Below, piece after piece: positions 1-64,000 of a stretch of DNA of 64,000 nt (position 1 is its first letter; each line of letters opens with the position of its first letter). The notes under the pieces are model-generated. The model saw only the letters and a program-made list of their open reading frames with translations. It made no database searches and was not told the DNA's origin. The DNA is from Bacteroidota bacterium (lineage in GTDB: Bacteria > Bacteroidota > Rhodothermia > Rhodothermales > UBA10348). Both the position numbers and the translations under genes were made by a program. The stretch is taken from the NCBI GenBank assembly GCA_029262775.1, contig JAJCYR010000059.1, forward strand, positions 1-64,000. Direction: 5' to 3'.

Positions 1-147
1 GCCCGCGGCAGCGCGGGCCACACGCCGAGCGGAACGCATCTGTTTCGGATTGAGCCCGACCGCGTGCTCACGCCCGGCATCTATGCCCTGGTCATCACGA
101 CGCCTTCCGGAGCGTTTCGCCGAATGGTGGTAGTGGGCACACCGTAA
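1..147 (+). CDS. C-terminal end of a secreted protein with T9SS type A-like sorting domain (5' truncated by window)
   Basis: Frame 1 reads ...RVLTPGIYALVITTPSGAFRRMVVVGTP*; the L.PGIY.L.I.T..G...R.MVV pattern is typical of Por-secretion C-terminal domains. Confidence 0.7.
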   Translation, partial: ARGSAGHTPSGTHLFRIEPDRVLTPGIYALVITTPSGAFRRMVVVGTP

Positions 148-155
148 ACGCGGCG

Positions 156-2570
156 TCAGAGATCCACCTCCCGTTTGCGAAGCAGAAACACCCCTTCCGC
201 CTGGCTGCTTACCGCGATAATGCCGCTCTTGAAGAACGGGTAGTTGCTCCACGAACCGGCAAAGCCGTAGATGTTGTCTGCATACGGGGCCGTATCGAAA
301 TGGCCCACCTGTACCGGTTCGAGCGGGTTCGATACATCGAATACGCGGAGTCCCGCCTGGTAGTTGGACTGGTACATGAGATTTCCCTTCACGTACAGGT
401 TGTGGTCGCTCGCCCCATTGTCGTGGTAGAACTCATTGGCAAGAATCGGCTCGTCAAGATCACTCATGTCCCAGATGAGCGTACGCGTGCGGTCCACGAT
501 CTTGTTCATCTCGTCGAGTTCATCGTTCATGTAGAACCAGCGCTGATCCTCCGTGAGCCACCCCTGGTGCGTGTAGGCCGTATTTGGATACTCGGCAACG
601 GCAATCGTCTTCGGATTCGACTTGTCGGTCACATCGGCCATGATGAGGGCATTTCCGTTCGAGTTGAAGCAGATTTCGCGGCCGCTGTAGTCGGCGTCGG
701 GTCCGTTGTACATGACACACTGGGCGTCGTGCGTGCCGCCAAAATCCGGGTGCGTGTAACACCCGGCGAACTCCGGACGCGCCGGATTCTCGAGAGAAAT
801 CATGTGCAGCTGTCCGCCGCACGACTGCCCCCCTGCGCGGACACCCGTGACGTAGAGGTACCCCGATGCCTCGTTGATGACGAGATTATGCGCACTGGCC
901 AGTTCACGATACACGTATGTCGGCTCGAAATTGACCGGCATGTCGGCGCGGTCAATGGAGCGCAGCTGCGTCAGGTCGAGCACCTGCATGCCGTGCTCCT
1001 CGGCCCCGTCTGCCACAATATACGCGTGGTTGCGGTAGACCTTGATGTCGCGCCACCAGCTGCCGGGCGAACCGGGCGTTCGCATGAGTTGACCCACCAC
1101 GACCGGGTTTTCCGGGTCAGAAATGTCAATGAAACTCGTGCCGTCCGTACGACCGGCAAGCACGTATTCCCGGCCTGTCTCCGGGTCTTCCCAGCCCCAG
1201 ATGTCATTCAGGTTGGCCCCGCGGTCCTGCGCCAGTTCATCGGTACTGATCATGGAGACCAGATCCACATTGTCACACGGGTAGAGATCGTTCACCTGGC
1301 CACCCTCACAGTCCACGCGGCCGCCCGTAATGGACTCGAAACGGACCACGTCGCTCGTGGCATCGGACGTTTCGGCCCAAGATCCGTCCCGCTGGCGCTC
1401 GTACATGATAGCGCGGCCCGATCCGTAGTCGGCACTGGGCGCCCCCACGGCGAGCGACGTGCCATGAATGGCGATTCCGACGCCGTAATTCCGTCCACGC
1501 TGCGCGCCCGGAGCATCCAGCCGAACCGGCGCCATGTCCATTAAATCCAGATCGACAACGAATGCGGCACCACGGGCAGCCACGGCCAGGTGCATGCCCG
1601 ACACGTCGAGCCCCTGGCCGAACATGGGTGCCGGCGAGGGGGCATTTTCACCGCTCGCCTCTGCTTGCCGGAAGGCATGTACCTCCTGCCAGTTGCCACC
1701 TCCCACGGCTTCGTAGGCGTAGACAACGCCCTGACCGGTCATTCCGGGTGCGCCCACAAACAGGCGGTTGCCCTCAGCCGCCAGCGACCGTCCGAAGAGG
1801 GCGCCGGCAGCTTCTCCAGATGCCGCGAGTGTGGCCGTCTGACGCCACGAGCCGTCTGTGCCGCGCTCGAATGTCATGACGGCTCCCGCATTTTCGTTCA
1901 TGGTGGGGGCGCCCACAAAGAGTGTCGTTTCGGTCGCCACAATGGCCCATGCCGGTGCCTGTACGAGTGTGCTCAACATGGTCTGGTCACCCTCGCTCAT
2001 GTGGACGGCGCCTTCCGACGTGTCGCCGTTGAAGGAGGTAACAAATATGGTCTCGCCGGACCTCGCCAGCGCCTGCGTTCGGAAGCCACCCCGGGCATAG
2101 GCGCCGCCGAGTTCAAAACCGTTCGGAAGGTCACCAGCGGTCAGGGTTCGCAGGTGCGACCACGACGTGCCACCGCCGAAATCCGTCCTCGGCTGGAATA
2201 CGTACACGGCACCCATGGCCGGGGCACCCACATACAACAAACCGTCTGCGGCCAGAATGGACCGTCCGAATTCGTCGCCGTGTTCGCCGTCTGGGGCGCC
2301 GAGACGACCGGTCTCACGCCACGTTCCGTCGGGTTGCTGCCCGTAGCGATAGACCTGTCCGGCAGGATCGGAGCCGGACGGCCAGTCGACGGGCGCCGAA
2401 CCCACGAGCAGCTCGTCGCCCGCAAATTCCAGAACGGAACCGAAACCGAGCTGTGCACCCATGCTGCCACCTGCATTCGACTGGGCAAAAGCCGTACCTG
2501 GAGCGACGAGCGCCATACCCGGCGCCCCGATGACCGCCAGAACGAGCAGCAAGGGCAGAAAACGACCCAT
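156..2570 (-). CDS. choice-of-anchor B family / FG-GAP-like beta-propeller secreted protein
   Basis: Long ORF; probable start at MGRFLPLLLVLAVIG signal peptide; LNDIWGWEDPETGREYVLAGRTDGTSFIDISDPENPVVVG motif. Confidence 0.8.
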   Translation of the reverse strand: MGRFLPLLLVLAVIGAPGMALVAPGTAFAQSNAGGSMGAQLGFGSVLEFAGDELLVGSAPVDWPSGSDPAGQVYRYGQQPDGTWRETGRLGAPDGEHGDEFGRSILAADGLLYVGAPAMGAVYVFQPRTDFGGGTSWSHLRTLTAGDLPNGFELGGAYARGGFRTQALARSGETIFVTSFNGDTSEGAVHMSEGDQTMLSTLVQAPAWAIVATETTLFVGAPTMNENAGAVMTFERGTDGSWRQTATLAASGEAAGALFGRSLAAEGNRLFVGAPGMTGQGVVYAYEAVGGGNWQEVHAFRQAEASGENAPSPAPMFGQGLDVSGMHLAVAARGAAFVVDLDLMDMAPVRLDAPGAQRGRNYGVGIAIHGTSLAVGAPSADYGSGRAIMYERQRDGSWAETSDATSDVVRFESITGGRVDCEGGQVNDLYPCDNVDLVSMISTDELAQDRGANLNDIWGWEDPETGREYVLAGRTDGTSFIDISDPENPVVVGQLMRTPGSPGSWWRDIKVYRNHAYIVADGAEEHGMQVLDLTQLRSIDRADMPVNFEPTYVYRELASAHNLVINEASGYLYVTGVRAGGQSCGGQLHMISLENPARPEFAGCYTHPDFGGTHDAQCVMYNGPDADYSGREICFNSNGNALIMADVTDKSNPKTIAVAEYPNTAYTHQGWLTEDQRWFYMNDELDEMNKIVDRTRTLIWDMSDLDEPILANEFYHDNGASDHNLYVKGNLMYQSNYQAGLRVFDVSNPLEPVQVGHFDTAPYADNIYGFAGSWSNYPFFKSGIIAVSSQAEGVFLLRKREVDL

Positions 2571-2766
2571 GGCAGTCAAAGAGCCTGCCTTCGGCCGGTT
2601 CGACGAAGAAAGAAAATCCAAAATGAACGTAGACATGGTACACGGGGGAAAAGTGTTGGTGGGGGGCAAAGAATACGGATTGGGCGCGAGTCATGCCGCT
2701 ATGCGCTTGTCATGGCCGGTCGAATTCACGTTCCACCGAGGGGCCGTTTCTCCGCCCGGACGCGTT

Positions 2767-3804
2767 TCAGCCGCCAAGCTCCGTCATGACGGTGAGCAGT
2801 GCCTGGACGGAGGCCAGGCGGGCGGACTCGTTCATGGTGTGGTACCCCGTCGTTGGAATCTGGATCGTGGTGCCATCGACAAGTCCCTCCCCGGCGTCAA
2901 TGATCCGGCCGAGCTCGGTGGTACCGAGTGACCGAGGGACTTCTCCGCGGGCGACGCGTTCCTCGTTCATCGCTTCCACGAAGGCGTCCTTGTATACAAA
3001 TCCAATGTCGTTGCGCTGGCAGCACGCTTCGACCCGGGCCGTGGCATCGATGTTGAACAGGGCGTTGGCATCGCGCCTGCGGAGCACGAGGAGCTGCTCG
3101 GCCGCCGCATCCACCGGAAAAGGACTCGTGTCGAGTACATACAGGTTGTTGGTCGAGTCGCCAAACCGGCGGAACCATTCGAGCAGGTAGCGCCAGCTCT
3201 TGCCGGCCTCTTCCTGTGCCGTGAAAAAGGCCGTGCCTTCAAATCCGAGACTGAACGCATGCACGAGCGCGGCCGCCGTCAGCACGTTGTCGAGCTGTCC
3301 TTCCAGGTAACCGTCGTCAATCGTGAGCCGGTCGCTGAAGGCCACCGGGATCCCTGCCACAATGCCCGGCAGGCCTGTAATCTCGAAAATCAGGTTGTTC
3401 CGATACTCGCAGATGTATGCCCCCTCTATGGTCCCGCTGCCGCGGTACCCACCCGACCACGGATCGTACGCATAGACGGTCTCCGACTGAAACCGCTCGG
3501 TAACGCGCTCCATGAGTTCTTCGGACACGGCATTGTCCAGCAGGTCGGACCGGTTGGCCGCAACGAAGGCGGCGTACTGATACTCATCGGGACCCGTACA
3601 GACGAGTCCGTGGCGATCGATGTGGGCCGAGAAATAGGCACTCAAGGGCCGCTGGCCCTGTGCGACGAGCACCCCCTCATACCAGTGCACGTCGGCACCC
3701 CGCTCCTCCAATTCCCGCTGCAGAACGCGAAAGAAGGAATGCTCGCTGCCCACTACGCTCGGCTGGCGGATAAGCGCCTTGAGCAGATCAATGTATTCGT
3801 CCAT
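2767..3804 (-). CDS. M20/M42-type zinc aminopeptidase/hydrolase
   Basis: MDEYIDLLKALIRQPSVVGSEHSFFRVL start; AHIDRHG, LDNVLTAAALVHA, TAQEEAG, YHTMNE motifs. Confidence 0.75.
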   Translation of the reverse strand: MDEYIDLLKALIRQPSVVGSEHSFFRVLQRELEERGADVHWYEGVLVAQGQRPLSAYFSAHIDRHGLVCTGPDEYQYAAFVAANRSDLLDNAVSEELMERVTERFQSETVYAYDPWSGGYRGSGTIEGAYICEYRNNLIFEITGLPGIVAGIPVAFSDRLTIDDGYLEGQLDNVLTAAALVHAFSLGFEGTAFFTAQEEAGKSWRYLLEWFRRFGDSTNNLYVLDTSPFPVDAAAEQLLVLRRRDANALFNIDATARVEACCQRNDIGFVYKDAFVEAMNEERVARGEVPRSLGTTELGRIIDAGEGLVDGTTIQIPTTGYHTMNESARLASVQALLTVMTELGG

Positions 3805-3921
3805 GGGACCGCAATCTGATTGGCTGCGCCCAATATACTCCCGATCGGCCCCCGGGCGAATACCATAGTATCCCGTTTTGCGGTCCTCGACGAGGCGAGG
3901 GCCCGAACACACAGATCATTT

Positions 3922-4392
3922 TCATCCGAGCACGATTTCCACGGCCCGGTCCTCGCGGCCGTCGGGCCAGACATTCTTCATATGGACCATGAGATTACCG
4001 TCCGTCAACCACTCGACAATGATTCGCCAACCCCAGTCGGGTCCCGGCGGAGCAGCGTAGGCGCCCAGTCCTGTGAGCGACGATGGATCCACATCCTTGC
4101 ACGTGCAGACCATCATGGCGCCCGACTGGTGGAATGAATCTGCCCACGAGATGGCGGGCCCACCAACCGTCGCGTGACGGTGAATCAGCATGACCCCGTC
4201 GCAAGGCTTGCCGTCGTGTTCCCATCGATACCGCAGCAACGAAAAAGCACCACCGGCTTCTGATGTCAGGACCGCCTGCACATCGGAGGTCAGCGGCTCT
4301 GCGTCGGCCTCGAACCACAGATGCTTCGTGCCTTTCAGGGTATGCGGTTCATTTTTCCGGCTACCGATCGGGCTACCCATTTGATTCTCCAT
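3922..4392 (-). CDS. conserved hypothetical protein
   Basis: ORF with plausible start MENQMGSPIGSRKNEPHTLKGTKHLWFEADAEPL. Confidence 0.55.
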   Translation of the reverse strand: MENQMGSPIGSRKNEPHTLKGTKHLWFEADAEPLTSDVQAVLTSEAGGAFSLLRYRWEHDGKPCDGVMLIHRHATVGGPAISWADSFHQSGAMMVCTCKDVDPSSLTGLGAYAAPPGPDWGWRIIVEWLTDGNLMVHMKNVWPDGREDRAVEIVLG

Positions 4393-5127
4393 TTCGTGAC
4401 AGCGGAAGATACTCACCGAGCAGATTCCAGTCCATCGCATTTCCCCATCCCTGTCCATGATCGCTCACATTCCGTTCGGCATGGGCTGGTCCTATCGTGT
4501 ACTCACCAAATGCCAGACGCGACAAAATACTACCGGGACGCAGGTGGCGGCTCGCCCAGGAAAGCGGCGAGTCGCCGTTGGCGTCGGTCAGCTTCCCGTC
4601 GGCACCGTGGGCCAGAAGCAGATCAATGGTCGCCTCGTCTGCATACGCAGCCGCCCGATGCAGCGGAGTTTCGCCCACCGTACGTACGTCCCGCATGAAT
4701 GCACCGGTCTCCTGGCCCGGTACGGTGGCGGTATTGGGATCCGCTCCGTGCTCGAGAAGGAGCTGAACCACATATCGGTAATACGGCCTTCCCGCCTTCG
4801 AAAGTGCATTGTGCAGCGGTCGCTCCTGCGTATTTTCGTCAACCGGTGCGTTCACATCCGCACCGTGCTCGATCAGGAAGTCGCACATTTTCCAGTGCCC
4901 GAAGAACGCGGCATTGCCCAACTCGGCGTTCATGTCGATGGAAGACAGGTCCGCACCGGCCTTCAATATGAGGCGCATGGCTGTAACGTCGCCATAATAG
5001 ACGAGCCATTGCAGTGGTTTGATGCGGCCGACCTGTAGCTGAGCCTGCAATCGGGCCATTCCATGAGAGCTACGATCAGGTCGGTACGACCGCGGGCTAT
5101 CGAGTGCAGGAGTTCATCTGTGCTCAT
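4373..5127 (-). pseudogene. ankyrin repeat protein, apparently frameshifted near its N-terminus
   Basis: Ank repeats GNAAFFGHWKMCDFLIEHGADVNAP, GETPLHRAAAYADEATIDLLLAHGADGKLTDANGDSPLSWA in ORF 4373..5059; natural N-terminus MSTDELLHSIARGRTDLIVALMEWPD is in another frame (ORF 4963..5247). Confidence 0.65.
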
Positions 5128-5187
5128 GTTGTGCTCATGTGGTCGCGCCTTCGTTATGAGAGGATAGTACAAAAGGACGTTGCAAAA

Positions 5188-5201
5188 ATTGTATAGACAA
5201 T
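5188..5201. promoter_or_regulatory. candidate operator ATTGT-ATAG-ACAAT between divergent ankyrin and ArsR-type genes
   Basis: Perfect 5-bp inverted repeat in AT-rich intergenic DNA just upstream of the ArsR-like gene. Confidence 0.4.
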
Positions 5202-5223
5202 AATATTTTTCTATTATACATAT

Positions 5224-5817
5224 ATGAACACGACCGAATCCCTCCACATCATTTCCGATCCAGCGCAGGCAGCCACGGCGCTTTCGGACCTGCGCCTGCG
5301 TCTACTGGCCGGGCTTCGCACACCCAACTCGGCCGCCGGACTGGCGGCATCACTGGGACTTCCCCGTCAGAAAGTGAACTACCATGTTCGCAAGCTTGAA
5401 GCTTCGGGGCTCATCCGGAAAGTGGGTGAGCGCCAGGCCCGCGGGTTCACAGAGGCCCTTATGCAGTCGCGGGCGGCCGCGTTCGTCGTCGACCCGGACG
5501 CGATGGGTCCCGTCAACACGAACAGCAGGGCCATCAAAGACCGTACGTCGAGTGCCTTCCTGGCCTCAGCCGCCGCAGGCGTCGTGCGTGACGTGGCAAA
5601 GCTGAGACGGCAGGCGGACGCGAGCGGACAACGCACGGCCACGCTCGGTATGGAGGCCGAAGTCCGCTTCCGCACGCCCGAAGTTGCCAAGGAGTTTTCC
5701 GAAGCACTTACCTCGTCCGTGGCGGCCCTCATCGCAACGTACCACGACGACGAGGGGAAACCATTTTCCCTGTTCACGGGCCTGTACCAGAAACCAAGGA
5801 GTACCCATCATGAATAA
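5224..5817 (+). CDS. ArsR-family winged-helix transcriptional regulator
   Basis: LRLRLLAGLRTPNSAAGLAASLGLPRQKVNYHVRKLEASGLIRKVGERQARGFTEALMQ. Confidence 0.85.
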   Translation: MNTTESLHIISDPAQAATALSDLRLRLLAGLRTPNSAAGLAASLGLPRQKVNYHVRKLEASGLIRKVGERQARGFTEALMQSRAAAFVVDPDAMGPVNTNSRAIKDRTSSAFLASAAAGVVRDVAKLRRQADASGQRTATLGMEAEVRFRTPEVAKEFSEALTSSVAALIATYHDDEGKPFSLFTGLYQKPRSTHHE

Positions 5818-6619
5818 GAAACCATCTGCAGAACGCACCATCCGCATCCAGGCATCGCCTGCCGAAGTCTGGGAGGCCATCACCTCACCTGTCGGCCTCA
5901 CAAACTGGTTTCCGCTCGATGCAACGGTAACGCCTGGCGAAGGAGGTCGCATCCATTCGCAATGGGACGATACCACCTGGTTCGAGGAACGGATTACCGC
6001 CTGGAAGCCCGGTGTTCTACTTCGTACAGAGGGCGTTGCCGGTGCTTGGGAAGGCGTAATGACTGAATTTCACATTGCGTCCGACGCCGGAAGCACCGTG
6101 CTGCGCGTTGTCAGCAGCGGGTTCGGAGATGCCGACGGCTGGGAAGACATGCACGAGGCGTTCGGTCTCGGATGGAGCTTTGAACTGCAGGGGCTGAAAC
6201 ACTATCTGGAGCACCACGCGCGGGCAAAGCGGCGTGTGATCCGGGCGTCAGCGCGCTATTCGGGGACCATGGATGTTGCGTGGAATGCACTCGCAGGCCC
6301 CGCGGGGTGGCTCGGCACCGCTCTGCCCCCCGCACCGTCCCGCCTCGCCACCCGCACCGCAACCGGCGACACACTCACCGGCGACGTCCTTCAGATGACT
6401 GCGCCAAAGCAGCTCGTGGCGCGGCTCGACCAGTGGAACAACAGCCTGCTGCGTATCCAGGTATTGCCGAATTCCATTGGCCGTACAGCTACGCTGTGGC
6501 TGAGTACGTTCGGCGTGGATGCGGACATTGTGGCCGACGTGGAGCGCAGGTGGCGCGTGGCGAATTCTACAATCGACGGGAGCGATGATACCCATGGGGC
6601 ATCCTCTCTGCCGTACTGA
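5810..6619 (+). CDS. SRPBCC/AHSA1 domain protein
   Basis: MNKKPSAERTIRIQASPAEVWEAITSPVGLTNWFPLDATVTPGEGG; overlaps the ArsR gene stop (translational coupling). Confidence 0.8.
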   Translation: MNKKPSAERTIRIQASPAEVWEAITSPVGLTNWFPLDATVTPGEGGRIHSQWDDTTWFEERITAWKPGVLLRTEGVAGAWEGVMTEFHIASDAGSTVLRVVSSGFGDADGWEDMHEAFGLGWSFELQGLKHYLEHHARAKRRVIRASARYSGTMDVAWNALAGPAGWLGTALPPAPSRLATRTATGDTLTGDVLQMTAPKQLVARLDQWNNSLLRIQVLPNSIGRTATLWLSTFGVDADIVADVERRWRVANSTIDGSDDTHGASSLPY

Positions 6620-6710
6620 ACCAGTACACTATAAGCGTGTTGACGGCTACCCTTACGAAGAGCACGAGTCGTCGTCGCGACAGGGTCGATGCGCGGCCCT
6701 TGATCCCGGC

Positions 6711-6763
6711 TTAAAAGCGTGTTGAAAAAGAAGAGGACCGCTACTTCTTCAACACGCTTTTAA
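6711..6763. terminator. long hairpin, probable bidirectional terminator
   Basis: ttaaaagcgtgttgaa..agaag / cttcttcaacacgcttttaa inverted repeat between convergent genes. Confidence 0.65.
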
Positions 6764-7002
6764 TGGCAATGCTGATGCTCCGGTGACCATGTGGTCCCGG
6801 GCGGGCAATTGCCCGCTCCGCCCCCACTGCCCGAGAATGCGTTCCAGACCAGTGCAAGGCCCAGCAGAAGTGCTGCAATAATCGCGATCATGGCAAGATT
6901 TGACTTGAGCGCAGGAGACTCGTCTTTCTCCTGACAACAGTGCTTGTACTTCTCACCGCTGCCGCAGTGGCAAAGGTCGTTGCGCTTCAGTTTTTTGGCC
7001 AT
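6760..7002 (-). CDS. SEC-C motif protein with one TM helix
   Basis: MAKKLKRNDLCHCGSGEKYKHCCQEKD then hydrophobic AMIAIIAALLLGLALVW. Confidence 0.75.
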   Translation of the reverse strand: MAKKLKRNDLCHCGSGEKYKHCCQEKDESPALKSNLAMIAIIAALLLGLALVWNAFSGSGGGAGNCPPGTTWSPEHQHCH

Positions 7003-7070
7003 GTCGCGTTTTTCGTTTGCGGAGTCTCAACACGCTTCGAGTCACCAATATACGGTTTCCGGGACCGATA

Positions 7071-8831
7071 TCAGGGCTGTTGCTCTGCGATCCAGGCATC
7101 CACGGCGTTACCCAGCATGGGTAGACTCACCGCGCCGTCGGCGAGCACGGTGTCGTGAAAGCCTTTGATGTCGAAACTCTCACCCAGCCGTTCCTGCGCG
7201 TTGGCGCGCAACCGCTGGATTTCCAGACTGCCGGTCATGTACGCCGTGGCCTGGCCGGGCGTAGCCAGATAGCGATCCACTTCGGACTCCACCGCATTAC
7301 GGCTTTCGGCCGTGTTGGCCAACATGTAGTCGATGGCCCGCTCCCGCGTCCAGCCGAGCACATGCATACCGGGGTCCACCACGAGGCGGGCCGCACGCAG
7401 GGCCTGGTTGGACAGCATGCCCATCCGGTCTTTTTCCTCGGAATACAGGCCTATTTCGTCGGCCAGCAGCTCCGTATACAGTCCCCAACCTTCCGCCATG
7501 GCAGCCACATAGATGTAGCGCAGCACCGGATGCACGTCGCCGCCCTGTAGCGCCACACTCATCTGCAGATGATGCCCCGGGTACGACTCGTGGAATGCGG
7601 TCGCCTCCAGTCCCACCTTGCTGATCGTCGCTGGCATATACGTGCCCAGTTCATAGGTACCGGGCCGCGACCCGTCAATGGCACCAGCAGAGTAGTACCC
7701 ACCACCCGATGCGTTCTGGTAGGCCGGGAAGGGCTGAACAATCAGTTTCGTGTCTGGGACGTACCCGAACCAGTCATGAACGGCTATGCCAGCACGGTCC
7801 ACCGCCGCGCGGGCGTAAGCCAGAATTTCGTCTTCGGACCCGAACGTAAAGGCCGGATCGGTCCGGAATCGCTGCAGCAGGGCCGGCACATCGTCCGTCC
7901 CGAATGACTCCTCGGCGATGCGCGCCATCTCGGCCTGGATTTTCTCCATTTCGCGCAGCCCCGATGCATGAATCTCTTCCGGGGTGAGCTCCAACGACGT
8001 GTGGTAGCGTACCGAAGCCGCATAGCATGCCGCACCATCGGGGTTCTGGCCCACACCCACCGCCTCGCGCCCCGCATAGTCATTCGTCAGGAAATACACG
8101 TACCGCGAAATGGCCGTATTGATCTGGTCGGAAACCACCGCCTTGACTTCGGCGCGGAATGCATCGTCGTCTGTTCGGGTCGCTGGCATATAAAACGGTG
8201 AGTCCTCGGTGGCGCCGACTGTCAACGCGGTGGCCTGCGCGAGGACCGCATCCACGTTGCTCTTTGGCGCCAGATACCCTTCCTGCATCCCTGCCATCAG
8301 ATTCGTCATTTCCCGCTCAATGTAGGCCGGAACGTCGCGCAGCCGTGACAAGGCCTGTGCTCGTTCCTCTTCCGTAGCGACGGGCTGTACGGCGAACGTC
8401 GATGACAGCATGGCCATCCATCCGTTCGATGTCGGGCTCACTTTCCACAATTCCATGCGACAAAGTCGCGTCCCGATTTGCGCGCCGACGCGGTCACGAG
8501 TGAATGCGTACGGAATGGACGCATGGGTAGCCTCGAGTACCTCCGGGTCCAGGCTGTCCAGTGTGGCCATCCAGTCATCCAGTTTCGCATTCCATGAAGC
8601 GATCCCCTCCTCGCTCCGGTCTCCCAGTTTGTCCATGGGCGTGTCCGGGTAGGCAATTTCGAACGCTTCCTCTGGAAACTGATGGTAATACCCATCCACG
8701 AATTCCTGGGCGATGCGCAGCGCTGTGGCAGCCTGCTCGTCGGGGGAGGTGGCCGGCGTACAGGCCGGCACGAACAAAAGCAGGACGACGAGCGGGGCAT
8801 AACGGGGCGGTTTCATCGCAGTCTTTTTCAT
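7071..8831 (-). CDS. DUF885 family lipoprotein (predicted peptidase)
   Basis: Lipobox VVLLLFVPACTP; HESYPGHHLQMSVALQ motif. Confidence 0.8.
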   Translation of the reverse strand: MKKTAMKPPRYAPLVVLLLFVPACTPATSPDEQAATALRIAQEFVDGYYHQFPEEAFEIAYPDTPMDKLGDRSEEGIASWNAKLDDWMATLDSLDPEVLEATHASIPYAFTRDRVGAQIGTRLCRMELWKVSPTSNGWMAMLSSTFAVQPVATEEERAQALSRLRDVPAYIEREMTNLMAGMQEGYLAPKSNVDAVLAQATALTVGATEDSPFYMPATRTDDDAFRAEVKAVVSDQINTAISRYVYFLTNDYAGREAVGVGQNPDGAACYAASVRYHTSLELTPEEIHASGLREMEKIQAEMARIAEESFGTDDVPALLQRFRTDPAFTFGSEDEILAYARAAVDRAGIAVHDWFGYVPDTKLIVQPFPAYQNASGGGYYSAGAIDGSRPGTYELGTYMPATISKVGLEATAFHESYPGHHLQMSVALQGGDVHPVLRYIYVAAMAEGWGLYTELLADEIGLYSEEKDRMGMLSNQALRAARLVVDPGMHVLGWTRERAIDYMLANTAESRNAVESEVDRYLATPGQATAYMTGSLEIQRLRANAQERLGESFDIKGFHDTVLADGAVSLPMLGNAVDAWIAEQQP

Positions 8832-9000
8832 GGTAGAAAACATATTATACGCACTGGCGATGCCGGCTTCGCGCAAAGAGTAGGGACGTCGAGAAATTGT
8901 CCGTTTGGCGCAATAACATGGCGGTTTCGCAAAACGATCCTTATCGCGGCGACAGTAGCATGGTGTTCTCTCAATTGTTCACCAAATCAATGCTGTTGCC

Positions 9001-9075
9001 ATGAAGATCATTTTCACGCTTTTACTCCTTGCTGGCATCTCGCCAACGCTATCGCATGGTCAGTCTTCGAAGATC
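9001..9075 (+). pseudogene. 5' remnant of an exported-protein gene (signal peptide only)
   Basis: MKIIFTLLLLAGISPTLSHGQSSK reads as a signal peptide, then runs antisense into the truncated AraC-like gene. Confidence 0.45.
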
Positions 9076-9569
9076 GATGCCGCCGGGCGTGACGCAACCG
9101 CCTGCCCCACCATGTCCGATTGCGGGCGGGGCAACCAGTACGGCATGGGCTCACGTAGCTGTTCCTGGCAGACCGACGCCAACGACAGGAAAAACCGGTC
9201 AGCTTCTGCATCGTCCGCATCCCGTTCTGGTCCCCACCGCATGGCATACAAAATCATCTCACGTGCAAGCAGGGGAACCTGGAATACCAGGCAGTCTTCG
9301 GACTGCGGCGGGAGTGCGTCTGGCTGGAACAGCACCGAGGCATTGGTTACCGTCATTTTTGCCACCACGCGCATGTCCACATGCGACCGAATCCACGCGG
9401 CGCGCTGAGGCGGCAGCAACCAGTCCCTCCCACCAATGGTCAGATGGAACGCACCGGCAGAGGCGTACAATAGATAGTGACGTGGAAACGACCGCACGCC
9501 TGAATCGAACGGTTCGAATGTTCGGTGGACCGCGTACGCCAGCGGCTCGCGTTTCAGGGTGGAAGCCAT
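9060..9569 (-). pseudogene. AraC-family regulator N-terminal sensing domain, truncated (no HTH)
   Basis: RHYLLYASAGAFHLTIGGRDWLLPPQRAAWIRSHVDMRVVAKMTVTNASVLFQPDALP then stops after YWLPRPQSDMVGQAVASRPAASIFED*. Confidence 0.6.
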
Positions 9570-9584
9570 GGGCGAGAAGAAGTC

Positions 9585-10781
9585 CTATTGCACAACGATG
9601 GTTCGCGTACCCGTACCACAGGAGCCCCCGGCGCGAACCAGATATGCACCTGGCGCTACGCCTGCACTGGACCAAGTTACGTCAATAGACCGTCCCGGTA
9701 CACCGGCCGGACTGACATCCACCCAAATCCGGCGGCCGAGTGCATCGAATACTCCGGTCGTCACGGGATCCGTACACGGGTACACAATAGAAAACGTAGT
9801 CTGTCCGGACACCGGGTTCGGGAAGATGTCCAGCTCCGTGCCCACGGAACCCGGCACAGCAGGTTCATCATCCGTTCCGGTCGGCCCTGGCTCGCCAAAA
9901 TCTATCCGGCGGAGGACGCTGGGATGAAACGTCGTGGAGCCCAGCTCCACATCGTTCGTGTACAGGAACCGCCCTGACGGATCAAAAGAAATGGAGTTGG
10001 GAAAAGAAAACGTCGCCTGATCAAGCGGTCCGTCCGTGTTTCCGCGGACCTGGAATTGGCCTGCGAACAGTTCAACAGTTGGTAGATCGGGGGCGTCCGT
10101 CCGGAACCGGTAGATGGCGTGGGCCGCACGGGCCGTCACGTACACGTACTGGTCTGCATAGGCCAGGTTGTCGGCTTTTTCGCCCGGCACGGTGGCAATG
10201 ATCTCCAGGTTGGAGAGCGCCGGATTGATCCGAAAAACCGAGCCGTCATTGAGGTTGGAGACGTAAATCTGCCCCTCATCATCAATCGTCAGCCCGTTCG
10301 GGCAGTTGAAAAGCGTTGTCATGATCGTCTCGAGGAGTTGCCCATCGAGCGAATACTTCAGGACCGATTGGCCATTGCAACTGGCTACAATCAGATTCTC
10401 CTCGGCATCGAATGCCAGACCCGCGGGTCCATCGACGGATGCAAACAGCGACCGGGCCCCTGACGCGTCGATTCGGTCCACCCGGTTGGCGGAAAAACTC
10501 GACCAGAACAACTCTCCGGCTGCGTTGAAGGCCCCGCCGTTGCCGCCCGAAAGCGCCTCACTGAACAAAGACACGTCCCCCTCTGGCGTAATCTGATAGA
10601 GGGACGAGCCTGTCCCCGATCCATCCACGCCGAAATCGGCCACGTAAATCATGCCATCGGGAGCCACAAGGACGCCGCCTGATGCCGAGAACCCTGTCGC
10701 CAGTGTCGAAACATCCTGGCCGGACACGTGCGGTGCCCACCCAGCGACGAGGAGAAGGAGAATCGCATACCGAACCGCCAT
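9585..10781 (-). CDS. SMP-30/NHL beta-propeller secreted protein with T9SS C-terminal sorting domain
   Basis: DGMIYVADFGVDGSG, CPNGLTIDDEGQIYVSNLNDG repeats; C-term LDIFPNPVSGQTTFSIVYP...APGAYLVRAGGSCGTGTRTIVVQ. Confidence 0.85.
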   Translation of the reverse strand: MAVRYAILLLLVAGWAPHVSGQDVSTLATGFSASGGVLVAPDGMIYVADFGVDGSGTGSSLYQITPEGDVSLFSEALSGGNGGAFNAAGELFWSSFSANRVDRIDASGARSLFASVDGPAGLAFDAEENLIVASCNGQSVLKYSLDGQLLETIMTTLFNCPNGLTIDDEGQIYVSNLNDGSVFRINPALSNLEIIATVPGEKADNLAYADQYVYVTARAAHAIYRFRTDAPDLPTVELFAGQFQVRGNTDGPLDQATFSFPNSISFDPSGRFLYTNDVELGSTTFHPSVLRRIDFGEPGPTGTDDEPAVPGSVGTELDIFPNPVSGQTTFSIVYPCTDPVTTGVFDALGRRIWVDVSPAGVPGRSIDVTWSSAGVAPGAYLVRAGGSCGTGTRTIVVQ

Positions 10782-11032
10782 AACGTCACCCCGAGTTTAG
10801 TCCAGCTTAAGAACGACACCTGAGGCCCCGCAAGGCGTGTGAATACCGCGAGTGGTTCATTTCAGGGGTTGAACGGGAATGTTTTCCTACTCGGCCGCGA
10901 ATAAACGCCAGCCTTCCGGTCGCCATGGGAACGTACGACGACGTACAAAAAGGTTAGATATTATAGCAGGACCTTTGCCCGATTCGGGTTTACCATTCGG
11001 TGGTATCACCCAATATTCAAGAGAGGTCCACT

Positions 11033-11104
11033 ATGACTACGCTGTCGCCCCGACCCGTTGTGGTCGGTCTTGACGTCCACAAGGGGAGCCCGCTGATTGA
11101 TTAA
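11033..11104 (+). mobile_element. 5' remnant of an IS110-family transposase gene
   Basis: MTTLSPRPVVVGLDVHKGSPLID*; VVGLDVHK is the IS110 N-terminal (DEDD first Asp) signature. Confidence 0.5.
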
Positions 11105-11223
11105 CTCGATAACTATATCGATCCGAAAGTCTTCTTGTTGCGCAGGGCCCCCAATAACCGTCCGCAACTCAATCCCTACATTTACGTAGATGGATTTTTC
11201 GATACCAAAAACCCGCGTCCACC

Positions 11224-11547
11224 ATGAATCCTGTACTTGGCTCGTTTGAAGAACTCGTGCTCCTCGCCGTATGCGGATTGGGCGACGAAGCGTATGCCCC
11301 ATCCATTCAACGCCGCATCGAAGAAGGTGCCGGGCGCGATGCATCGATGGGTGCCATCTATACGGCGCTGGACCGCCTTCAACAAAAAGGGTACCTGCGG
11401 TCGCGATTAGGCTCGGCTACGCCAGTAAAGGGCGGACGAAGGAAGCGCTACTACGATGTCACAGGGACCGGCATGTCCGCCCTCTCGGCGGCAAATTCCA
11501 TTCGCCGAAGTCTGACATCACTCATTGAGGGTGGCCTTACGACATGA
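11224..11547 (+). CDS. PadR-family transcriptional regulator
   Basis: MNPVLGSFEELVLLAVCGLGDEAYAPSIQRRIEEGAGRDASMGAIYTALDRLQQKGYLRSRLG. Confidence 0.9.
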   Translation: MNPVLGSFEELVLLAVCGLGDEAYAPSIQRRIEEGAGRDASMGAIYTALDRLQQKGYLRSRLGSATPVKGGRRKRYYDVTGTGMSALSAANSIRRSLTSLIEGGLTT

Positions 11548-14165
11548 GCTGGGCGACACCTCCAGACCGGGCACGTCGGACGCTGCAGTTTTTCATGGGC
11601 GACGAGCGTGGCCTTTCGGCCGCGTGGGACCTGCACGACCTGTACGAACATCGCCTCGCCACGTCATCACACCAGGTTGCCAGCATCCGTTTTTGGCTGG
11701 ATGCTGCAAGCATCGCCATGCGTCCGAGACTATGGCGCACACGTACCTCAAACCACAGGCCAGTCATGATATCCAATCATTTCCGCACGGCTACGCGCCA
11801 CATGCGTCGGCACCCGGGTTTTTCCGGACTCACCATTGCAGGGTTGGGGGTAGGGCTGGCCTGTGTGTTGCTCATTTTCACCTTCCTTCGCCACGAGTGG
11901 TCATACGATACGCATCACCCCGACGCAGACCGGCTGTACCGCGTCACACTGGAAGATCTGGATGACAATACCCATTGGGCAGCCATCGGCCCGCCCGTCG
12001 GCCCAGCCCTCGCGGAATCCTACCCGGAAGTCGAGCAGGTAGCGAGGGTGTTCGCCATGGAAGGGTCCGTACTGCTCCGTGTCGGCGACCGGCAATTCAA
12101 GGAAGCAAATGGAGCGGCCGTGGATCCGGCGTTCCTGGAGCTGTTCCACTATCGTTTCCTCCATGGAGACAAAACCACCGCATTGCAGGATCCACGGTCA
12201 CTTGTCATCAGTGAAACGCTCGCCCGGAAGTATTTCGACCGAACGGACGTGGTCGGGGAGTCGATTGAACTTCCTCCGTTCGGCCCGCTGACGGTATCGG
12301 GCGTTTTTGCTACTCCCGACACACCGTCTCACCTTACCATCGACTTCATGGAATCCCTGGCCTTGAGTTTCGGGCCCGAAACGGGAGCAGCCCAAAGCCG
12401 TACGTGGGCGGGAATGCTGACGTATGTGCGCCTGAACAAGGGCTCAACGGGTACCGAGCTGGAGGCCCGCCTCCCAGGGTTCGTCGATTCATTTTTCGCA
12501 GGCATTCTACCCGACAACCCCAGGGATGCCGCACGCATATACCTGCAACCCGTCGAATCCATTCACTTGCATTCCAGCCTGGAAAAAGAATTCCAAGCCA
12601 ACGGGTCGGCGGCGGCCGTATACATTTTCTCGGTAGTGGCTCTGTTCATCCTGCTGATCGCGGCCGTCAATGCCATGAATTTGACAACTGCCCGTGCAAC
12701 GACCCGCCTGTCAGAGACGGCTGTACGAAAAACGTTCGGCGCGCGGCGCATGCAACTCGTGAATCAACTCATGGTCGAATCCTTGCTGCAGAGTGGGCTT
12801 GCCATGCTTCTTGCAGCCCTGCTTTTTGTGGTGGCACTTCCGGTTTTCAGTGGACTGACGGACCTCGCCATCACGTGGAGGGTCCTGCTCGAACCGGACA
12901 TTGCAAGCGTACTCGTCGGCGCTTCCCTGACCATTGGCTTCCTGGCCGGACTGTGGCCAGCCCTCCTGATCTCGTCCTTCTCTCCCATAGACGGATTGCG
13001 TGGATCGCGAGGAATGGCTGGAGGTGCCTCGACCGTCCGCAAAGGGCTTGTTGTGCTGCAATTCGCTGTCTCGATTTTCCTGATTGCCGGCGCCACGGTC
13101 GTATGGCAACAATTGACGCACGCGCTCACGGCCGATCTTGGATTCGACAGGGACCAAACCATGCTGGTGGACCTGACCGAGGAAGGCTCCCGGCTCATGA
13201 ATGAAAACCCGGAGACCCTGCGGAATGCCCTGTTGTCGCACCCGAACGTAGCCGCCATTTCCCGGACGTCGGATCTACCGGGTGAGCGCTACAGCATGGA
13301 ATCGTTCCGGATCGAAGGCTCCTCGGACGATGAAGACCCGTACATGCGTGTCTCATGGACGGCCGATCATGACATCGTGGATGCACTCGGTTTGAAGTTG
13401 ATCGCGGGTCGTTCCTTTTCCCGCCACGAACCCATGGATTCGACGGCCTGGGTCATCAATGTATCAGCGGCCCAGCGCTTTGGCCTGTCCCCGGAAGACG
13501 CCGTTGGCCGGGTTGTCGAATGGGGATCCCGTTACTCCGGCCCGGTCGTAGGCGTCGTGGAAGATTTCAACATTTTCTCGTTCCATCGCTCCATAGAACC
13601 ACTCGTGATTCCGCTGCGGCCGGCAGGCGGTGGAAATGTCATCATACGTTTCGCCGAAGCCTCCCCTGTAGCATTCGTCGAAGACGTCGAGTCCATTTTC
13701 AATGATGTGCTGCCCGGCGAGCTGTTCTCCTACGAGTTCATGGATGACCGCATGGCTGCATTGTACGATCAGGACGAACGCATGCGTTCCATTATCACGT
13801 GGTTCTCCGGGCTCGCGATTCTCGTCGCATGCCTGGGCCTCTTCGGCTTGGCGGCCTATTCGGTGACTCGACGAACACCTGAAATCGGCGTCCGGAAAGT
13901 CCTGGGTGCCAGCATGACAGACATCGTCCGCCTGGTGTCACAGGAGTACATCCTGCTGGTTGGCGTCGCGTTCGTGCTCGCCGCGCCTGTTACGTGGATT
14001 GTCCTGTCCCGCTGGCTCGACACCTTTGCCTACAAACTGGACCTCACGGTATGGCCCATTCTGGTCGCTGGATTGCTGGCCATGGTGTTTGCCATCGTGA
14101 CGGTTGGGGGTCATGCGCTGCAGGCGTCGCATATCAACCCGGCAACGGCCATCAAGAGGGAGTAA
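11544..14165 (+). CDS. FtsX/MacB-like ABC transporter permease with N-terminal prefix domain
   Basis: Start overlaps PadR stop (ATGA); RRTPEIGVRKVLGASMTDIVRLVSQEYILLVGVAFVLAAPVTWIVLSRWL. Confidence 0.9.
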   Translation: MSWATPPDRARRTLQFFMGDERGLSAAWDLHDLYEHRLATSSHQVASIRFWLDAASIAMRPRLWRTRTSNHRPVMISNHFRTATRHMRRHPGFSGLTIAGLGVGLACVLLIFTFLRHEWSYDTHHPDADRLYRVTLEDLDDNTHWAAIGPPVGPALAESYPEVEQVARVFAMEGSVLLRVGDRQFKEANGAAVDPAFLELFHYRFLHGDKTTALQDPRSLVISETLARKYFDRTDVVGESIELPPFGPLTVSGVFATPDTPSHLTIDFMESLALSFGPETGAAQSRTWAGMLTYVRLNKGSTGTELEARLPGFVDSFFAGILPDNPRDAARIYLQPVESIHLHSSLEKEFQANGSAAAVYIFSVVALFILLIAAVNAMNLTTARATTRLSETAVRKTFGARRMQLVNQLMVESLLQSGLAMLLAALLFVVALPVFSGLTDLAITWRVLLEPDIASVLVGASLTIGFLAGLWPALLISSFSPIDGLRGSRGMAGGASTVRKGLVVLQFAVSIFLIAGATVVWQQLTHALTADLGFDRDQTMLVDLTEEGSRLMNENPETLRNALLSHPNVAAISRTSDLPGERYSMESFRIEGSSDDEDPYMRVSWTADHDIVDALGLKLIAGRSFSRHEPMDSTAWVINVSAAQRFGLSPEDAVGRVVEWGSRYSGPVVGVVEDFNIFSFHRSIEPLVIPLRPAGGGNVIIRFAEASPVAFVEDVESIFNDVLPGELFSYEFMDDRMAALYDQDERMRSIITWFSGLAILVACLGLFGLAAYSVTRRTPEIGVRKVLGASMTDIVRLVSQEYILLVGVAFVLAAPVTWIVLSRWLDTFAYKLDLTVWPILVAGLLAMVFAIVTVGGHALQASHINPATAIKRE

Positions 14166-15300
14166 GCGACTCCGAGAGCGCCCGCATATCCCTGGTGTGC
14201 TGGATCTGGAGAAGGCTGCCCCCGATAATTCCCGTAATGGAGCCGACAACGAGCACCGCCAGCATATTCGGGAGCGTAAACATTTCTGCGCCAGCATCGG
14301 CCGAACGCAAGGCTTGTTGCCATGGTTCAAGATGATACAAGAACAGCAGCAGGACGCCGTTGAGCACAGATGCAGCTCCGGCCGCAGACAGCGACCAGCC
14401 CATAAGCCCTGCCCACCGTGCTTTGCCCCAAGCGACGCAACCTGTTCCGAGCATGACGGATGCTGGAATGCCCAGTACGATCGTCGCTCCGACCCGGAAA
14501 TAGATTGATGGAGCCATGAAGGAAAAGGCGAGCAGCGTAAGGAGTATTCCAGCCCCGGAAGCGAGGAAGACACCCACAATCTGAAGAAAATCGCTGGGGT
14601 TCTTCCCCACGGCACGGACTCTGGCCAACTGCCGACGCTGTTCCATCCATTCTTTCATTGATTCGATATTTCCGTCGAAATAGTCGTTCGCAATCGGTCG
14701 GAACAGAAAGAACGCCAGCACTCCGAGGCTGACCAGGCCGATCAGCGACATCAGGCGCATGGCAGGCACGAACACCAGTCCGGCAATCGAACCGAACGCA
14801 ATCAATCCAACGTACAACTTCCGGCTCCAGGGCCTTCCTTTCAGAATGAAGACTCCGCACGTCACCCCCACTCCAGCGCTCAAAATGGATTGAAAGAGCA
14901 GCCCTGTCCTGGAATACCCCATTGATTCAATCAGATCCATTCCATGGCCATCCAGCAATTGCAGCAGGCTGAGCATTGAGAACGCGCCCGACGCGATGAT
15001 ATACCAGCCAACAATCGTGATACTGAGAGGGCGATACCTGCGTAATGCGCCCGGTATGGTCAGGGTGTTCCGGCAATCATTCGGGGCCCGGCTGTTCTGA
15101 AAACGTGGCGAGTGTGTCACTGGACTTACTCGCACCGAAGCACATCGGCCGGGTTCGTGCGGACCAAACGGCGCGTCTGCAACGACAGGGACACCGCAGC
15201 CAGCGCAGCGACCAACAGGTTCGCCAGAATGAAGGGCTGTACGCTCATCGGAATTTCCATTGGTGCCAAGGAAAGCGCCGCACTGAGTACCAGCCAGCAC
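14152..15300 (-). CDS. multi-TM membrane protein; start uncertain
   Basis: Hydrophobic ORF between converging permease genes; N-terminal 60-80 aa of the ORF overlap the neighbouring gene and may not be coding. Confidence 0.5.
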   Translation of the reverse strand: MLAGTQCGAFLGTNGNSDERTALHSGEPVGRCAGCGVPVVADAPFGPHEPGRCASVRVSPVTHSPRFQNSRAPNDCRNTLTIPGALRRYRPLSITIVGWYIIASGAFSMLSLLQLLDGHGMDLIESMGYSRTGLLFQSILSAGVGVTCGVFILKGRPWSRKLYVGLIAFGSIAGLVFVPAMRLMSLIGLVSLGVLAFFLFRPIANDYFDGNIESMKEWMEQRRQLARVRAVGKNPSDFLQIVGVFLASGAGILLTLLAFSFMAPSIYFRVGATIVLGIPASVMLGTGCVAWGKARWAGLMGWSLSAAGAASVLNGVLLLFLYHLEPWQQALRSADAGAEMFTLPNMLAVLVVGSITGIIGGSLLQIQHTRDMRALSESLTPS

Positions 15301-17660
15301 ACCGGGGTGGCAATGCAGGTGGCGGTCAGCAGCATGTACAGGAAGCCGCGATTGACGAGGAACACGACGTTCAGCGGTGACGCCCCCATGGTCTTGCGGA
15401 TGCCGACCTCCTTCATTCTGCGGGCGGCGCGTTGCGCAGCCATGCCAAACAAGCCCATGCAGGAGATGAAAAGGGCAAACAGACCCAGAAAGCGTGTCAA
15501 CTGGACGGTGAGCCGCAGAATGAGGTCGTATTCCATGAACACATCGACCTGTCGGAAGCTTTCGACCGATTCGGCGGGTTGGAACGCTTCATCCGGCGTG
15601 CGGACCGCCATGAAGCGGAACTCGGCGTCGGATACCAGTCCGAACACAACAGGAAACGCCGATCCTTCGAGCGGATAGATCATGAAGTCCTCGACCATTC
15701 CGACAACCTGGAAAAGCTGCTCGCCCATCCGCACTTCCATCCCGATCGGGTCGAGCCAACCTCGCTCAGTCGCGAAGGTCCGGTTGATGACGATCGCTGT
15801 TGAGCTGTCTGCCGCGACATCGACCCCGAACGCACGGCCGGCTGCGACCTCCAGACCCATCGTGGACAGATACTCCGGACCGACGCCAAAGAAGATGGCC
15901 TGTGCTTCCGTGCCCTCCGTGTCGACAGATATCATCTTTCGCGTCGATCCTATATGATGCGCCGCCCCGGCCACACTCGCCACGTGTGACAGTCCAGAAA
16001 CGTCCTGTCGCATCCTGGTAAAATCACCGGGAGTCGATACCGGGACCATGACGACGCCTTCCTCGTCGTATCCCCAATCCTTGTCCGTCAGTGCATTGTC
16101 CATGGAAACCAGGAACAGGGCAATGCTGATGGTCATGATGGTCAGCACGAATTGCACGGTCGTGAGGATGGCCATGAGCCCCTTTTTTTCAGCCAATTTC
16201 AGCTTGCCGCGAAGGATTTCGACAGGCTGGAACGAGGACACATAAAACGCAGGGTAGGCACCGGAGACCAATCCGATGAACGCGAGCGCCCCGATCAGGA
16301 AGGCCCAGATACCGGGGTTGCTGAACAGATCCACGTTGAGTGCCATATTCGTGGATTCATAAAACCACGGGAGCACGACGGTCTGGGCAATCAACAGCCC
16401 GCCGAGCAGCGCTACCGAACACAACACCAGGTTTTCCGTCAGGAACTGCGTGACCAGTTGCCGCTTTTCGGCGCCTGACGCCTTGCGGATACCGATTTCC
16501 CGGAGCCGGCGATGTACCGAGCCGAGAGAAATCGTGATGTAGTTGAAACACACAATGAGCAGAACCAGCAGCCCGACCACGCCGACTCCTATCGATTCCC
16601 AGACGGGCGGCGCGCTCAACAACCGGTCATGGATAGCCCAGGCCGTGAATGGATTCGGATTCCGTACGTTATCGAGGAAATAGGAGCGTACCTGCTGCAC
16701 CTGATTCGCGTCGTTCTGGGCCGATACGTAGTTCGCCAATTGTGCCTCGACAGCCTCGGCATCGACCGGGCTCCTGAGCAGGATGAACGTGCCATCGGCG
16801 AACGTTGCCCAGTCCGCCGGATCGGGCCCGCCGGTTGCTGACAGCTTCTCGAAGCTGACCAGGAAATCGAACTTCAAGCTGGACTTCAGCGGAAATGGGG
16901 CGGAGACGCCTCGGACCACAAGGGTCTCCGTGCGTCCGTTTCCGTACGTCAACACCACCTCTTTCCCGACTGGATCGGTGCCGCTGAAATACTTTCTGGC
17001 CATTTTCTGGCTGATGACGACGCCCGAAGGGTCTACGAGCGCCGAGCCTTCTCCGCTTTCCAGCGGAAACGTGAGCATGTCGAAAAAGCCGTCGTCTGCG
17101 AAAGAGAGTGTCTCCCGGAATTGGTCATCGCCGGATTGGACCATGACCTCCTGCTCGGAATAGCGGACAGCCCGTTCAATTTGAGGAATTTCAGTCGCCA
17201 GCAGGGGTCCCAAAGGCGTAGGCGATGTACCGAACGTGTACGTTTCACCATCTTCTTCTACTGCGTGGCCGATGAGGTATGTGCGATCTCCATTGACATG
17301 AAAGTCCTCGAACGTATTGATCTCCTGCGTGAACAGGAAAATCACCAGTGCTATACCGATGGCACCTGAAAGTCCGGCAATGTTGATGACGGACGAGACT
17401 TTGTCCTTGCGCAATGCACGAAAGCCAAGAACGAGGTAACTCTTGAACATGATCAGTTGCCACAGTGCTCGTTCGGCCAGCTGATCGGGCAACAGTCGAA
17501 GGACCTGTCCGCGGTACCACCAGCGCGCCCGCTGCTCTCCATGCTCTGCTGCCAGGTCGTTGAAATACTCTTCGAAATCGCCAAGCGGCGTATTGCCTTC
17601 GTCGTTCAGCAGCCAGCCGAGCAACCAGGCGGCCAGGCGTGGTGGTTTGTGGAATTCCAT
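15126..17660 (-). CDS. FtsX/MacB-like ABC transporter permease with permease prefix domain
   Basis: MEFHKPPRLAAWLLGWLLNDEGNTPLGDFEEYFNDLAAEHGEQRARWWY; FKSYLVLGFRALRKDKVSSVINIAGLSGAIGIALVIFLF. Confidence 0.9.
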   Translation of the reverse strand: MEFHKPPRLAAWLLGWLLNDEGNTPLGDFEEYFNDLAAEHGEQRARWWYRGQVLRLLPDQLAERALWQLIMFKSYLVLGFRALRKDKVSSVINIAGLSGAIGIALVIFLFTQEINTFEDFHVNGDRTYLIGHAVEEDGETYTFGTSPTPLGPLLATEIPQIERAVRYSEQEVMVQSGDDQFRETLSFADDGFFDMLTFPLESGEGSALVDPSGVVISQKMARKYFSGTDPVGKEVVLTYGNGRTETLVVRGVSAPFPLKSSLKFDFLVSFEKLSATGGPDPADWATFADGTFILLRSPVDAEAVEAQLANYVSAQNDANQVQQVRSYFLDNVRNPNPFTAWAIHDRLLSAPPVWESIGVGVVGLLVLLIVCFNYITISLGSVHRRLREIGIRKASGAEKRQLVTQFLTENLVLCSVALLGGLLIAQTVVLPWFYESTNMALNVDLFSNPGIWAFLIGALAFIGLVSGAYPAFYVSSFQPVEILRGKLKLAEKKGLMAILTTVQFVLTIMTISIALFLVSMDNALTDKDWGYDEEGVVMVPVSTPGDFTRMRQDVSGLSHVASVAGAAHHIGSTRKMISVDTEGTEAQAIFFGVGPEYLSTMGLEVAAGRAFGVDVAADSSTAIVINRTFATERGWLDPIGMEVRMGEQLFQVVGMVEDFMIYPLEGSAFPVVFGLVSDAEFRFMAVRTPDEAFQPAESVESFRQVDVFMEYDLILRLTVQLTRFLGLFALFISCMGLFGMAAQRAARRMKEVGIRKTMGASPLNVVFLVNRGFLYMLLTATCIATPVCWLVLSAALSLAPMEIPMSVQPFILANLLVAALAAVSLSLQTRRLVRTNPADVLRCE

Positions 17661-17665
17661 ATGTC

Positions 17666-17989
17666 TCAGCCCTCCGTTGCCAGCCCGTGAATTCCGGCCC
17701 ACATGGCAGACTCCACCGTTCGGATTTCAAGCAGTGCCCGCCGGCCACGCGGCGTCAATGTGTAAATCCGCTTCGGTCGCCCGCCGCGCTTGCTTTCCGG
17801 TTCGGACAGACTCGACGCTACGAGGCGCTTTTTTGCCAGGCGACTCAGGGGCGTATAGACGGAACTCAGCGACCAATTTTGTCCGGTTCTGGACGACACC
17901 TGCTCACGGATGGACAAGCTGTATGCGTCGTCCTGGAGCTTCCAAATGGCCAGCATGACGAATTCTTCCGGCCGCGTGAGTAGCTTCAT
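17666..17989 (-). CDS. PadR-family transcriptional regulator
   Basis: MKLLTRPEEFVMLAIWKLQDDAYSLSIREQVSSRTGQNWSLSSVYTPLSRLAKKRLVAS. Confidence 0.9.
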   Translation of the reverse strand: MKLLTRPEEFVMLAIWKLQDDAYSLSIREQVSSRTGQNWSLSSVYTPLSRLAKKRLVASSLSEPESKRGGRPKRIYTLTPRGRRALLEIRTVESAMWAGIHGLATEG

Positions 17990-18002
17990 GGGGCTATCTA
18001 TT

Positions 18003-18050
18003 CATAGTGAAACAACCCGATACGACAAATGGGGCTTTTGTTTCACTATG
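18003..18050. promoter_or_regulatory. 13-bp perfect inverted repeat upstream of padR
   Basis: CATAGTGAAACAA-(22 nt)-TTGTTTCACTATG between hipA 3' end and padR start. Confidence 0.6.
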
Positions 18051-18074
18051 CGTGGAAAACTGGTCTATTTGTCC

Positions 18075-19319
18075 TCACGCCCCGAGGGCGTACGGATTCA
18101 GGAATTGTCGACCCCATAGAAAAGTACGCTCGGCGGTTGTCAAGCATGCTTCGTCAGCGGTTTCGTCCCAACGTTCCCGAATGGTCTGTACCTGATGGTC
18201 CACGATGGTGCGCGCCGCTTCCGGGGAAAGATGGAAGCTCGCCGCGGCATCCACACAAACGTCCAGCCTGCTTAAACGGCTGTCTTCGTGAATGCGCATG
18301 GCCTGGGTGGCCTCGCCTCCGGTCCGGAGCTGCGGGCAGATGTCGTACGCTGGTGTCAGTCGCAGGTGGTTTCCGTCCCAGAATGCAGCATGATTCCGCG
18401 CATGATCGTCTGTATTGCCGCACAATACGTTGAATACCAAACGCCCAAACAGATCGCGAAGCGTACGATCCGGCTCAACGAATGAATGCCGCACGACATC
18501 GGCAAATCGTTCGTAGCTGGCGTACCTCGCCATCATTTCATCCAATTCGAGCAGCGTCAACGCCGAAAGCATGAGCCGTCGCATGTGGCCGCCGGGCGCC
18601 GGCTCGCGATCGAACCGCTTCACCAAGAGGACGTCCTTTCCAGCCGCCCGTACCAGTCTGACATCGGCGACCTCAATGCCGACATGGGCCGCCAGACGCA
18701 TCGCTGCGAACTCTGCCTTCACGATGGGAAACAGGTCCGTGTTCGACGAGAACTTGGCGATGTAAGGGGTGTCGTCGTCTTTCAGAATGGCCTTGGGCCG
18801 AGCTCCACCAATCGATGAACCATGCAGCAGCGCCGTACCCAACCCTTCAGGAAGTGGCAGGCCCCGTTCTACCCGATCGGCTGCCTCCATCAGATCCTCC
18901 AGCGTTGCCGAGTCGTCGACTCGCGCCTCGTAATCAGACGCCGAGCGCTGGAAGTCCACCGCTCCTATCCTATCCGATCCGGACTGAAGCAGGTATGTCA
19001 ATTCGTCGATGTTGCCCGGATCGGCGTCCGGACCGCTGCGGCCTGTCAGTCGATTCAGAATTACCCGCCGGCCCCATGCATCGGGTGCCGCATCTCGGAT
19101 GCACCCTGGCATGGAAAGCCCAGGCACGAGCGGCAGCAGACCTTCCGTCAGCGGCAACTCGCGGGCCGAAAGAGGAATGGCCGTTGGGCGTTCAAGGTAG
19201 CTCCTTCCATAGTTGAATTGCAGTCCGCTCAGAGTCCGTACCAGCCGACCTGCCACCACCGGCCGCACAGCTCCCGGCAACCATATCCAGACAAACGCTT
19301 CCCGATCAGAAGTCATCAT
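18075..19319 (-). CDS. hipA: HipA-like Ser/Thr kinase toxin
   Basis: GCIRDAAPDAWGRRVI, SIGGARPKAILKDDDTPYIAKFSS, NTDDHARNHAAFWDGNHLRLTPAYDICP motifs. Confidence 0.9.
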   Translation of the reverse strand: MMTSDREAFVWIWLPGAVRPVVAGRLVRTLSGLQFNYGRSYLERPTAIPLSARELPLTEGLLPLVPGLSMPGCIRDAAPDAWGRRVILNRLTGRSGPDADPGNIDELTYLLQSGSDRIGAVDFQRSASDYEARVDDSATLEDLMEAADRVERGLPLPEGLGTALLHGSSIGGARPKAILKDDDTPYIAKFSSNTDLFPIVKAEFAAMRLAAHVGIEVADVRLVRAAGKDVLLVKRFDREPAPGGHMRRLMLSALTLLELDEMMARYASYERFADVVRHSFVEPDRTLRDLFGRLVFNVLCGNTDDHARNHAAFWDGNHLRLTPAYDICPQLRTGGEATQAMRIHEDSRLSRLDVCVDAAASFHLSPEAARTIVDHQVQTIRERWDETADEACLTTAERTFLWGRQFLNPYALGA

Positions 19320-19644
19320 GTACCTCTTCATCAGGCTTCCGGATTGACTTGGGAAGGAGTGACAAGCGATCGGAAACCTGACGGTCCAAGCCCCGCAACC
19401 CTGACACATCGGGTTCAAACAACGTAACTCCGACGATGACGGCCAGCTCGAATACGACACCTATTTCGCACCGAGGGTCACCTTTTTCTACGCGGTACAG
19501 CATGTCTCTCGAAATGCCGGCTCGCTCCGCCAATTCCGCGGTCGTCATCTTGCGCTCAATCCGGCCCGCCCGGATGAGTTTGCCCAGAATGCCCAGTGCC
19601 AGGCGGGCGGGTGGCGAGAGTGTCCTTGTACGATTCGTTGCCAT
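19306..19644 (-). CDS. hipB: HipB-like Xre antitoxin/regulator
   Basis: IRAGRIERKMTTAELAERAGISRDMLYRVEKGDPRCEIGVVFELAVIVGV; overlaps hipA start by 14 nt. Confidence 0.85.
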   Translation of the reverse strand: MATNRTRTLSPPARLALGILGKLIRAGRIERKMTTAELAERAGISRDMLYRVEKGDPRCEIGVVFELAVIVGVTLFEPDVSGLRGLDRQVSDRLSLLPKSIRKPDEEVHDDF

Positions 19645-19656
19645 ATTGCCTTACCT

Positions 19657-19695
19657 ATAAGACATAATGTCGTATTCGTCATCTACATAAGACAT
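19657..19695. promoter_or_regulatory. candidate HipB operators
   Basis: ataagacataatgtcgtat (imperfect palindrome) and a second ataagacat exactly 30 bp away, directly upstream of hipB. Confidence 0.5.
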
Positions 19696-19737
19696 ATCGT
19701 TTAGTTCCGGCTCCTGCACCACTCGTGCCAGGCCATC

Positions 19738-20742
19738 CTACTCCTCCACGTCAAACCGGAACAGAGAAGCGGTGTCCGGTCCCGTGCGGGCAGCCATCAT
19801 ATCGCCAAGAACTGACAGGTTCGCGCCCCGGAATGGCATTTGGATGGAATATGCGTAGGCGCCGTGATTGCCCATATCATAAAGATCCACGACCAATGTC
19901 GAGTCGGATCGATCCCTGACGGACTCGATCATCAGCAAATTTCCTGTAATCGCGACTCCACTATGAAGGGCAGGGGGTGGTCTCCGAACACCATTCTGAA
20001 GTTCAGGCATTTCAGGCATTTCGAATGTCGCATGGTCCACCGTCGCCCTGGCATATTCCACGTCGCCATCGGCCGAGAGCATGACAAAAAACGGCAGGGC
20101 CCGGTTGACGTACGCAAATTGGCGATCATCAGAAGTGAGATATCCGGACGTTCGATTCCCGTCCAGTCTACCCAGCCCCGTGAACAAGGTGATGATTGAA
20201 TCATCGTCAACAACGGGGTATCGCACCAGCACGTATTCCGAACCGTAACCATGAATGAGGATGGTCTTCGCAGAGGCTGACATGTGGAATCCTTGAAACG
20301 GTGTCTCATCCGACTCGATGTACGCGCCATCCATGAGGAAGCGATGTACACTCCACGAGTATGCATCCAGGACGGCCACGGTATCCCCCAGCACGACGAT
20401 ATCGATGGGATTCAGCATTTCGCCAGGGCCTTCTCCCTTTCCGGCGCCGAACGTCTGCACAAGATTCCCCTCCAGGTCATATAGCCAGACGTGCGCGTCG
20501 GAATATTCAATGACAAACACACCGTGCTCGGTCAGGCGTGTCGAACCGGGCCAGTGCAGGGAATCGGGTGGCAGGAGTGGGGCGATTTCCTCAAGTACGA
20601 AATCAGCGAACACGCGCTCGGATGTCTCCTGCAGCAGCAGCGGTACGGAAAGGCTGAAATCCTCCCGGCTCTCAGGCGGAGTGCTGCATGCAGCGCACAA
20701 CAAGAGCGACGACAGGGCCGCGATCAAACAGAAGCGTTTCAC
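19738..20742 (-). CDS. 6-bladed beta-propeller lipoprotein
   Basis: GTG start proposed at VKRFCLIAALSSLLLCAACST lipobox; GAGKGEGPGEMLNPIDIVVLGDTVAVLD. Confidence 0.75.
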   Translation of the reverse strand: MKRFCLIAALSSLLLCAACSTPPESREDFSLSVPLLLQETSERVFADFVLEEIAPLLPPDSLHWPGSTRLTEHGVFVIEYSDAHVWLYDLEGNLVQTFGAGKGEGPGEMLNPIDIVVLGDTVAVLDAYSWSVHRFLMDGAYIESDETPFQGFHMSASAKTILIHGYGSEYVLVRYPVVDDDSIITLFTGLGRLDGNRTSGYLTSDDRQFAYVNRALPFFVMLSADGDVEYARATVDHATFEMPEMPELQNGVRRPPPALHSGVAITGNLLMIESVRDRSDSTLVVDLYDMGNHGAYAYSIQMPFRGANLSVLGDMMAARTGPDTASLFRFDVEE

Positions 20743-20825
20743 GGGCGTCGGGCGATGGATTCCCCTACAGTATACATTATTCAACCGCCCTACATTCGAC
20801 CAGTAAGCACAACCCACATCCCACC

Positions 20826-22316
20826 ATGACTCGTTTTTCTCTCGCCGCACCAGGCGTGTTCGCCACCCTCATCCTGTTCGCTGCGCTCAGCGTGCCCGGC
20901 ACCACCTTCGCCCAGGACGGTATGCCGCTGTTCACCGAGGATTTTCCTCCCTCGGAGTTCGCCGAGCGCCGCGCCCGCGTGCTTGATCGCATTGGCACGG
21001 ACGGGGTTGTCGTGCTCCAGGGCGAGCCCACGCCGCGCGGATACACCCGGTTTCGCCAGTCGAACGAGTTCTACTACCTGACCGGTATTGAGGTCGCGCA
21101 CGCCATGCTCATCATGGACGGCGCATCGCGCGTGACGACGCTCTACCTCCCGCACCGTAATGAAGGCCGGGAACGCGGCGAGGGGCACGTGCTGTCGGCG
21201 GAAGATGCCGATCTTGTCCAGGAGCTCTCCGGCATCGACCGCGTCGCCGCCACGGAACAGTTCTCAGAGGACCTGGGACGGCTCATGCGCCGGCGCGACC
21301 TGCCGATCATCTACACCCTCCTCCAGCCCGCCGAAGGCCTTGCCGAGAGCCGTGACCTGGGCCTGCGTCACGTATCGGACCGGCTGTCTGACCCATGGGA
21401 CGGCCGCCCCTCGCGCGAAGCCCACTTTATTGGCCTCCTGCAGGAGCGCTATCCCGCCTTCCAGATCGAAAGCATCAATCCCATCCTGGACGAACTGCGC
21501 CTCGTCAAGAGTCCGCGCGAGATGGACATGATCCGCAAGGCAACTCGATTGTCTGGAATCGGGCTCATGGAGGCCATGCGGTCCGTGGCGCCGGGCCAGA
21601 AGGAGATCGAACTCGACGCTGTCGCCAAGTACCACTACTGGCGCAACGGCGCCCAGGGCGATGCCTATTACTCGCTCGTGGCGAGCGCCGGGAACGCCTA
21701 CTTCCCGCATTACAATGCGGGGCAGCGCACCATGCAGGATGGTGACTTCCTGCTCATGGACTATGCGCCGGACGTCGAATATTACATGTCCGATGTGACG
21801 CGGATGATGCCCGTCAACGGCACCTTCAGCGCGTGGCAGCGCGAGCTGTACGGGTTCTATCTCGGAGCCTACCGGGCCATCCTGCTCCGGATACGCCCCG
21901 GTGTGACCCCCAGCCAGATCATGCAGGAGGCTGCTGTGGAAATGCGTGGGTTGCTGAACGGCTGGACGTTCTCGAAGGATATTTACCGAGCTGCGGCGAT
22001 CTCGTTCGTGGAGGGCTACGAGCAGCGGGCCACGCGTGACGGCGGGTCGCTCGGCCACGGCGTTGGCATGGCCACGCACGATGTGGGCGATTACAGCGGC
22101 GTTTTGCGAGCCGGCATGGTCTTCACGATCGAGCCCGCGCTGCGCGTCCCGGAGGAGCGGATCTACATCCGACTCGAGGACCTCATCATCATCCACGAGG
22201 ACCGCGCGGAGATTGTATCGGGTTTCATACCCATGGACATCGACGCCATTGAAGCCTGGATGGCCCAGGACGGAATGCTCCAGGATTATCCGGATATGGA
22301 GACGTTTTTGCGGTGA
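20826..22316 (+). CDS. pepP: secreted Xaa-Pro aminopeptidase (M24B)
   Basis: Signal peptide MTRFSLAAPGVFATLILFAALSVPGTTFAQ; FRQSNEFYYLTG, MDYAPDVEYYMSDVTRMMPVNG, LGHGVGMATHDVGDY, FTIEPALRVPEERIYIRLED. Confidence 0.9.
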   Translation: MTRFSLAAPGVFATLILFAALSVPGTTFAQDGMPLFTEDFPPSEFAERRARVLDRIGTDGVVVLQGEPTPRGYTRFRQSNEFYYLTGIEVAHAMLIMDGASRVTTLYLPHRNEGRERGEGHVLSAEDADLVQELSGIDRVAATEQFSEDLGRLMRRRDLPIIYTLLQPAEGLAESRDLGLRHVSDRLSDPWDGRPSREAHFIGLLQERYPAFQIESINPILDELRLVKSPREMDMIRKATRLSGIGLMEAMRSVAPGQKEIELDAVAKYHYWRNGAQGDAYYSLVASAGNAYFPHYNAGQRTMQDGDFLLMDYAPDVEYYMSDVTRMMPVNGTFSAWQRELYGFYLGAYRAILLRIRPGVTPSQIMQEAAVEMRGLLNGWTFSKDIYRAAAISFVEGYEQRATRDGGSLGHGVGMATHDVGDYSGVLRAGMVFTIEPALRVPEERIYIRLEDLIIIHEDRAEIVSGFIPMDIDAIEAWMAQDGMLQDYPDMETFLR

Positions 22317-22456
22317 CGCACCAGGTCGTGGAAGCGTTTCCGCGTTGAGGTGCCAAGTCCTTCGAGCGCGCCGGCAGCGTATCCACAAAATCCTGACATA
22401 CGTTTCTCCCACAATGCCTATAAGGCTGTTGAAAACGGGTCGGGACGTCGGAATAA

Positions 22457-22918
22457 CTACACAATCCTCGGATCAAAGTCAACCGACCGCACCTCCCCGA
22501 GCCCCAATCGGCCGACATCAGGATGCCGCGGATTGATGACGTAATTGTACTCCCCTGGCACAACGACGCTCGGTATACGCAGCACCAACGACTCTTGGCT
22601 GTCAAACCAGGCATCGCCAAGACATTGGGAGACAGACGAAACCGGCCGTGAATTCCATCCTGCGGGCAAGTCGCGAACCTCCAGGCAACGCACATACCGC
22701 TCATCAAACGAAACCGATGCGCAAACCAGCCCCTGGAGCCTGTGTCTCGCGTTGCCTTGCACCATCAACTCCAGGATCCCCAGCGACATCGATCCAGCGG
22801 CATACACCGCCCGCCGTCCCGGACTGTTGAACCGCCCGCCCACGGCCTCCGCGCCGACACCGGAAAACATGGTGTCCGCAAAACGGGCATGCGATATACG
22901 CCACGCTGTAATCCGCAA
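22457..22918 (-). CDS. RES-domain toxin
   Basis: AWRISHARFADTMFSGVGAEAVGGRFNSPGRRAVYAAGSMSLGILELMVQ; NPRHPDVGRLGLGEVRSVDFDPRI. Confidence 0.9.
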   Translation of the reverse strand: MRITAWRISHARFADTMFSGVGAEAVGGRFNSPGRRAVYAAGSMSLGILELMVQGNARHRLQGLVCASVSFDERYVRCLEVRDLPAGWNSRPVSSVSQCLGDAWFDSQESLVLRIPSVVVPGEYNYVINPRHPDVGRLGLGEVRSVDFDPRIV

Positions 22919-23371
22919 TCAGACGGGGATACCGTGTTCAATGCGCCCCAGAAGCTGCTCCACAAGCTCCGCTCCGGGTTCCGTTCGCACGTATTCCAAA
23001 GGAGTGGCTCCCCCGAGTGCGAAATTCGACTCCTTTATCCATTCCTGGGCATTGCCTTCACTCCCCAGCACGCGCACCGCAAGCTCCATGAGCCGGGACA
23101 ACCGGTAGACCCGTTCCGATTCATCGACCGGCAAGGCCTGCTCCTTCGCCCGGCGCGACAACGTCCGCTCGGAAATCTGGATGATCTCCGAAAACTCCTT
23201 TCTGGATACGCTGAGCTTCTCACGAACACGTTCCAACGCATACGTCGGAAGCCCCTCCGCCACCTTGCGGGCAGCCGTTGGCAGGTCCCAATCCAAGTGG
23301 TTGTATGATGATGCGCTCTCGGACATATACTTCAGCCATTTGGCAACATGAGCAGTGCCGTTTGGCTCCAA
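22919..23371 (-). CDS. Xre/MbcA/ParS-type (DUF2384) antitoxin
   Basis: ERVREKLSVSRKEFSEIIQISERTLSRRAKEQALPVDESERVYRLSRLMELAVRVLGSEGNAQEWIKESNFALGGATPLEYVRTEPG; abuts the RES gene. Confidence 0.9.
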   Translation of the reverse strand: MEPNGTAHVAKWLKYMSESASSYNHLDWDLPTAARKVAEGLPTYALERVREKLSVSRKEFSEIIQISERTLSRRAKEQALPVDESERVYRLSRLMELAVRVLGSEGNAQEWIKESNFALGGATPLEYVRTEPGAELVEQLLGRIEHGIPV

Positions 23372-23462
23372 TTACTTCCAATGCGCTTAAAAGTTCGTGC
23401 GCCACGGTACAGACCGGCCTCGCCCTTACGCCACGCATCGGGTCCGGACAGGACACTCCCAG

Positions 23463-23787
23463 CCGGAACACCCTTGAAGCGCGCGCTCTGGACGCGCACG
23501 AGCACGAGCCCATCCCCGGGGTCAACGTCCTCCTATCCGTCTCGTCCATTCCGGATGGCACATACACGGTCACTTTTCCCTTCATCGGGTACCGCGCTCA
23601 CCGCGTGGACCTCTCGTTTCTGCGGGAAAACACCGTTTTTGAAGTCATTCTCGAGGAACAGGAAATCGAGGAAAAGATTGCCATGGATCCATCCGGCATC
23701 TCCATACGGAAAGGAATTCCTGGTTTCAACCTCTGGGAGCCCATTCCGGGTGGTCGGGAGCCCGCCCCGGGCGCAAACGGATTCTGA
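23463..23787 (+). pseudogene. relic of a CarboxypepD_reg-like domain protein
   Basis: NTLEARALDAHEHEPIPGVNVLL...DGTYTVTFPFIGYRAHRVDLSFLRENTVFEVILEEQE; lacks signal peptide and the segment between GVNVLL and DGTY. Confidence 0.5.
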
Positions 23788-23801
23788 ACAGGATCCATGG
23801 T

Positions 23802-23870
23802 TTGAAAGAGCTATGAGTGGTTAAGCCAATATATGGCTTAACCATATCTAATTACTCCTATATCTTTCAA
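23802..23870. repeat. large imperfect inverted repeat / hairpin
   Basis: TTGAAAGA..TCTTTCAA outer arms and perfect GGTTAAGCCA-ATATA-TGGCTTAACC core. Confidence 0.75.
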
Positions 23871-23960
23871 TCTCCATCGGAACGATCTCAACCTGCGTTC
23901 TTATCGTGCTTGTCCGGGATCACGGGCTGGAATACCTGTTCGCCGCCACACTGCTGGACC
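23864..23960 (+). pseudogene. short SulP-family sulfate/anion permease relic
   Basis: LSISIGTISTCVLIVLVRDHGLEYLFAATLLDRV matches the conserved LIxxxxHGLEYLFAATxL segment. Confidence 0.45.
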
Positions 23961-23969
23961 GCGTGAACG

Positions 23970-25139
23970 TCAGTTCACCGAAAATGGAACTGCCCATGCC
24001 CTGTCGGCCCACGTCAGCACCAGCGCACCCCCAGCGTCTGTGTCCTCGACTGAAATGGTGAACCGCTCCCGGGGTGTACTCAGGTCTGATGCCGTCATGT
24101 CCACCCGAAACAGGTCCTCGGAGGCATCATAGGAGGTTCCCCACTGGTTTGTCTGAGCGTTCACAATGAGTTGCCCACCCGATTCCGAGTAGACACTCCA
24201 TAGCGTATAGGTGCCCGCTGGAAGCACGTTTCCGGCCATCGTGAGCGCCCGGTCGGTCGTCATGTGCGTTGCCGCGTTGGCGCCCGTCCGCCACACGGTT
24301 CCATGGGGCACCAGACCACCCCAAATGGCCCGGCCACGCATGGCAGGCCGGGAGTAGCGCACCTCGATAGATGCTCCGTCCACCACACCCGACGCCGTCG
24401 CACTGGGCGACGGCGTACCAATACCCTCACCGGCTGCATCCAGTGCCGCCCAGCGCGCGGCCGACGCCATGATATCGTAGGGCTCTACGCGCTGGACTTC
24501 CCGTTTCATTGTAGTGGCGGCGCCCGAGGCACCGACCAACTGGCCGTCTTCAGCGATTTCGGCCACGACGGGGCTGCCAAAAAAGTCCCACGTGAAGGTC
24601 GACGGCGCACTCCATGTGGCACCCCACGGGCGGGCCGGGCCTCTGGCGTCCAGAAGGGAGATGCCGGTATCTCCGGCCCGCATCTGCTCCAGGGCCTGGT
24701 TGAAAACGAACATGGAGGGCGAGGCACGGCCCAGGGTTGGAATGACACCCGAAGGAACGACGAAACTGGTTTCGCCCACGTCGGGTCCTTCCACCCGGTT
24801 TACGGTAGCCATGGTATCCTCAACGGTCACCGTCCAGGCTAAGGCCGCCAGACCATCGGGATTGGTTTCAGGTGTCGTCCGGCTCGCTTCGAAGGACACC
24901 ACCTCGCCCGAATTGTTGAGGGTCGCCGTGTACCGGAATACGTGCGTTTGGGGCGACCGTTCGACCAATGTGCCGCTGATGGTCGACCCCGAAACGGTGA
25001 ACTGTTCGACCGTCAAGGTGTCCGCTCCCAATGTCGATACCCAGGTTCGCGCCTCGTTCGGAGATGGCACCCACGGCTTGTCGGTACAACCGGACAACAT
25101 CAATACGATCAGTACAAAAAAGGAAGTCGAGCGGGTCAT
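23970..25139 (-). CDS. DUF2911 domain lipoprotein
   Basis: VEVRYSRPAMRGRAIWGGLVPHGTVWRTGANAATHMTTDRALTMAGNVLPAGTYTLWSV-type C-terminal domain; lipobox VLIVLMLSGCTD. Confidence 0.85.
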   Translation of the reverse strand: MTRSTSFFVLIVLMLSGCTDKPWVPSPNEARTWVSTLGADTLTVEQFTVSGSTISGTLVERSPQTHVFRYTATLNNSGEVVSFEASRTTPETNPDGLAALAWTVTVEDTMATVNRVEGPDVGETSFVVPSGVIPTLGRASPSMFVFNQALEQMRAGDTGISLLDARGPARPWGATWSAPSTFTWDFFGSPVVAEIAEDGQLVGASGAATTMKREVQRVEPYDIMASAARWAALDAAGEGIGTPSPSATASGVVDGASIEVRYSRPAMRGRAIWGGLVPHGTVWRTGANAATHMTTDRALTMAGNVLPAGTYTLWSVYSESGGQLIVNAQTNQWGTSYDASEDLFRVDMTASDLSTPRERFTISVEDTDAGGALVLTWADRAWAVPFSVN

Positions 25140-25293
25140 CATGGCACACACCGTCAAAGAAAGTTGCCTTCCCCCATAATACGCTTTCTGGAGAAAGTTA
25201 ATCATGCCCGTTTCTGAACCCAGCCTCGCAGTAGCGTGATCCTATTCGAATTGCTCCCGCGGCGGGCCACCACGAGCGTGCCGGTCGCCGATG

Positions 25294-25425
25294 GGTGCTG
25301 GCCCACTGGCGAAACGGAATACCTCGAGGCGAACGGACACGAAATCCGATGGCAAGAATGAGGTCGAGGTTGTAAAGCTGAAGGTTTCGCGTGACCTCTC
25401 GACTTCCCTCGGTACCAGGTGCGAC
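25294..25425 (-). pseudogene. RhuM-family protein fragment
   Basis: VAPGTEGSREVTRNLQLYNLDLILAIGFRVRSPRGIPFRQWAS is the RhuM core; frame degenerates after FRQWAS. Confidence 0.65.
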
Positions 25426-25439
25426 CGGGCGGCTTGTAG

Positions 25440-26330
25440 TCACCCCCTGAAATCCACAAACCGCCGCTCAAGTCGTTCCTGGTCTGGCCATTCGGATTTT
25501 GACTTCGGCAACAGGAGCCGCACGCCGTGCATTTCAACGAGCCCGTGCTTCAGCATGGGGCCGTCGATCTCCACCAGAACGTCTTCGCGGATCGTCACTG
25601 TGTAATCGGGGGATATACCCAGCACGCCGCGATCGTACGCCGCGTGGTGAATCTTGCAGAGCGCCAGCCCATTTGTCACAATCGGATCGCCCCCCAATAC
25701 ACTGTCCGGAATGATGTGGGCCGCATCGAGCAGCTCCCGGTGCTTCAGCCGACAAATGGTACAGTGCTCCCGATATGCTTGCATGACGCGCTCCTGGAAG
25801 CCACGCTGGTGTAGCCGCTGACGAACCGTCCTGGTGATGTATTCGCGGCGCGGCATCAGGTACTCTGCCGTCTGGCTCGTCGGTGCATCAACAGCCGCAT
25901 ATTCATCAGCAGCCACAGAGAACGTAAGGCGTTTGCGATCGTCGCCGACGATAAACACGGGCCATACAGCCAAATATTTGCCCGGGACAATTCCGAAAAA
26001 ATAAACCAACGGAACGCCGTCCAACATGGCGTGACGCAGCCCAACATTGTCCCGATGATCTGGGTCTGTACCACGGTACATATATGAAATCAACCCGTTC
26101 TGATCCCGTCCATCATCATATGGGCTGTTTGGCGATGTGGTTATGCTAAGCGGCAGGTCGCATTGCCGCGGTTTGAAAATGCCGACTGGCGCCACTAACG
26201 GAATGTGCTCTCCGCGGAATTCAAACCCTTTTGCCAACACATCGCGAGATATCACATCCCCGTCGCGTTCGACCACGCGCCGAAGCCAGTCGAATGTTGC
26301 AATGCGGAGTTGTTGTTCGAAGTCAGTCAT
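25440..26330 (-). CDS. HNH endonuclease with N-terminal SRA-like domain, COG3440-like predicted modification-dependent restriction enzyme
   Basis: RGEHIPLVAPVGIFKPRQCDLPLSITTS...YRGTDPDHRDNVGLRHAMLDGVPLVYFFGIVPGKYLAVWPVFIVGDD; C-term CTICRLKHRELLDAAHIIPD...NGLALCKIHHAAYDRG. Confidence 0.85.
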   Translation of the reverse strand: MTDFEQQLRIATFDWLRRVVERDGDVISRDVLAKGFEFRGEHIPLVAPVGIFKPRQCDLPLSITTSPNSPYDDGRDQNGLISYMYRGTDPDHRDNVGLRHAMLDGVPLVYFFGIVPGKYLAVWPVFIVGDDRKRLTFSVAADEYAAVDAPTSQTAEYLMPRREYITRTVRQRLHQRGFQERVMQAYREHCTICRLKHRELLDAAHIIPDSVLGGDPIVTNGLALCKIHHAAYDRGVLGISPDYTVTIREDVLVEIDGPMLKHGLVEMHGVRLLLPKSKSEWPDQERLERRFVDFRG

Positions 26331-26598
26331 GTGGGTGAATTCCGGCTATCCCGCCATATTCGGGCAGCACCTTGCGAACCTGCCACGAGCATAGATACAC
26401 TCAGAATAGACAACCGGCTGAATCAGCGCAACCCATGCACCTTGACTGCATCGTTAATGTCATGATACTTGGGATCCAGAAGGGCTCTGAGCTTTTCCCC
26501 CGTCCAGAATCGCCAGCTGTACGGCACAGATCCGGAACAGAGGGGCCATATCAAAAAGGCGTTTTTCGCCGGTTGCAAACTGTGCCTGTCGGCCACTG

Positions 26599-27465
26599 TC
26601 ACCAAGGGCTCACGTCCATCTGCCGCCGGGTCTCTTCGTCGGCCGGGAAAAAGGTTTCGATGCGGAGTTCTTCGAGAGCGGGCGACCGCGCGGAATCGAA
26701 CGCCATCACCGTACCGACAAGGCGCACCTCCATGCCGCCAGTGGAGAGGTGCATGACGAGGGCATGATCCTGGGCCCCCATCCCGGAAGCTGCGCGCCCG
26801 GGGGCGCCGTGCTCTCGAACGCTTCGCCCGAGCTCACCGTCTCCGGACTCACCGCCATACGAAGCCACTTCGTCCATGAGCGCCGCAAGCCCCGTATCCA
26901 TCGGATTCCGGATAAGCTCCCGGTGGAGCCGCTCCATGAAATGAGAGCTCACGTCGAGCCAGTTCAAGAGGCACGAACGCAGTCCGGCGGGGTGAAAAAG
27001 AAGCCGGGCCAAGTTGCGTTCGAGAGGCGGCTCGATGGCACCTTCGCAGAAGAACCCGGCGAGGAACCGCTCGGCGGCATCGTTTGCCATACGGATGTTC
27101 CAGTGCCGATCAATGGCAACGGAAAACCATGGCTCGTGGCGCGCAAGCACGAAGCGGACCAATTGATAATGAAACGCCAGCGCTTCGTCCGACAAGGTCG
27201 CGTCCGAGTAGGGGTGGGCGAATCCGGCGGCCTCGAACAGCTCATTGCGCTCACGAAGCGGAATGCGGAGCGCATCGGCGAGGGCGCCGAGGGCGCGCCG
27301 TGAGGGCTGGGAGCGGCCGGTTTCGAGAAAACTGATGTGGCGCGCTGAGAGATCGGCTTCGAAGGACAGATCCATCTGACTCAGCCCACGATGCTTGCGC
27401 CACTGCCGAAGCATGGCGCCGACGAGTGGGAGCTCATCCAGGATATGTTGCGTCTCGGTCTGCAT
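26599..27465 (-). CDS. XRE-family regulator with MmyB-like ligand-binding domain
   Basis: GAMLRQWRKHRGLSQMDLSFEADLSARHISFLETGRSQPSRRALGALADALRIPLRERNELFEAAGFA. Confidence 0.9.
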   Translation of the reverse strand: MQTETQHILDELPLVGAMLRQWRKHRGLSQMDLSFEADLSARHISFLETGRSQPSRRALGALADALRIPLRERNELFEAAGFAHPYSDATLSDEALAFHYQLVRFVLARHEPWFSVAIDRHWNIRMANDAAERFLAGFFCEGAIEPPLERNLARLLFHPAGLRSCLLNWLDVSSHFMERLHRELIRNPMDTGLAALMDEVASYGGESGDGELGRSVREHGAPGRAASGMGAQDHALVMHLSTGGMEVRLVGTVMAFDSARSPALEELRIETFFPADEETRRQMDVSPW

Positions 27466-27492
27466 GTTGCTATCGGAAAATCATTACCTCAT

Positions 27493-27513
27493 ACGTAATT
27501 GTTACCATTACGT
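27493..27513. promoter_or_regulatory. candidate operator ACGTAAT-N7-ATTACGT
   Basis: Perfect 7-bp inverted repeat in the divergent promoter region between XRE regulator and SRPBCC gene. Confidence 0.55.
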
Positions 27514-27574
27514 TTGCACACGAAATTGGGTTCAGATCGTGCTACAGGCAACCAAAAGAGAGGTCAAGCGCCCT

Positions 27575-28438
27575 ATGAAATGGAATGGATTGCGCAACGC
27601 GTTGCGCGGAAACGCGGTTTTTTCGGGCCTGTCGGGTCTGGCCATGATCGTATGGGCCGTCCCGCTTGCCGAGTGGATGGGTGGTTTCAGCCCGTGGATT
27701 CTCGGGGTCCTTGGTCCGGGCCTGCTGCTTTTTGCGGCGTTTCTACTCCTCGAGGCGCGCCGCGCGAGGCCGGTGCCGGCTTCCGCTCTCGCGGCATCGA
27801 TCGCCGATTTCGCCTGGGTCGCGGGAAGCGCCATACTCGTGGCGGCGCCGGGTGTACTGTCGCCCGCCGGGACGTGGGTGGTGCTCTTCGTTGCGCTTGT
27901 CGTACTCCTCTTTGCTACCTGGCAGCTGGCCGGCTTGCGCGACCTTACACGTAACAGGAGCCTTACGCGTACCTCACGTGGCCGGACAACGGCTCGCAGC
28001 GCGTTCGAGGTGCACGAGGAAGTGGCGGCTTCCCCCAATGCAATATGGGGCGTAATCCGCCAATTGGACCGGATCGGGGAATTCTATGCGGTCCTGAAGA
28101 GCGTGGAAGTAACGGGCAGCGGGACGCAGATCCGGCGCACGTGCGAAAACCACAAGGGGCAACGCTGGTCGGAAGACGTCGAGTCCATGGACGATGACGC
28201 CCGCGCGCTCTCACTGCGCTTCGACACCGACGCTCCCGACTTTCCGTTTCCCATGCGCACCATGTATGGCGGCTGGACGGTTCAGGCGGCCTCAGGAAAG
28301 ACCTGCGTCACGATCTGGTACGAGTTCACCATGAAATGGGGCCTTCTGGGCGAGCTTCTGGCGCCGCTTCTCGCCGAAAAGACGCGCGCGGACATGGCGG
28401 AAACCATCAGGAGGATGGATCGGGCGGCCGCCGCTTGA
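27575..28438 (+). CDS. membrane-anchored SRPBCC (polyketide cyclase-like) protein
   Basis: MKWNGLRNALRGNAVFSGLSGLAMIVWAVPLAEWMGG four-TM region followed by EVHEEVAASPNAIWGVIRQLDRIGEFYAVLKSVEV. Confidence 0.75.
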   Translation: MKWNGLRNALRGNAVFSGLSGLAMIVWAVPLAEWMGGFSPWILGVLGPGLLLFAAFLLLEARRARPVPASALAASIADFAWVAGSAILVAAPGVLSPAGTWVVLFVALVVLLFATWQLAGLRDLTRNRSLTRTSRGRTTARSAFEVHEEVAASPNAIWGVIRQLDRIGEFYAVLKSVEVTGSGTQIRRTCENHKGQRWSEDVESMDDDARALSLRFDTDAPDFPFPMRTMYGGWTVQAASGKTCVTIWYEFTMKWGLLGELLAPLLAEKTRADMAETIRRMDRAAAA

Positions 28439-28528
28439 ACAGGGCGTAGATATTCGGACAGATCCGTTCAGCGGGACATTCGAATGCGTATGTTGATGAA
28501 TTTTGCGTGTACTCCCGAACATTGTAGT

Positions 28529-28547
28529 GTACTACAGGCTGTAGTAC
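28529..28547. promoter_or_regulatory. candidate MerR-type operator
   Basis: GTACTACA-GGC-TGTAGTAC perfect 8-bp dyad 38 bp upstream of the first ORF of the metal cassette. Confidence 0.6.
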
Positions 28548-28584
28548 TGTACGTCAATGAATTTCATATAGACAGCCCATTTCC

Positions 28585-28953
28585 ATGAGAACCGGATTGC
28601 TTCTGCTCCTTGCCATTGCAACATCACTCACACTGGCACCGGATGCGGAAGCGCAGGCGGCCAAGGTCATGAATGACCCGGATGTAATCATCGAGATCGG
28701 TGGCCTGTCCTGCCCCTTCTGCGCGTATGGTGTTGAAAAACGTCTCCGGAAACTGGATGGAATTGAGCATCTCTCCATTCTGCTCGAAGAAGGAATCGTA
28801 CAGGTGAGGCTTGAGGACGGCGCGACGGTGTCAGAAAGCCAGTTCAAGAAAGCCGTCAAAGACGCGGGGTTCGAGGCCATACGCGTCACGTTTCTGATCG
28901 AGGATGCCGATGCCGGTCTAAGCGATAAGGCCGATGCTGGGCCGAGCCAATGA
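28585..28953 (+). CDS. exported heavy-metal-associated (HMA) domain protein
   Basis: Signal peptide then VIIEIGGLSCPFCAYGVEKRLRKLDGIEHLSILLEEGIVQVRLEDG. Confidence 0.85.
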   Translation: MRTGLLLLLAIATSLTLAPDAEAQAAKVMNDPDVIIEIGGLSCPFCAYGVEKRLRKLDGIEHLSILLEEGIVQVRLEDGATVSESQFKKAVKDAGFEAIRVTFLIEDADAGLSDKADAGPSQ

Positions 28954-29852
28954 AACGGCGCTCGGCAGGTCTGAAGTTGGGCGTGCTCCTCGTCTGCGCT
29001 GGTGCCGTCAGTCCATCAATGGCACAGATCACCACAAACACGGCGCTTCCAGTGGGCAAGGGACAGGGAATTGTTCGCCTCCAATCCAGGGTTGTTCGAT
29101 CGAAGGATGATGCCGGTCCCGTGAATCGGGAATTGCGGGTCGTCGCGTTTCCGCTTGTTGGCGCCTATGGAGCGACATCCCGACTGGCGCTGTTTGGCGT
29201 CCTGCCGTTCGCCAGCAAGGACATGACCGTCTCATCGCCACAGGGCCGCCTCCAGCGGGATGATTCGGGACTGCTCGATGTGCGGCTCTTCGCAAGATAC
29301 ACGGCCTGGCAGCGCAACCGTCGCGGCGAGACCATGCGGCTTGCCCCGTTCGCAGGATTTGAGTTGCCGACAGGCACGGATGACAAAATGGATGACCAGG
29401 GCAAATTCCCCGGGCCTCTTCAGCTCGGAAGTGGGTCACTGGACGCATTCGCCGGCCTCGTCTACTCGTGGCAGACCTTTGACTGGCAGATCGATGCGTC
29501 AGCGGCATACGCCGTGAACTCCGAGGCCAATGACTTCCAGTTCGGAGATGAAATCCGGCTGGATCTGGCCACGAAAGCCCGTATTCTGCCCCGCCATCTG
29601 GGCGGGGGCATGCCCAGCTTCCTTTACGTCAATCTGGAGACAAACCTGATATGGCAGGATGAGAACGAAGTGGACAGCGTGACCGACCCGAATTCAGGCG
29701 GAACGACGTGGTATCTGGCACCCGGAATTCAATACGCCACGACGCGAATCATACTCGAAACGGCTCTTCAGATTCCTGCCGTACAGGATCTCAACGGGAT
29801 GGCTCTCGAGAACGATTACATATACACGATTGGCCTGCGCATCAACTTTTAA
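28950..29852 (+). CDS. outer-membrane beta-barrel protein (transporter-like)
   Basis: Signal peptide; amphipathic pattern; ends with IYTIGLRINF (C-terminal Phe); overlaps the upstream gene. Confidence 0.65.
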   Translation: MKRRSAGLKLGVLLVCAGAVSPSMAQITTNTALPVGKGQGIVRLQSRVVRSKDDAGPVNRELRVVAFPLVGAYGATSRLALFGVLPFASKDMTVSSPQGRLQRDDSGLLDVRLFARYTAWQRNRRGETMRLAPFAGFELPTGTDDKMDDQGKFPGPLQLGSGSLDAFAGLVYSWQTFDWQIDASAAYAVNSEANDFQFGDEIRLDLATKARILPRHLGGGMPSFLYVNLETNLIWQDENEVDSVTDPNSGGTTWYLAPGIQYATTRIILETALQIPAVQDLNGMALENDYIYTIGLRINF

Positions 29853-29867
29853 TTGACCCTTACGAAC

Positions 29868-30827
29868 ATGAACCGTAGCCTTCTCCGGCTGGTCCTTCCA
29901 ATACTCCCGCTGCTGGTACTCATCCTACCGGCTTGTCAGTTGTCGTCCGACGACATTCCGACATATCACGTGGTCAGCGAGTGGGGCCAGAGAGGCGCTG
30001 GACCGGGCGAGTTTACGGAGCCCATCGGTCTCGTAGTGAACGGGAGCGAGGTCTTCGTAAGCGATGCTGGCAACAACCGCATACAGGTATTTGACCTCGA
30101 CGGCCGCTTCCTGCGCCAATTTGGTGAAGGCGGGACAGCGCTCGGCGAGCTCGGGCGCCCGATGCACCTCGGCGTGCGTCGTGACACGCTGTACGTAGCA
30201 GAATACCTCAACGACCGCGTGCAGCTCTTCTCACCTGATGGGACATCCCTTGCCGCGTTTGGCACCGCAGGTACCGGAGCGGGGCAATTCGATGCGCCGA
30301 GCAGTGCCACCGTGGACGCGGAAGGCCGCATCCATGTGGCGGATTTCTACAACCAGCGCATTCAGATCCTTGATCCCGCGGGCAACATGACAAAGCAGAT
30401 CGGGACAACCGGAAAAGACAGTCGGGAGCCGGGCCAGTTCACATATCCAACGTCCGTGGCCCTCTTTCCGGACGGAGGATTCGTGGTCGCCGATGCCTAC
30501 AACCACCGCATCCAGGCATTTGGCCCCGACGGTGCGTTCCGATGGATGGTACCGGAAAACGTCGCCTGGGCAGATTCCGCCCGTGGTCATTTCAATGTGG
30601 CCACTTCGGTAGTCGTCAGCCAACAGAACATCATCCACGTGGCCGATTTCTACAACCATCGCATCCAGCTGATCTCAGAGAACGGTGAGTGGCTGTCCAC
30701 TTTTGGCACGCAGGGATCGGGGTCCGGACAATTCAACCTGCCCACAGGCATGGCCTTCGACGAGGAGGGAAATCTGTTCGTTGTTGACTTCGGAAACGAC
30801 CGCATCCAGAAATTTGAATCCCGGTAG
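29868..30827 (+). CDS. NHL-repeat lipoprotein
   Basis: Lipobox LLVLILPACQLS; repeats GEFTEPIGLVVNGSEVFVSDAGNNRIQVFD, HVADFYNQRIQILDPAGN. Confidence 0.85.
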   Translation: MNRSLLRLVLPILPLLVLILPACQLSSDDIPTYHVVSEWGQRGAGPGEFTEPIGLVVNGSEVFVSDAGNNRIQVFDLDGRFLRQFGEGGTALGELGRPMHLGVRRDTLYVAEYLNDRVQLFSPDGTSLAAFGTAGTGAGQFDAPSSATVDAEGRIHVADFYNQRIQILDPAGNMTKQIGTTGKDSREPGQFTYPTSVALFPDGGFVVADAYNHRIQAFGPDGAFRWMVPENVAWADSARGHFNVATSVVVSQQNIIHVADFYNHRIQLISENGEWLSTFGTQGSGSGQFNLPTGMAFDEEGNLFVVDFGNDRIQKFESR

Positions 30828-30834
30828 GCGAGGC

Positions 30835-31224
30835 ATGACACGAGGCGAAGTTGCAAGACGCACCCACATAGGCAGCGAGACAGTTCGCTATTACGAGCAA
30901 CGGGGTCTGCTTCCCAAACCTCCCCGCAGTGCCGGAGGGTTTCGCAGGTACGACGAAGCGTATGTGCGGCGTATCCGTTTCATCAAGCAGGCCAAGGAGT
31001 TGGGGTTCACTTTGATGGAAATCAAGGAGCTGCTCACCCTGCGGTTGGACCCGGAAACAGACTGTGGCGACGTGAAGCATCATGCGGAGATGAAACTCGC
31101 CGATGTCACGAAAAAAATTGAGGGCCTGAAGCAGATTCGGGCGGCACTCATGGAGTTGACCCTCAACTGCGAAGGCCGTGGGCCAGTCAGCGACTGTCCC
31201 ATTCTGGACGCTCTGGACGTGTGA
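30835..31224 (+). CDS. merR: MerR-family regulator with mercury-type cysteine triad
   Basis: ARRTHIGSETVRYYEQRGLLPKPPRSAGGFRRYDEAYVRRIRFIKQAKELGFTLMEIKELL; Cys77/112/121 spacing (35, 9) equals Tn501 MerR Cys82/117/126. Confidence 0.85.
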   Translation: MTRGEVARRTHIGSETVRYYEQRGLLPKPPRSAGGFRRYDEAYVRRIRFIKQAKELGFTLMEIKELLTLRLDPETDCGDVKHHAEMKLADVTKKIEGLKQIRAALMELTLNCEGRGPVSDCPILDALDV

Positions 31225-31256
31225 TGAGGGGAGAAAGAATATGAACTACGCAAGCC

Positions 31257-31562
31257 TCAATGTGGGCCTTCCTCTTCCTCTTCCCGCCAGGCCAGATGGA
31301 AAGCTACGTAGCCCGCCCCCGCCACGCTCACAATCTGCAGCCCGTGGAGCCACCAGACGGGTCGACCCTTGAGCCGGACGAAACGGGTCTCAATGGTTTC
31401 GCCCTTCAGCGTTGACTGCCCAACGACCGGATTCCGGTAAAACGGCGCCCACGCCAAGTCACCCGTCGATTCAATGCGCCAGGGGATGTAAAACAGTGCC
31501 ACGACAAAAAGTGCGATCACGGTCGTACCCAGTACACCGCGCTGCGTGTGGTTCATGATCAT
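31257..31562 (-). CDS. small membrane protein, conserved hypothetical
   Basis: MIMNHTQRGVLGTTVIALFVVALFYIPWRIES...WWLHGLQIVSVAGAGYVAFHLAWREEEEE, two TM segments. Confidence 0.6.
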   Translation of the reverse strand: MIMNHTQRGVLGTTVIALFVVALFYIPWRIESTGDLAWAPFYRNPVVGQSTLKGETIETRFVRLKGRPVWWLHGLQIVSVAGAGYVAFHLAWREEEEEGPH

Positions 31563-31612
31563 GGTCAATGCGGCGGGCTGTCGCCGTGCTGTCTCAGGTT
31601 CAAACCCGGACA

Positions 31613-31688
31613 TGGTACCGCGTACGGGATTTGAACCCGTGTTACCGGCGTGAGAGGCCAGCGTCCTAGACCCCTAGACGAACGCGGC
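31613..31688 (-). tRNA. tRNA-Glu (anticodon CUC)
   Basis: Reverse complement gccgcgttcgtctaggggtctaggacgctggcctctcacgccggtaacacgggttcaaatcccgtacgcggtacca folds as a cloverleaf with encoded CCA. Confidence 0.95.
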
Positions 31689-31751
31689 GTTGGGGGCGGC
31701 GATATACCGTGAGGCCCGTCTGCGAGTTCCGCGCTGAGTTCCGAGCCGAGT

Positions 31752-32099
31752 TCAGCTCTTCTTTTTCGTCTTTTTGCTCGCTGCCAGCTGCGCTCCTTCC
31801 AGCGCTTTCCTGCTCCATGACGTGAGCATATCCCTATTTTCCAGAACATCAATTGGTACGGTCCAATAGGCCATGGTCCGCTCGTCGCCGTACGGACGGA
31901 ATGGCTCTGAATCGGCCTCCACGAAATCCTGGAGGTTGTAGGGACCGACCTTCAGGTAGAGCTGATCGTCATGGACCATGGCGAAAATCGTCCCGTCTCC
32001 ATAAATGGAGACTGCGCCGAACATGGGACGTGAATGTAGCGCGGCCACGTCGGAAAGCAGCTCGAGAACAAAAGCAAGGTATTCTTCAGAATTGGCCAT
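31752..32099 (-). CDS. TfoX N-terminal domain protein
   Basis: LELLSDVAALHSRPMFGAVSIYGDGTIFAMVHDDQLYLKVGPYNLQDFVEADSEPFRPYG. Confidence 0.85.
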   Translation of the reverse strand: MANSEEYLAFVLELLSDVAALHSRPMFGAVSIYGDGTIFAMVHDDQLYLKVGPYNLQDFVEADSEPFRPYGDERTMAYWTVPIDVLENRDMLTSWSRKALEGAQLAASKKTKKKS

Positions 32100-32109
32100 A
32101 AGGATCTCT

Positions 32110-33243
32110 TCATTGTGCCAGGAAAACCAGCAGGAATTCCCGGGCGCGCTGCAGACTGCCGGAGAGCGTAAAGGGGTCGTGGGCGCCGCCCGTGTAGAAG
32201 AAGGCTTCGAAGTCGGGCGCCGTGCGGCCAACGGCGGCCATGGCGGCCGAGAGGCTCTGGGACTGGGACACCGGGACGATGGCATCGGACGTACCATGGT
32301 GCACCTGTACGCGCGACAGGTCACTCGCCCACAGGACGGGCGAGCGGCGGGCCAGTTCAAGGCGCATGACGCCCAGCGAAAGCTCACCCCGCGAGAGGGG
32401 CACTATAAAGCGCGAGTTGAGCACGTCAATACCAGGCAGGTCGCGGGGTGCGCCATCGAGGGCCTCCTCGAACACGTCCTGCGCATAATCGCCGTAGAAA
32501 TCCGCCGGTCCGAAAAAGTCCACGACGCCCACCACGCGCGGATCGCGCACATCCATGAGCAGCCCAACGCCGGCGCCGCGGCTGAATCCGAGGACGACCG
32601 TGCGGCTCACATCGGCCGCCGGTTCTACCTGATCGGCCACGCTGAGGAGCGAGAGGGCGTCATCCACATCATAATCCCAGGGACTCGCCTGGCCGCCAGA
32701 CACCCACATCTGCCCGTCGAACGACAGCGGTTCGTCGCGGAATGAGGGAACCACGACGACATAACCCGCCGCGACGTCCGGGAAAAGCCCCAGCAGCTGC
32801 AGCGCTTCGTCGTCCACGCTGACGCCCGCATCTCCCCCGTGCGCATAGACGAGCACCGGCGCACTTTCAGGCGCCAGCCCGTCGGGGGTGATGATGGCGC
32901 CGTAATGTTTGACCGCATCCGTGCCGAAAGGACCCGGCACCATGTGAGACACGACCCGGACGGTTACGTCGAGTCCGCCAACAGACACCCGCGACTCTAC
33001 GTGTTCAGCTACACCGACGGCCGCGACCAGGCGCGTCGACCAGTCGGCTTCCACGGTGGCCAGTTCAGCCTGTGTGGGCGGCGCAAATACGGCATCAGTA
33101 TTGACTGCGATGGGTAGACGCGCCGGTCCCGTTCCGCCCCCACTGTCACAACCAGCCAGAACCAGGACAAGAAGTACGGCAAACCATGGCGCGCGCAGGC
33201 GTGCGTGGTCCGTGAACAGTATGGAATCGGGATGGTAACGCAT
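32110..33243 (-). CDS. alpha/beta hydrolase (prolyl-oligopeptidase-like) lipoprotein
   Basis: VYAHGGDAGVS, VLGFSRGAGVGLLMD nucleophile elbow, VHHGTSDAIVPVSQS. Confidence 0.8.
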   Translation of the reverse strand: MRYHPDSILFTDHARLRAPWFAVLLVLVLAGCDSGGGTGPARLPIAVNTDAVFAPPTQAELATVEADWSTRLVAAVGVAEHVESRVSVGGLDVTVRVVSHMVPGPFGTDAVKHYGAIITPDGLAPESAPVLVYAHGGDAGVSVDDEALQLLGLFPDVAAGYVVVVPSFRDEPLSFDGQMWVSGGQASPWDYDVDDALSLLSVADQVEPAADVSRTVVLGFSRGAGVGLLMDVRDPRVVGVVDFFGPADFYGDYAQDVFEEALDGAPRDLPGIDVLNSRFIVPLSRGELSLGVMRLELARRSPVLWASDLSRVQVHHGTSDAIVPVSQSQSLSAAMAAVGRTAPDFEAFFYTGGAHDPFTLSGSLQRAREFLLVFLAQ

Positions 33244-33358
33244 AGGCAGATGCAGGGCACGTGGCTGGAATTCGGCCTTCCTACGTTTCCGTCGTCACGG
33301 GGATTCCCTTACAAGAATATGAGGCCAATATGAATTCATTTTTCCGGCCATGTACCTT

Positions 33359-33405
33359 ATTTAGATCGTGTCTAAATTCATCGTCGTATCTGGACTCAGT
33401 CTAAA
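33359..33405. promoter_or_regulatory. paired 17-mer operators upstream of TonB receptor
   Basis: TTTAGATCGTGTCTAAA (33360-33376) and TCTGGACTCAGTCTAAA (33389-33405), both fitting TTTAGAC-N3-GTCTAAA, centres 29 bp apart. Confidence 0.65.
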
Positions 33406-33426
33406 CAAGACCTATAAGCAAACACC

Positions 33427-35895
33427 ATGATCGCACTGCTACGCGTCGGCGTTTTGGCCGCCTTTCTGCTCGCTTTCTCCGCATCCGCATCCACATCCAC
33501 ATCCGTCCACGCCCAGTCAAACGGCCGCATTTCGGGTATTGTATTCGCGTCCGACACCGGCGAGACCATACCGGGCGCCAACGTGGAGCTGGTCGGAACC
33601 ACCTTCGGCGCCGCCGCCGACATGCGGGGCCGTTTTGACATTTCAGGCCTCCCTGCCGCGCCGTACGTGCTCCGCGTATCGACCCTCGGGTACGCCACGA
33701 GCACATTCAATGTCCGCGTTTTGGCAGGCGAAAGCGCCACCGTACGCATCCCCCTGGAACCCACCATACTTGAAATCCCCGAGCTGATTGTGGAGCGCGA
33801 AAGCATGCTGGCCCACCCACTCGGCATGGACGGCATTCCGGGATCGGCCCACCGCGTTACGGCCCGGTCGCTCGAGAAATTCGAGGCCAATGACATCAAC
33901 CGCGCGCTGCGGAGTGTGCCCGGATTGAACCTGCAGGAGGAAGACGGCTACGGTCTGCGCCCCAACATCGGCATCCGCGGGAGCGGCGCCGAGCGCAGTT
34001 CGAAAATCAGCATCATGGAAGACGGCGTGCTCGTCGCTCCGGCACCCTACGCGGCATCGGCCGCCTACTACTTCCCGACCGTCGGACGCATGGAGGAAAT
34101 CGAAATCCGGAAAGGATCGAGCCAGATCAAATACGGCCCGTACACAACGGGCGGCGCCATCAACCTGATCTCGAAATCCATTCCCGAAAAGCTGTCGGGA
34201 GAGGCGCGCGTGCTCGCGGGCGAGGAGGAAAGCCTGACGGTCGAAGGCTTCGTGGGCAACTCATGGAAGCACGGCGGTTTCCTGGTCCAGGCCTTCAACG
34301 CACAGACCGACGGCTACAAGGAGCTCGATGGCGGAAGTAACACCGGCTTCAACAAGACGGACATCATGCTCAAGGGCCGCATCAATACAGCAAAAAGCGC
34401 AGCCATCTACCAGGCGTTGTCCGTGAAAGCCCTCTTCACGGACGAAGTGTCCGACGAAACGTACCTCGGGCTGACCGATGCGGACTTCCGCGCCACTCCC
34501 AATCGGCGCTACGCGGGATCGGCCGAGGACGAGATGAACACCGAGTACCGCCAGGTCATGCTGCGTCACCTCGTGGTGCCGCGTGAAAACCTGAAAATCA
34601 CCACAACCGCCTACCGATCGACATTTGCGCGCAACTGGTACAAGCTCGACAAGGTGGGCGGCGTATCGATTTCCAGTCTGCTCGAGGAGCCGGCCGATCA
34701 CGCACAGGAATTCAGTGTCGTGCAGGGACTTTCGACCAATACATCGACCCCGCTGAACGTAAAGGCCAACAACCGGGAATACCTCTCGCGGGGCATCCAG
34801 TCGGCCATGCAATACCAGACAGATACCCGGGCGGGAGCGCTCGATATCGAACTCGGGGTGCGCATCCATGAGGATGAAATGGACCGCTTTCAATGGGTCG
34901 ACGGATTTGTCATGACGGGGTCGGGCATGAACCTGGTCGCGCCCGGCGTGCCGGGAACGGACTCGAACCGCATTGAAACGGCGACGGCCACGGCGTTTTT
35001 CGTGCAGCCACGCCTCATGGCGGGCCGCGTGACCATCCAGCCCGGGCTGCGCTACGAGAATATTTCCATCCGCCGCGAGGATTTCGGAAAGAGCGATGTG
35101 GAGCGTACGGGCGCGAACCTTGCGGAGCGCCGGAACGAGGTCGATGTCTGGATTCCGGGTGTGGGCATATCTGCTGAAATCCGGCCCGGCGCGACGATGT
35201 TTGGCGGCGTGCACCGCGGATTTGCGCCTCCTGGATCGACCGTGGGGACCGATCCCGAGAAGAGCGTCAACTACGAACTCGGGGCGCGCTACCATGACGG
35301 CGCCCGCCGCGCCGAAGTGGCCTTTTTCTACAACGACTTCGAAAACCTGCTGGGGACCGATCTCGCGGCTGGCGGCGGTACGGGCAGCGGCGACCTCTTC
35401 AACGGCGGTGAGGCCAGCGTGCGCGGCATTGAGATCACAGCGGGCGAAAACCTGGGCCGCTTCCTGGACTGGCGCTTCTCTGTTCCGGTTGGCGTGTCCT
35501 ACACGTTTACCGATGCCACGTTCAAAACGTCCTTTGCCAGTGACTTTGCCAACTGGGGCGACGTCGACAAGGACGACGAACTGCCGTACGTGCCGCGCAA
35601 CCAGTTCACGGTCGACGTCGGGCTGAACACCGGCGATTTCGACCTCGCGCTCCAGGGCACGTGGGTCGATGACATGCGGACCGTTGCTGGTCAGGGCGAT
35701 TTCGTGCCCGAACAGTCGGTCGAGTCGTTCTTCGTGGCCGAATTCTCTGCAGGATACGAGGTCAACCCGAACGTGCGTATCTTTGGCATTGTCCGTAACC
35801 TGTTTGACGAAGAATATGCCGTGGCACGCCGCCCGGCAGGATTGCGCCCGGGACTGCCCCGAACCATCCTTGCCGGTATGCGTGTCACATTCTGA
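33427..35895 (+). CDS. TonB-dependent receptor with CarboxypepD_reg-like N-terminal domain (FecA-like, iron/siderophore type)
   Basis: ISGIVFASDTGETIPGANVEL; plug ALRSVPGLNLQEEDGYGLRPNIGIRGSGAERSSKISIMEDGVLVAPAPYAASAAYYFPTVGRMEEIEIRKGSSQIKYGPYTTGGAINLISK. Confidence 0.9.
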   Translation: MIALLRVGVLAAFLLAFSASASTSTSVHAQSNGRISGIVFASDTGETIPGANVELVGTTFGAAADMRGRFDISGLPAAPYVLRVSTLGYATSTFNVRVLAGESATVRIPLEPTILEIPELIVERESMLAHPLGMDGIPGSAHRVTARSLEKFEANDINRALRSVPGLNLQEEDGYGLRPNIGIRGSGAERSSKISIMEDGVLVAPAPYAASAAYYFPTVGRMEEIEIRKGSSQIKYGPYTTGGAINLISKSIPEKLSGEARVLAGEEESLTVEGFVGNSWKHGGFLVQAFNAQTDGYKELDGGSNTGFNKTDIMLKGRINTAKSAAIYQALSVKALFTDEVSDETYLGLTDADFRATPNRRYAGSAEDEMNTEYRQVMLRHLVVPRENLKITTTAYRSTFARNWYKLDKVGGVSISSLLEEPADHAQEFSVVQGLSTNTSTPLNVKANNREYLSRGIQSAMQYQTDTRAGALDIELGVRIHEDEMDRFQWVDGFVMTGSGMNLVAPGVPGTDSNRIETATATAFFVQPRLMAGRVTIQPGLRYENISIRREDFGKSDVERTGANLAERRNEVDVWIPGVGISAEIRPGATMFGGVHRGFAPPGSTVGTDPEKSVNYELGARYHDGARRAEVAFFYNDFENLLGTDLAAGGGTGSGDLFNGGEASVRGIEITAGENLGRFLDWRFSVPVGVSYTFTDATFKTSFASDFANWGDVDKDDELPYVPRNQFTVDVGLNTGDFDLALQGTWVDDMRTVAGQGDFVPEQSVESFFVAEFSAGYEVNPNVRIFGIVRNLFDEEYAVARRPAGLRPGLPRTILAGMRVTF

Positions 35896-35901
35896 CACGC
35901 C

Positions 35902-37050
35902 ATGATTTATTTCGACAACAACGCCACAACCCCTGTCGAGCCCACCGTGCTTGACCGTATGCTCCCGTTCTTTTCGGAGCACTACGGAAATCCGTCCAAT
36001 ACCGCGCACGCCATGGGCTGGGCGGCGGGCGAGGCGGTTGAAATGGCCCGGGAAGACGTCGCAGCCCTTATTTCCGCCGAGCCCGAACTGGTGACCTTCA
36101 CCTCCGGCGCCACGGAAGCCATCAACATGGCCGTCTGCGGCGTCGTTGATCCGCTGGTGCGCGCCAGGAAAGCGGGCCACCTGATCACGGTCGCCACCGA
36201 ACACAAGGCGGTCCTGGCCGCCATGGAGCGGGCCGCTGGCCTTGCGGGCATGTCGCTCACGGTGCTTCCGGTAGATGCGGCGGGGTGCGTCAGCCCGAAC
36301 GACATTGCCCGGGCACTGACGCCCGAGACGGTGCTCACCGCCGTCATGTGGGCGAACAACGAAACGGGCACCGTGCAGCCCATTGCGGAGATCGCGGACG
36401 TGCTCTCGCGCCACCGGTCGCTCTTTCTGACCGATGCCACGCAGGCCGTCGGCAAACTCCCGGTCACCATGGAGGGCATTGATCTTCTGACGCTCTCGGC
36501 GCACAAACTCTACGGCCCCAAAGGCACGGGCGCGCTCGTCGCGCGGCGGGGCCTGCGCATGGATCCGCTCATGATTGGTGGCGCCCAGGAGGGCGGCCGC
36601 CGCGCCGGCACGCTGAACGTTCCCGGGATTGTGGGTCTGGGCGCGGCCTGCCAGGTCGCGGCCGAGCATATGGAGCGCGACTACCGGGACATGCTTGCGC
36701 GGCGCGACCGCTTCGAGGCGGGCCTCGCCGACCTGGCAGAGCGCTCGGGAACCGAAATCATCCTGAACAGCGCCGAGGCCGAGCGCCTCCCACAGACCAC
36801 GAACGCCACCTTCCGCGGCATCAAGGCCAAGGAAATGATAGCCAGCATCGGGACCATCGCCGCATCGACCGGAAGCGCCTGCAACACCGGAAAAGGGGCC
36901 GGTAGCCACGTGCTCAAGGCCATGGGCGTGAACGCGGCCGATGGCGAGGGCACGGTCCGCTTTTCGATGGGCCGGCACACAACCAGCGCCGAAATTGACC
37001 AGGCGCTCGAAGCCATTGGAGCGTGGCTCGGCGAGGCCGTCTCGGCCTAA
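35902..37050 (+). CDS. cysteine desulfurase (NifS/IscS-like)
   Basis: MIYFDNNATTPVEP, ATEHKAVL, MWANNETGTVQPI, LSAHKLYGPKGTGAL, STGSACNTG. Confidence 0.92.
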   Translation: MIYFDNNATTPVEPTVLDRMLPFFSEHYGNPSNTAHAMGWAAGEAVEMAREDVAALISAEPELVTFTSGATEAINMAVCGVVDPLVRARKAGHLITVATEHKAVLAAMERAAGLAGMSLTVLPVDAAGCVSPNDIARALTPETVLTAVMWANNETGTVQPIAEIADVLSRHRSLFLTDATQAVGKLPVTMEGIDLLTLSAHKLYGPKGTGALVARRGLRMDPLMIGGAQEGGRRAGTLNVPGIVGLGAACQVAAEHMERDYRDMLARRDRFEAGLADLAERSGTEIILNSAEAERLPQTTNATFRGIKAKEMIASIGTIAASTGSACNTGKGAGSHVLKAMGVNAADGEGTVRFSMGRHTTSAEIDQALEAIGAWLGEAVSA

Positions 37051-37119
37051 AAGCGACCGACATGCGGGGCCGTACCCACCGAGCGAACACGCGCCCCGAC
37101 TGATCGTACGAGCCTTCTA

Positions 37120-37653
37120 ATGGAAACACTGCCTACATCCCCGCCCGAGCCCTTCATTCGGAACCGCGTCGCCGAGAGCCCCATCGAGGTTTTCAACCTG
37201 GAGGAACTTTGGGGCGATGCGAAGCTCATGACGTTTGATCTCGCGGCGTTTCTGGAGAAGGGGTTCATTCTGCGCGAGAAGGCCTTCCGCGCTGCGGCGC
37301 GCGACTACGACTGGGAGCAGTTTACAGGCGCCCATGTGGCGCTCACGTGCACGACCAATGCCATCGTGCCTCCCTGGGCCTGGATGCTCGTCGCGTCAAA
37401 GGCATCCGGAGCCGCGCGCTCGGCGACCGTCGGCGACGAGGCGACCGTCCAAACGGCCGTGTTCACACGGCTCCTGGCCGGTTTCGACTGGTCCCGATTC
37501 GAGGACCGGATTATGGTCATAAAGGGGTGCGGGAGTCGGAATGTACCGGCGTCGGCCTACGCCGAGGCAACCGCGCACCTCATGGGAGTGGCCCGCAAAA
37601 TCATGTACGGTGAGCCGTGCTCGAGCGTGCCCATCTGGCGGCAGCCATCATAA
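37120..37653 (+). CDS. DUF2480 family protein
   Basis: IEVFNLEELWGDAKLMTFDLAAFLEKGFILREKAFRAAARDYDWEQFTGAHVALTCTTNAIVPPWAWMLVASK; CGS...EATAHLM. Confidence 0.8.
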   Translation: METLPTSPPEPFIRNRVAESPIEVFNLEELWGDAKLMTFDLAAFLEKGFILREKAFRAAARDYDWEQFTGAHVALTCTTNAIVPPWAWMLVASKASGAARSATVGDEATVQTAVFTRLLAGFDWSRFEDRIMVIKGCGSRNVPASAYAEATAHLMGVARKIMYGEPCSSVPIWRQPS

Positions 37654-37672
37654 AAAAAGCCGCCCGCCCGTA

Positions 37673-38770
37673 ATGCTCGCCCACCTCACCGATTTCTGGA
37701 ACCGGCACGAGCGCTGGCTGGGTATTGTGTTCTTCGCAAGCGGTATTGTGTGGGACCTGCTCACGCTGCGCCGGATTGACAACTGGGTCGACAACTCCAT
37801 TCTGCTCGCCTATTTTGCGGCGCTCGCGGGCGCGATTATGATCCACGGACGCCTCGTGGGTGGACGCCTCGTGCCGAAGTATCTGATTCGGGTGCGCCGC
37901 TGGACTCGGCCTGCCATCCAGTTCCTGCTCGGCGCACTCCTCTCGGCGCTCGTCATTTTTTACGCGCGCACCATCAGCTGGACCACGGGATCGGCCTATT
38001 GGGGAGCGATGGTGATTGGCCTTGTCGGAAACGAAATCCTCCTGCGGCGGCGCGTGTCCTATCCGGCCCTCGTGGTCACGCTGTTCTTCATTGGCGCGAC
38101 CATTGCCGCCTATCTCGTTCCGGTGGTTGTGGGGCGACTGGGACTGGACCTCTACCGCCTGGCGCTTGTGCTGGCCCTGATTCCGCCCGCGCTGCTCGTG
38201 GCGTTCGGCGGGCGACACGGCGCGTTCCGGTCCCGGTCCCGCATGCTGGCAACGCTCGCGATCGTCGCCGCGTCAGCCGTCCTGCTCGACACGGCCTACC
38301 GGTACAACTGGATACCACCGGTCCCGCTCACCGTCGAAGCGGGTGGCGTCTATGAGACCTTGCGCCGGGACGGGGACGATTTCGTTGCGACCTGGCGAAG
38401 CGACGAGTGGAATTTTTTCGCCCGTGATTATCCCCGCAACGTCCATATTGCAGCGGGCGATACCGTGTTTGCATTCTCGGCCGTCTTTGCCCCAACCGGC
38501 CTGACAGAAAAGATTTACCACGTCTGGCAGCAGCGGCGCGAGGACCGATGGGTTTCGACCGACCGGATCGGCTATGCTGTTCTGGGTGGCCGGGACGGCG
38601 GCTACCGGGGCGTGACCTTCAAACGCCAACTTGCGCCCGGCCGCTGGCGCGTCCTCGTCGAGACCTCCGACGGACGCACCCTGACGCGCATCCCGTTCAC
38701 GATGGCGGCTGGCCCTGCGGATGGCTCTGCGGATGGCGGCCCCGTTCGCATGCACGAGCGGCGATTCTAG
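37673..38770 (+). CDS. DUF2914 membrane protein
   Basis: MLAHLTDFWNRHERWLGIVFFASGIVWDLLTLRRIDNW, 6+ TM; C-term EKIYHVWQQRREDRWVSTDRIGYAVLGGRDGGYRGVTFKRQLAPGRWRVLVETSDGRTLTRIPF. Confidence 0.8.
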   Translation: MLAHLTDFWNRHERWLGIVFFASGIVWDLLTLRRIDNWVDNSILLAYFAALAGAIMIHGRLVGGRLVPKYLIRVRRWTRPAIQFLLGALLSALVIFYARTISWTTGSAYWGAMVIGLVGNEILLRRRVSYPALVVTLFFIGATIAAYLVPVVVGRLGLDLYRLALVLALIPPALLVAFGGRHGAFRSRSRMLATLAIVAASAVLLDTAYRYNWIPPVPLTVEAGGVYETLRRDGDDFVATWRSDEWNFFARDYPRNVHIAAGDTVFAFSAVFAPTGLTEKIYHVWQQRREDRWVSTDRIGYAVLGGRDGGYRGVTFKRQLAPGRWRVLVETSDGRTLTRIPFTMAAGPADGSADGGPVRMHERRF

Positions 38771-38781
38771 GAGCGTGTTGG

Positions 38782-40545
38782 TCACGACTCCTTGTCCAGC
38801 CAGGCGCGGAGCTCTTTCTTCACGTTCGTCCACTGCTTGCCGTCGCCCCGCATGGCGCCGAGGAGTTCCTTGACCTTCGACACGCCGAAATTCTTCGCCA
38901 TATGGGCGGTAATGTTGGGCGGCAGCGACAGTTCGCCGCTCGTTACGTGCGCATTGAGCACGAACGGTTTGGTCGACGCACGCGCCTGTTCAATGGCAGG
39001 AAGGATGTCGCCCGGCTCCTCAAGGTTCACGCCCTCACCCCCGCATAGCTCGGCATAGCGCGCAAAGTCGAAATTCTTGATCTCAAGCGCATCGAAATTG
39101 GGCACAAGCCCGGATTCCTCCATTTCAATTTTGACAAAGCCCAGCTCCGAGTTGTTGAGCACCACGATCTTGATCGGCAGGTCATACTCAACGGCTGTTG
39201 AAAAGTCGTGTAGTGACATGTTGAACGCCCCGTCGCCGACGAGCGCCCACACCTCCCGGTGGGGAAAGAGGAGCTGCGCCCCGATGGCTGCAGGAAGCCC
39301 GACGGCCATGGATCCGTGGTTGAAGGATCCGATCACGCGCCTGTCTGAATGGAAGTTCATGAAGTTGGTGGACCAGATAGCCGACGTACCTGTGTCCACG
39401 ACAAAAATGGCATCATCCGACGCCACGTCGCTGATGGACCGGGCCACGACCTGCGGATGCATGACCTTGAAATCCTTGGATGGACTCGACGTCTGGCAGT
39501 TGTGATCCAGCCAGTCAGTAAACTCCCTGTTGAGTTTCTCGACGAACCTGCGGTCCGGTTTTTCCACGCACTGATCCAGAACATAGCGGACCATGCAGCC
39601 AACGTCGGAATGAATACCCAGCGTGACGTTTGTCCGGTTTCCGATGGATTCCGGACGGATATCCACCTGGATCGTCTTCGTGGATTTGGGTAGATAGTTG
39701 ACGTACGGGAAGTCGGTACCCAACATGATCAGCAGATCACATTCCATGACCGCCTTGTAGCCGGACGGGTTGCCAATGAGTCCTGTCAGGCCCACCACAT
39801 TCTCGCTCTCGTGATCAAAAATGTCGGCCGCCCGGACGGTGTGTGTGATGGGTGCATTGAGTTTTTTGGCAAACGCCAAAACGGCATCGCGCGCGTCCCG
39901 GCAGCCAGCACCGGCCAGAATACCGACCGTGCCTGCCTCATCAATGAGCCGTACGGCTTCGTCGAGCTGTTCCTTGGGCGGCGTTGCGACCGCTTTCGAG
40001 CGGAATACCTGGTGAACAAAGGGTACATTCTTGGCCGGCATTTCCGCAATGTCCGCTGGCAATTCAATGCGGCACACACATTTATGATTGATGGCAATCC
40101 GGAGTGCGCGCAGAATGACCCGCGGGGCTTCTTCAGCGCTGCGGATCACGGCCTGGTAGGCACAGACATCATCGAAAATTTTTACCAGGTCCACTTCCTG
40201 GTGGTAGTTCGTCCCGATGTGTTCTATAGGTACCTGGCCGGTGATGGCAAGAACCGGCGAGCGTTCCTTTTTGGCGTTGTAGAGGCCGTTCACCAGATGC
40301 AGCGCACCCGGGCCCACGGTACTTGCGCAGACGCCGATGTTGCCCCCCAGCTCGCCCTGGGCAAACGCCGCAAAACTGGCGTTCCCTTCGTGTTTCATCT
40401 TGATCCACCGGATGAAGTCGGGCTTGCCTTTGTCCTGCTGTCCGATGGCCGTGACCAGCGGGTTGAGGGCGTCACCGGCCACGCCGATGATTTGTCTGAC
40501 GCCTTCACTTTTGAGAATGGCGAGTAGTTGTTCAGAAACGTTCAT
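38782..40545 (-). CDS. poxB: thiamine pyrophosphate-dependent pyruvate oxidase/dehydrogenase-like enzyme
   Basis: GVAGDALNPLVTAI, KHEGNASFAAFAQGEL, VGDGAFNMSLHDFSTAVEYDLPIKIVVLNNSELGF. Confidence 0.88.
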   Translation of the reverse strand: MNVSEQLLAILKSEGVRQIIGVAGDALNPLVTAIGQQDKGKPDFIRWIKMKHEGNASFAAFAQGELGGNIGVCASTVGPGALHLVNGLYNAKKERSPVLAITGQVPIEHIGTNYHQEVDLVKIFDDVCAYQAVIRSAEEAPRVILRALRIAINHKCVCRIELPADIAEMPAKNVPFVHQVFRSKAVATPPKEQLDEAVRLIDEAGTVGILAGAGCRDARDAVLAFAKKLNAPITHTVRAADIFDHESENVVGLTGLIGNPSGYKAVMECDLLIMLGTDFPYVNYLPKSTKTIQVDIRPESIGNRTNVTLGIHSDVGCMVRYVLDQCVEKPDRRFVEKLNREFTDWLDHNCQTSSPSKDFKVMHPQVVARSISDVASDDAIFVVDTGTSAIWSTNFMNFHSDRRVIGSFNHGSMAVGLPAAIGAQLLFPHREVWALVGDGAFNMSLHDFSTAVEYDLPIKIVVLNNSELGFVKIEMEESGLVPNFDALEIKNFDFARYAELCGGEGVNLEEPGDILPAIEQARASTKPFVLNAHVTSGELSLPPNITAHMAKNFGVSKVKELLGAMRGDGKQWTNVKKELRAWLDKES

Positions 40546-40575
40546 GCAGGATTCGTGCTGTTGGCTCTGGCCGCC

Positions 40576-42684
40576 TTATCCAATCCGGCTCATGCTCAGA
40601 CCTTCAGGGGCGACGAAAGCGTGGAAATAGTCCCTCAGTACCCGGTTTTCGGGGCGGGAAAGCCCCGGGTCGGCGGTGAGGAGTGTGCGCGCAGCCGTAC
40701 GGGTTGCTGCTACAAGGTCGGTGTCCTCGGCGATATCCGCCAGTTTGAATGCGGGAAGACCGCTCTGTCGGGTGCCGAAGAAATCGCCCGCACCACGCAG
40801 TTTCAGGTCGACTTCGCTGATCCTGAACCCGTCATTGGTCTCTACCATGGCCTTGAGACGTGTTTTTGAAGCCTCGCTCCGCTTGAAATCGCACATCAGG
40901 ACGCACGTCGCCGTGTGCCGACCGCGGCCAATACGGCCGCGTAGCTGGTGGAGCTGGCTGAGGCCGAAACGCTCTGCGTGCTCAATAACCATGACACTGG
41001 CGTTGGGAACGTCCACGCCGACCTCGATCACCGTCGTTGACACCAGTATGGCGGCCTCGCCGCGCACAAAACGCTGCATGGCGGCATCCTTGTCCGCCCC
41101 CTTCATGCGGCCGTGCACGAGTTCGACATGGACCTCTGGAAACGCCGCAGTGACTTCCTGGTAGCCGGACTCGGCATCCTTGATGTCCTTGAGCTCCTCG
41201 ACTTCACTTTCTTCGACCAGCGGATACACCATATAGACCTGACGCCCGGCCGCGATTTCGCGGCGCATGAGGTCGTGAAGCTCGCTGCGGCGCTTCTCCC
41301 ACAACAGGCGCGTCTCGACTTCCTGGCGGCCGGGCGGGCGGTCGCGAATCACGGTCACGTCGAGGTCGCCATAGACCGTCAGGGCCAGCGAACGAGGAAT
41401 GGGGGTTGCCGACATGAGCAGGATGTGCGGGCGGTCACCCTTGCTGTAGAGCGCTGCGCGCTGCATGACGCCAAACCGGTGCTGCTCATCTACTATGCAC
41501 AGACCCAGCCGCTCGAAGGCAACGCCCTCCTGGATAACAGCGTGCGTTCCGACGGCGACGGCAATGGAGCCCTGGGCAATGCCTTCGAGCGTACTGCGCC
41601 GCACGGGCGCCGGTGTGCTGCCTGTCAACAGGCCCACATAAAGCCCGAGCGGCTCGAGCCACGCGGAGAGCGTCCGGAAGTGTTGTTCGGCCAGGATCTC
41701 GGTCGGAGCGAGGAAAGCGGCCTGGCAGCCGGAATCGATCGCCATGAGAACCGCCGCGACTGCGACAACCGTTTTGCCGCTGCCCACGTCCCCCTGCAGC
41801 AGGCGATTCATGCGGACGCCGTGCGATGTATCGACCCGGATATCCTGGAGCGCCGCGTGCTGTCCGGGCGTGAGCGTGAAGAGAAGCTGCTCCATGAACC
41901 GGGTCAGAAGCGGGCCGTCTGCCGTGAGCGGGGGGCCGGGATCGCGCTGTACGCGGGTCCGGATGGCGCCCATCATGAGCTGAAAGAAGAACAGCTCCTC
42001 GAATTTGAGGCGGCGCGTGGCGGCGTCCAGTTCCTCGCGTGATTTTGGAAAGTGGATGGCGCGGCGCGCGGAGCGGCCATCCATGAGGTGGAATTCTGCG
42101 GCCAACTCCGGAGGAAGCGGATCTTCAAGGCCGGCACCCTTTTCCTTGAACCATGTGAACAGGATGCGCCGGAAGAGTCGGCTCGAAAGGCCAGCGGCGT
42201 CGAACGAGGCGTGTCCCGGATAGAGACCGATGATGCGGCCCGTGTCGAGCTTCGGACCAGCATCGTCCACGCGGTCGAACTCGGGGTGGGACATGCTCCA
42301 CCGGCCGGAAAACAACGTGATTTTGCCGTGGAAGGCCACGCGCTCCCCCTCCTTGAACAGATTGGCAATGGCGCGGGCGCGCTGGAACCAGACGCAGGTC
42401 AGGAAGCCGCCCGATCCGTCGCTGACCGTCAGCTCAAATCGGGAGCCGCGGCCGCGGCGGGCGTGAAAACGCGTGCGGGTAATGGTGCCGACGACGGTGG
42501 CCGCGGGATGGGGCGCCTGTATGTCAGCAATGCGCACTACGTTCGTCCGGTCCAGATAGCGGCGGGGGTAGAGCGCCAGCAGATCGGCCGCGGTTCGAAT
42601 GCCCTCGGCAGCAAGCACGTCGGCGCGCTTCGGGCCAACGCCCTTCAGGTACTGTATGCTTTCGCTGAGGAGGGGAACAGACAT
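40576..42684 (-). CDS. recG: ATP-dependent DNA helicase RecG
   Basis: MSVPLLSESIQYLKGVGPKRADVLAAEGI; LLQGDVGSGKTVVAVAAVLMAIDSGCQAAFLAPTEILAEQHF; VDEQHRFGVMQR; LHQLRGRIGRG. Confidence 0.95.
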   Translation of the reverse strand: MSVPLLSESIQYLKGVGPKRADVLAAEGIRTAADLLALYPRRYLDRTNVVRIADIQAPHPAATVVGTITRTRFHARRGRGSRFELTVSDGSGGFLTCVWFQRARAIANLFKEGERVAFHGKITLFSGRWSMSHPEFDRVDDAGPKLDTGRIIGLYPGHASFDAAGLSSRLFRRILFTWFKEKGAGLEDPLPPELAAEFHLMDGRSARRAIHFPKSREELDAATRRLKFEELFFFQLMMGAIRTRVQRDPGPPLTADGPLLTRFMEQLLFTLTPGQHAALQDIRVDTSHGVRMNRLLQGDVGSGKTVVAVAAVLMAIDSGCQAAFLAPTEILAEQHFRTLSAWLEPLGLYVGLLTGSTPAPVRRSTLEGIAQGSIAVAVGTHAVIQEGVAFERLGLCIVDEQHRFGVMQRAALYSKGDRPHILLMSATPIPRSLALTVYGDLDVTVIRDRPPGRQEVETRLLWEKRRSELHDLMRREIAAGRQVYMVYPLVEESEVEELKDIKDAESGYQEVTAAFPEVHVELVHGRMKGADKDAAMQRFVRGEAAILVSTTVIEVGVDVPNASVMVIEHAERFGLSQLHQLRGRIGRGRHTATCVLMCDFKRSEASKTRLKAMVETNDGFRISEVDLKLRGAGDFFGTRQSGLPAFKLADIAEDTDLVAATRTAARTLLTADPGLSRPENRVLRDYFHAFVAPEGLSMSRIG

Positions 42685-42736
42685 GGCCCCAAGATACGGG
42701 CGGCTACGGTGTGGCGGCTGTCGCGCAGCGGCTATA

Positions 42737-43912
42737 TCAGGGCTGCTCGTTGTGCGGAGAGCCGGACCAGGTGAACATGGAAATCCCGGGCTCCGGCTTG
42801 AGCACGGCGACGGCAATGATGACGCTCCCATCCGCCTGCTCCTGCACGGCGATGTCGGTCGGGTAAAATTCTTTGTTGAAGGCCGGGTGCGGCTCGGTCA
42901 GGATGTGCAGCAGTTCGCCGTCGCGGTTGTAGATATCGAGGCGGAGCCATCCGGGCCGCATGTTGATGACGTAGAAACGGGTCGGCGTCACGGCAGCGCT
43001 GACCGACAGCATGGGGGGGGCCTTCGTGTCGCCAAGGACGAACTGGCGCATGCGCGCAAGCATGGGCGAATCGAATCCGAAGAGGCGGAGCGTATCGGGG
43101 GCGGGGGCGCCGGGCGATGGGGCCGAGTCGGGCTCGGCGGTTCCCGGCGCCCATTGCAGCACCCTCGGCTGGTAGGCCGACAGGCTGAGGACATCCGGCC
43201 CGCGAAGTCGCATCAGCCCGGCATGTTGCCAGGAAGGTCCTGCGAGCGGCGTCCGCTGCAGGATCTCACCCGTGCGCGCATTGAGGAGGGCCATGTATCC
43301 ATCGAAATCATCGTCCACCACCTTGACGGCGGCCACCGAATCGCGGGCAGCAGCGTAGCGAAGGCCACCCGCCGCGGGCGTATCGCCTTCGAGGTAAACG
43401 GCGCGATAGGCGCCCGACGGAGCCACGTGCCAGAGTGCGTGCTCGGCCGGCTCGAAAACGAGCGCCGTGTCGGCCGCGAATCCGGCCAGGTATGGGAAGC
43501 GGTCTACGTCCGGATCGGAGCCGGGAGCGCCTGCGCTGCCCCCGCCCTGCGGTTCAACGAGGGCGGGGCCCGGATCGTTTGTGTCCAGAAGGGCAGGAGG
43601 AAGGGAGGTGTGCATGCGCCCCGTGCCCGGTATATCGCTGGCCAGAATACGATAGATGCGCCCCGTCTCGGTATCCGTCACCCAGAGCGCTCCGTCGGGA
43701 GCAAATGCGAGGGTGCGGGGGTGACCAAGGTCGCCCGTGATGGCGCCCAGCACGAGGAGCGTATCGACAGGAAGCGAGGATGCGTAGGCCCGCGAAAGCG
43801 AGTCGGAAGAATAGAGCTCGCGCGGCTCATTCCGACTGCAGGACGATGGCAGGCATCCACTTACGGAGAGTGACACCAGAATGAAAAAAAGGCTCCGGAG
43901 GCGAATGGTCAT
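42737..43912 (-). CDS. 6-bladed beta-propeller lipoprotein
   Basis: MTIRLRSLFFILVSLSVSGCLPSS; AITGDLGHPRTLAFAPDGALWVTDTETGRIYRI. Confidence 0.75.
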   Translation of the reverse strand: MTIRLRSLFFILVSLSVSGCLPSSCSRNEPRELYSSDSLSRAYASSLPVDTLLVLGAITGDLGHPRTLAFAPDGALWVTDTETGRIYRILASDIPGTGRMHTSLPPALLDTNDPGPALVEPQGGGSAGAPGSDPDVDRFPYLAGFAADTALVFEPAEHALWHVAPSGAYRAVYLEGDTPAAGGLRYAAARDSVAAVKVVDDDFDGYMALLNARTGEILQRTPLAGPSWQHAGLMRLRGPDVLSLSAYQPRVLQWAPGTAEPDSAPSPGAPAPDTLRLFGFDSPMLARMRQFVLGDTKAPPMLSVSAAVTPTRFYVINMRPGWLRLDIYNRDGELLHILTEPHPAFNKEFYPTDIAVQEQADGSVIIAVAVLKPEPGISMFTWSGSPHNEQP

Positions 43913-44016
43913 AGGACACGGATGTGGATGCAAGAGCGGTTTCGGGTACTATAGCGGGTGTGGTGCAGACTGTGAAGCGGACCCGGCTGGACGCCTTACG
44001 CGAATATGAACTCCGG

Positions 44017-44173
44017 GTGCCCGAGGTGCCCAAGGCGCCCAAAGTGCCCGGCGAACCCTCCTCGTGAATGACTCCATGTTTTTGGGCCCGCTTCGACTTT
44101 TCGGTTCGTCTTGCTTCGTCCTGGTTCGTCTTGGCCATCTCGACCTTATTCGACCTTCATGGTCCTTCTTGGC
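44017..44173. repeat. degenerate short tandem repeats (9-bp GTGCCCNNN and 10-bp GGTTCGTCTT-type)
   Basis: gtgcccgag/gtgcccaag/gcgcccaaa/gtgcccggc; ggttcgtctt/gcttcgtcct/ggttcgtctt/.../tccttcttgg. Confidence 0.55.
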
Positions 44174-44465
44174 CCCTCTGAACGGAGTGTCGCAATACAT
44201 ATTACCATGTGCATATATATTAATGATATATCAAAAAAATACTATGTCCTGGGATGTCGTAATTGGGCCTTGGGTATCGCAAATCTGTCTGACCTGACAC
44301 GATCGGTGGATTGCGTCAGCCAAGAGGTTATCCCGTCAGGCTGTCATGGATTGCGACATACCGGGAAAATGATGTTTCGTCCATATCTATATTGTAATAA
44401 ACTTACGTAATGAAATTGTGACATCCCGCCCGTATGTCCTGGAGGACACACCATGAACATCCACC

Positions 44466-46898
44466 ATGCGGCGGAACGCGGACATAAGGTCGCGCGATGA
44501 GGTGCGGACGCAGTACCTTGGCGATGAACCAAAACCTGTGTGTCCCAGGCCTGTGCAGATTGCCCGAATTGCCCTCCCGCTCCCCATTGAAAAACTATGG
44601 TCGTACCGCGTGCCGCAGCACCTGGTACACCTCGTGGTACCGGGGTCCTGTGTGACCGTCCCCTTTGGCCGGCGACCGCTCGTCGGGGTCGTCGTCGAAG
44701 CGGGCGCCGAAGCGGACCTCAAGGGTGTTCAGGCGCGGAGCATTGAGAGCGTATCGGTCGCGGGCGGGCCCGAAACCGGGCCGGAGGGTACGCCCGAGAT
44801 TACGCCGGACCTCCTTGAACTGACCCGCTGGATGGCGACCTATTACATGTGCTCCTGGGGCGAGGCGCTGCGGGCGGCGCTTCCGCCGGGAGCGGGGCGG
44901 CCAGGTGCGGCCGCCCCCACGCGCGTCCGCGTGACGCGCGTGGCCCTGGCGAAAGCGCCGCCCGCAGCCGAGCCCCGTGGCGAGCGCCAGCAGGCCCTGC
45001 TCCACGAGCTGCGGCAGCGCCGCGCCAAGGATCTGGACGATCCGACACAACCAGAGCTTCTCGAAACGGCTGGCGGAAGTTCGATGACCATTCGCAGGCT
45101 CAAGGAACTCGGGTACGTGCGTGTTTACACGACTCTTGTCGACCGGTACGAGTACGCCATGCAGAACGTGGACCGGCGAGCGACCGAAAGCGCGGCCGGG
45201 AACGCTGCCGAAAGCGCGGCTGGAAAAGCAACAAGGGGGATCGGCGGCACCCCCCGCATTACACTCAACGCCCGCATCACGCTCAACGACGGTCAGGCGC
45301 GTGCCGTCGACGCGCTCACACACGCCGTGGAGGCTGGCACGTTCTGTACGTTCCTGCTCCACGGCGTCACGGGGTCGGGGAAAACCGAGGTCTATCTGAA
45401 CGTTTTGGAGCGGGTACGCGCCAAGGGCCGAACCGGCATTGTACTCGTGCCTGAAATAGCCCTCACTCCGCAGACCGTGCACCGATTCAGACGGCGGTTT
45501 GGCGACGAGGTGGCCGTGCTGCATTCGCGCATGAGCCAGGGCGAACGTTTCGACGCCTGGCAGGGCATTCGTGCCGGGAAGTATGCCATCGTGGTCGGCG
45601 CGCGATCGGCCATTCTTGCCCCGATTTCGAACCCGGGACTGATTATTGTAGATGAAGAGCACGAGGCCTCCTACAAGCAGTTCGATCCCGCGCCCCGGTA
45701 CCATGCCCGCGACGTAGCCGTTGTGCGGGCGCGCCTGGCGGGCGCCGTGTGCGTGCTCGGCTCGGCCACGCCCAGCCTGGAAAGCCTGGCCAACGCCAAA
45801 AGCGGAAAGTACACGCTGCTTCCCATGCCGGACCGCGTGCCCGTAGATGGCCGCCCAGCCGAACTGCCCGACATCCGGATTGTGGACCAGAGGGGGAGCG
45901 CGGAGTTCGTATCGACCCAACTCATTGATGCGCTGAAAGAGTGCCTCCGGCGCAAGGAGCAGGGCATTGTGCTGCTCAACCGGCGCGGGTATGCGCCGAC
46001 GGTCGAATGCACAGCGTGCGGTTGGACGCCGGAGTGCCCCGATTGCAGCGTTGGTTTGGTGTATCACAAGCCGCTGAGGCATCTGCGCTGCCACCACTGC
46101 GGTTTGGTGAACGACATGCCCCGGGTGTGCCCCTCCTGCCGGAAAGATGCGCTCGAGAAGCTGGGGACCGGCACGCAGCGCCTGGAAGAATCGCTCCAGG
46201 AGGCGCTCCCCGAGGCGCGCATTCTGCGCATGGACCTCGACACGACGTCCGGCAAAGATGCTCACCATGAGATTCTCGAGACATTCGGATCGGGCGGCGC
46301 GGACATCCTGCTCGGTACACAGATGGTGGCCAAGGGACTCGATTTTCCGCGTGTCACGGTGGTGGGTATTGTGCAGGCCGATGCCTCGCTCTCGCTTCCC
46401 GACATTCGGGCCGAGGAGCGGACGTTTCAGCTTATTACGCAGGTGGCCGGACGGGCGGGTCGTCATGCCCTGCGCGGCGAGGTGCTGCTTCAAACGCGGA
46501 AACCTGGCCACCTGGTCATTCAGCACGCGCGCCAGCACGATTACGAGGCCTTTGCCCGGCATGCCCTCGCTGAGCGGGAAGTGCTCGGATATCCCCCGTA
46601 TGGGCGCCTTATTCGGGCACTTTTTTCCGGGTCGGATGACGATAGAACGGAGAGTATGGCCAGGCTCTGGGCCCTGCGCCTGGCCGAGCGCGTGGCGCAG
46701 GTGGAGGTGCTCGGCCCGTCACCCGCCTTCATTCACCGCCTGCGCCGCTCCTACCGGCACCAGGTACTCGTGAAGTTACCCCCGGGCCACGCGGCTACGT
46801 CCATGCGCACGGCACTGGAGGCCGCATTGGCCGCCCTCGGCAACCTGCCACGCGGTTACCGCATGACGCTCGACATTGACCCAATGGGAATGGTGTAA
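44466..46898 (+). CDS. priA: primosomal replication protein N' (PriA helicase)
   Basis: LLHGVTGSGKTEVYLNVLERV, VDEEHEASYKQFDPAPRYHARDVA, CxxC zinc motifs CTACGWTPECPDCSVGLVYHK...CHHCG; alternative GTG start 44553 (VQIARIALPLPIEKLWSYRVP) possible. Confidence 0.95.
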   Translation: MRRNADIRSRDEVRTQYLGDEPKPVCPRPVQIARIALPLPIEKLWSYRVPQHLVHLVVPGSCVTVPFGRRPLVGVVVEAGAEADLKGVQARSIESVSVAGGPETGPEGTPEITPDLLELTRWMATYYMCSWGEALRAALPPGAGRPGAAAPTRVRVTRVALAKAPPAAEPRGERQQALLHELRQRRAKDLDDPTQPELLETAGGSSMTIRRLKELGYVRVYTTLVDRYEYAMQNVDRRATESAAGNAAESAAGKATRGIGGTPRITLNARITLNDGQARAVDALTHAVEAGTFCTFLLHGVTGSGKTEVYLNVLERVRAKGRTGIVLVPEIALTPQTVHRFRRRFGDEVAVLHSRMSQGERFDAWQGIRAGKYAIVVGARSAILAPISNPGLIIVDEEHEASYKQFDPAPRYHARDVAVVRARLAGAVCVLGSATPSLESLANAKSGKYTLLPMPDRVPVDGRPAELPDIRIVDQRGSAEFVSTQLIDALKECLRRKEQGIVLLNRRGYAPTVECTACGWTPECPDCSVGLVYHKPLRHLRCHHCGLVNDMPRVCPSCRKDALEKLGTGTQRLEESLQEALPEARILRMDLDTTSGKDAHHEILETFGSGGADILLGTQMVAKGLDFPRVTVVGIVQADASLSLPDIRAEERTFQLITQVAGRAGRHALRGEVLLQTRKPGHLVIQHARQHDYEAFARHALAEREVLGYPPYGRLIRALFSGSDDDRTESMARLWALRLAERVAQVEVLGPSPAFIHRLRRSYRHQVLVKLPPGHAATSMRTALEAALAALGNLPRGYRMTLDIDPMGMV

Positions 46899-46938
46899 GC
46901 ACGGAACATGCGTCCGGTGCTCTCGTTCGGACGCACCC

Positions 46939-47040
46939 AAAGGGCAAGTCCCGTACGGACAGCTCCCTCTGAACTCCGTCAGGGCCGGAAGGCAGCAGCG
47001 GTAGGAGGTCGTAGCGTCGCGATACGGGGGGCTTGCCCTT
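46939..47040 (+). ncRNA. ffs: signal recognition particle 4.5S-type RNA
   Basis: gggcaag...ctccgtcagggccggaaggcagcagcggtaggag...cttgccc; conserved SRP domain IV GGAAGGCAGCAGC and closing helix, followed by T-rich tract. Confidence 0.9.
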
Positions 47041-47099
47041 TTTATTTGTGTAGAGGCGTATCTTTGCCACGCACACCGTTCACGTGACCAGTCCATCCC

Positions 47100-47423
47100 A
47101 TGATGTTTTACGATCTGTTCCTCCTTGGAGCACCTGCAGGAGGCGAGCAGGGGAATCCCCTGGCCATGTTCCTGCCCCTCGTCCTGATCTTTATCGTCTT
47201 TTATTTCTTCATTATCCGGCCCCAGAAGAAGAAAGAGGACAACCGCAAAAAGATGATTGAAGCGGTGGCCAAGAATGACCGGGTGGTCACCATCGGCGGC
47301 GTACATGGCACGGTCACCCAGGTGGACGACGCCTCCGTACTTGTGCAGGTCGACAGCAATACGAAGCTGCGCATCGAAAAGAGTGCTCTGTCCTCGGTCG
47401 GAAACCCGAAAGACAAGGCCTGA
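47100..47423 (+). CDS. yajC: preprotein translocase subunit YajC
   Basis: FLPLVLIFIVFYFFIIRPQKKKEDNRKKMIEAVAKNDRVVTIGGVHGTVTQVDD. Confidence 0.92.
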   Translation: MMFYDLFLLGAPAGGEQGNPLAMFLPLVLIFIVFYFFIIRPQKKKEDNRKKMIEAVAKNDRVVTIGGVHGTVTQVDDASVLVQVDSNTKLRIEKSALSSVGNPKDKA

Positions 47424-47429
47424 ATCGGC

Positions 47430-50186
47430 TCAGGCTCCCGCCTTCACACCGGGTCCGACTGTGGACGCAGGCTTTACCGCGGGTGCAGAATTGACCGCTG
47501 GCGCAGGATCGATCGGGCCATGCGCGGGTCCGGTACCCGGAATTCCGGTTTTCGCGATAATGCGGGCCAGGGATGCCGGGTTGACGGGCTTGGGTATGTA
47601 TTCATCCATTCCGGCATCCAAACACCGGGATCGGTCGTCCGTAGAGGCGTTCGCCGTGAGGGCGATGATGTAGGGAGTGTGATCACCGGCTTCGCCACGC
47701 CGTATGCGCCTGGTCGCCTCAATGCCGTCCATGACCGGCATCTGTACGTCCATGAACACAAGGGGATAGCCGTACTCGGAGATCATGGCCAGCGCCTCTT
47801 GTCCATTGCACGCGATGTCCACGTCGAAGCCCAATCTTGTCAGCATGTGCGTGCCTACTTTCTGATTGACGACGTTGTCTTCCACCAGAAGAACGCGTGC
47901 GCCGCCAGCGGGGTCGGGAACTGAACGCGCCGGGCGCGCCGGGCGCGCCGGCCCGCGGCCGTTCCCACGTGCCCTTCCGTATCCCTTGCCTTGGCGCATT
48001 GCGATGCTCGACAACACGTCCCGAAGTGCCGTCCTCTTCACCGGTTTAACCAGCGTGGGAATCTCGTGGCGACCCATTCGCTCGCCCAGATGGCACATCA
48101 TGTGAATCTGCGCATCCGGCGCTTCTGCCTGTAACGTATGTGCCACGGCGAGCGTGGCCACACCATCAATACCAATCGGCCCGTCGTTGAGCAGAATCAC
48201 ATGATAGTCTGTGGCTGCGACGCGATCGGCCGCCTCTGCTTCGCTTTCCGCGACGTCGATCATGACTCCCCACGAGCGGAGCAGCCGGGTCATGGCACGT
48301 CCGAACATAGGTTTATTGTTGACCAGGAGTACACGTGCCCGCAGTTCGACGCTTTCCTGTGATGCCTTCGGGTCGAGCGGCGCCTCGATGTCAAAGTAGA
48401 ATGTTGACCCTGTTTCTTCCTGCGATTCGACCCACATCCGGCCGTGCATGAGTTCGGACAGCTGCCGGGAAATGGACAGCCCCAGCCCCGTTCCGCCAAA
48501 GCGGCGCGACGTGGAGGCCTCTGCCTGCTGAAACGGTTCGAACAGATGTTTCAGGGCAGTCGGGGAAATGCCAATACCGGTGTCCTCGACGGCAAACCGA
48601 ACCGTATGAAAGGACGGATCGGGGCGCCATGCGCGTACCTGCACCTCACCTGACTCCGTGAATTTGACAGCGTTGCCTACGAGGTTGACCAGAATTTGGC
48701 GCAATCGGCCCGCGTCACCGATTACGCTGCTTCCCACGCTCAGCTCAATATCCGATGACAGTTCGAGCCCCTTGCGTGCGGCCTGACGGCTGACCAGGGA
48801 CAGTGCATGTTCCACGCAAAGAACCACGTCGAGCGGTTCTTCCTCGAGCACAACGGCACCGGCCTCAATTTTAGAAAAATCCAGGATGTCATTGACCAGG
48901 GAAAGCAGCGTCTCGCCGCTCGTGCGAATGACTTCAACCACTTCAGTCAGGTCGTTTCGAAGGTCTTCTCCAGCCAGGAGGCTCGTCATCCCAATGATAC
49001 CACTGAGAGGCGTGCGGATTTCATGACTCATGCGCGCGAGGAAGTCCGCCTTGATCTGCACCGATCCTTCGGCCTCCGTTTTGACCCGTTTCAGGCGCTC
49101 TACCAGTTCATCCAGTTTTTCCGCTCGATGCTCCAGTTCCTGCTTTTTAACAGCCAAGTCGTCATTGATGAGGGCCAGGTGCCCAGCCGATTCCTCGAGC
49201 TCGTCCTTGATCTTTTCCTGGTCTCGAATGTGCGCAGCGAGGCTCTGCATGGCGCGTGTCAGCTCCTGCAGATCCCCCTGGTCATCTTTATGCAATTCAA
49301 ATACTCCGTCCCCACTGATCAGGCGATGGGCCGCCGTTTCCAGCATGCTGAGCGGCTTCACGATGGAGCGCGAAATATAGACGGCGTACAGGACGCCCAG
49401 AACAAAGGCAACCAGCACAAGCACCAATGAAACCCACAGAATACGTTGTGCCCGAAGCGATTCTGATATCACGATCTGGTCCAGCGCGCTACCGATGGCG
49501 TTGGCCAGATATTCCAGGTTCGACTGTATATAGGCGCCTTTCTCAATCACCATCACCATCTGGTCAAAGTCGTGCTGGTAGGCGGCCAACTGGCGCGCTG
49601 ACTGCAATGTGGTCTCCGGCTCGTCAAGACCCACGCGCAACTCCTCGATGAGCAGGTCGACGGTCTCGTGGACTTCATCCACATACACGTCTCCCCCTCG
49701 AAGCAGATAATTTTTCTCGGCTTTTCGGAGTATCAGCAGGTCCCGTTCCGCCTGGCCCAGGCCGTGCGAACGAATGGTCGCAAGGAGGGAGTCGGCCAGG
49801 AGTGTCAATTCGCCCTCGAGTCCGTCTTTTTCGTAGAATCCACGTGTTTTATAGGCATCGATCAGCTGCGTAATGGAGTGCAGATACAAATGCAATTCGC
49901 TGTGCAGGCGATCGTAGTTGTCCACCTTGACGCCCGATTCAAGAATGTCATCGGCTGCCTTGAGCCACTGTTCGGTCTGTTTGGCATACGTCGGATCACG
50001 TTTCAGGGCAAAATCACGCACCGACGTATTGGCCTGCATGATGTTGTGCTGAAGTTCGCGAATCTGATCCCGCTCGTCCATGGCCCGGACCGACAGGAAT
50101 GCCAGCGCCACGACGCCGAAGGACATGAGAAAGACGACCGCAATCAAGCTGAGGGTGCGTCCGTAGAGTGTCATCAGTTTCTGCAT
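47430..50186 (-). CDS. hybrid sensor histidine kinase (HAMP-HisKA-HATPase-two receiver domains)
   Basis: [59 protein letters not shown]...[20 protein letters not shown]; preceding degenerate receiver. Confidence 0.92.
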
Positions 50187-50238
50187 GTCGCTGTTCGGGG
50201 TAGTGCCTGTCCAAATACTACCCCTTGGATCGGCCTCG

Positions 50239-50847
50239 CTACGCGGAGATTAAGCTCCAGACGTCGTTTACCTTTCTGCGCAGCGCGTCCATGTCGCCAT
50301 CATTCACGATTATATGGTCTGCGATGGCCCGATAGGCTTTCACTGCGGGTTGCGCGCCCATGCGCGCGCGCGCCTCCTCGCGCGAGAGCCCGCCCCGGGC
50401 CATGGAGCGCTCGAGGCGCGTGCCCCGAGGGGCCTCCACCACGACCCACACCAGACCGGCCGCCTCCGAGCCGGGATCAGGCAGCAGAGCCTGCTCGCGC
50501 ACGAGCGCGGCGACCCCGCGGGCCCTCGCATGCTCCACGGCCTCCCGAAACCGCTGCGCCACGGCCGGATGCACTATTTCTTCGAGCGCCCGGCGGCGGG
50601 CGGCGGCCTGCGGCGCATTGCCAAAAATCTGCGACGACAGAAAAGCGCGATCCAACGTTCCGTCTGCCCGGTAGGCGTCCGGCCCGAATACCCCGCGGAT
50701 CCGGCCAGCGAGCGCGGGGTCGGATTCCATGAGGTGCCGGGCCTCGCTGTCGGCATCGAACAGCGTGGCGCCCAGATCTTCGAGCATGCGGCACACGGTA
50801 GATTTGCCCGATCCGATTCCGCCCGTTACGCCAAACGTTTTCATCAT
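50239..50847 (-). CDS. coaE: dephospho-CoA kinase
   Basis: MMKTFGVTGGIGSGKSTVCRMLEDLGATLFDADSEARHLM. Confidence 0.93.
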   Translation of the reverse strand: MMKTFGVTGGIGSGKSTVCRMLEDLGATLFDADSEARHLMESDPALAGRIRGVFGPDAYRADGTLDRAFLSSQIFGNAPQAAARRRALEEIVHPAVAQRFREAVEHARARGVAALVREQALLPDPGSEAAGLVWVVVEAPRGTRLERSMARGGLSREEARARMGAQPAVKAYRAIADHIIVNDGDMDALRRKVNDVWSLISA

Positions 50848-52856
50848 AACAGTACCACCATCGACACCGACAGGTTCGGAATGAGCGTACTCTGACCGCG
50901 CCGCGCTGCGCGGCGAATGGTTTTGGCGTCGGTATCGGGAAGCTCGCCATAGAGCCGCGTCGAGACGCGCTGCACCGTGGCCCACCCGTCCAGGCGCAGG
51001 AAGGAGCCCTGCCGCATGGGCCAGGTGATGGCCATCGTCGGCCCTACCTGATCAATCCGCGTGCGGCCCGAGCGGCTTACCGTATCTTCTTCCCCGCTCA
51101 GGACGCTGGTGAACCTGATCGTGGTCGCGCGCTCGAAATCGCTGCGCACAAACCAGCGCACCCCGATTTCCGCCCGTACGTTCCGCCCCGTTTCCAAGCG
51201 CAGCCACCCACTGAACGTGCGCAGCGTATCGAACGGGATTTCGGCGAACACATCGTCCAGAAAACGGCCGAGTTGGAGATCGGACCAGTTCGCGGTGAGC
51301 ATGACGCGCACGTCATCGCCCACATCATGGCTCGCGTCCAGGTCGTAGCTCAATTCGCGGGCGCTCTGGTCGGTCGGGCGGCGACCCGGCAGCAGGAAAT
51401 CGTCGACGGTGAAGGTGGCCCTGACTTCGGAGGCCAAGCGAATACGCGTCTTCGGAGTGGGCTGAAAATCGACCAGCGGCTGCAGGCGGATGGATGTCTG
51501 CTCGTTGTTGTCAGCGCTGCGCTCATTTTTGAGGTAAACCGTGTGGAAAAACGAGCCGAACGCCCGCGAAGACACGGTCAGCCCGCGGTGAACGCGCCAG
51601 GCAACACCCACCGAACCCGCAAGCAGCAATTCGTCCCGGTCGTCCGGGTTCACGTCGGGCGTGTCGTGTTGCAGGATATTGGCCGATGCATCGAACTGCA
51701 TGCTGAGCCGCCGCCTGAACGGTACCAGGCCAGAGGCGGACAGCCCTGCGAACCCCCGGTCGTTGTCTGCCTGGCGGAGCAGATTCAGTTTCTGGCTGAC
51801 CTGGGCCGGGGGCAGCTCCGCGGCGTTGGCGAGCGTGCGCCGCTCGATCTCTGCACCGACCCGACTCGACAGCCGCAGAAAGCCTGTGCCCACGTCGCGC
51901 ACGCCGGCCAGCGTCAGCTCCACGGTCTGCCTGCGGAAGTCCGAATCAAAGAACAGGGCATCGTCCGGGGCGCGCAGCGTCCGCACCCGACGCGCATTTG
52001 TACCTACATCCAGATTCAGCTCAAGCCGCGAGCTTCTCGAGAGACGCGACTCCACGCCGAACCGGACGAACACGGTGTCCGAGCGGGTCGATTCGACCGT
52101 TTCCTCCTGACGCGCCGCCCCCTCCTCGCGGTTCAGAAAGGAGGCCGCCTGGTAGGCATCGCGCCGCACAGAACTGGCTTCAACTTCCGCCCGAAGCGAC
52201 GTCCGCTCAAAGTCCCGCGAGGACCGCGCGCGCGCGCGCAGCAACCTCCCCGTCCTCGGCGAAAACCGCTGCAGTTCGGTGCGCACGCCCACCTCGGTCA
52301 GATATCCGTCCAGGTTGCGTTCCCCCATGCCAGCCAACACGCCGACGGCCGGTCCGGCATCGGTGCGCACGGGCGCCGAGGTCGTTCCTGAGCGGAATCC
52401 CGGCCGCGCATCGATGGCCAGACCCGCCGACGGCTCCACCCACCACCCCGCATCGAATTCCTTCCGGACCCCCAACCAGGCATCCTGGTGGAACACGCGG
52501 CTGAGGCTGAACCAGTTCGATCGCGTGCGCACGGTGAGGTTGTAGGGGCCGGGCCGATTCTGCACGGCGTCGATGGCAAAGCGGTTCTCATCCCGAAAAC
52601 TCAGCCGGTCATCGAAGAGAATGAATGCATCGCTCCGGAAGGCATTGCGGAGCGCGATGTCCCACGTACCCTGACGAACCTGCGAGGCCAGGTCGGCCGT
52701 CCAACGGAACCGGTTCACATCGCGCTCCCAGCCCAGATCCAGCTGCGTGCGGTCCTGGGCCTGTGCTGACGCTCCCGCTACGAACGACACGGCCACAAGA
52801 GCCAGCACGAGCAGCGTTCCGGGTGCGCGGATCAAGGTGGGCACTACGAGCGTCAT
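50844..52856 (-). CDS. outer-membrane beta-barrel-like protein of unknown function
   Basis: Signal peptide LLVLALVAVSFVAGASAQ; repeated amphipathic strands; stop overlaps coaE start. Confidence 0.65.
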   Translation of the reverse strand: MTLVVPTLIRAPGTLLVLALVAVSFVAGASAQAQDRTQLDLGWERDVNRFRWTADLASQVRQGTWDIALRNAFRSDAFILFDDRLSFRDENRFAIDAVQNRPGPYNLTVRTRSNWFSLSRVFHQDAWLGVRKEFDAGWWVEPSAGLAIDARPGFRSGTTSAPVRTDAGPAVGVLAGMGERNLDGYLTEVGVRTELQRFSPRTGRLLRARARSSRDFERTSLRAEVEASSVRRDAYQAASFLNREEGAARQEETVESTRSDTVFVRFGVESRLSRSSRLELNLDVGTNARRVRTLRAPDDALFFDSDFRRQTVELTLAGVRDVGTGFLRLSSRVGAEIERRTLANAAELPPAQVSQKLNLLRQADNDRGFAGLSASGLVPFRRRLSMQFDASANILQHDTPDVNPDDRDELLLAGSVGVAWRVHRGLTVSSRAFGSFFHTVYLKNERSADNNEQTSIRLQPLVDFQPTPKTRIRLASEVRATFTVDDFLLPGRRPTDQSARELSYDLDASHDVGDDVRVMLTANWSDLQLGRFLDDVFAEIPFDTLRTFSGWLRLETGRNVRAEIGVRWFVRSDFERATTIRFTSVLSGEEDTVSRSGRTRIDQVGPTMAITWPMRQGSFLRLDGWATVQRVSTRLYGELPDTDAKTIRRAARRGQSTLIPNLSVSMVVLL

Positions 52857-53197
52857 CCGGGCGGCCAGCCCATCTGTCGGCCACCAAGCAGATGCAGGTG
52901 CAGGTGCGGGACCTCCTGTCCTCCTTCCTCCCCGCAGTTGAAAACAGCGCGGTAACCACGGGTCAAACCTTCCGAGGCCGCCACCTGCCGGGCCACTGTA
53001 AAGAGGTGGCCCACGAGCGATTCGTGCGCGCTCGTCAGGTGATCAAGCGACGGAATGGGATCGCGCGGAACAATGAGCACGTGCACGGGCGCTTTCGGCG
53101 CAATATCCCGGAACGCCACGCACTGATCGTCATCATACAGGATGTCTGCCGCAATGTCGCGGTCGGCAATACGCTGAAACAGTGTCTTTTCACTCAT
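52853..53197 (-). CDS. HIT domain nucleotide-binding protein
   Basis: LFQRIADRDIAADILYDDDQCVAFRDIAPKAPVHVLIVPRDPIPSL...GGQEVPHLHLHLLGGRQMGWPPG. Confidence 0.93.
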   Translation of the reverse strand: MSEKTLFQRIADRDIAADILYDDDQCVAFRDIAPKAPVHVLIVPRDPIPSLDHLTSAHESLVGHLFTVARQVAASEGLTRGYRAVFNCGEEGGQEVPHLHLHLLGGRQMGWPPG

Positions 53198-53364
53198 GAA
53201 CGCACCTTGCAGTTGACGGACAGGGCCACTTCGGCTGAAACATCACCATTTTGGATGAAACATCTCTACGGAATATACCACGGACATTGACCCGTGACTT
53301 GGGAACGGAAACAAAACGATTATGTTATTTTTTTGAACGATTTAGAAACCACGGTCCACCCATC

Positions 53365-53778
53365 ATGCCCATGGTCCACGTAACGAGGCGTACGCATTTC
53401 AATGCCGCCCACCGCCTGCATAACCCAGACAAATCCGACGCATGGAACCGCGCCACGTTCGGCAAATGCAACTCCCCCAACTGGCATGGTCACAACTACC
53501 GGCTTGAAGTCACCGTACGGGGTGAACCCAATCCGGACACAGGTTATGTGATTGATCTCGGCGAACTGGCACGAATCGTCGAAGAACGCATTATCGCGCC
53601 CTGCGATCACAAAAACCTCAACCTGGACGTGGATTTTCTCCAGGGCATCCTGCCCTCGTCCGAAAACCTGGTCGTTGCGTTCTGGAACAGACTCAGTGGC
53701 CACCTGTCGTCGGGCAAGCTGTACTGCGTTACACTCCATGAAACCGACCGAAATGTCGCCGAATACTTCGGAGAATAA
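53365..53778 (+). CDS. 6-pyruvoyl-tetrahydropterin synthase family protein
   Basis: [78 protein letters not shown]...[13 protein letters not shown]; close to animal PTPS. Confidence 0.93.
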
Positions 53779-53782
53779 TCGC

Positions 53783-54382
53783 ATGAAAAAATTGTATGAC
53801 GAATCCATGACCTTCGACGCCGATGCCGTCTCGGCGCTGGCAGAGGGCGTGCACCGTACACTACGGACCATTGGAGAGGATCCGAACCGCGAAGGCCTTG
53901 TGAAGACACCCGAGCGCGTGGCCAAAGCCCACCTGTTCCTGACGCAGGGCTATGCCCAGGACGCGGCGGCCATCCTGAAAAGTGCCGTTTTCGAAGAGCA
54001 GTACGACGAAATGATCCTGGTCAAGGATATCGAGCTCTACTCCCTGTGCGAGCACCACATGGTGCCGTTCTTCGGCAAGGCACATGTGGCCTACATCCCG
54101 GACCGCCACATCGTGGGACTCTCGAAAATTCCGCGTGTGGTCGATGTGTACGCCCGGCGCCTGCAGGTCCAGGAGCGGCTTACGCTGCAAATTCGGCGGG
54201 CCATCGAGGAGGCGCTCCAGCCGCAGGGTGTCGCCGTTGTGATCGAGGCCACCCACCTGTGCATGGTCATGCGGGGTGTCCAGAAACAGAATTCCGTGAC
54301 CACGACAAGCTCCATGTCGGGACCCTTCCTGGACAATGCCCACACACGAGCAGAATTCATCAAGCTGATCAACGGAACATGA
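53783..54382 (+). CDS. folE: GTP cyclohydrolase I
   Basis: [100 protein letters not shown]. Confidence 0.96.
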
Positions 54383-55155
54383 CGCACCACATCGTAATCA
54401 CTGGTGCCAGCCAGGGCATTGGTGCCGCCACGGCGCTGGCCTTCTCCCGGGCGGCTGCCGAAGGGCGCTTCGCGACGACGGGTACGTCGTCCGCCGCGGA
54501 CGCGCAGACGCCGGATAAGCGCAAGCACACGCTGCGCCTCTCCCTGCTGGCCCGAAACCGCACAAATCTGGAGCGCGTGGCTGAGGCGTGCCGCCGACTG
54601 GGCGCCGACACACGTGTTGTTCCGTGTGATATGACCCGGCCGGGCGAGATACGCGCGGCCTCCGCATCCATTCTCGAAAACCCTCCGGTCCCGACCGCCA
54701 TTGTTCACAATGCCGGTATTTTCGCCCCGGGCGGCATGGATGACGTGGACGAAACCGCCCTGCAGGCGCAGCTGGATATCAACCTGTTCAGCGCCTACCG
54801 GCTGACCCGCGAACTGCTTCCGGCCATGCGCGCCGCGGGCCGCGGTCACCTGCTCTTCATGAATTCGGTGGCAGGCAACCAGGGATATCCGGGTGGTCTG
54901 GCCTACTGCGTATCAAAACATGCGCTCATGGGGCTCGCTCGCTCGCTGCGGGAGGAACTGATGCAGGAGTCCATCCGCGTCACCTCCATTCTGCCAGGTG
55001 CCACCTTCACGCCGACGTGGGAGGGCGCGGATATTGATGAAAACCGGCTCATGCCAGCTGAAGACATTGCCGAGGCGGTCGTCTCAGCCTACGCCATGTC
55101 GCCGCGAAGCGTGGTCGAGGAAATCGTGGTCCGGCCACAGCTGGGCGATTTGTAG
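54379..55155 (+). CDS. short-chain dehydrogenase/reductase, sepiapterin-reductase-like
   Basis: [60 protein letters not shown]-term [26 protein letters not shown] overlap with folE. Confidence 0.85.
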
Positions 55156-55220
55156 GTCCCGCCAGGCCCTCCTGACAGGCCGTAGCGAAAGAGCCGGGGC
55201 CACCACCGCCAAACGGAGCC

Positions 55221-55784
55221 TCAGTTCAGGCTCGGATGGTCGGGCGCATTGGCCAGAATGGCATAGGCGCCTCCCTTTTCCCGGAGCACCTGTCGCCAGA
55301 GGTCATCTTCCGCTACATCGAAGACCAGATCTTCGGACGAATGGGCCATGATCCATCCGCCGCGGTCCACTTCGGTCTGCAACTGCCCGGCCGACCACCC
55401 GGCATAGCCGAGGAAGAACCGGATATCGTCCGGATCCAGAACCCCTGCCGCCAGTTGCTCGCGGACAACGTCAAAATCGCCGCCCCAGTGTACACCGTCG
55501 CGGATTTCAATGGCGTCCGGGATGATGTCCGCCTCGCGGTGCACGAAATGAAGCGTTTCGGGCTGCACCGGGCCGCCCCAACCGACTTCCTCGGGAAATG
55601 TCCTCAGATCATCGAAAAGCTGATCCATCGAGACCGTCAGCGAACGGTTCAGAATCAGTCCGAAGCTGCCCGCTCCGGCATGTTCACAGAGCAGCACGAC
55701 CGAACGCCTGAAATTCGGGTCCCACTGCATGGGTGGGGACACGAGAAGGACTCCGGTGGTCAGCGATATCTTGTCCTTGATCAC
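55221..55784 (-). CDS. YqgE/AlgH family protein
   Basis: LTTGVLLVSPPMQWDPNFRRSVVLLCEHAGAGSFGLILNRSL; GGPVQPETLHFVHR; FFLGYAGWSAGQLQTEVDRGGW; GTG start proposed. Confidence 0.9.
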   Translation of the reverse strand: MIKDKISLTTGVLLVSPPMQWDPNFRRSVVLLCEHAGAGSFGLILNRSLTVSMDQLFDDLRTFPEEVGWGGPVQPETLHFVHREADIIPDAIEIRDGVHWGGDFDVVREQLAAGVLDPDDIRFFLGYAGWSAGQLQTEVDRGGWIMAHSSEDLVFDVAEDDLWRQVLREKGGAYAILANAPDHPSLN

Positions 55785-56206
55785 GATGCGTGTTGTTTCT
55801 GGAGGGCGCGGCGGGCCCCAACCCACCAGTCGGGACCCCGTGTGATGGAAGATATAGTAACATCTGCAAAGCGGGGTATCAAGCCAATAAGTAGTGGGGG
55901 CACGACGGGCCATTGGCCGGCAAGTACCAACACCTCCAGTTCATCGGCCGCGAGACGCGACCAACTCCACTTATGGCGCAGTGCCTCCGACTTTTTCCAG
56001 TAGTTGCGATCATCCCACGCGCGTGCGCTCTCGTCAATCGTGTCGTAGATGCCGCGCAGGCTGAACACCAGGAAAGCCACCATGTCCTTCGCCTCGTCGT
56101 CAAAACCCGACCGCTCGGCAAGCAAACGGATGATCTCGGCAGACGAGCGGATATGGGCATGGCGACGTTTGGCCGGCGTGTCGCCGGTATGGACAATCCG
56201 GGCCAT
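55781..56206 (-). CDS. conserved hypothetical protein
   Basis: ORF MARIVHTGDTPAKRRHAHIRSSAEIIRLLAERSGFDDEAKDMVAFLVFSLRGIYDTIDESARAWDDRNYWKKSEALRHKWSW; abuts YqgE gene. Confidence 0.7.
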   Translation of the reverse strand: MARIVHTGDTPAKRRHAHIRSSAEIIRLLAERSGFDDEAKDMVAFLVFSLRGIYDTIDESARAWDDRNYWKKSEALRHKWSWSRLAADELEVLVLAGQWPVVPPLLIGLIPRFADVTISSITRGPDWWVGARRALQKQHAS

Positions 56207-56224
56207 TATCAGAGTGGTCTTGTT

Positions 56225-57574
56225 TCAAAAACGCAAGGTAACAATTGTCTCCGCTCCCGGCTTCGACTTGATGCCAATCACCCCCCCATGCTGACGCATG
56301 ATCTGCCGCGCGAGGCTCATGCCAATGCCCGAGCCATCCTTGCGCGTCGTGAAGAACGGAATGAATACCTTGTCGAGCGCCTCGGGCTCAATGCCCGGCC
56401 CGTTGTCCACGACCTGGATGAGCGGGCGTCCCCGCTCCCCGAGCCGAGCGCGTACCGTAATTGCCCCACCGCCCACGTCCGAGAGCGATTGAACACTGTT
56501 ACGGATCAGGTTGATGAGTATCTGTTCCACCTGTTCCCGGTCGGCCGTGAGGTCGAGCGATTCCGGTTCACACTTGGCGTCCAGCCGGATGCTGCGCCCC
56601 GAGAGCTCCGCACGGAAGAGGCGCTCCATGTCGGCGAGCAGGTCCTTCACCTGGAAAATGGTCATGTCCGGACGGGGAATGCGCGTCAGGCTGCGGTACG
56701 CTCCCACGAACCGCATCAGACTGTGGCTGCGCCGTTCAATGGTTTCCACGGCATCGCGAATGTCACACAGCTTCGCATCGCCCCGCAACATGCCCTCCTG
56801 CCCGGTTTGCATGTCGTCCTGCAACAGGCCGTGGACGGTCCCGGCAAGCGATGAAATCGGCGTAATCGAGTTCATGATTTCGTGCGTCAGGACGCGGGTC
56901 AGCCTTTGCCACGCCTCAATTTCCTTTTCTTCAAGTTCGGTCTGGATATCCTGGATCGATACGAGCGTGTACATCTCCCCCTTCATGCGAAACGTCGTGC
57001 CGTAGACCACCAGCTCGAGCAGGTCATCTCCCAGGACGACCTTCACGATCTTCTTGCCACCGGGTCCCATGTTCTGCAGTACTTGGACGAGGGCCGGGCT
57101 GAAGCCGGAAAGCCCGCCGATATGCTTCAGGTGCCCCACGCGCAGCAGGCGTTTGGCGGCTGCATTGATCAGTTCGACGTTCCCGCGTGCGGTGTAGGTG
57201 ATGAGCCCCGTGCCCACGTGCTGCATAACCGTCTGCAGATAGCGGTAGTGCTCCTCGGTATCGGCGCGCGCCTCCCGGAAGTCGTCCATCACCCTGTTGA
57301 GTGCACCGGCGAGGGTAACAAAACTGCGCCCCATGCCAGATCCTGAAAAGGTCTGGGAGAAATCGGAGTACCGGATGCTCATCAGGAAGCGGGCTACGTC
57401 CCTGTTCGTCCGGTCTGCATACCGGATAAGCGATGCGACCTGTGCGGCGACGACGCCCACGAGAAGGATGGCCCCCAACAGCGAACCACCCCATAAGGCG
57501 AGCATCAGGGCGCCCGTGATCGTCGCCGTGATGAGCAGAATGCGAAGGGTGATCTGGACCCGGAAATGCCGCAC
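56225..57574 (-). CDS. NtrY-like sensor histidine kinase
   Basis: two TM, RVLTHEIMNSITPISSLAGTVHGLL, NLIRNSVQSL, VVDNGPGIEPEALDKVFIPFFTTRKDGSGIGMSLARQIM. Confidence 0.9.
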   Translation of the reverse strand: MRHFRVQITLRILLITATITGALMLALWGGSLLGAILLVGVVAAQVASLIRYADRTNRDVARFLMSIRYSDFSQTFSGSGMGRSFVTLAGALNRVMDDFREARADTEEHYRYLQTVMQHVGTGLITYTARGNVELINAAAKRLLRVGHLKHIGGLSGFSPALVQVLQNMGPGGKKIVKVVLGDDLLELVVYGTTFRMKGEMYTLVSIQDIQTELEEKEIEAWQRLTRVLTHEIMNSITPISSLAGTVHGLLQDDMQTGQEGMLRGDAKLCDIRDAVETIERRSHSLMRFVGAYRSLTRIPRPDMTIFQVKDLLADMERLFRAELSGRSIRLDAKCEPESLDLTADREQVEQILINLIRNSVQSLSDVGGGAITVRARLGERGRPLIQVVDNGPGIEPEALDKVFIPFFTTRKDGSGIGMSLARQIMRQHGGVIGIKSKPGAETIVTLRF

Positions 57575-57576
57575 GA

Positions 57577-58983
57577 TTAGAAGCCGTATTTTTCCATGCG
57601 GCGGTACAGCGACGCACGGGTCAGGCCAAGCTCGGAGGCGGCTTTTGTAATGTTGCCGCCATGCCGGTCGATGGCCTTTCGAATGACTGTTTTTTCCACT
57701 TCCTCAAGGTTGAAGGAGTCCAGGGGCATGGCGGATCCGGCAGAAACAGCCCCCGAGGGAGCATGCCCCGATGCAAAGAAGAAATCCCCGGCCTGCAGTT
57801 CGGTGGCATCGGTCATGATGATGGCGCGTTCCACCATGTGTTCAAGCTCACGCACGTTACCCGGCCAGTGGTACAAATGCAGCCGGTCGAGGGCCGCGCG
57901 TGAAATACCCGCGACGTTCCGGTTGTACTTTCGGCGGAAGAGCCCCAGGAAGTGCTCGGCCAGCGGACCGATATCTTCCAATCGGTCCCGGAGCGGCGGC
58001 AGGTGGAGTTCGACCGTGTTGATCCGGTAGAGCAGGTCCTGCCGGAACGTTCCGGCGGCTACCATCTCCCCGATGGGCCGGTTCGTGGCGCAGATCAGGC
58101 GCACGTCGATGGGCACGGGGCGGTTCTCCCCGAGCCGTGTTATATGGCGCTGCTGCAGCACGGTCAACAGTTTGGCCTGCAACGGAGACGACAGGTTGCC
58201 GATTTCGTCCAGGAAGAGTGTACCGCCTCCAGCCACTTCAAAACGGCCGACACGATCATCGCGGGCGTCCGTAAACGCCCCCCGGCGGTGACCGAACAGC
58301 TCGCTTTCGAAGAGCGTTTCCGACACGGCACCCATGTCCACGCTCACGAACACATTGTCGGAGCGCCGCGACTGAGTGTGCAGCGCACGCGCCACGAGTT
58401 CCTTACCTGTCCCGTTCTCGCCCAGTATGAGCACGTTGGCATCGGTCCGGGCCACTTTTCCAATCTGTTCGAACACGCGCTGCATGGGCGCCGAGCGCCC
58501 GACAAACTCCCGGTACGGCTGGCCCAGATCGCTCGAAAGGGTGCGCGCCTGATGGCGTAGCGCCTCGGCCTCGGTACGCGCCGTACGTAGTTTTCGCGCG
58601 CTCGACAGCGTAGCCACCAACTTTTCATTCTGCCAGGGTTTGAGCACAAAATCGGTAGCCCCCGCCCTGATGGCCTGGACCGCCGTCTCTACATCGCCGA
58701 ACGCCGTGATCATCACCACCACCGCATCTGGATCCACTTCCAGAATGCGCTCCAGCCAATAGAACCCCTCTCGGCCGCTCGACACGTCCCGCGTGAAGTT
58801 CATATCGAGCATGATCAGGTCGAACGTGTCTGCGGAGAGCAGCTCTGGCAACTCCTCGGGACGTTTCACCGTCTGGACCTCGTCGGCGTGTCCGCGAAGG
58901 AGGAGCCGCGCCGCCTGCAGCACGTCCACATCGTCATCCACAACAAGGATCCGTCCAAGTGTCGCCTCAGCTTTTTCCGGCAT
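57577..58983 (-). CDS. NtrC-family sigma54-dependent response regulator
   Basis: MPEKAEATLGRILVVDDDVDVLQAARLLLRG; LGENGTGKELVARALHTQS; ELFGHRRGAFTDARDDRVGRFEVAGGGTLFLDEIGNLSSPLQAKLL; Fis-type HTH. Confidence 0.93.
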   Translation of the reverse strand: MPEKAEATLGRILVVDDDVDVLQAARLLLRGHADEVQTVKRPEELPELLSADTFDLIMLDMNFTRDVSSGREGFYWLERILEVDPDAVVVMITAFGDVETAVQAIRAGATDFVLKPWQNEKLVATLSSARKLRTARTEAEALRHQARTLSSDLGQPYREFVGRSAPMQRVFEQIGKVARTDANVLILGENGTGKELVARALHTQSRRSDNVFVSVDMGAVSETLFESELFGHRRGAFTDARDDRVGRFEVAGGGTLFLDEIGNLSSPLQAKLLTVLQQRHITRLGENRPVPIDVRLICATNRPIGEMVAAGTFRQDLLYRINTVELHLPPLRDRLEDIGPLAEHFLGLFRRKYNRNVAGISRAALDRLHLYHWPGNVRELEHMVERAIIMTDATELQAGDFFFASGHAPSGAVSAGSAMPLDSFNLEEVEKTVIRKAIDRHGGNITKAASELGLTRASLYRRMEKYGF

Positions 58984-59070
58984 ACTGTAACAATGAAATT
59001 TGTTTTTCGTGTAGTGAGACCAACCAAACCGATTGGCCCGATGTCCAATAACCGTACCTGTTTGCAGCAA

Positions 59071-59140
59071 TGTACCAATACCGGACACTTGTCACGCGAA
59101 GGTGTTCGTAATCGGACACCCGGTGTTTCACAATCGGACA
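59071..59140. promoter_or_regulatory. three tandem enhancer-like sites ending in CGGACA
   Basis: TGTACCAATACCGGACA (59071-59087), TGTTCGTAATCGGACA (59103-59118), TGTTTCACAATCGGACA (59124-59140). Confidence 0.65.
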
Positions 59141-59182
59141 CTGACGCCCATTACATCGCGTCCACTTCGAGCACAGAAGGTA

Positions 59183-59198
59183 TGGCACGACCCTTGTA
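59183..59198 (+). promoter_or_regulatory. candidate sigma54 promoter
   Basis: TGGCAC-GACCC-TTGTA, one mismatch to TGGCAC-N5-TTGCA. Confidence 0.7.
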
Positions 59199-59211
59199 AC
59201 ACCTGGCAGGC

Positions 59212-60573
59212 ATGAACCCCGATACAAAAAAGAATCCCGCTACACGCACGTCGAACGACGTGGCAAAAATCCTGGCTCCGTCAGCTTCCTCCAAGAGGAG
59301 CATGGGCGGTGGCGAGGGCATGGACCGTAAAATTGCCAAGCGATTCTGGACCCGCCAGCGCATCATCTACGCGGTCGGCAGCGTGCTTTTCCTGGCGCTC
59401 CTCGCCTGGGGTATCTCCTCGACGGGCGGTGGGCGCAGCCTGAACGTGGATGCCGACCGCGTGACCATCAGCGACGTGCAATTCGCGCCGTTCCAGGAAA
59501 ACATTCCGGTCACCGGCAACGTGCTCCCGAAGAACTGGTTTTTTCTGGATGCGGTCGAAGGAGGTCGCGTAGAGGAAATATTCGTACAGGAAGGGGCCAT
59601 ACTCGGGGAAGGAGACTCCATCCTGCGCCTTTCCAACAGTTCCCTGCAAGTGAGCCTGCTCAACACCGAAGCCCAACGCATTGAGCAGATCAACCGGCTG
59701 GAGCAGACCCGCTTCCAGGTGGAGCAGAGCAACCTGAGTACGCGGCAGCAGCTGGTCGACATGGAGTACAACATCCTGCGGCTTCGGCGGGAATTCGAGC
59801 GGGCAGAGCAATTGTACGCAAAGCAACTCATCTCCGAACAGGAGTACTTCCGCATCAAGGACGAATTCGACTACCAGCAGCGCCGACGCGATCTGACCAT
59901 TCGGTCCTACGCCACCGATTCACTGCGCCAGGCCCAGCAACTCGAGCAGATGGCAGCCTCCGTCGAGCGCATGGACGGTAATTTCCAGGTCATCAACGAA
60001 CAACTGGAGAACCTGACCATCCGGGCGCCTGTCGCCGGTCGCCTGTCGCAACTCAACGCCGAGCTTGGTGAAATCGTAAACAGTGGCTACCGGTTTGGGC
60101 AGCTTGATCTGCTGGATGGGGTGATGGTGCGCGCACAGGTCGACGAGTTTCACATCAGCCGCGTTCACCCGGGACAGACGGCCGTCACGCTGCCCATCGC
60201 CGGCCAGGAATACACCATGGAAGTCCGGCGCGTGTATCCTGAGGTCCGGCAGGGCCGCTTTGAAGTCGACCTCGATTTCGTGGGCGGTTCCCCTGTAGGC
60301 ATCCGCCGCGGCCAGACGGTCCGTGCCCGCCTGGCCATGAGCGATCCGACGGAAGCCGTCGTCGTCCCTCTCGGCGGTTTTTTCCAATCCACTGGCGGCA
60401 ACTGGATCTACCTGCTCGAAGAATCCGGCGATGTAGCCGTCAAACAGCCCATTCGCCTCAGTCGAAAAAACCTGGAGGTATACGAAGTGGTCGAGGGTCT
60501 GGAGCCGGGTCAACGCGTCATCACCTCCTCCTACGAAACCTTTAACGAGGCGGACCGCCTCATACTCAAATAA
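59212..60573 (+). CDS. HlyD-family periplasmic adaptor (efflux)
   Basis: MDRKIAKRFWTRQRIIYAVGSVLFLALLAWG (possible true start near 59320); VTGNVLPKNWFFLDAVEGGRVEEIFVQEGAILGEGDSILRLSNS; LTIRAPVAGRLSQLNAELGEIV. Confidence 0.9.
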   Translation: MNPDTKKNPATRTSNDVAKILAPSASSKRSMGGGEGMDRKIAKRFWTRQRIIYAVGSVLFLALLAWGISSTGGGRSLNVDADRVTISDVQFAPFQENIPVTGNVLPKNWFFLDAVEGGRVEEIFVQEGAILGEGDSILRLSNSSLQVSLLNTEAQRIEQINRLEQTRFQVEQSNLSTRQQLVDMEYNILRLRREFERAEQLYAKQLISEQEYFRIKDEFDYQQRRRDLTIRSYATDSLRQAQQLEQMAASVERMDGNFQVINEQLENLTIRAPVAGRLSQLNAELGEIVNSGYRFGQLDLLDGVMVRAQVDEFHISRVHPGQTAVTLPIAGQEYTMEVRRVYPEVRQGRFEVDLDFVGGSPVGIRRGQTVRARLAMSDPTEAVVVPLGGFFQSTGGNWIYLLEESGDVAVKQPIRLSRKNLEVYEVVEGLEPGQRVITSSYETFNEADRLILK

Positions 60574-60580
60574 CACCACC

Positions 60581-61282
60581 ATGATCAAGACCAAGAATCT
60601 GAAAAAGGCCTATGTCACCGAGGACGTGGAAACGACGGCCCTCAGCAATGTAAACCTTGAAATCAAAGAGGGCGAGTTCGTCTCCATCATGGGTCCGTCG
60701 GGCTGCGGCAAGTCGACGCTCCTCAACATCATGGGGCTGCTCGACAACCCCACGAGCGGAGAGTACTGGTTTCTCGATACGGAGATTTCCAATTTGTCGG
60801 AACGTCAGCGTGCACAGTTGCGCAAGGGCAACATCGGCTTCGTCTTTCAGAGCTTCAACCTGATTGACGAGCTCACGGTACAGGAGAATGTGGAACTGCC
60901 CCTGCTGTATCTGGGCATGCCGTCGGACGAGCGCAAGGAGCGTGTCACGGCCGCTCTCGACTCCGTGCAGATTACACACCGCCAGGGTCACTTCCCACAG
61001 CAGCTCTCCGGTGGTCAGCAGCAGCGCGTGGCCATTGCGCGCGCGGTGGTCGCCGGACCGAAACTGATCCTGGCCGATGAGCCGACGGGTAACCTCGACT
61101 CGACGCACGGCGAGGAGGTAATGAATTTGCTTACTTCTCTGAACGAGGCAGGTACAACCATCGCCATGGTGACGCACTCACCGGCAGACGCCGAGTACAG
61201 CCAGCGGGTCATTCACCTCTTTGACGGCCATGTCGTCACAGAAAACTTCATCCAGAGCCACTACACCCACCAGGGAGCCTGA
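60581..61282 (+). CDS. MacB/LolD-type ABC transporter ATPase
   Basis: GPSGCGKSTLLNIMGLLDNPTSGEYWF; QQLSGGQQQRVAIARAVVAGPKLILADEPTGNLDS. Confidence 0.95.
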   Translation: MIKTKNLKKAYVTEDVETTALSNVNLEIKEGEFVSIMGPSGCGKSTLLNIMGLLDNPTSGEYWFLDTEISNLSERQRAQLRKGNIGFVFQSFNLIDELTVQENVELPLLYLGMPSDERKERVTAALDSVQITHRQGHFPQQLSGGQQQRVAIARAVVAGPKLILADEPTGNLDSTHGEEVMNLLTSLNEAGTTIAMVTHSPADAEYSQRVIHLFDGHVVTENFIQSHYTHQGA

Positions 61283-61304
61283 CACCAAACACACCGGAGA
61301 TCAT

Positions 61305-61565
61305 ATGAAGGAGATCTGCGTTCACATTCCATCACTGAAGCACCACGAAACGGTCGAGGTCGAGGTATCGGTCGACGGCCGAAAACGACGGACCAATTAC
61401 CGCGTCGAACCCGTCGATTGGCCCAGTGACCAGGATCTCGATCAAAAAGTCGACTTTCTCCGATCGGTCATCCGTAACTATGATGCGTCCTGGGAACTCG
61501 TTCAGATCGGCATACCCGACGGGGACATTGTTCCCGTCATGTTCAGGCAACGTGCCCAGGCTTAG
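61305..61565 (+). CDS. small conserved hypothetical protein
   Basis: MKEICVHIPSLKHHETVEVEVSVDGRKRRTNYRVEPVDWP...; ORF 23 bp after the ATPase gene. Confidence 0.65.
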   Translation: MKEICVHIPSLKHHETVEVEVSVDGRKRRTNYRVEPVDWPSDQDLDQKVDFLRSVIRNYDASWELVQIGIPDGDIVPVMFRQRAQA

Positions 61566-61702
61566 AAGGCTTTAGGACAAGTATGGCCGTGCCATTCGAG
61601 CGACGAACAACACAGAGAAACGCCATTTCGGGTGCTACCCACAGGGACGGGGTCATTTTCGCCCCCACCGACGTTGTCCTCACCTCGAGTAACGCTGAGA
61701 GC

Positions 61703-62506
61703 ATGACATACCGACCCCCGTTCCGGAAGGCGCTGCAGATAGTACTCTTCAGCGCTTTTTCGGTAAGTATTCCCTCTGCGTGGGTAGCAGCGCAGTCCCA
61801 GACAGCACCCACCCGCGTAACCGTGCGCGTCGTCAGCCATGATGCAAAAATCATCGGAGATGGCGTGGGCGGCGTACGCGTTGTCATTACCCGTGCGGCA
61901 GACGGTCATATCCTCGCCGATGGCATGCAAACGGGGTCAACGGGAGACACGAACGCCATCATGGTCCAGCCCCGCGAGCGAGGGCAAAAGACGTTCAATA
62001 CCCCCGGCGCAGCGGCATTTCATGCAGAACTGGCGCTCATTGAACCCACACTCGTCGACATCACGGCCTACGGACCGCTCGGCGATCCTGGGCATCTGGT
62101 GCAGACAGGAAGGCGTATGCTGCTCGTGCCTGGCTTTCATGTGGAAGGGGAAGGAATCATTCTCGAAATGAATGGCTTCACGGTCCGCGTCCTCTCTCCC
62201 CGAGCCGAGAAGGTGGAACGGGCGCATTCCGACATCACGGTCACGACCAGCGTCACCATGCTGTGTGGGTGCCCCACCGAGCCGGATGGACTCTGGGACA
62301 ACAATCGGTACACCATCATGGGAAAACTCTACCGGGATGACGAACTGCTCGGCGAGACCACCCTCGCTTATGCCGGCCAGTCGAACATGTATTCGGGAGT
62401 CTTCCGGGGCGTAGCCGAAGGACGGTACCGGGTCGAAGTCATTGCTGCCGATGCCGAAAAGGGCAACTTCGGATACGACCATGTCCGTTTTTCGGTGAGT
62501 GAATAA
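61703..62506 (+). CDS. exported hypothetical protein
   Basis: Signal-like MTYRPPFRKALQIVLFSAFSVSIPSAWVAAQS; VTMLCGCPTEPDGLWDNNRYTIMGKLYRDDELLGETTLAY. Confidence 0.7.
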   Translation: MTYRPPFRKALQIVLFSAFSVSIPSAWVAAQSQTAPTRVTVRVVSHDAKIIGDGVGGVRVVITRAADGHILADGMQTGSTGDTNAIMVQPRERGQKTFNTPGAAAFHAELALIEPTLVDITAYGPLGDPGHLVQTGRRMLLVPGFHVEGEGIILEMNGFTVRVLSPRAEKVERAHSDITVTTSVTMLCGCPTEPDGLWDNNRYTIMGKLYRDDELLGETTLAYAGQSNMYSGVFRGVAEGRYRVEVIAADAEKGNFGYDHVRFSVSE

Positions 62507-62571
62507 CCATGCAAACCATTTGCCCCCGCACGCTGTCCAACCGGTACAATCACCAACTACGGCCCGTTGAA

Positions 62572-63684
62572 ATGACCAGACTTCTTTTTTTACTTCTCGC
62601 ACTCGGCCTGTATGCCGCTCCCAGCAAGGCCCAGGATGTGGACCGAACCGTCGCAGTCAAACCTGGTGGCCTGCTCACCATGAACATTGAAACCGGCGGA
62701 GATATCGAAATCCGTGGATGGGACAGGAGCGAAGTCCATGTCCTCGCAAAAATCAACGGCCGGGATGCGGATCACATTGATTTCCAGGTGAGTGAAACCA
62801 GTCGTGGGGTCGCTATCCGCTCCGAATACCGAACGCGGCGGGGCCGCTCGTCGTCCGACGTACATATCGTAGTACGGGTGCCAAGCACATTCGACCTCGA
62901 TATGGAAACCATGGGTGGAGACCTCACTGTGGTAGGGGTCAGTGGGCGACTCGAGGGATCGAGCATGGGAGGCGACCTCGATCTGAGCGGCCTCTCCGGA
63001 ATCGTCCAGATGTCAACCATGGGGGGCGACGTCACACTCACCGACTCGAAGGTAGATGGAAAAGTCTCCACCATGGGCGGCGATGTAGATCTGCGCAACG
63101 TCACTGGAACGGTGAATGGCACAACCATGGGCGGTGACATTTCATATAATAATGTGCGTTCGCCACAGACCGGCATGGGAGAGACCGTCACCGTGGAAAC
63201 CATGGGTGGCGACATCGAGATTGACGAAGCGCTCTATGGAGCAGACGTCAAAACGATGGGCGGAGATATCACTGTCAACAAGGCGGCACAATTCGTCCGC
63301 GCCGAGACCATGGGTGGTGACATCATGATTCGGGAAGTGAACGGTTGGATTGAACTTGAAACCATGGGTGGAGACGTTGAAGCCCACATGACGGGCGGCA
63401 CGTCCGGTGACCGCCACGTCGATATTGAATCCAAGGGGGGCGACATCGTACTGACCGTGCCGAAGGGTCTTGCCATGACGTTCGACATTGAAGTCGTGCT
63501 CGATGACGACGACGACGATTACCGGATTGAATCCGATTTCGACCTGAACATCGAGGTCGATGCCAAGGATAACCGGTGGCGGGGCGGTGGTCGCGTTCAC
63601 GCGACGGGAACGACCGGAAACGGTGCCAACAGGATCCGGATCAAAACCTATGACGGAGAAGTCATCATCCGCGAAGGGCGCTGA
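62572..63684 (+). CDS. DUF4097-type adhesin/beta-solenoid protein with T-M-G-G-D repeats
   Basis: Signal peptide MTRLLFLLLALGLYAAPSKAQ; ten (T/S)(M/K)GGD(I/V/L) repeats about 13-23 aa apart. Confidence 0.85.
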   Translation: MTRLLFLLLALGLYAAPSKAQDVDRTVAVKPGGLLTMNIETGGDIEIRGWDRSEVHVLAKINGRDADHIDFQVSETSRGVAIRSEYRTRRGRSSSDVHIVVRVPSTFDLDMETMGGDLTVVGVSGRLEGSSMGGDLDLSGLSGIVQMSTMGGDVTLTDSKVDGKVSTMGGDVDLRNVTGTVNGTTMGGDISYNNVRSPQTGMGETVTVETMGGDIEIDEALYGADVKTMGGDITVNKAAQFVRAETMGGDIMIREVNGWIELETMGGDVEAHMTGGTSGDRHVDIESKGGDIVLTVPKGLAMTFDIEVVLDDDDDDYRIESDFDLNIEVDAKDNRWRGGGRVHATGTTGNGANRIRIKTYDGEVIIREGR

Positions 63685-63720
63685 TCGGGACCCGACTACA
63701 CGGCCACGGGCGGCACCCTT

Positions 63721-64000
63721 CTACAGCCCCTCGGGCCATTCCTCGGCAAACCCGTAAACCACAACCGTCTCGCCGGAAGACATCTCGATTCCTATCTCTG
63801 ACATCCCCAATTTCTGCATGATCCGAATGGATCCGGGGTTGTTCAGCACGGACTGACACGTAATGCGTGTCAGTCCGAATGCGTTTTGGGCTACGTAGAG
63901 CGCAGCCGCGGCGGCCTCAAAGCCGTATCCCTTACCCCAGAACGCCTTTTCATAGCGCCAGCCGAAGTCGAGCCGACCTGTTTTGTCATCGAATCCGCAG
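63721..64000 (-). CDS. GNAT acetyltransferase (RimJ/RimL-like), 5' end beyond window
   Basis: Reverse strand reads DFGWRYEKAFWGKGYGFEAAAAALYVAQNAFGLTRITCQSVLNNPGSIRIMQKLGM. Confidence 0.85.
   Translation of the reverse strand, partial: CGFDDKTGRLDFGWRYEKAFWGKGYGFEAAAAALYVAQNAFGLTRITCQSVLNNPGSIRIMQKLGMSEIGIEMSSGETVVVYGFAEEWPEGL

Follow-up and report, generated by a model that had tools for sequence, protein, structure and literature searches.

The window, the whole stretch of 64,000 nucleotides analysed here, contains a MerR-family regulator gene at the end of a cluster of envelope-protein genes, which raises the question of which metal the regulator answers to and what its neighbours do with that metal. 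Four ORFs are packed into positions 28585-31224, all of them present and in the order given by the original prediction; the barrel start overlaps the HMA stop (ATGA), and the two gaps that follow, barrel to NHL and NHL stop to MerR, measure 15 bp and 7 bp. The features discussed below are the following:

28519..28540, + strand: probable MerR operator, a 9-4-9 palindrome ACATTGTAG-TGTA-CTACAGGCT, from a cross-genus footprint
28529..28547, no strand assigned: dyad GTACTACA-GGC-TGTAGTAC of the original prediction, overlapping the probable operator and not conserved
28585..28953, + strand: exported HMA metal-binding protein with the motif CPFCAYG (PF00403)
28950..29852, + strand: outer-membrane beta-barrel protein of the PF13557 type
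29868..30827, + strand: NHL-repeat lipoprotein, predicted six-bladed propeller (PF01436, AlphaFold2 model)
30835..31224, + strand: MerR-family metal sensor with Cys77/Cys112/Cys121 (PF13411 and PF09278)

The Pfam assignments of all four products lie above the gathering cut-offs. The HMA protein has a signal peptide and the sequence GLSCPFCAYG (PF00403 at 35 bits); its orthologues in homologous cassettes are 29-56% identical, and its best NCBIfam scores, below cut-off, were against CopZ models. The barrel protein matches PF13557 (outer-membrane 'Phenol_MetA_deg') at 37 bits and has orthologues that are 42-60% identical; its AlphaFold2 model reached a pLDDT of only 28, and the barrel assignment comes from Pfam and the signal peptide. 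The third product (PF01436, 115 bits) has the lipobox LPAC, whose Cys23 is invariant among four orthologues, and is modelled by AlphaFold2 as a 6-bladed propeller (pLDDT 86) with an NHL domain as its top PDB match. The regulator has the HTH and the C-terminal metal-loop Cys pair of the metal-sensing MerR family (COG0789 type), and its closest solved relatives are MerR, PbrR691, CadR and CueR. A PHROGs comparison gave no useful match.

A seven-sequence barrel profile was used to survey the conservation of the cluster among 114 genomes of the order; all counts come from these whole-genome searches, scanning of genome contigs with the one barrel protein having returned one relative only. The barrel orthologue was found at seven loci in six genomes, with MerR just downstream in all seven and HMA upstream in every locus except one that ends at a contig edge. 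An NHL orthologue lies between barrel and MerR at four of the seven loci (the window, G019, G047 and G437), those of the three other cassettes being 57-67% identical, and none was found in the order outside these cassettes at E<=1e-60. The lipoprotein and the terminal merR had both been called unusual; the former is specific to a sub-group of the cassettes, and merR in last place is the normal order among homologous loci. merA was found neither in the window cassette nor in any homologous cassette read, and a MerT-like gene occurs in some only; the neighbours themselves co-occur with merR as a conserved set. That merR merely happens to stand beside unrelated envelope genes is extremely improbable and is refuted by this conservation: seven loci from divergent genera share the gene order, the NHL orthologue occurs only in these cassettes and the operator is shared. 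A gammaproteobacterial MAG also has the genes, in the order MerR-barrel-HMA, together with a MerT-like gene. No description of the HMA-barrel-NHL-MerR gene set was found in the open-access literature searched, and the MerR cassette, which is real and conserved, is apparently so far undescribed. Related PF13557-type barrels occur also in contexts without metal genes, and a barrel match that the phylum-wide search gave beyond the order (G212, 31% identity) lacks both MerR and HMA as neighbours.

The surroundings of the cassettes vary. A thioredoxin-like gene lies upstream in G437, G008:C74 and G047, and G008:C74 also has a distant MerT-like gene upstream, of which G008:C141 retains a remnant; the window cassette is the form with neither gene. 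Small CC-motif membrane proteins encoded at L046:7690-8085 and L054:3219-3653 are weakly MerT-like by profile comparison and matched nothing in Pfam or NCBIfam at E<=1e-5. Two homologous cassettes are near CusA/CzcA-type efflux genes, one of them with an HMBD-bearing CusB-like protein. These efflux neighbours are not a fixed feature: in L051, from another genome, the same cus-like cluster lies next to MerR-MerT(P) genes.

Upstream of the HMA gene, three TGTAG/CTACA blocks build two overlapping inverted repeats. The dyad at 28529-28547, which had been proposed as the operator, is exactly as described and pairs at 8 of 8 positions in the window, but only 4 of 8 pairs remain at the homologous place in three other loci; its assignment as operator is probably wrong and was rejected by footprinting across homologous loci. 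The conserved repeat is the 5' one, a 22-bp site at 28519-28540 that starts ten bases upstream of the dyad. Its counterparts are ACCTTGTAG-CGTA-CTACAGGGC in G019, ACCTTGCAG-GTTA-CTACAGGGC in G008 and ACTCTGTAG-TATA-CAACAGGCT in G437; they lie 56-66 bases ahead of the first start codon in each locus, and identities in the three homologous cassettes are 18, 16 and 18 of 22. Of 5000 shuffles of the upstream region per locus, 0, 0 and 1 scored as well, and the core of the site has a single match in the 3.3-Mb genome. Judged from the sequence, 28519-28540 is the probable MerR operator. Metal-sensing MerR regulators typically bind a palindrome within a promoter spacer of 19-20 bp; no convincing -35/-10 pair was found near the conserved palindrome, and generic promoter and terminator scans performed at chance level. 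CadR/PbrR operator sites look similar to those of the Firmicute MerR type. The window site has the 9-4-9 geometry of the published Firmicute MerR consensus ACCGTGTAC-N4-GTACAGGGT (PMC1526738) and agrees with it at 13 of 18 half-site positions, a likeness to the Firmicute mer operon that names no metal because of this similarity.

That operator resemblance is one of several features that could make the cassette a mercury-specific accessory operon, in which Cys77/112/121 would let MerR detect Hg(II), and Hg(II) would be intercepted by the envelope proteins on its way to the cytoplasm, the place of action of the separately encoded MerT(P)-MerA. The predicted cysteines are present with the 35/9 spacing, in the columns of Cys82/117/126 of Tn501 MerR; the mercury model TIGR02051 ranks first among NCBIfam models for the regulator; as in the mer operon, a regulator of the MerR family with a Cys triad goes together with a periplasmic HMA protein, there MerP; and a MerT-like gene occurs in two homologous loci. 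The genome also has mercury genes. The cluster had been described as lacking merA and merT. This holds for the locus, which has no merP orthologue either, but elsewhere in the genome merT(P) and merA share a 3.6-kb contig, C95 (L071, G000:C95:1-3624), the pair being cut at the contig start. In the congener G002 this merT(P)-merA pair adjoins an ArsR regulator gene, not merR, and no relative of the window MerR was found in the congeners G001-G003, those with merT(P)-merA included; canonical mercury reduction is therefore separate from the cassette. In addition, the TIGR02051 score of 127.0 bits falls below the cut-off of 150.85, as do those of the CueR model TIGR02044 (119.5 bits, cut-off 147.4) and the CadR-PbrR model TIGR02047 (109.6 bits, cut-off 151.45), and the lead sensor PbrR691 has Cys in the same three columns with the same 35/9 spacing. 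The window cassette further differs from mer operons in that merR comes last and that the barrel and the NHL lipoprotein are not mer components. In view of these points, and of the substitution of Cys77 described below, mercury as the signal, a part of the original prediction that was not supported, seems to us possible but doubtful. Despite the likeness to PbrR691, the locus differs from PbrR/CadR-regulated Pb/Cd loci, in which the exporters are P-type ATPases or CDF proteins (PMC1526738).

Across 24 aligned sequences, Cys112 and Cys121 are invariant and residue 77 varies. The window and the gammaproteobacterial cassette have Cys there, and six of the seven homologous barrel cassettes have Arg; Cys77 is thus not conserved in homologues of the window MerR, which separates them from the mer operon. 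The Arg codons (CGG, CGG, CGC, CGC, AGG and AGA) differ, indicating that this was not one recent change. In the regulators concerned (L045-L049 and L086), Arg77 replaces a metal-ligand Cys of MerR, PbrR and CadR. Relatives with Cys77 (L011, L013, L050 and L051) adjoin MerT(P), and those that adjoin a Cu-type ATPase have Ser77. In the tree, the window MerR falls among Arg, Ser and Cys forms whose branching is unresolved, so that Cys77 may have been either kept or regained.

An invariant Cys pair next to a variable residue 77 would also suit a Cu(I)/Ag(I) envelope system, in which a CueR-like MerR would act through Cys112/Cys121 and the HMA and barrel proteins would export a monovalent soft metal, replacing CusCBA or working beside it. 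With its HMA chaperone, outer-membrane component and MerR-type sensor the cassette resembles CueR/Cus systems, the CopZ models are the best, sub-threshold matches of the HMA protein, and CusA/CzcA-type genes adjoin some homologous cassettes, one with the HMBD-bearing CusB-like protein. However, the window MerR keeps Cys77, the divalent-type residue, where CueR has Ser77, and it is Ser rather than Cys or Arg that the relatives adjoining a Cu-ATPase have; the barrel is of the PF13557 type and not a CusC-type channel, the cassette has no pump, and elsewhere the cus-like cluster has a MerT(P) locus as its neighbour. We consider this explanation unlikely.

Our preferred reading, which we hold to be reasonably probable, is that the cassette is a small autoregulated operon, probably horizontally gained, that handles a thiophilic metal in the cell envelope. 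We favour it because HMA, barrel and MerR are co-conserved at the seven loci and in the gammaproteobacterial MAG, because the NHL orthologue is confined to the cassettes and the operator footprint extends across genera with a single genomic copy, because the MerR is of the metal-sensor type with conserved Cys112/121, and because homologous loci adjoin CusA/CzcA-type genes or carry thioredoxin-like or MerT-like genes. A further reason is that an HMA-barrel pair adjoins a heavy-metal P-type ATPase on the Marinobacter salarius plasmid pSMR5. There, an HMA protein with CPFCAYG, 38% identical to that of the window, is directly followed by a barrel-family gene; unlike the window cassette, the pair follows the ATPase gene, the barrel gene is truncated and merR is about 4 kb away. 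The ATPase on pSMR5 (L104) has the motif GYPCA, not CPC. Points against the preferred reading are the changing efflux neighbours and the related PF13557-type barrels whose surroundings include no metal genes.

In such an operon, MerR would bind the 22-bp site at 28519-28540 and, with metal bound through Cys112/Cys121 (here also Cys77), would activate the one promoter, ahead of the HMA gene, that also drives merR, which would make the system autoregulated. The operon would encode a CxxC protein that binds metal in the periplasm, a barrel of the outer membrane and, within the sub-group of cassettes, the propeller lipoprotein. The HMA protein most likely binds metal in the periplasm and delivers it to the barrel, which removes it, while the NHL propeller serves as a scaffold. 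The genes present, their conservation, the footprint of the operator and the positions of the Cys residues are observations, from which we infer the response to metal, the autoregulation, the direction of export and these contacts. The signal would most likely be Hg(II) or another thiophilic divalent ion, with Cu(I)/Ag(I) next. Apart from the Hg(II) signal and the placement of the operator, the original reading of the cassette is supported: it is conserved, probably autoregulated, codes for products of the periplasm and outer membrane, and is without a reductase. An outer-membrane barrel with a periplasmic metal-binding protein could instead serve metal import, and the cassette itself encodes no pump, so the genes might form an acquisition or sensing system rather than one for expulsion. 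MerR-family metal sensors, however, are activated by metal excess, and efflux genes lie near homologous loci; uptake is thus improbable. A more specific form of the thiophilic-metal reading, that a separate MerR branch with Cys or a conserved Arg at residue 77 controls an undescribed HMA/barrel/NHL-propeller route by which the metal crosses the outer membrane with neither a reductase nor an inner-membrane transporter involved, we put forward only tentatively.

If the thiophilic-metal reading is true, bacteria can assemble a metal defence out of components of the periplasm and outer membrane controlled by MerR, and the PF13557 barrel and the NHL lipoprotein, both from poorly understood families, would acquire a function. 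The family would also supply natural Cys/Arg variants at a position thought to set metal valence preference, making MerR metal selectivity directly testable.

Comparison with the congener G003 bears on the origin of the cassette. The same flanks, an SRPBCC gene on the left and P5, TfoX-like, hydrolase and TonB receptor genes on the right, there enclose a methyltransferase gene where the window has the cassette, and a 35/39-nt match running into the methyltransferase 3' end remains at the left edge (28415-28453). From the shared flanks and this remnant we conclude that the cassette was probably gained by replacement. Its G+C content is slightly low (58.3% vs 60.4%). The G003 gene is a Class I methyltransferase (L097, G003:C43, about 9460-10090). 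A tRNA-Glu as integration site was unsupported, and flanking repeats were looked for and none found. The TonB-dependent receptor gene close to the cassette (window 33427-35895) was considered as a further cassette member and rejected; it belongs to the flank because it is syntenic in G003, which is without the cassette. In G008, a 49% identical TonB receptor is encoded directly after merR (L049:2604-3803).
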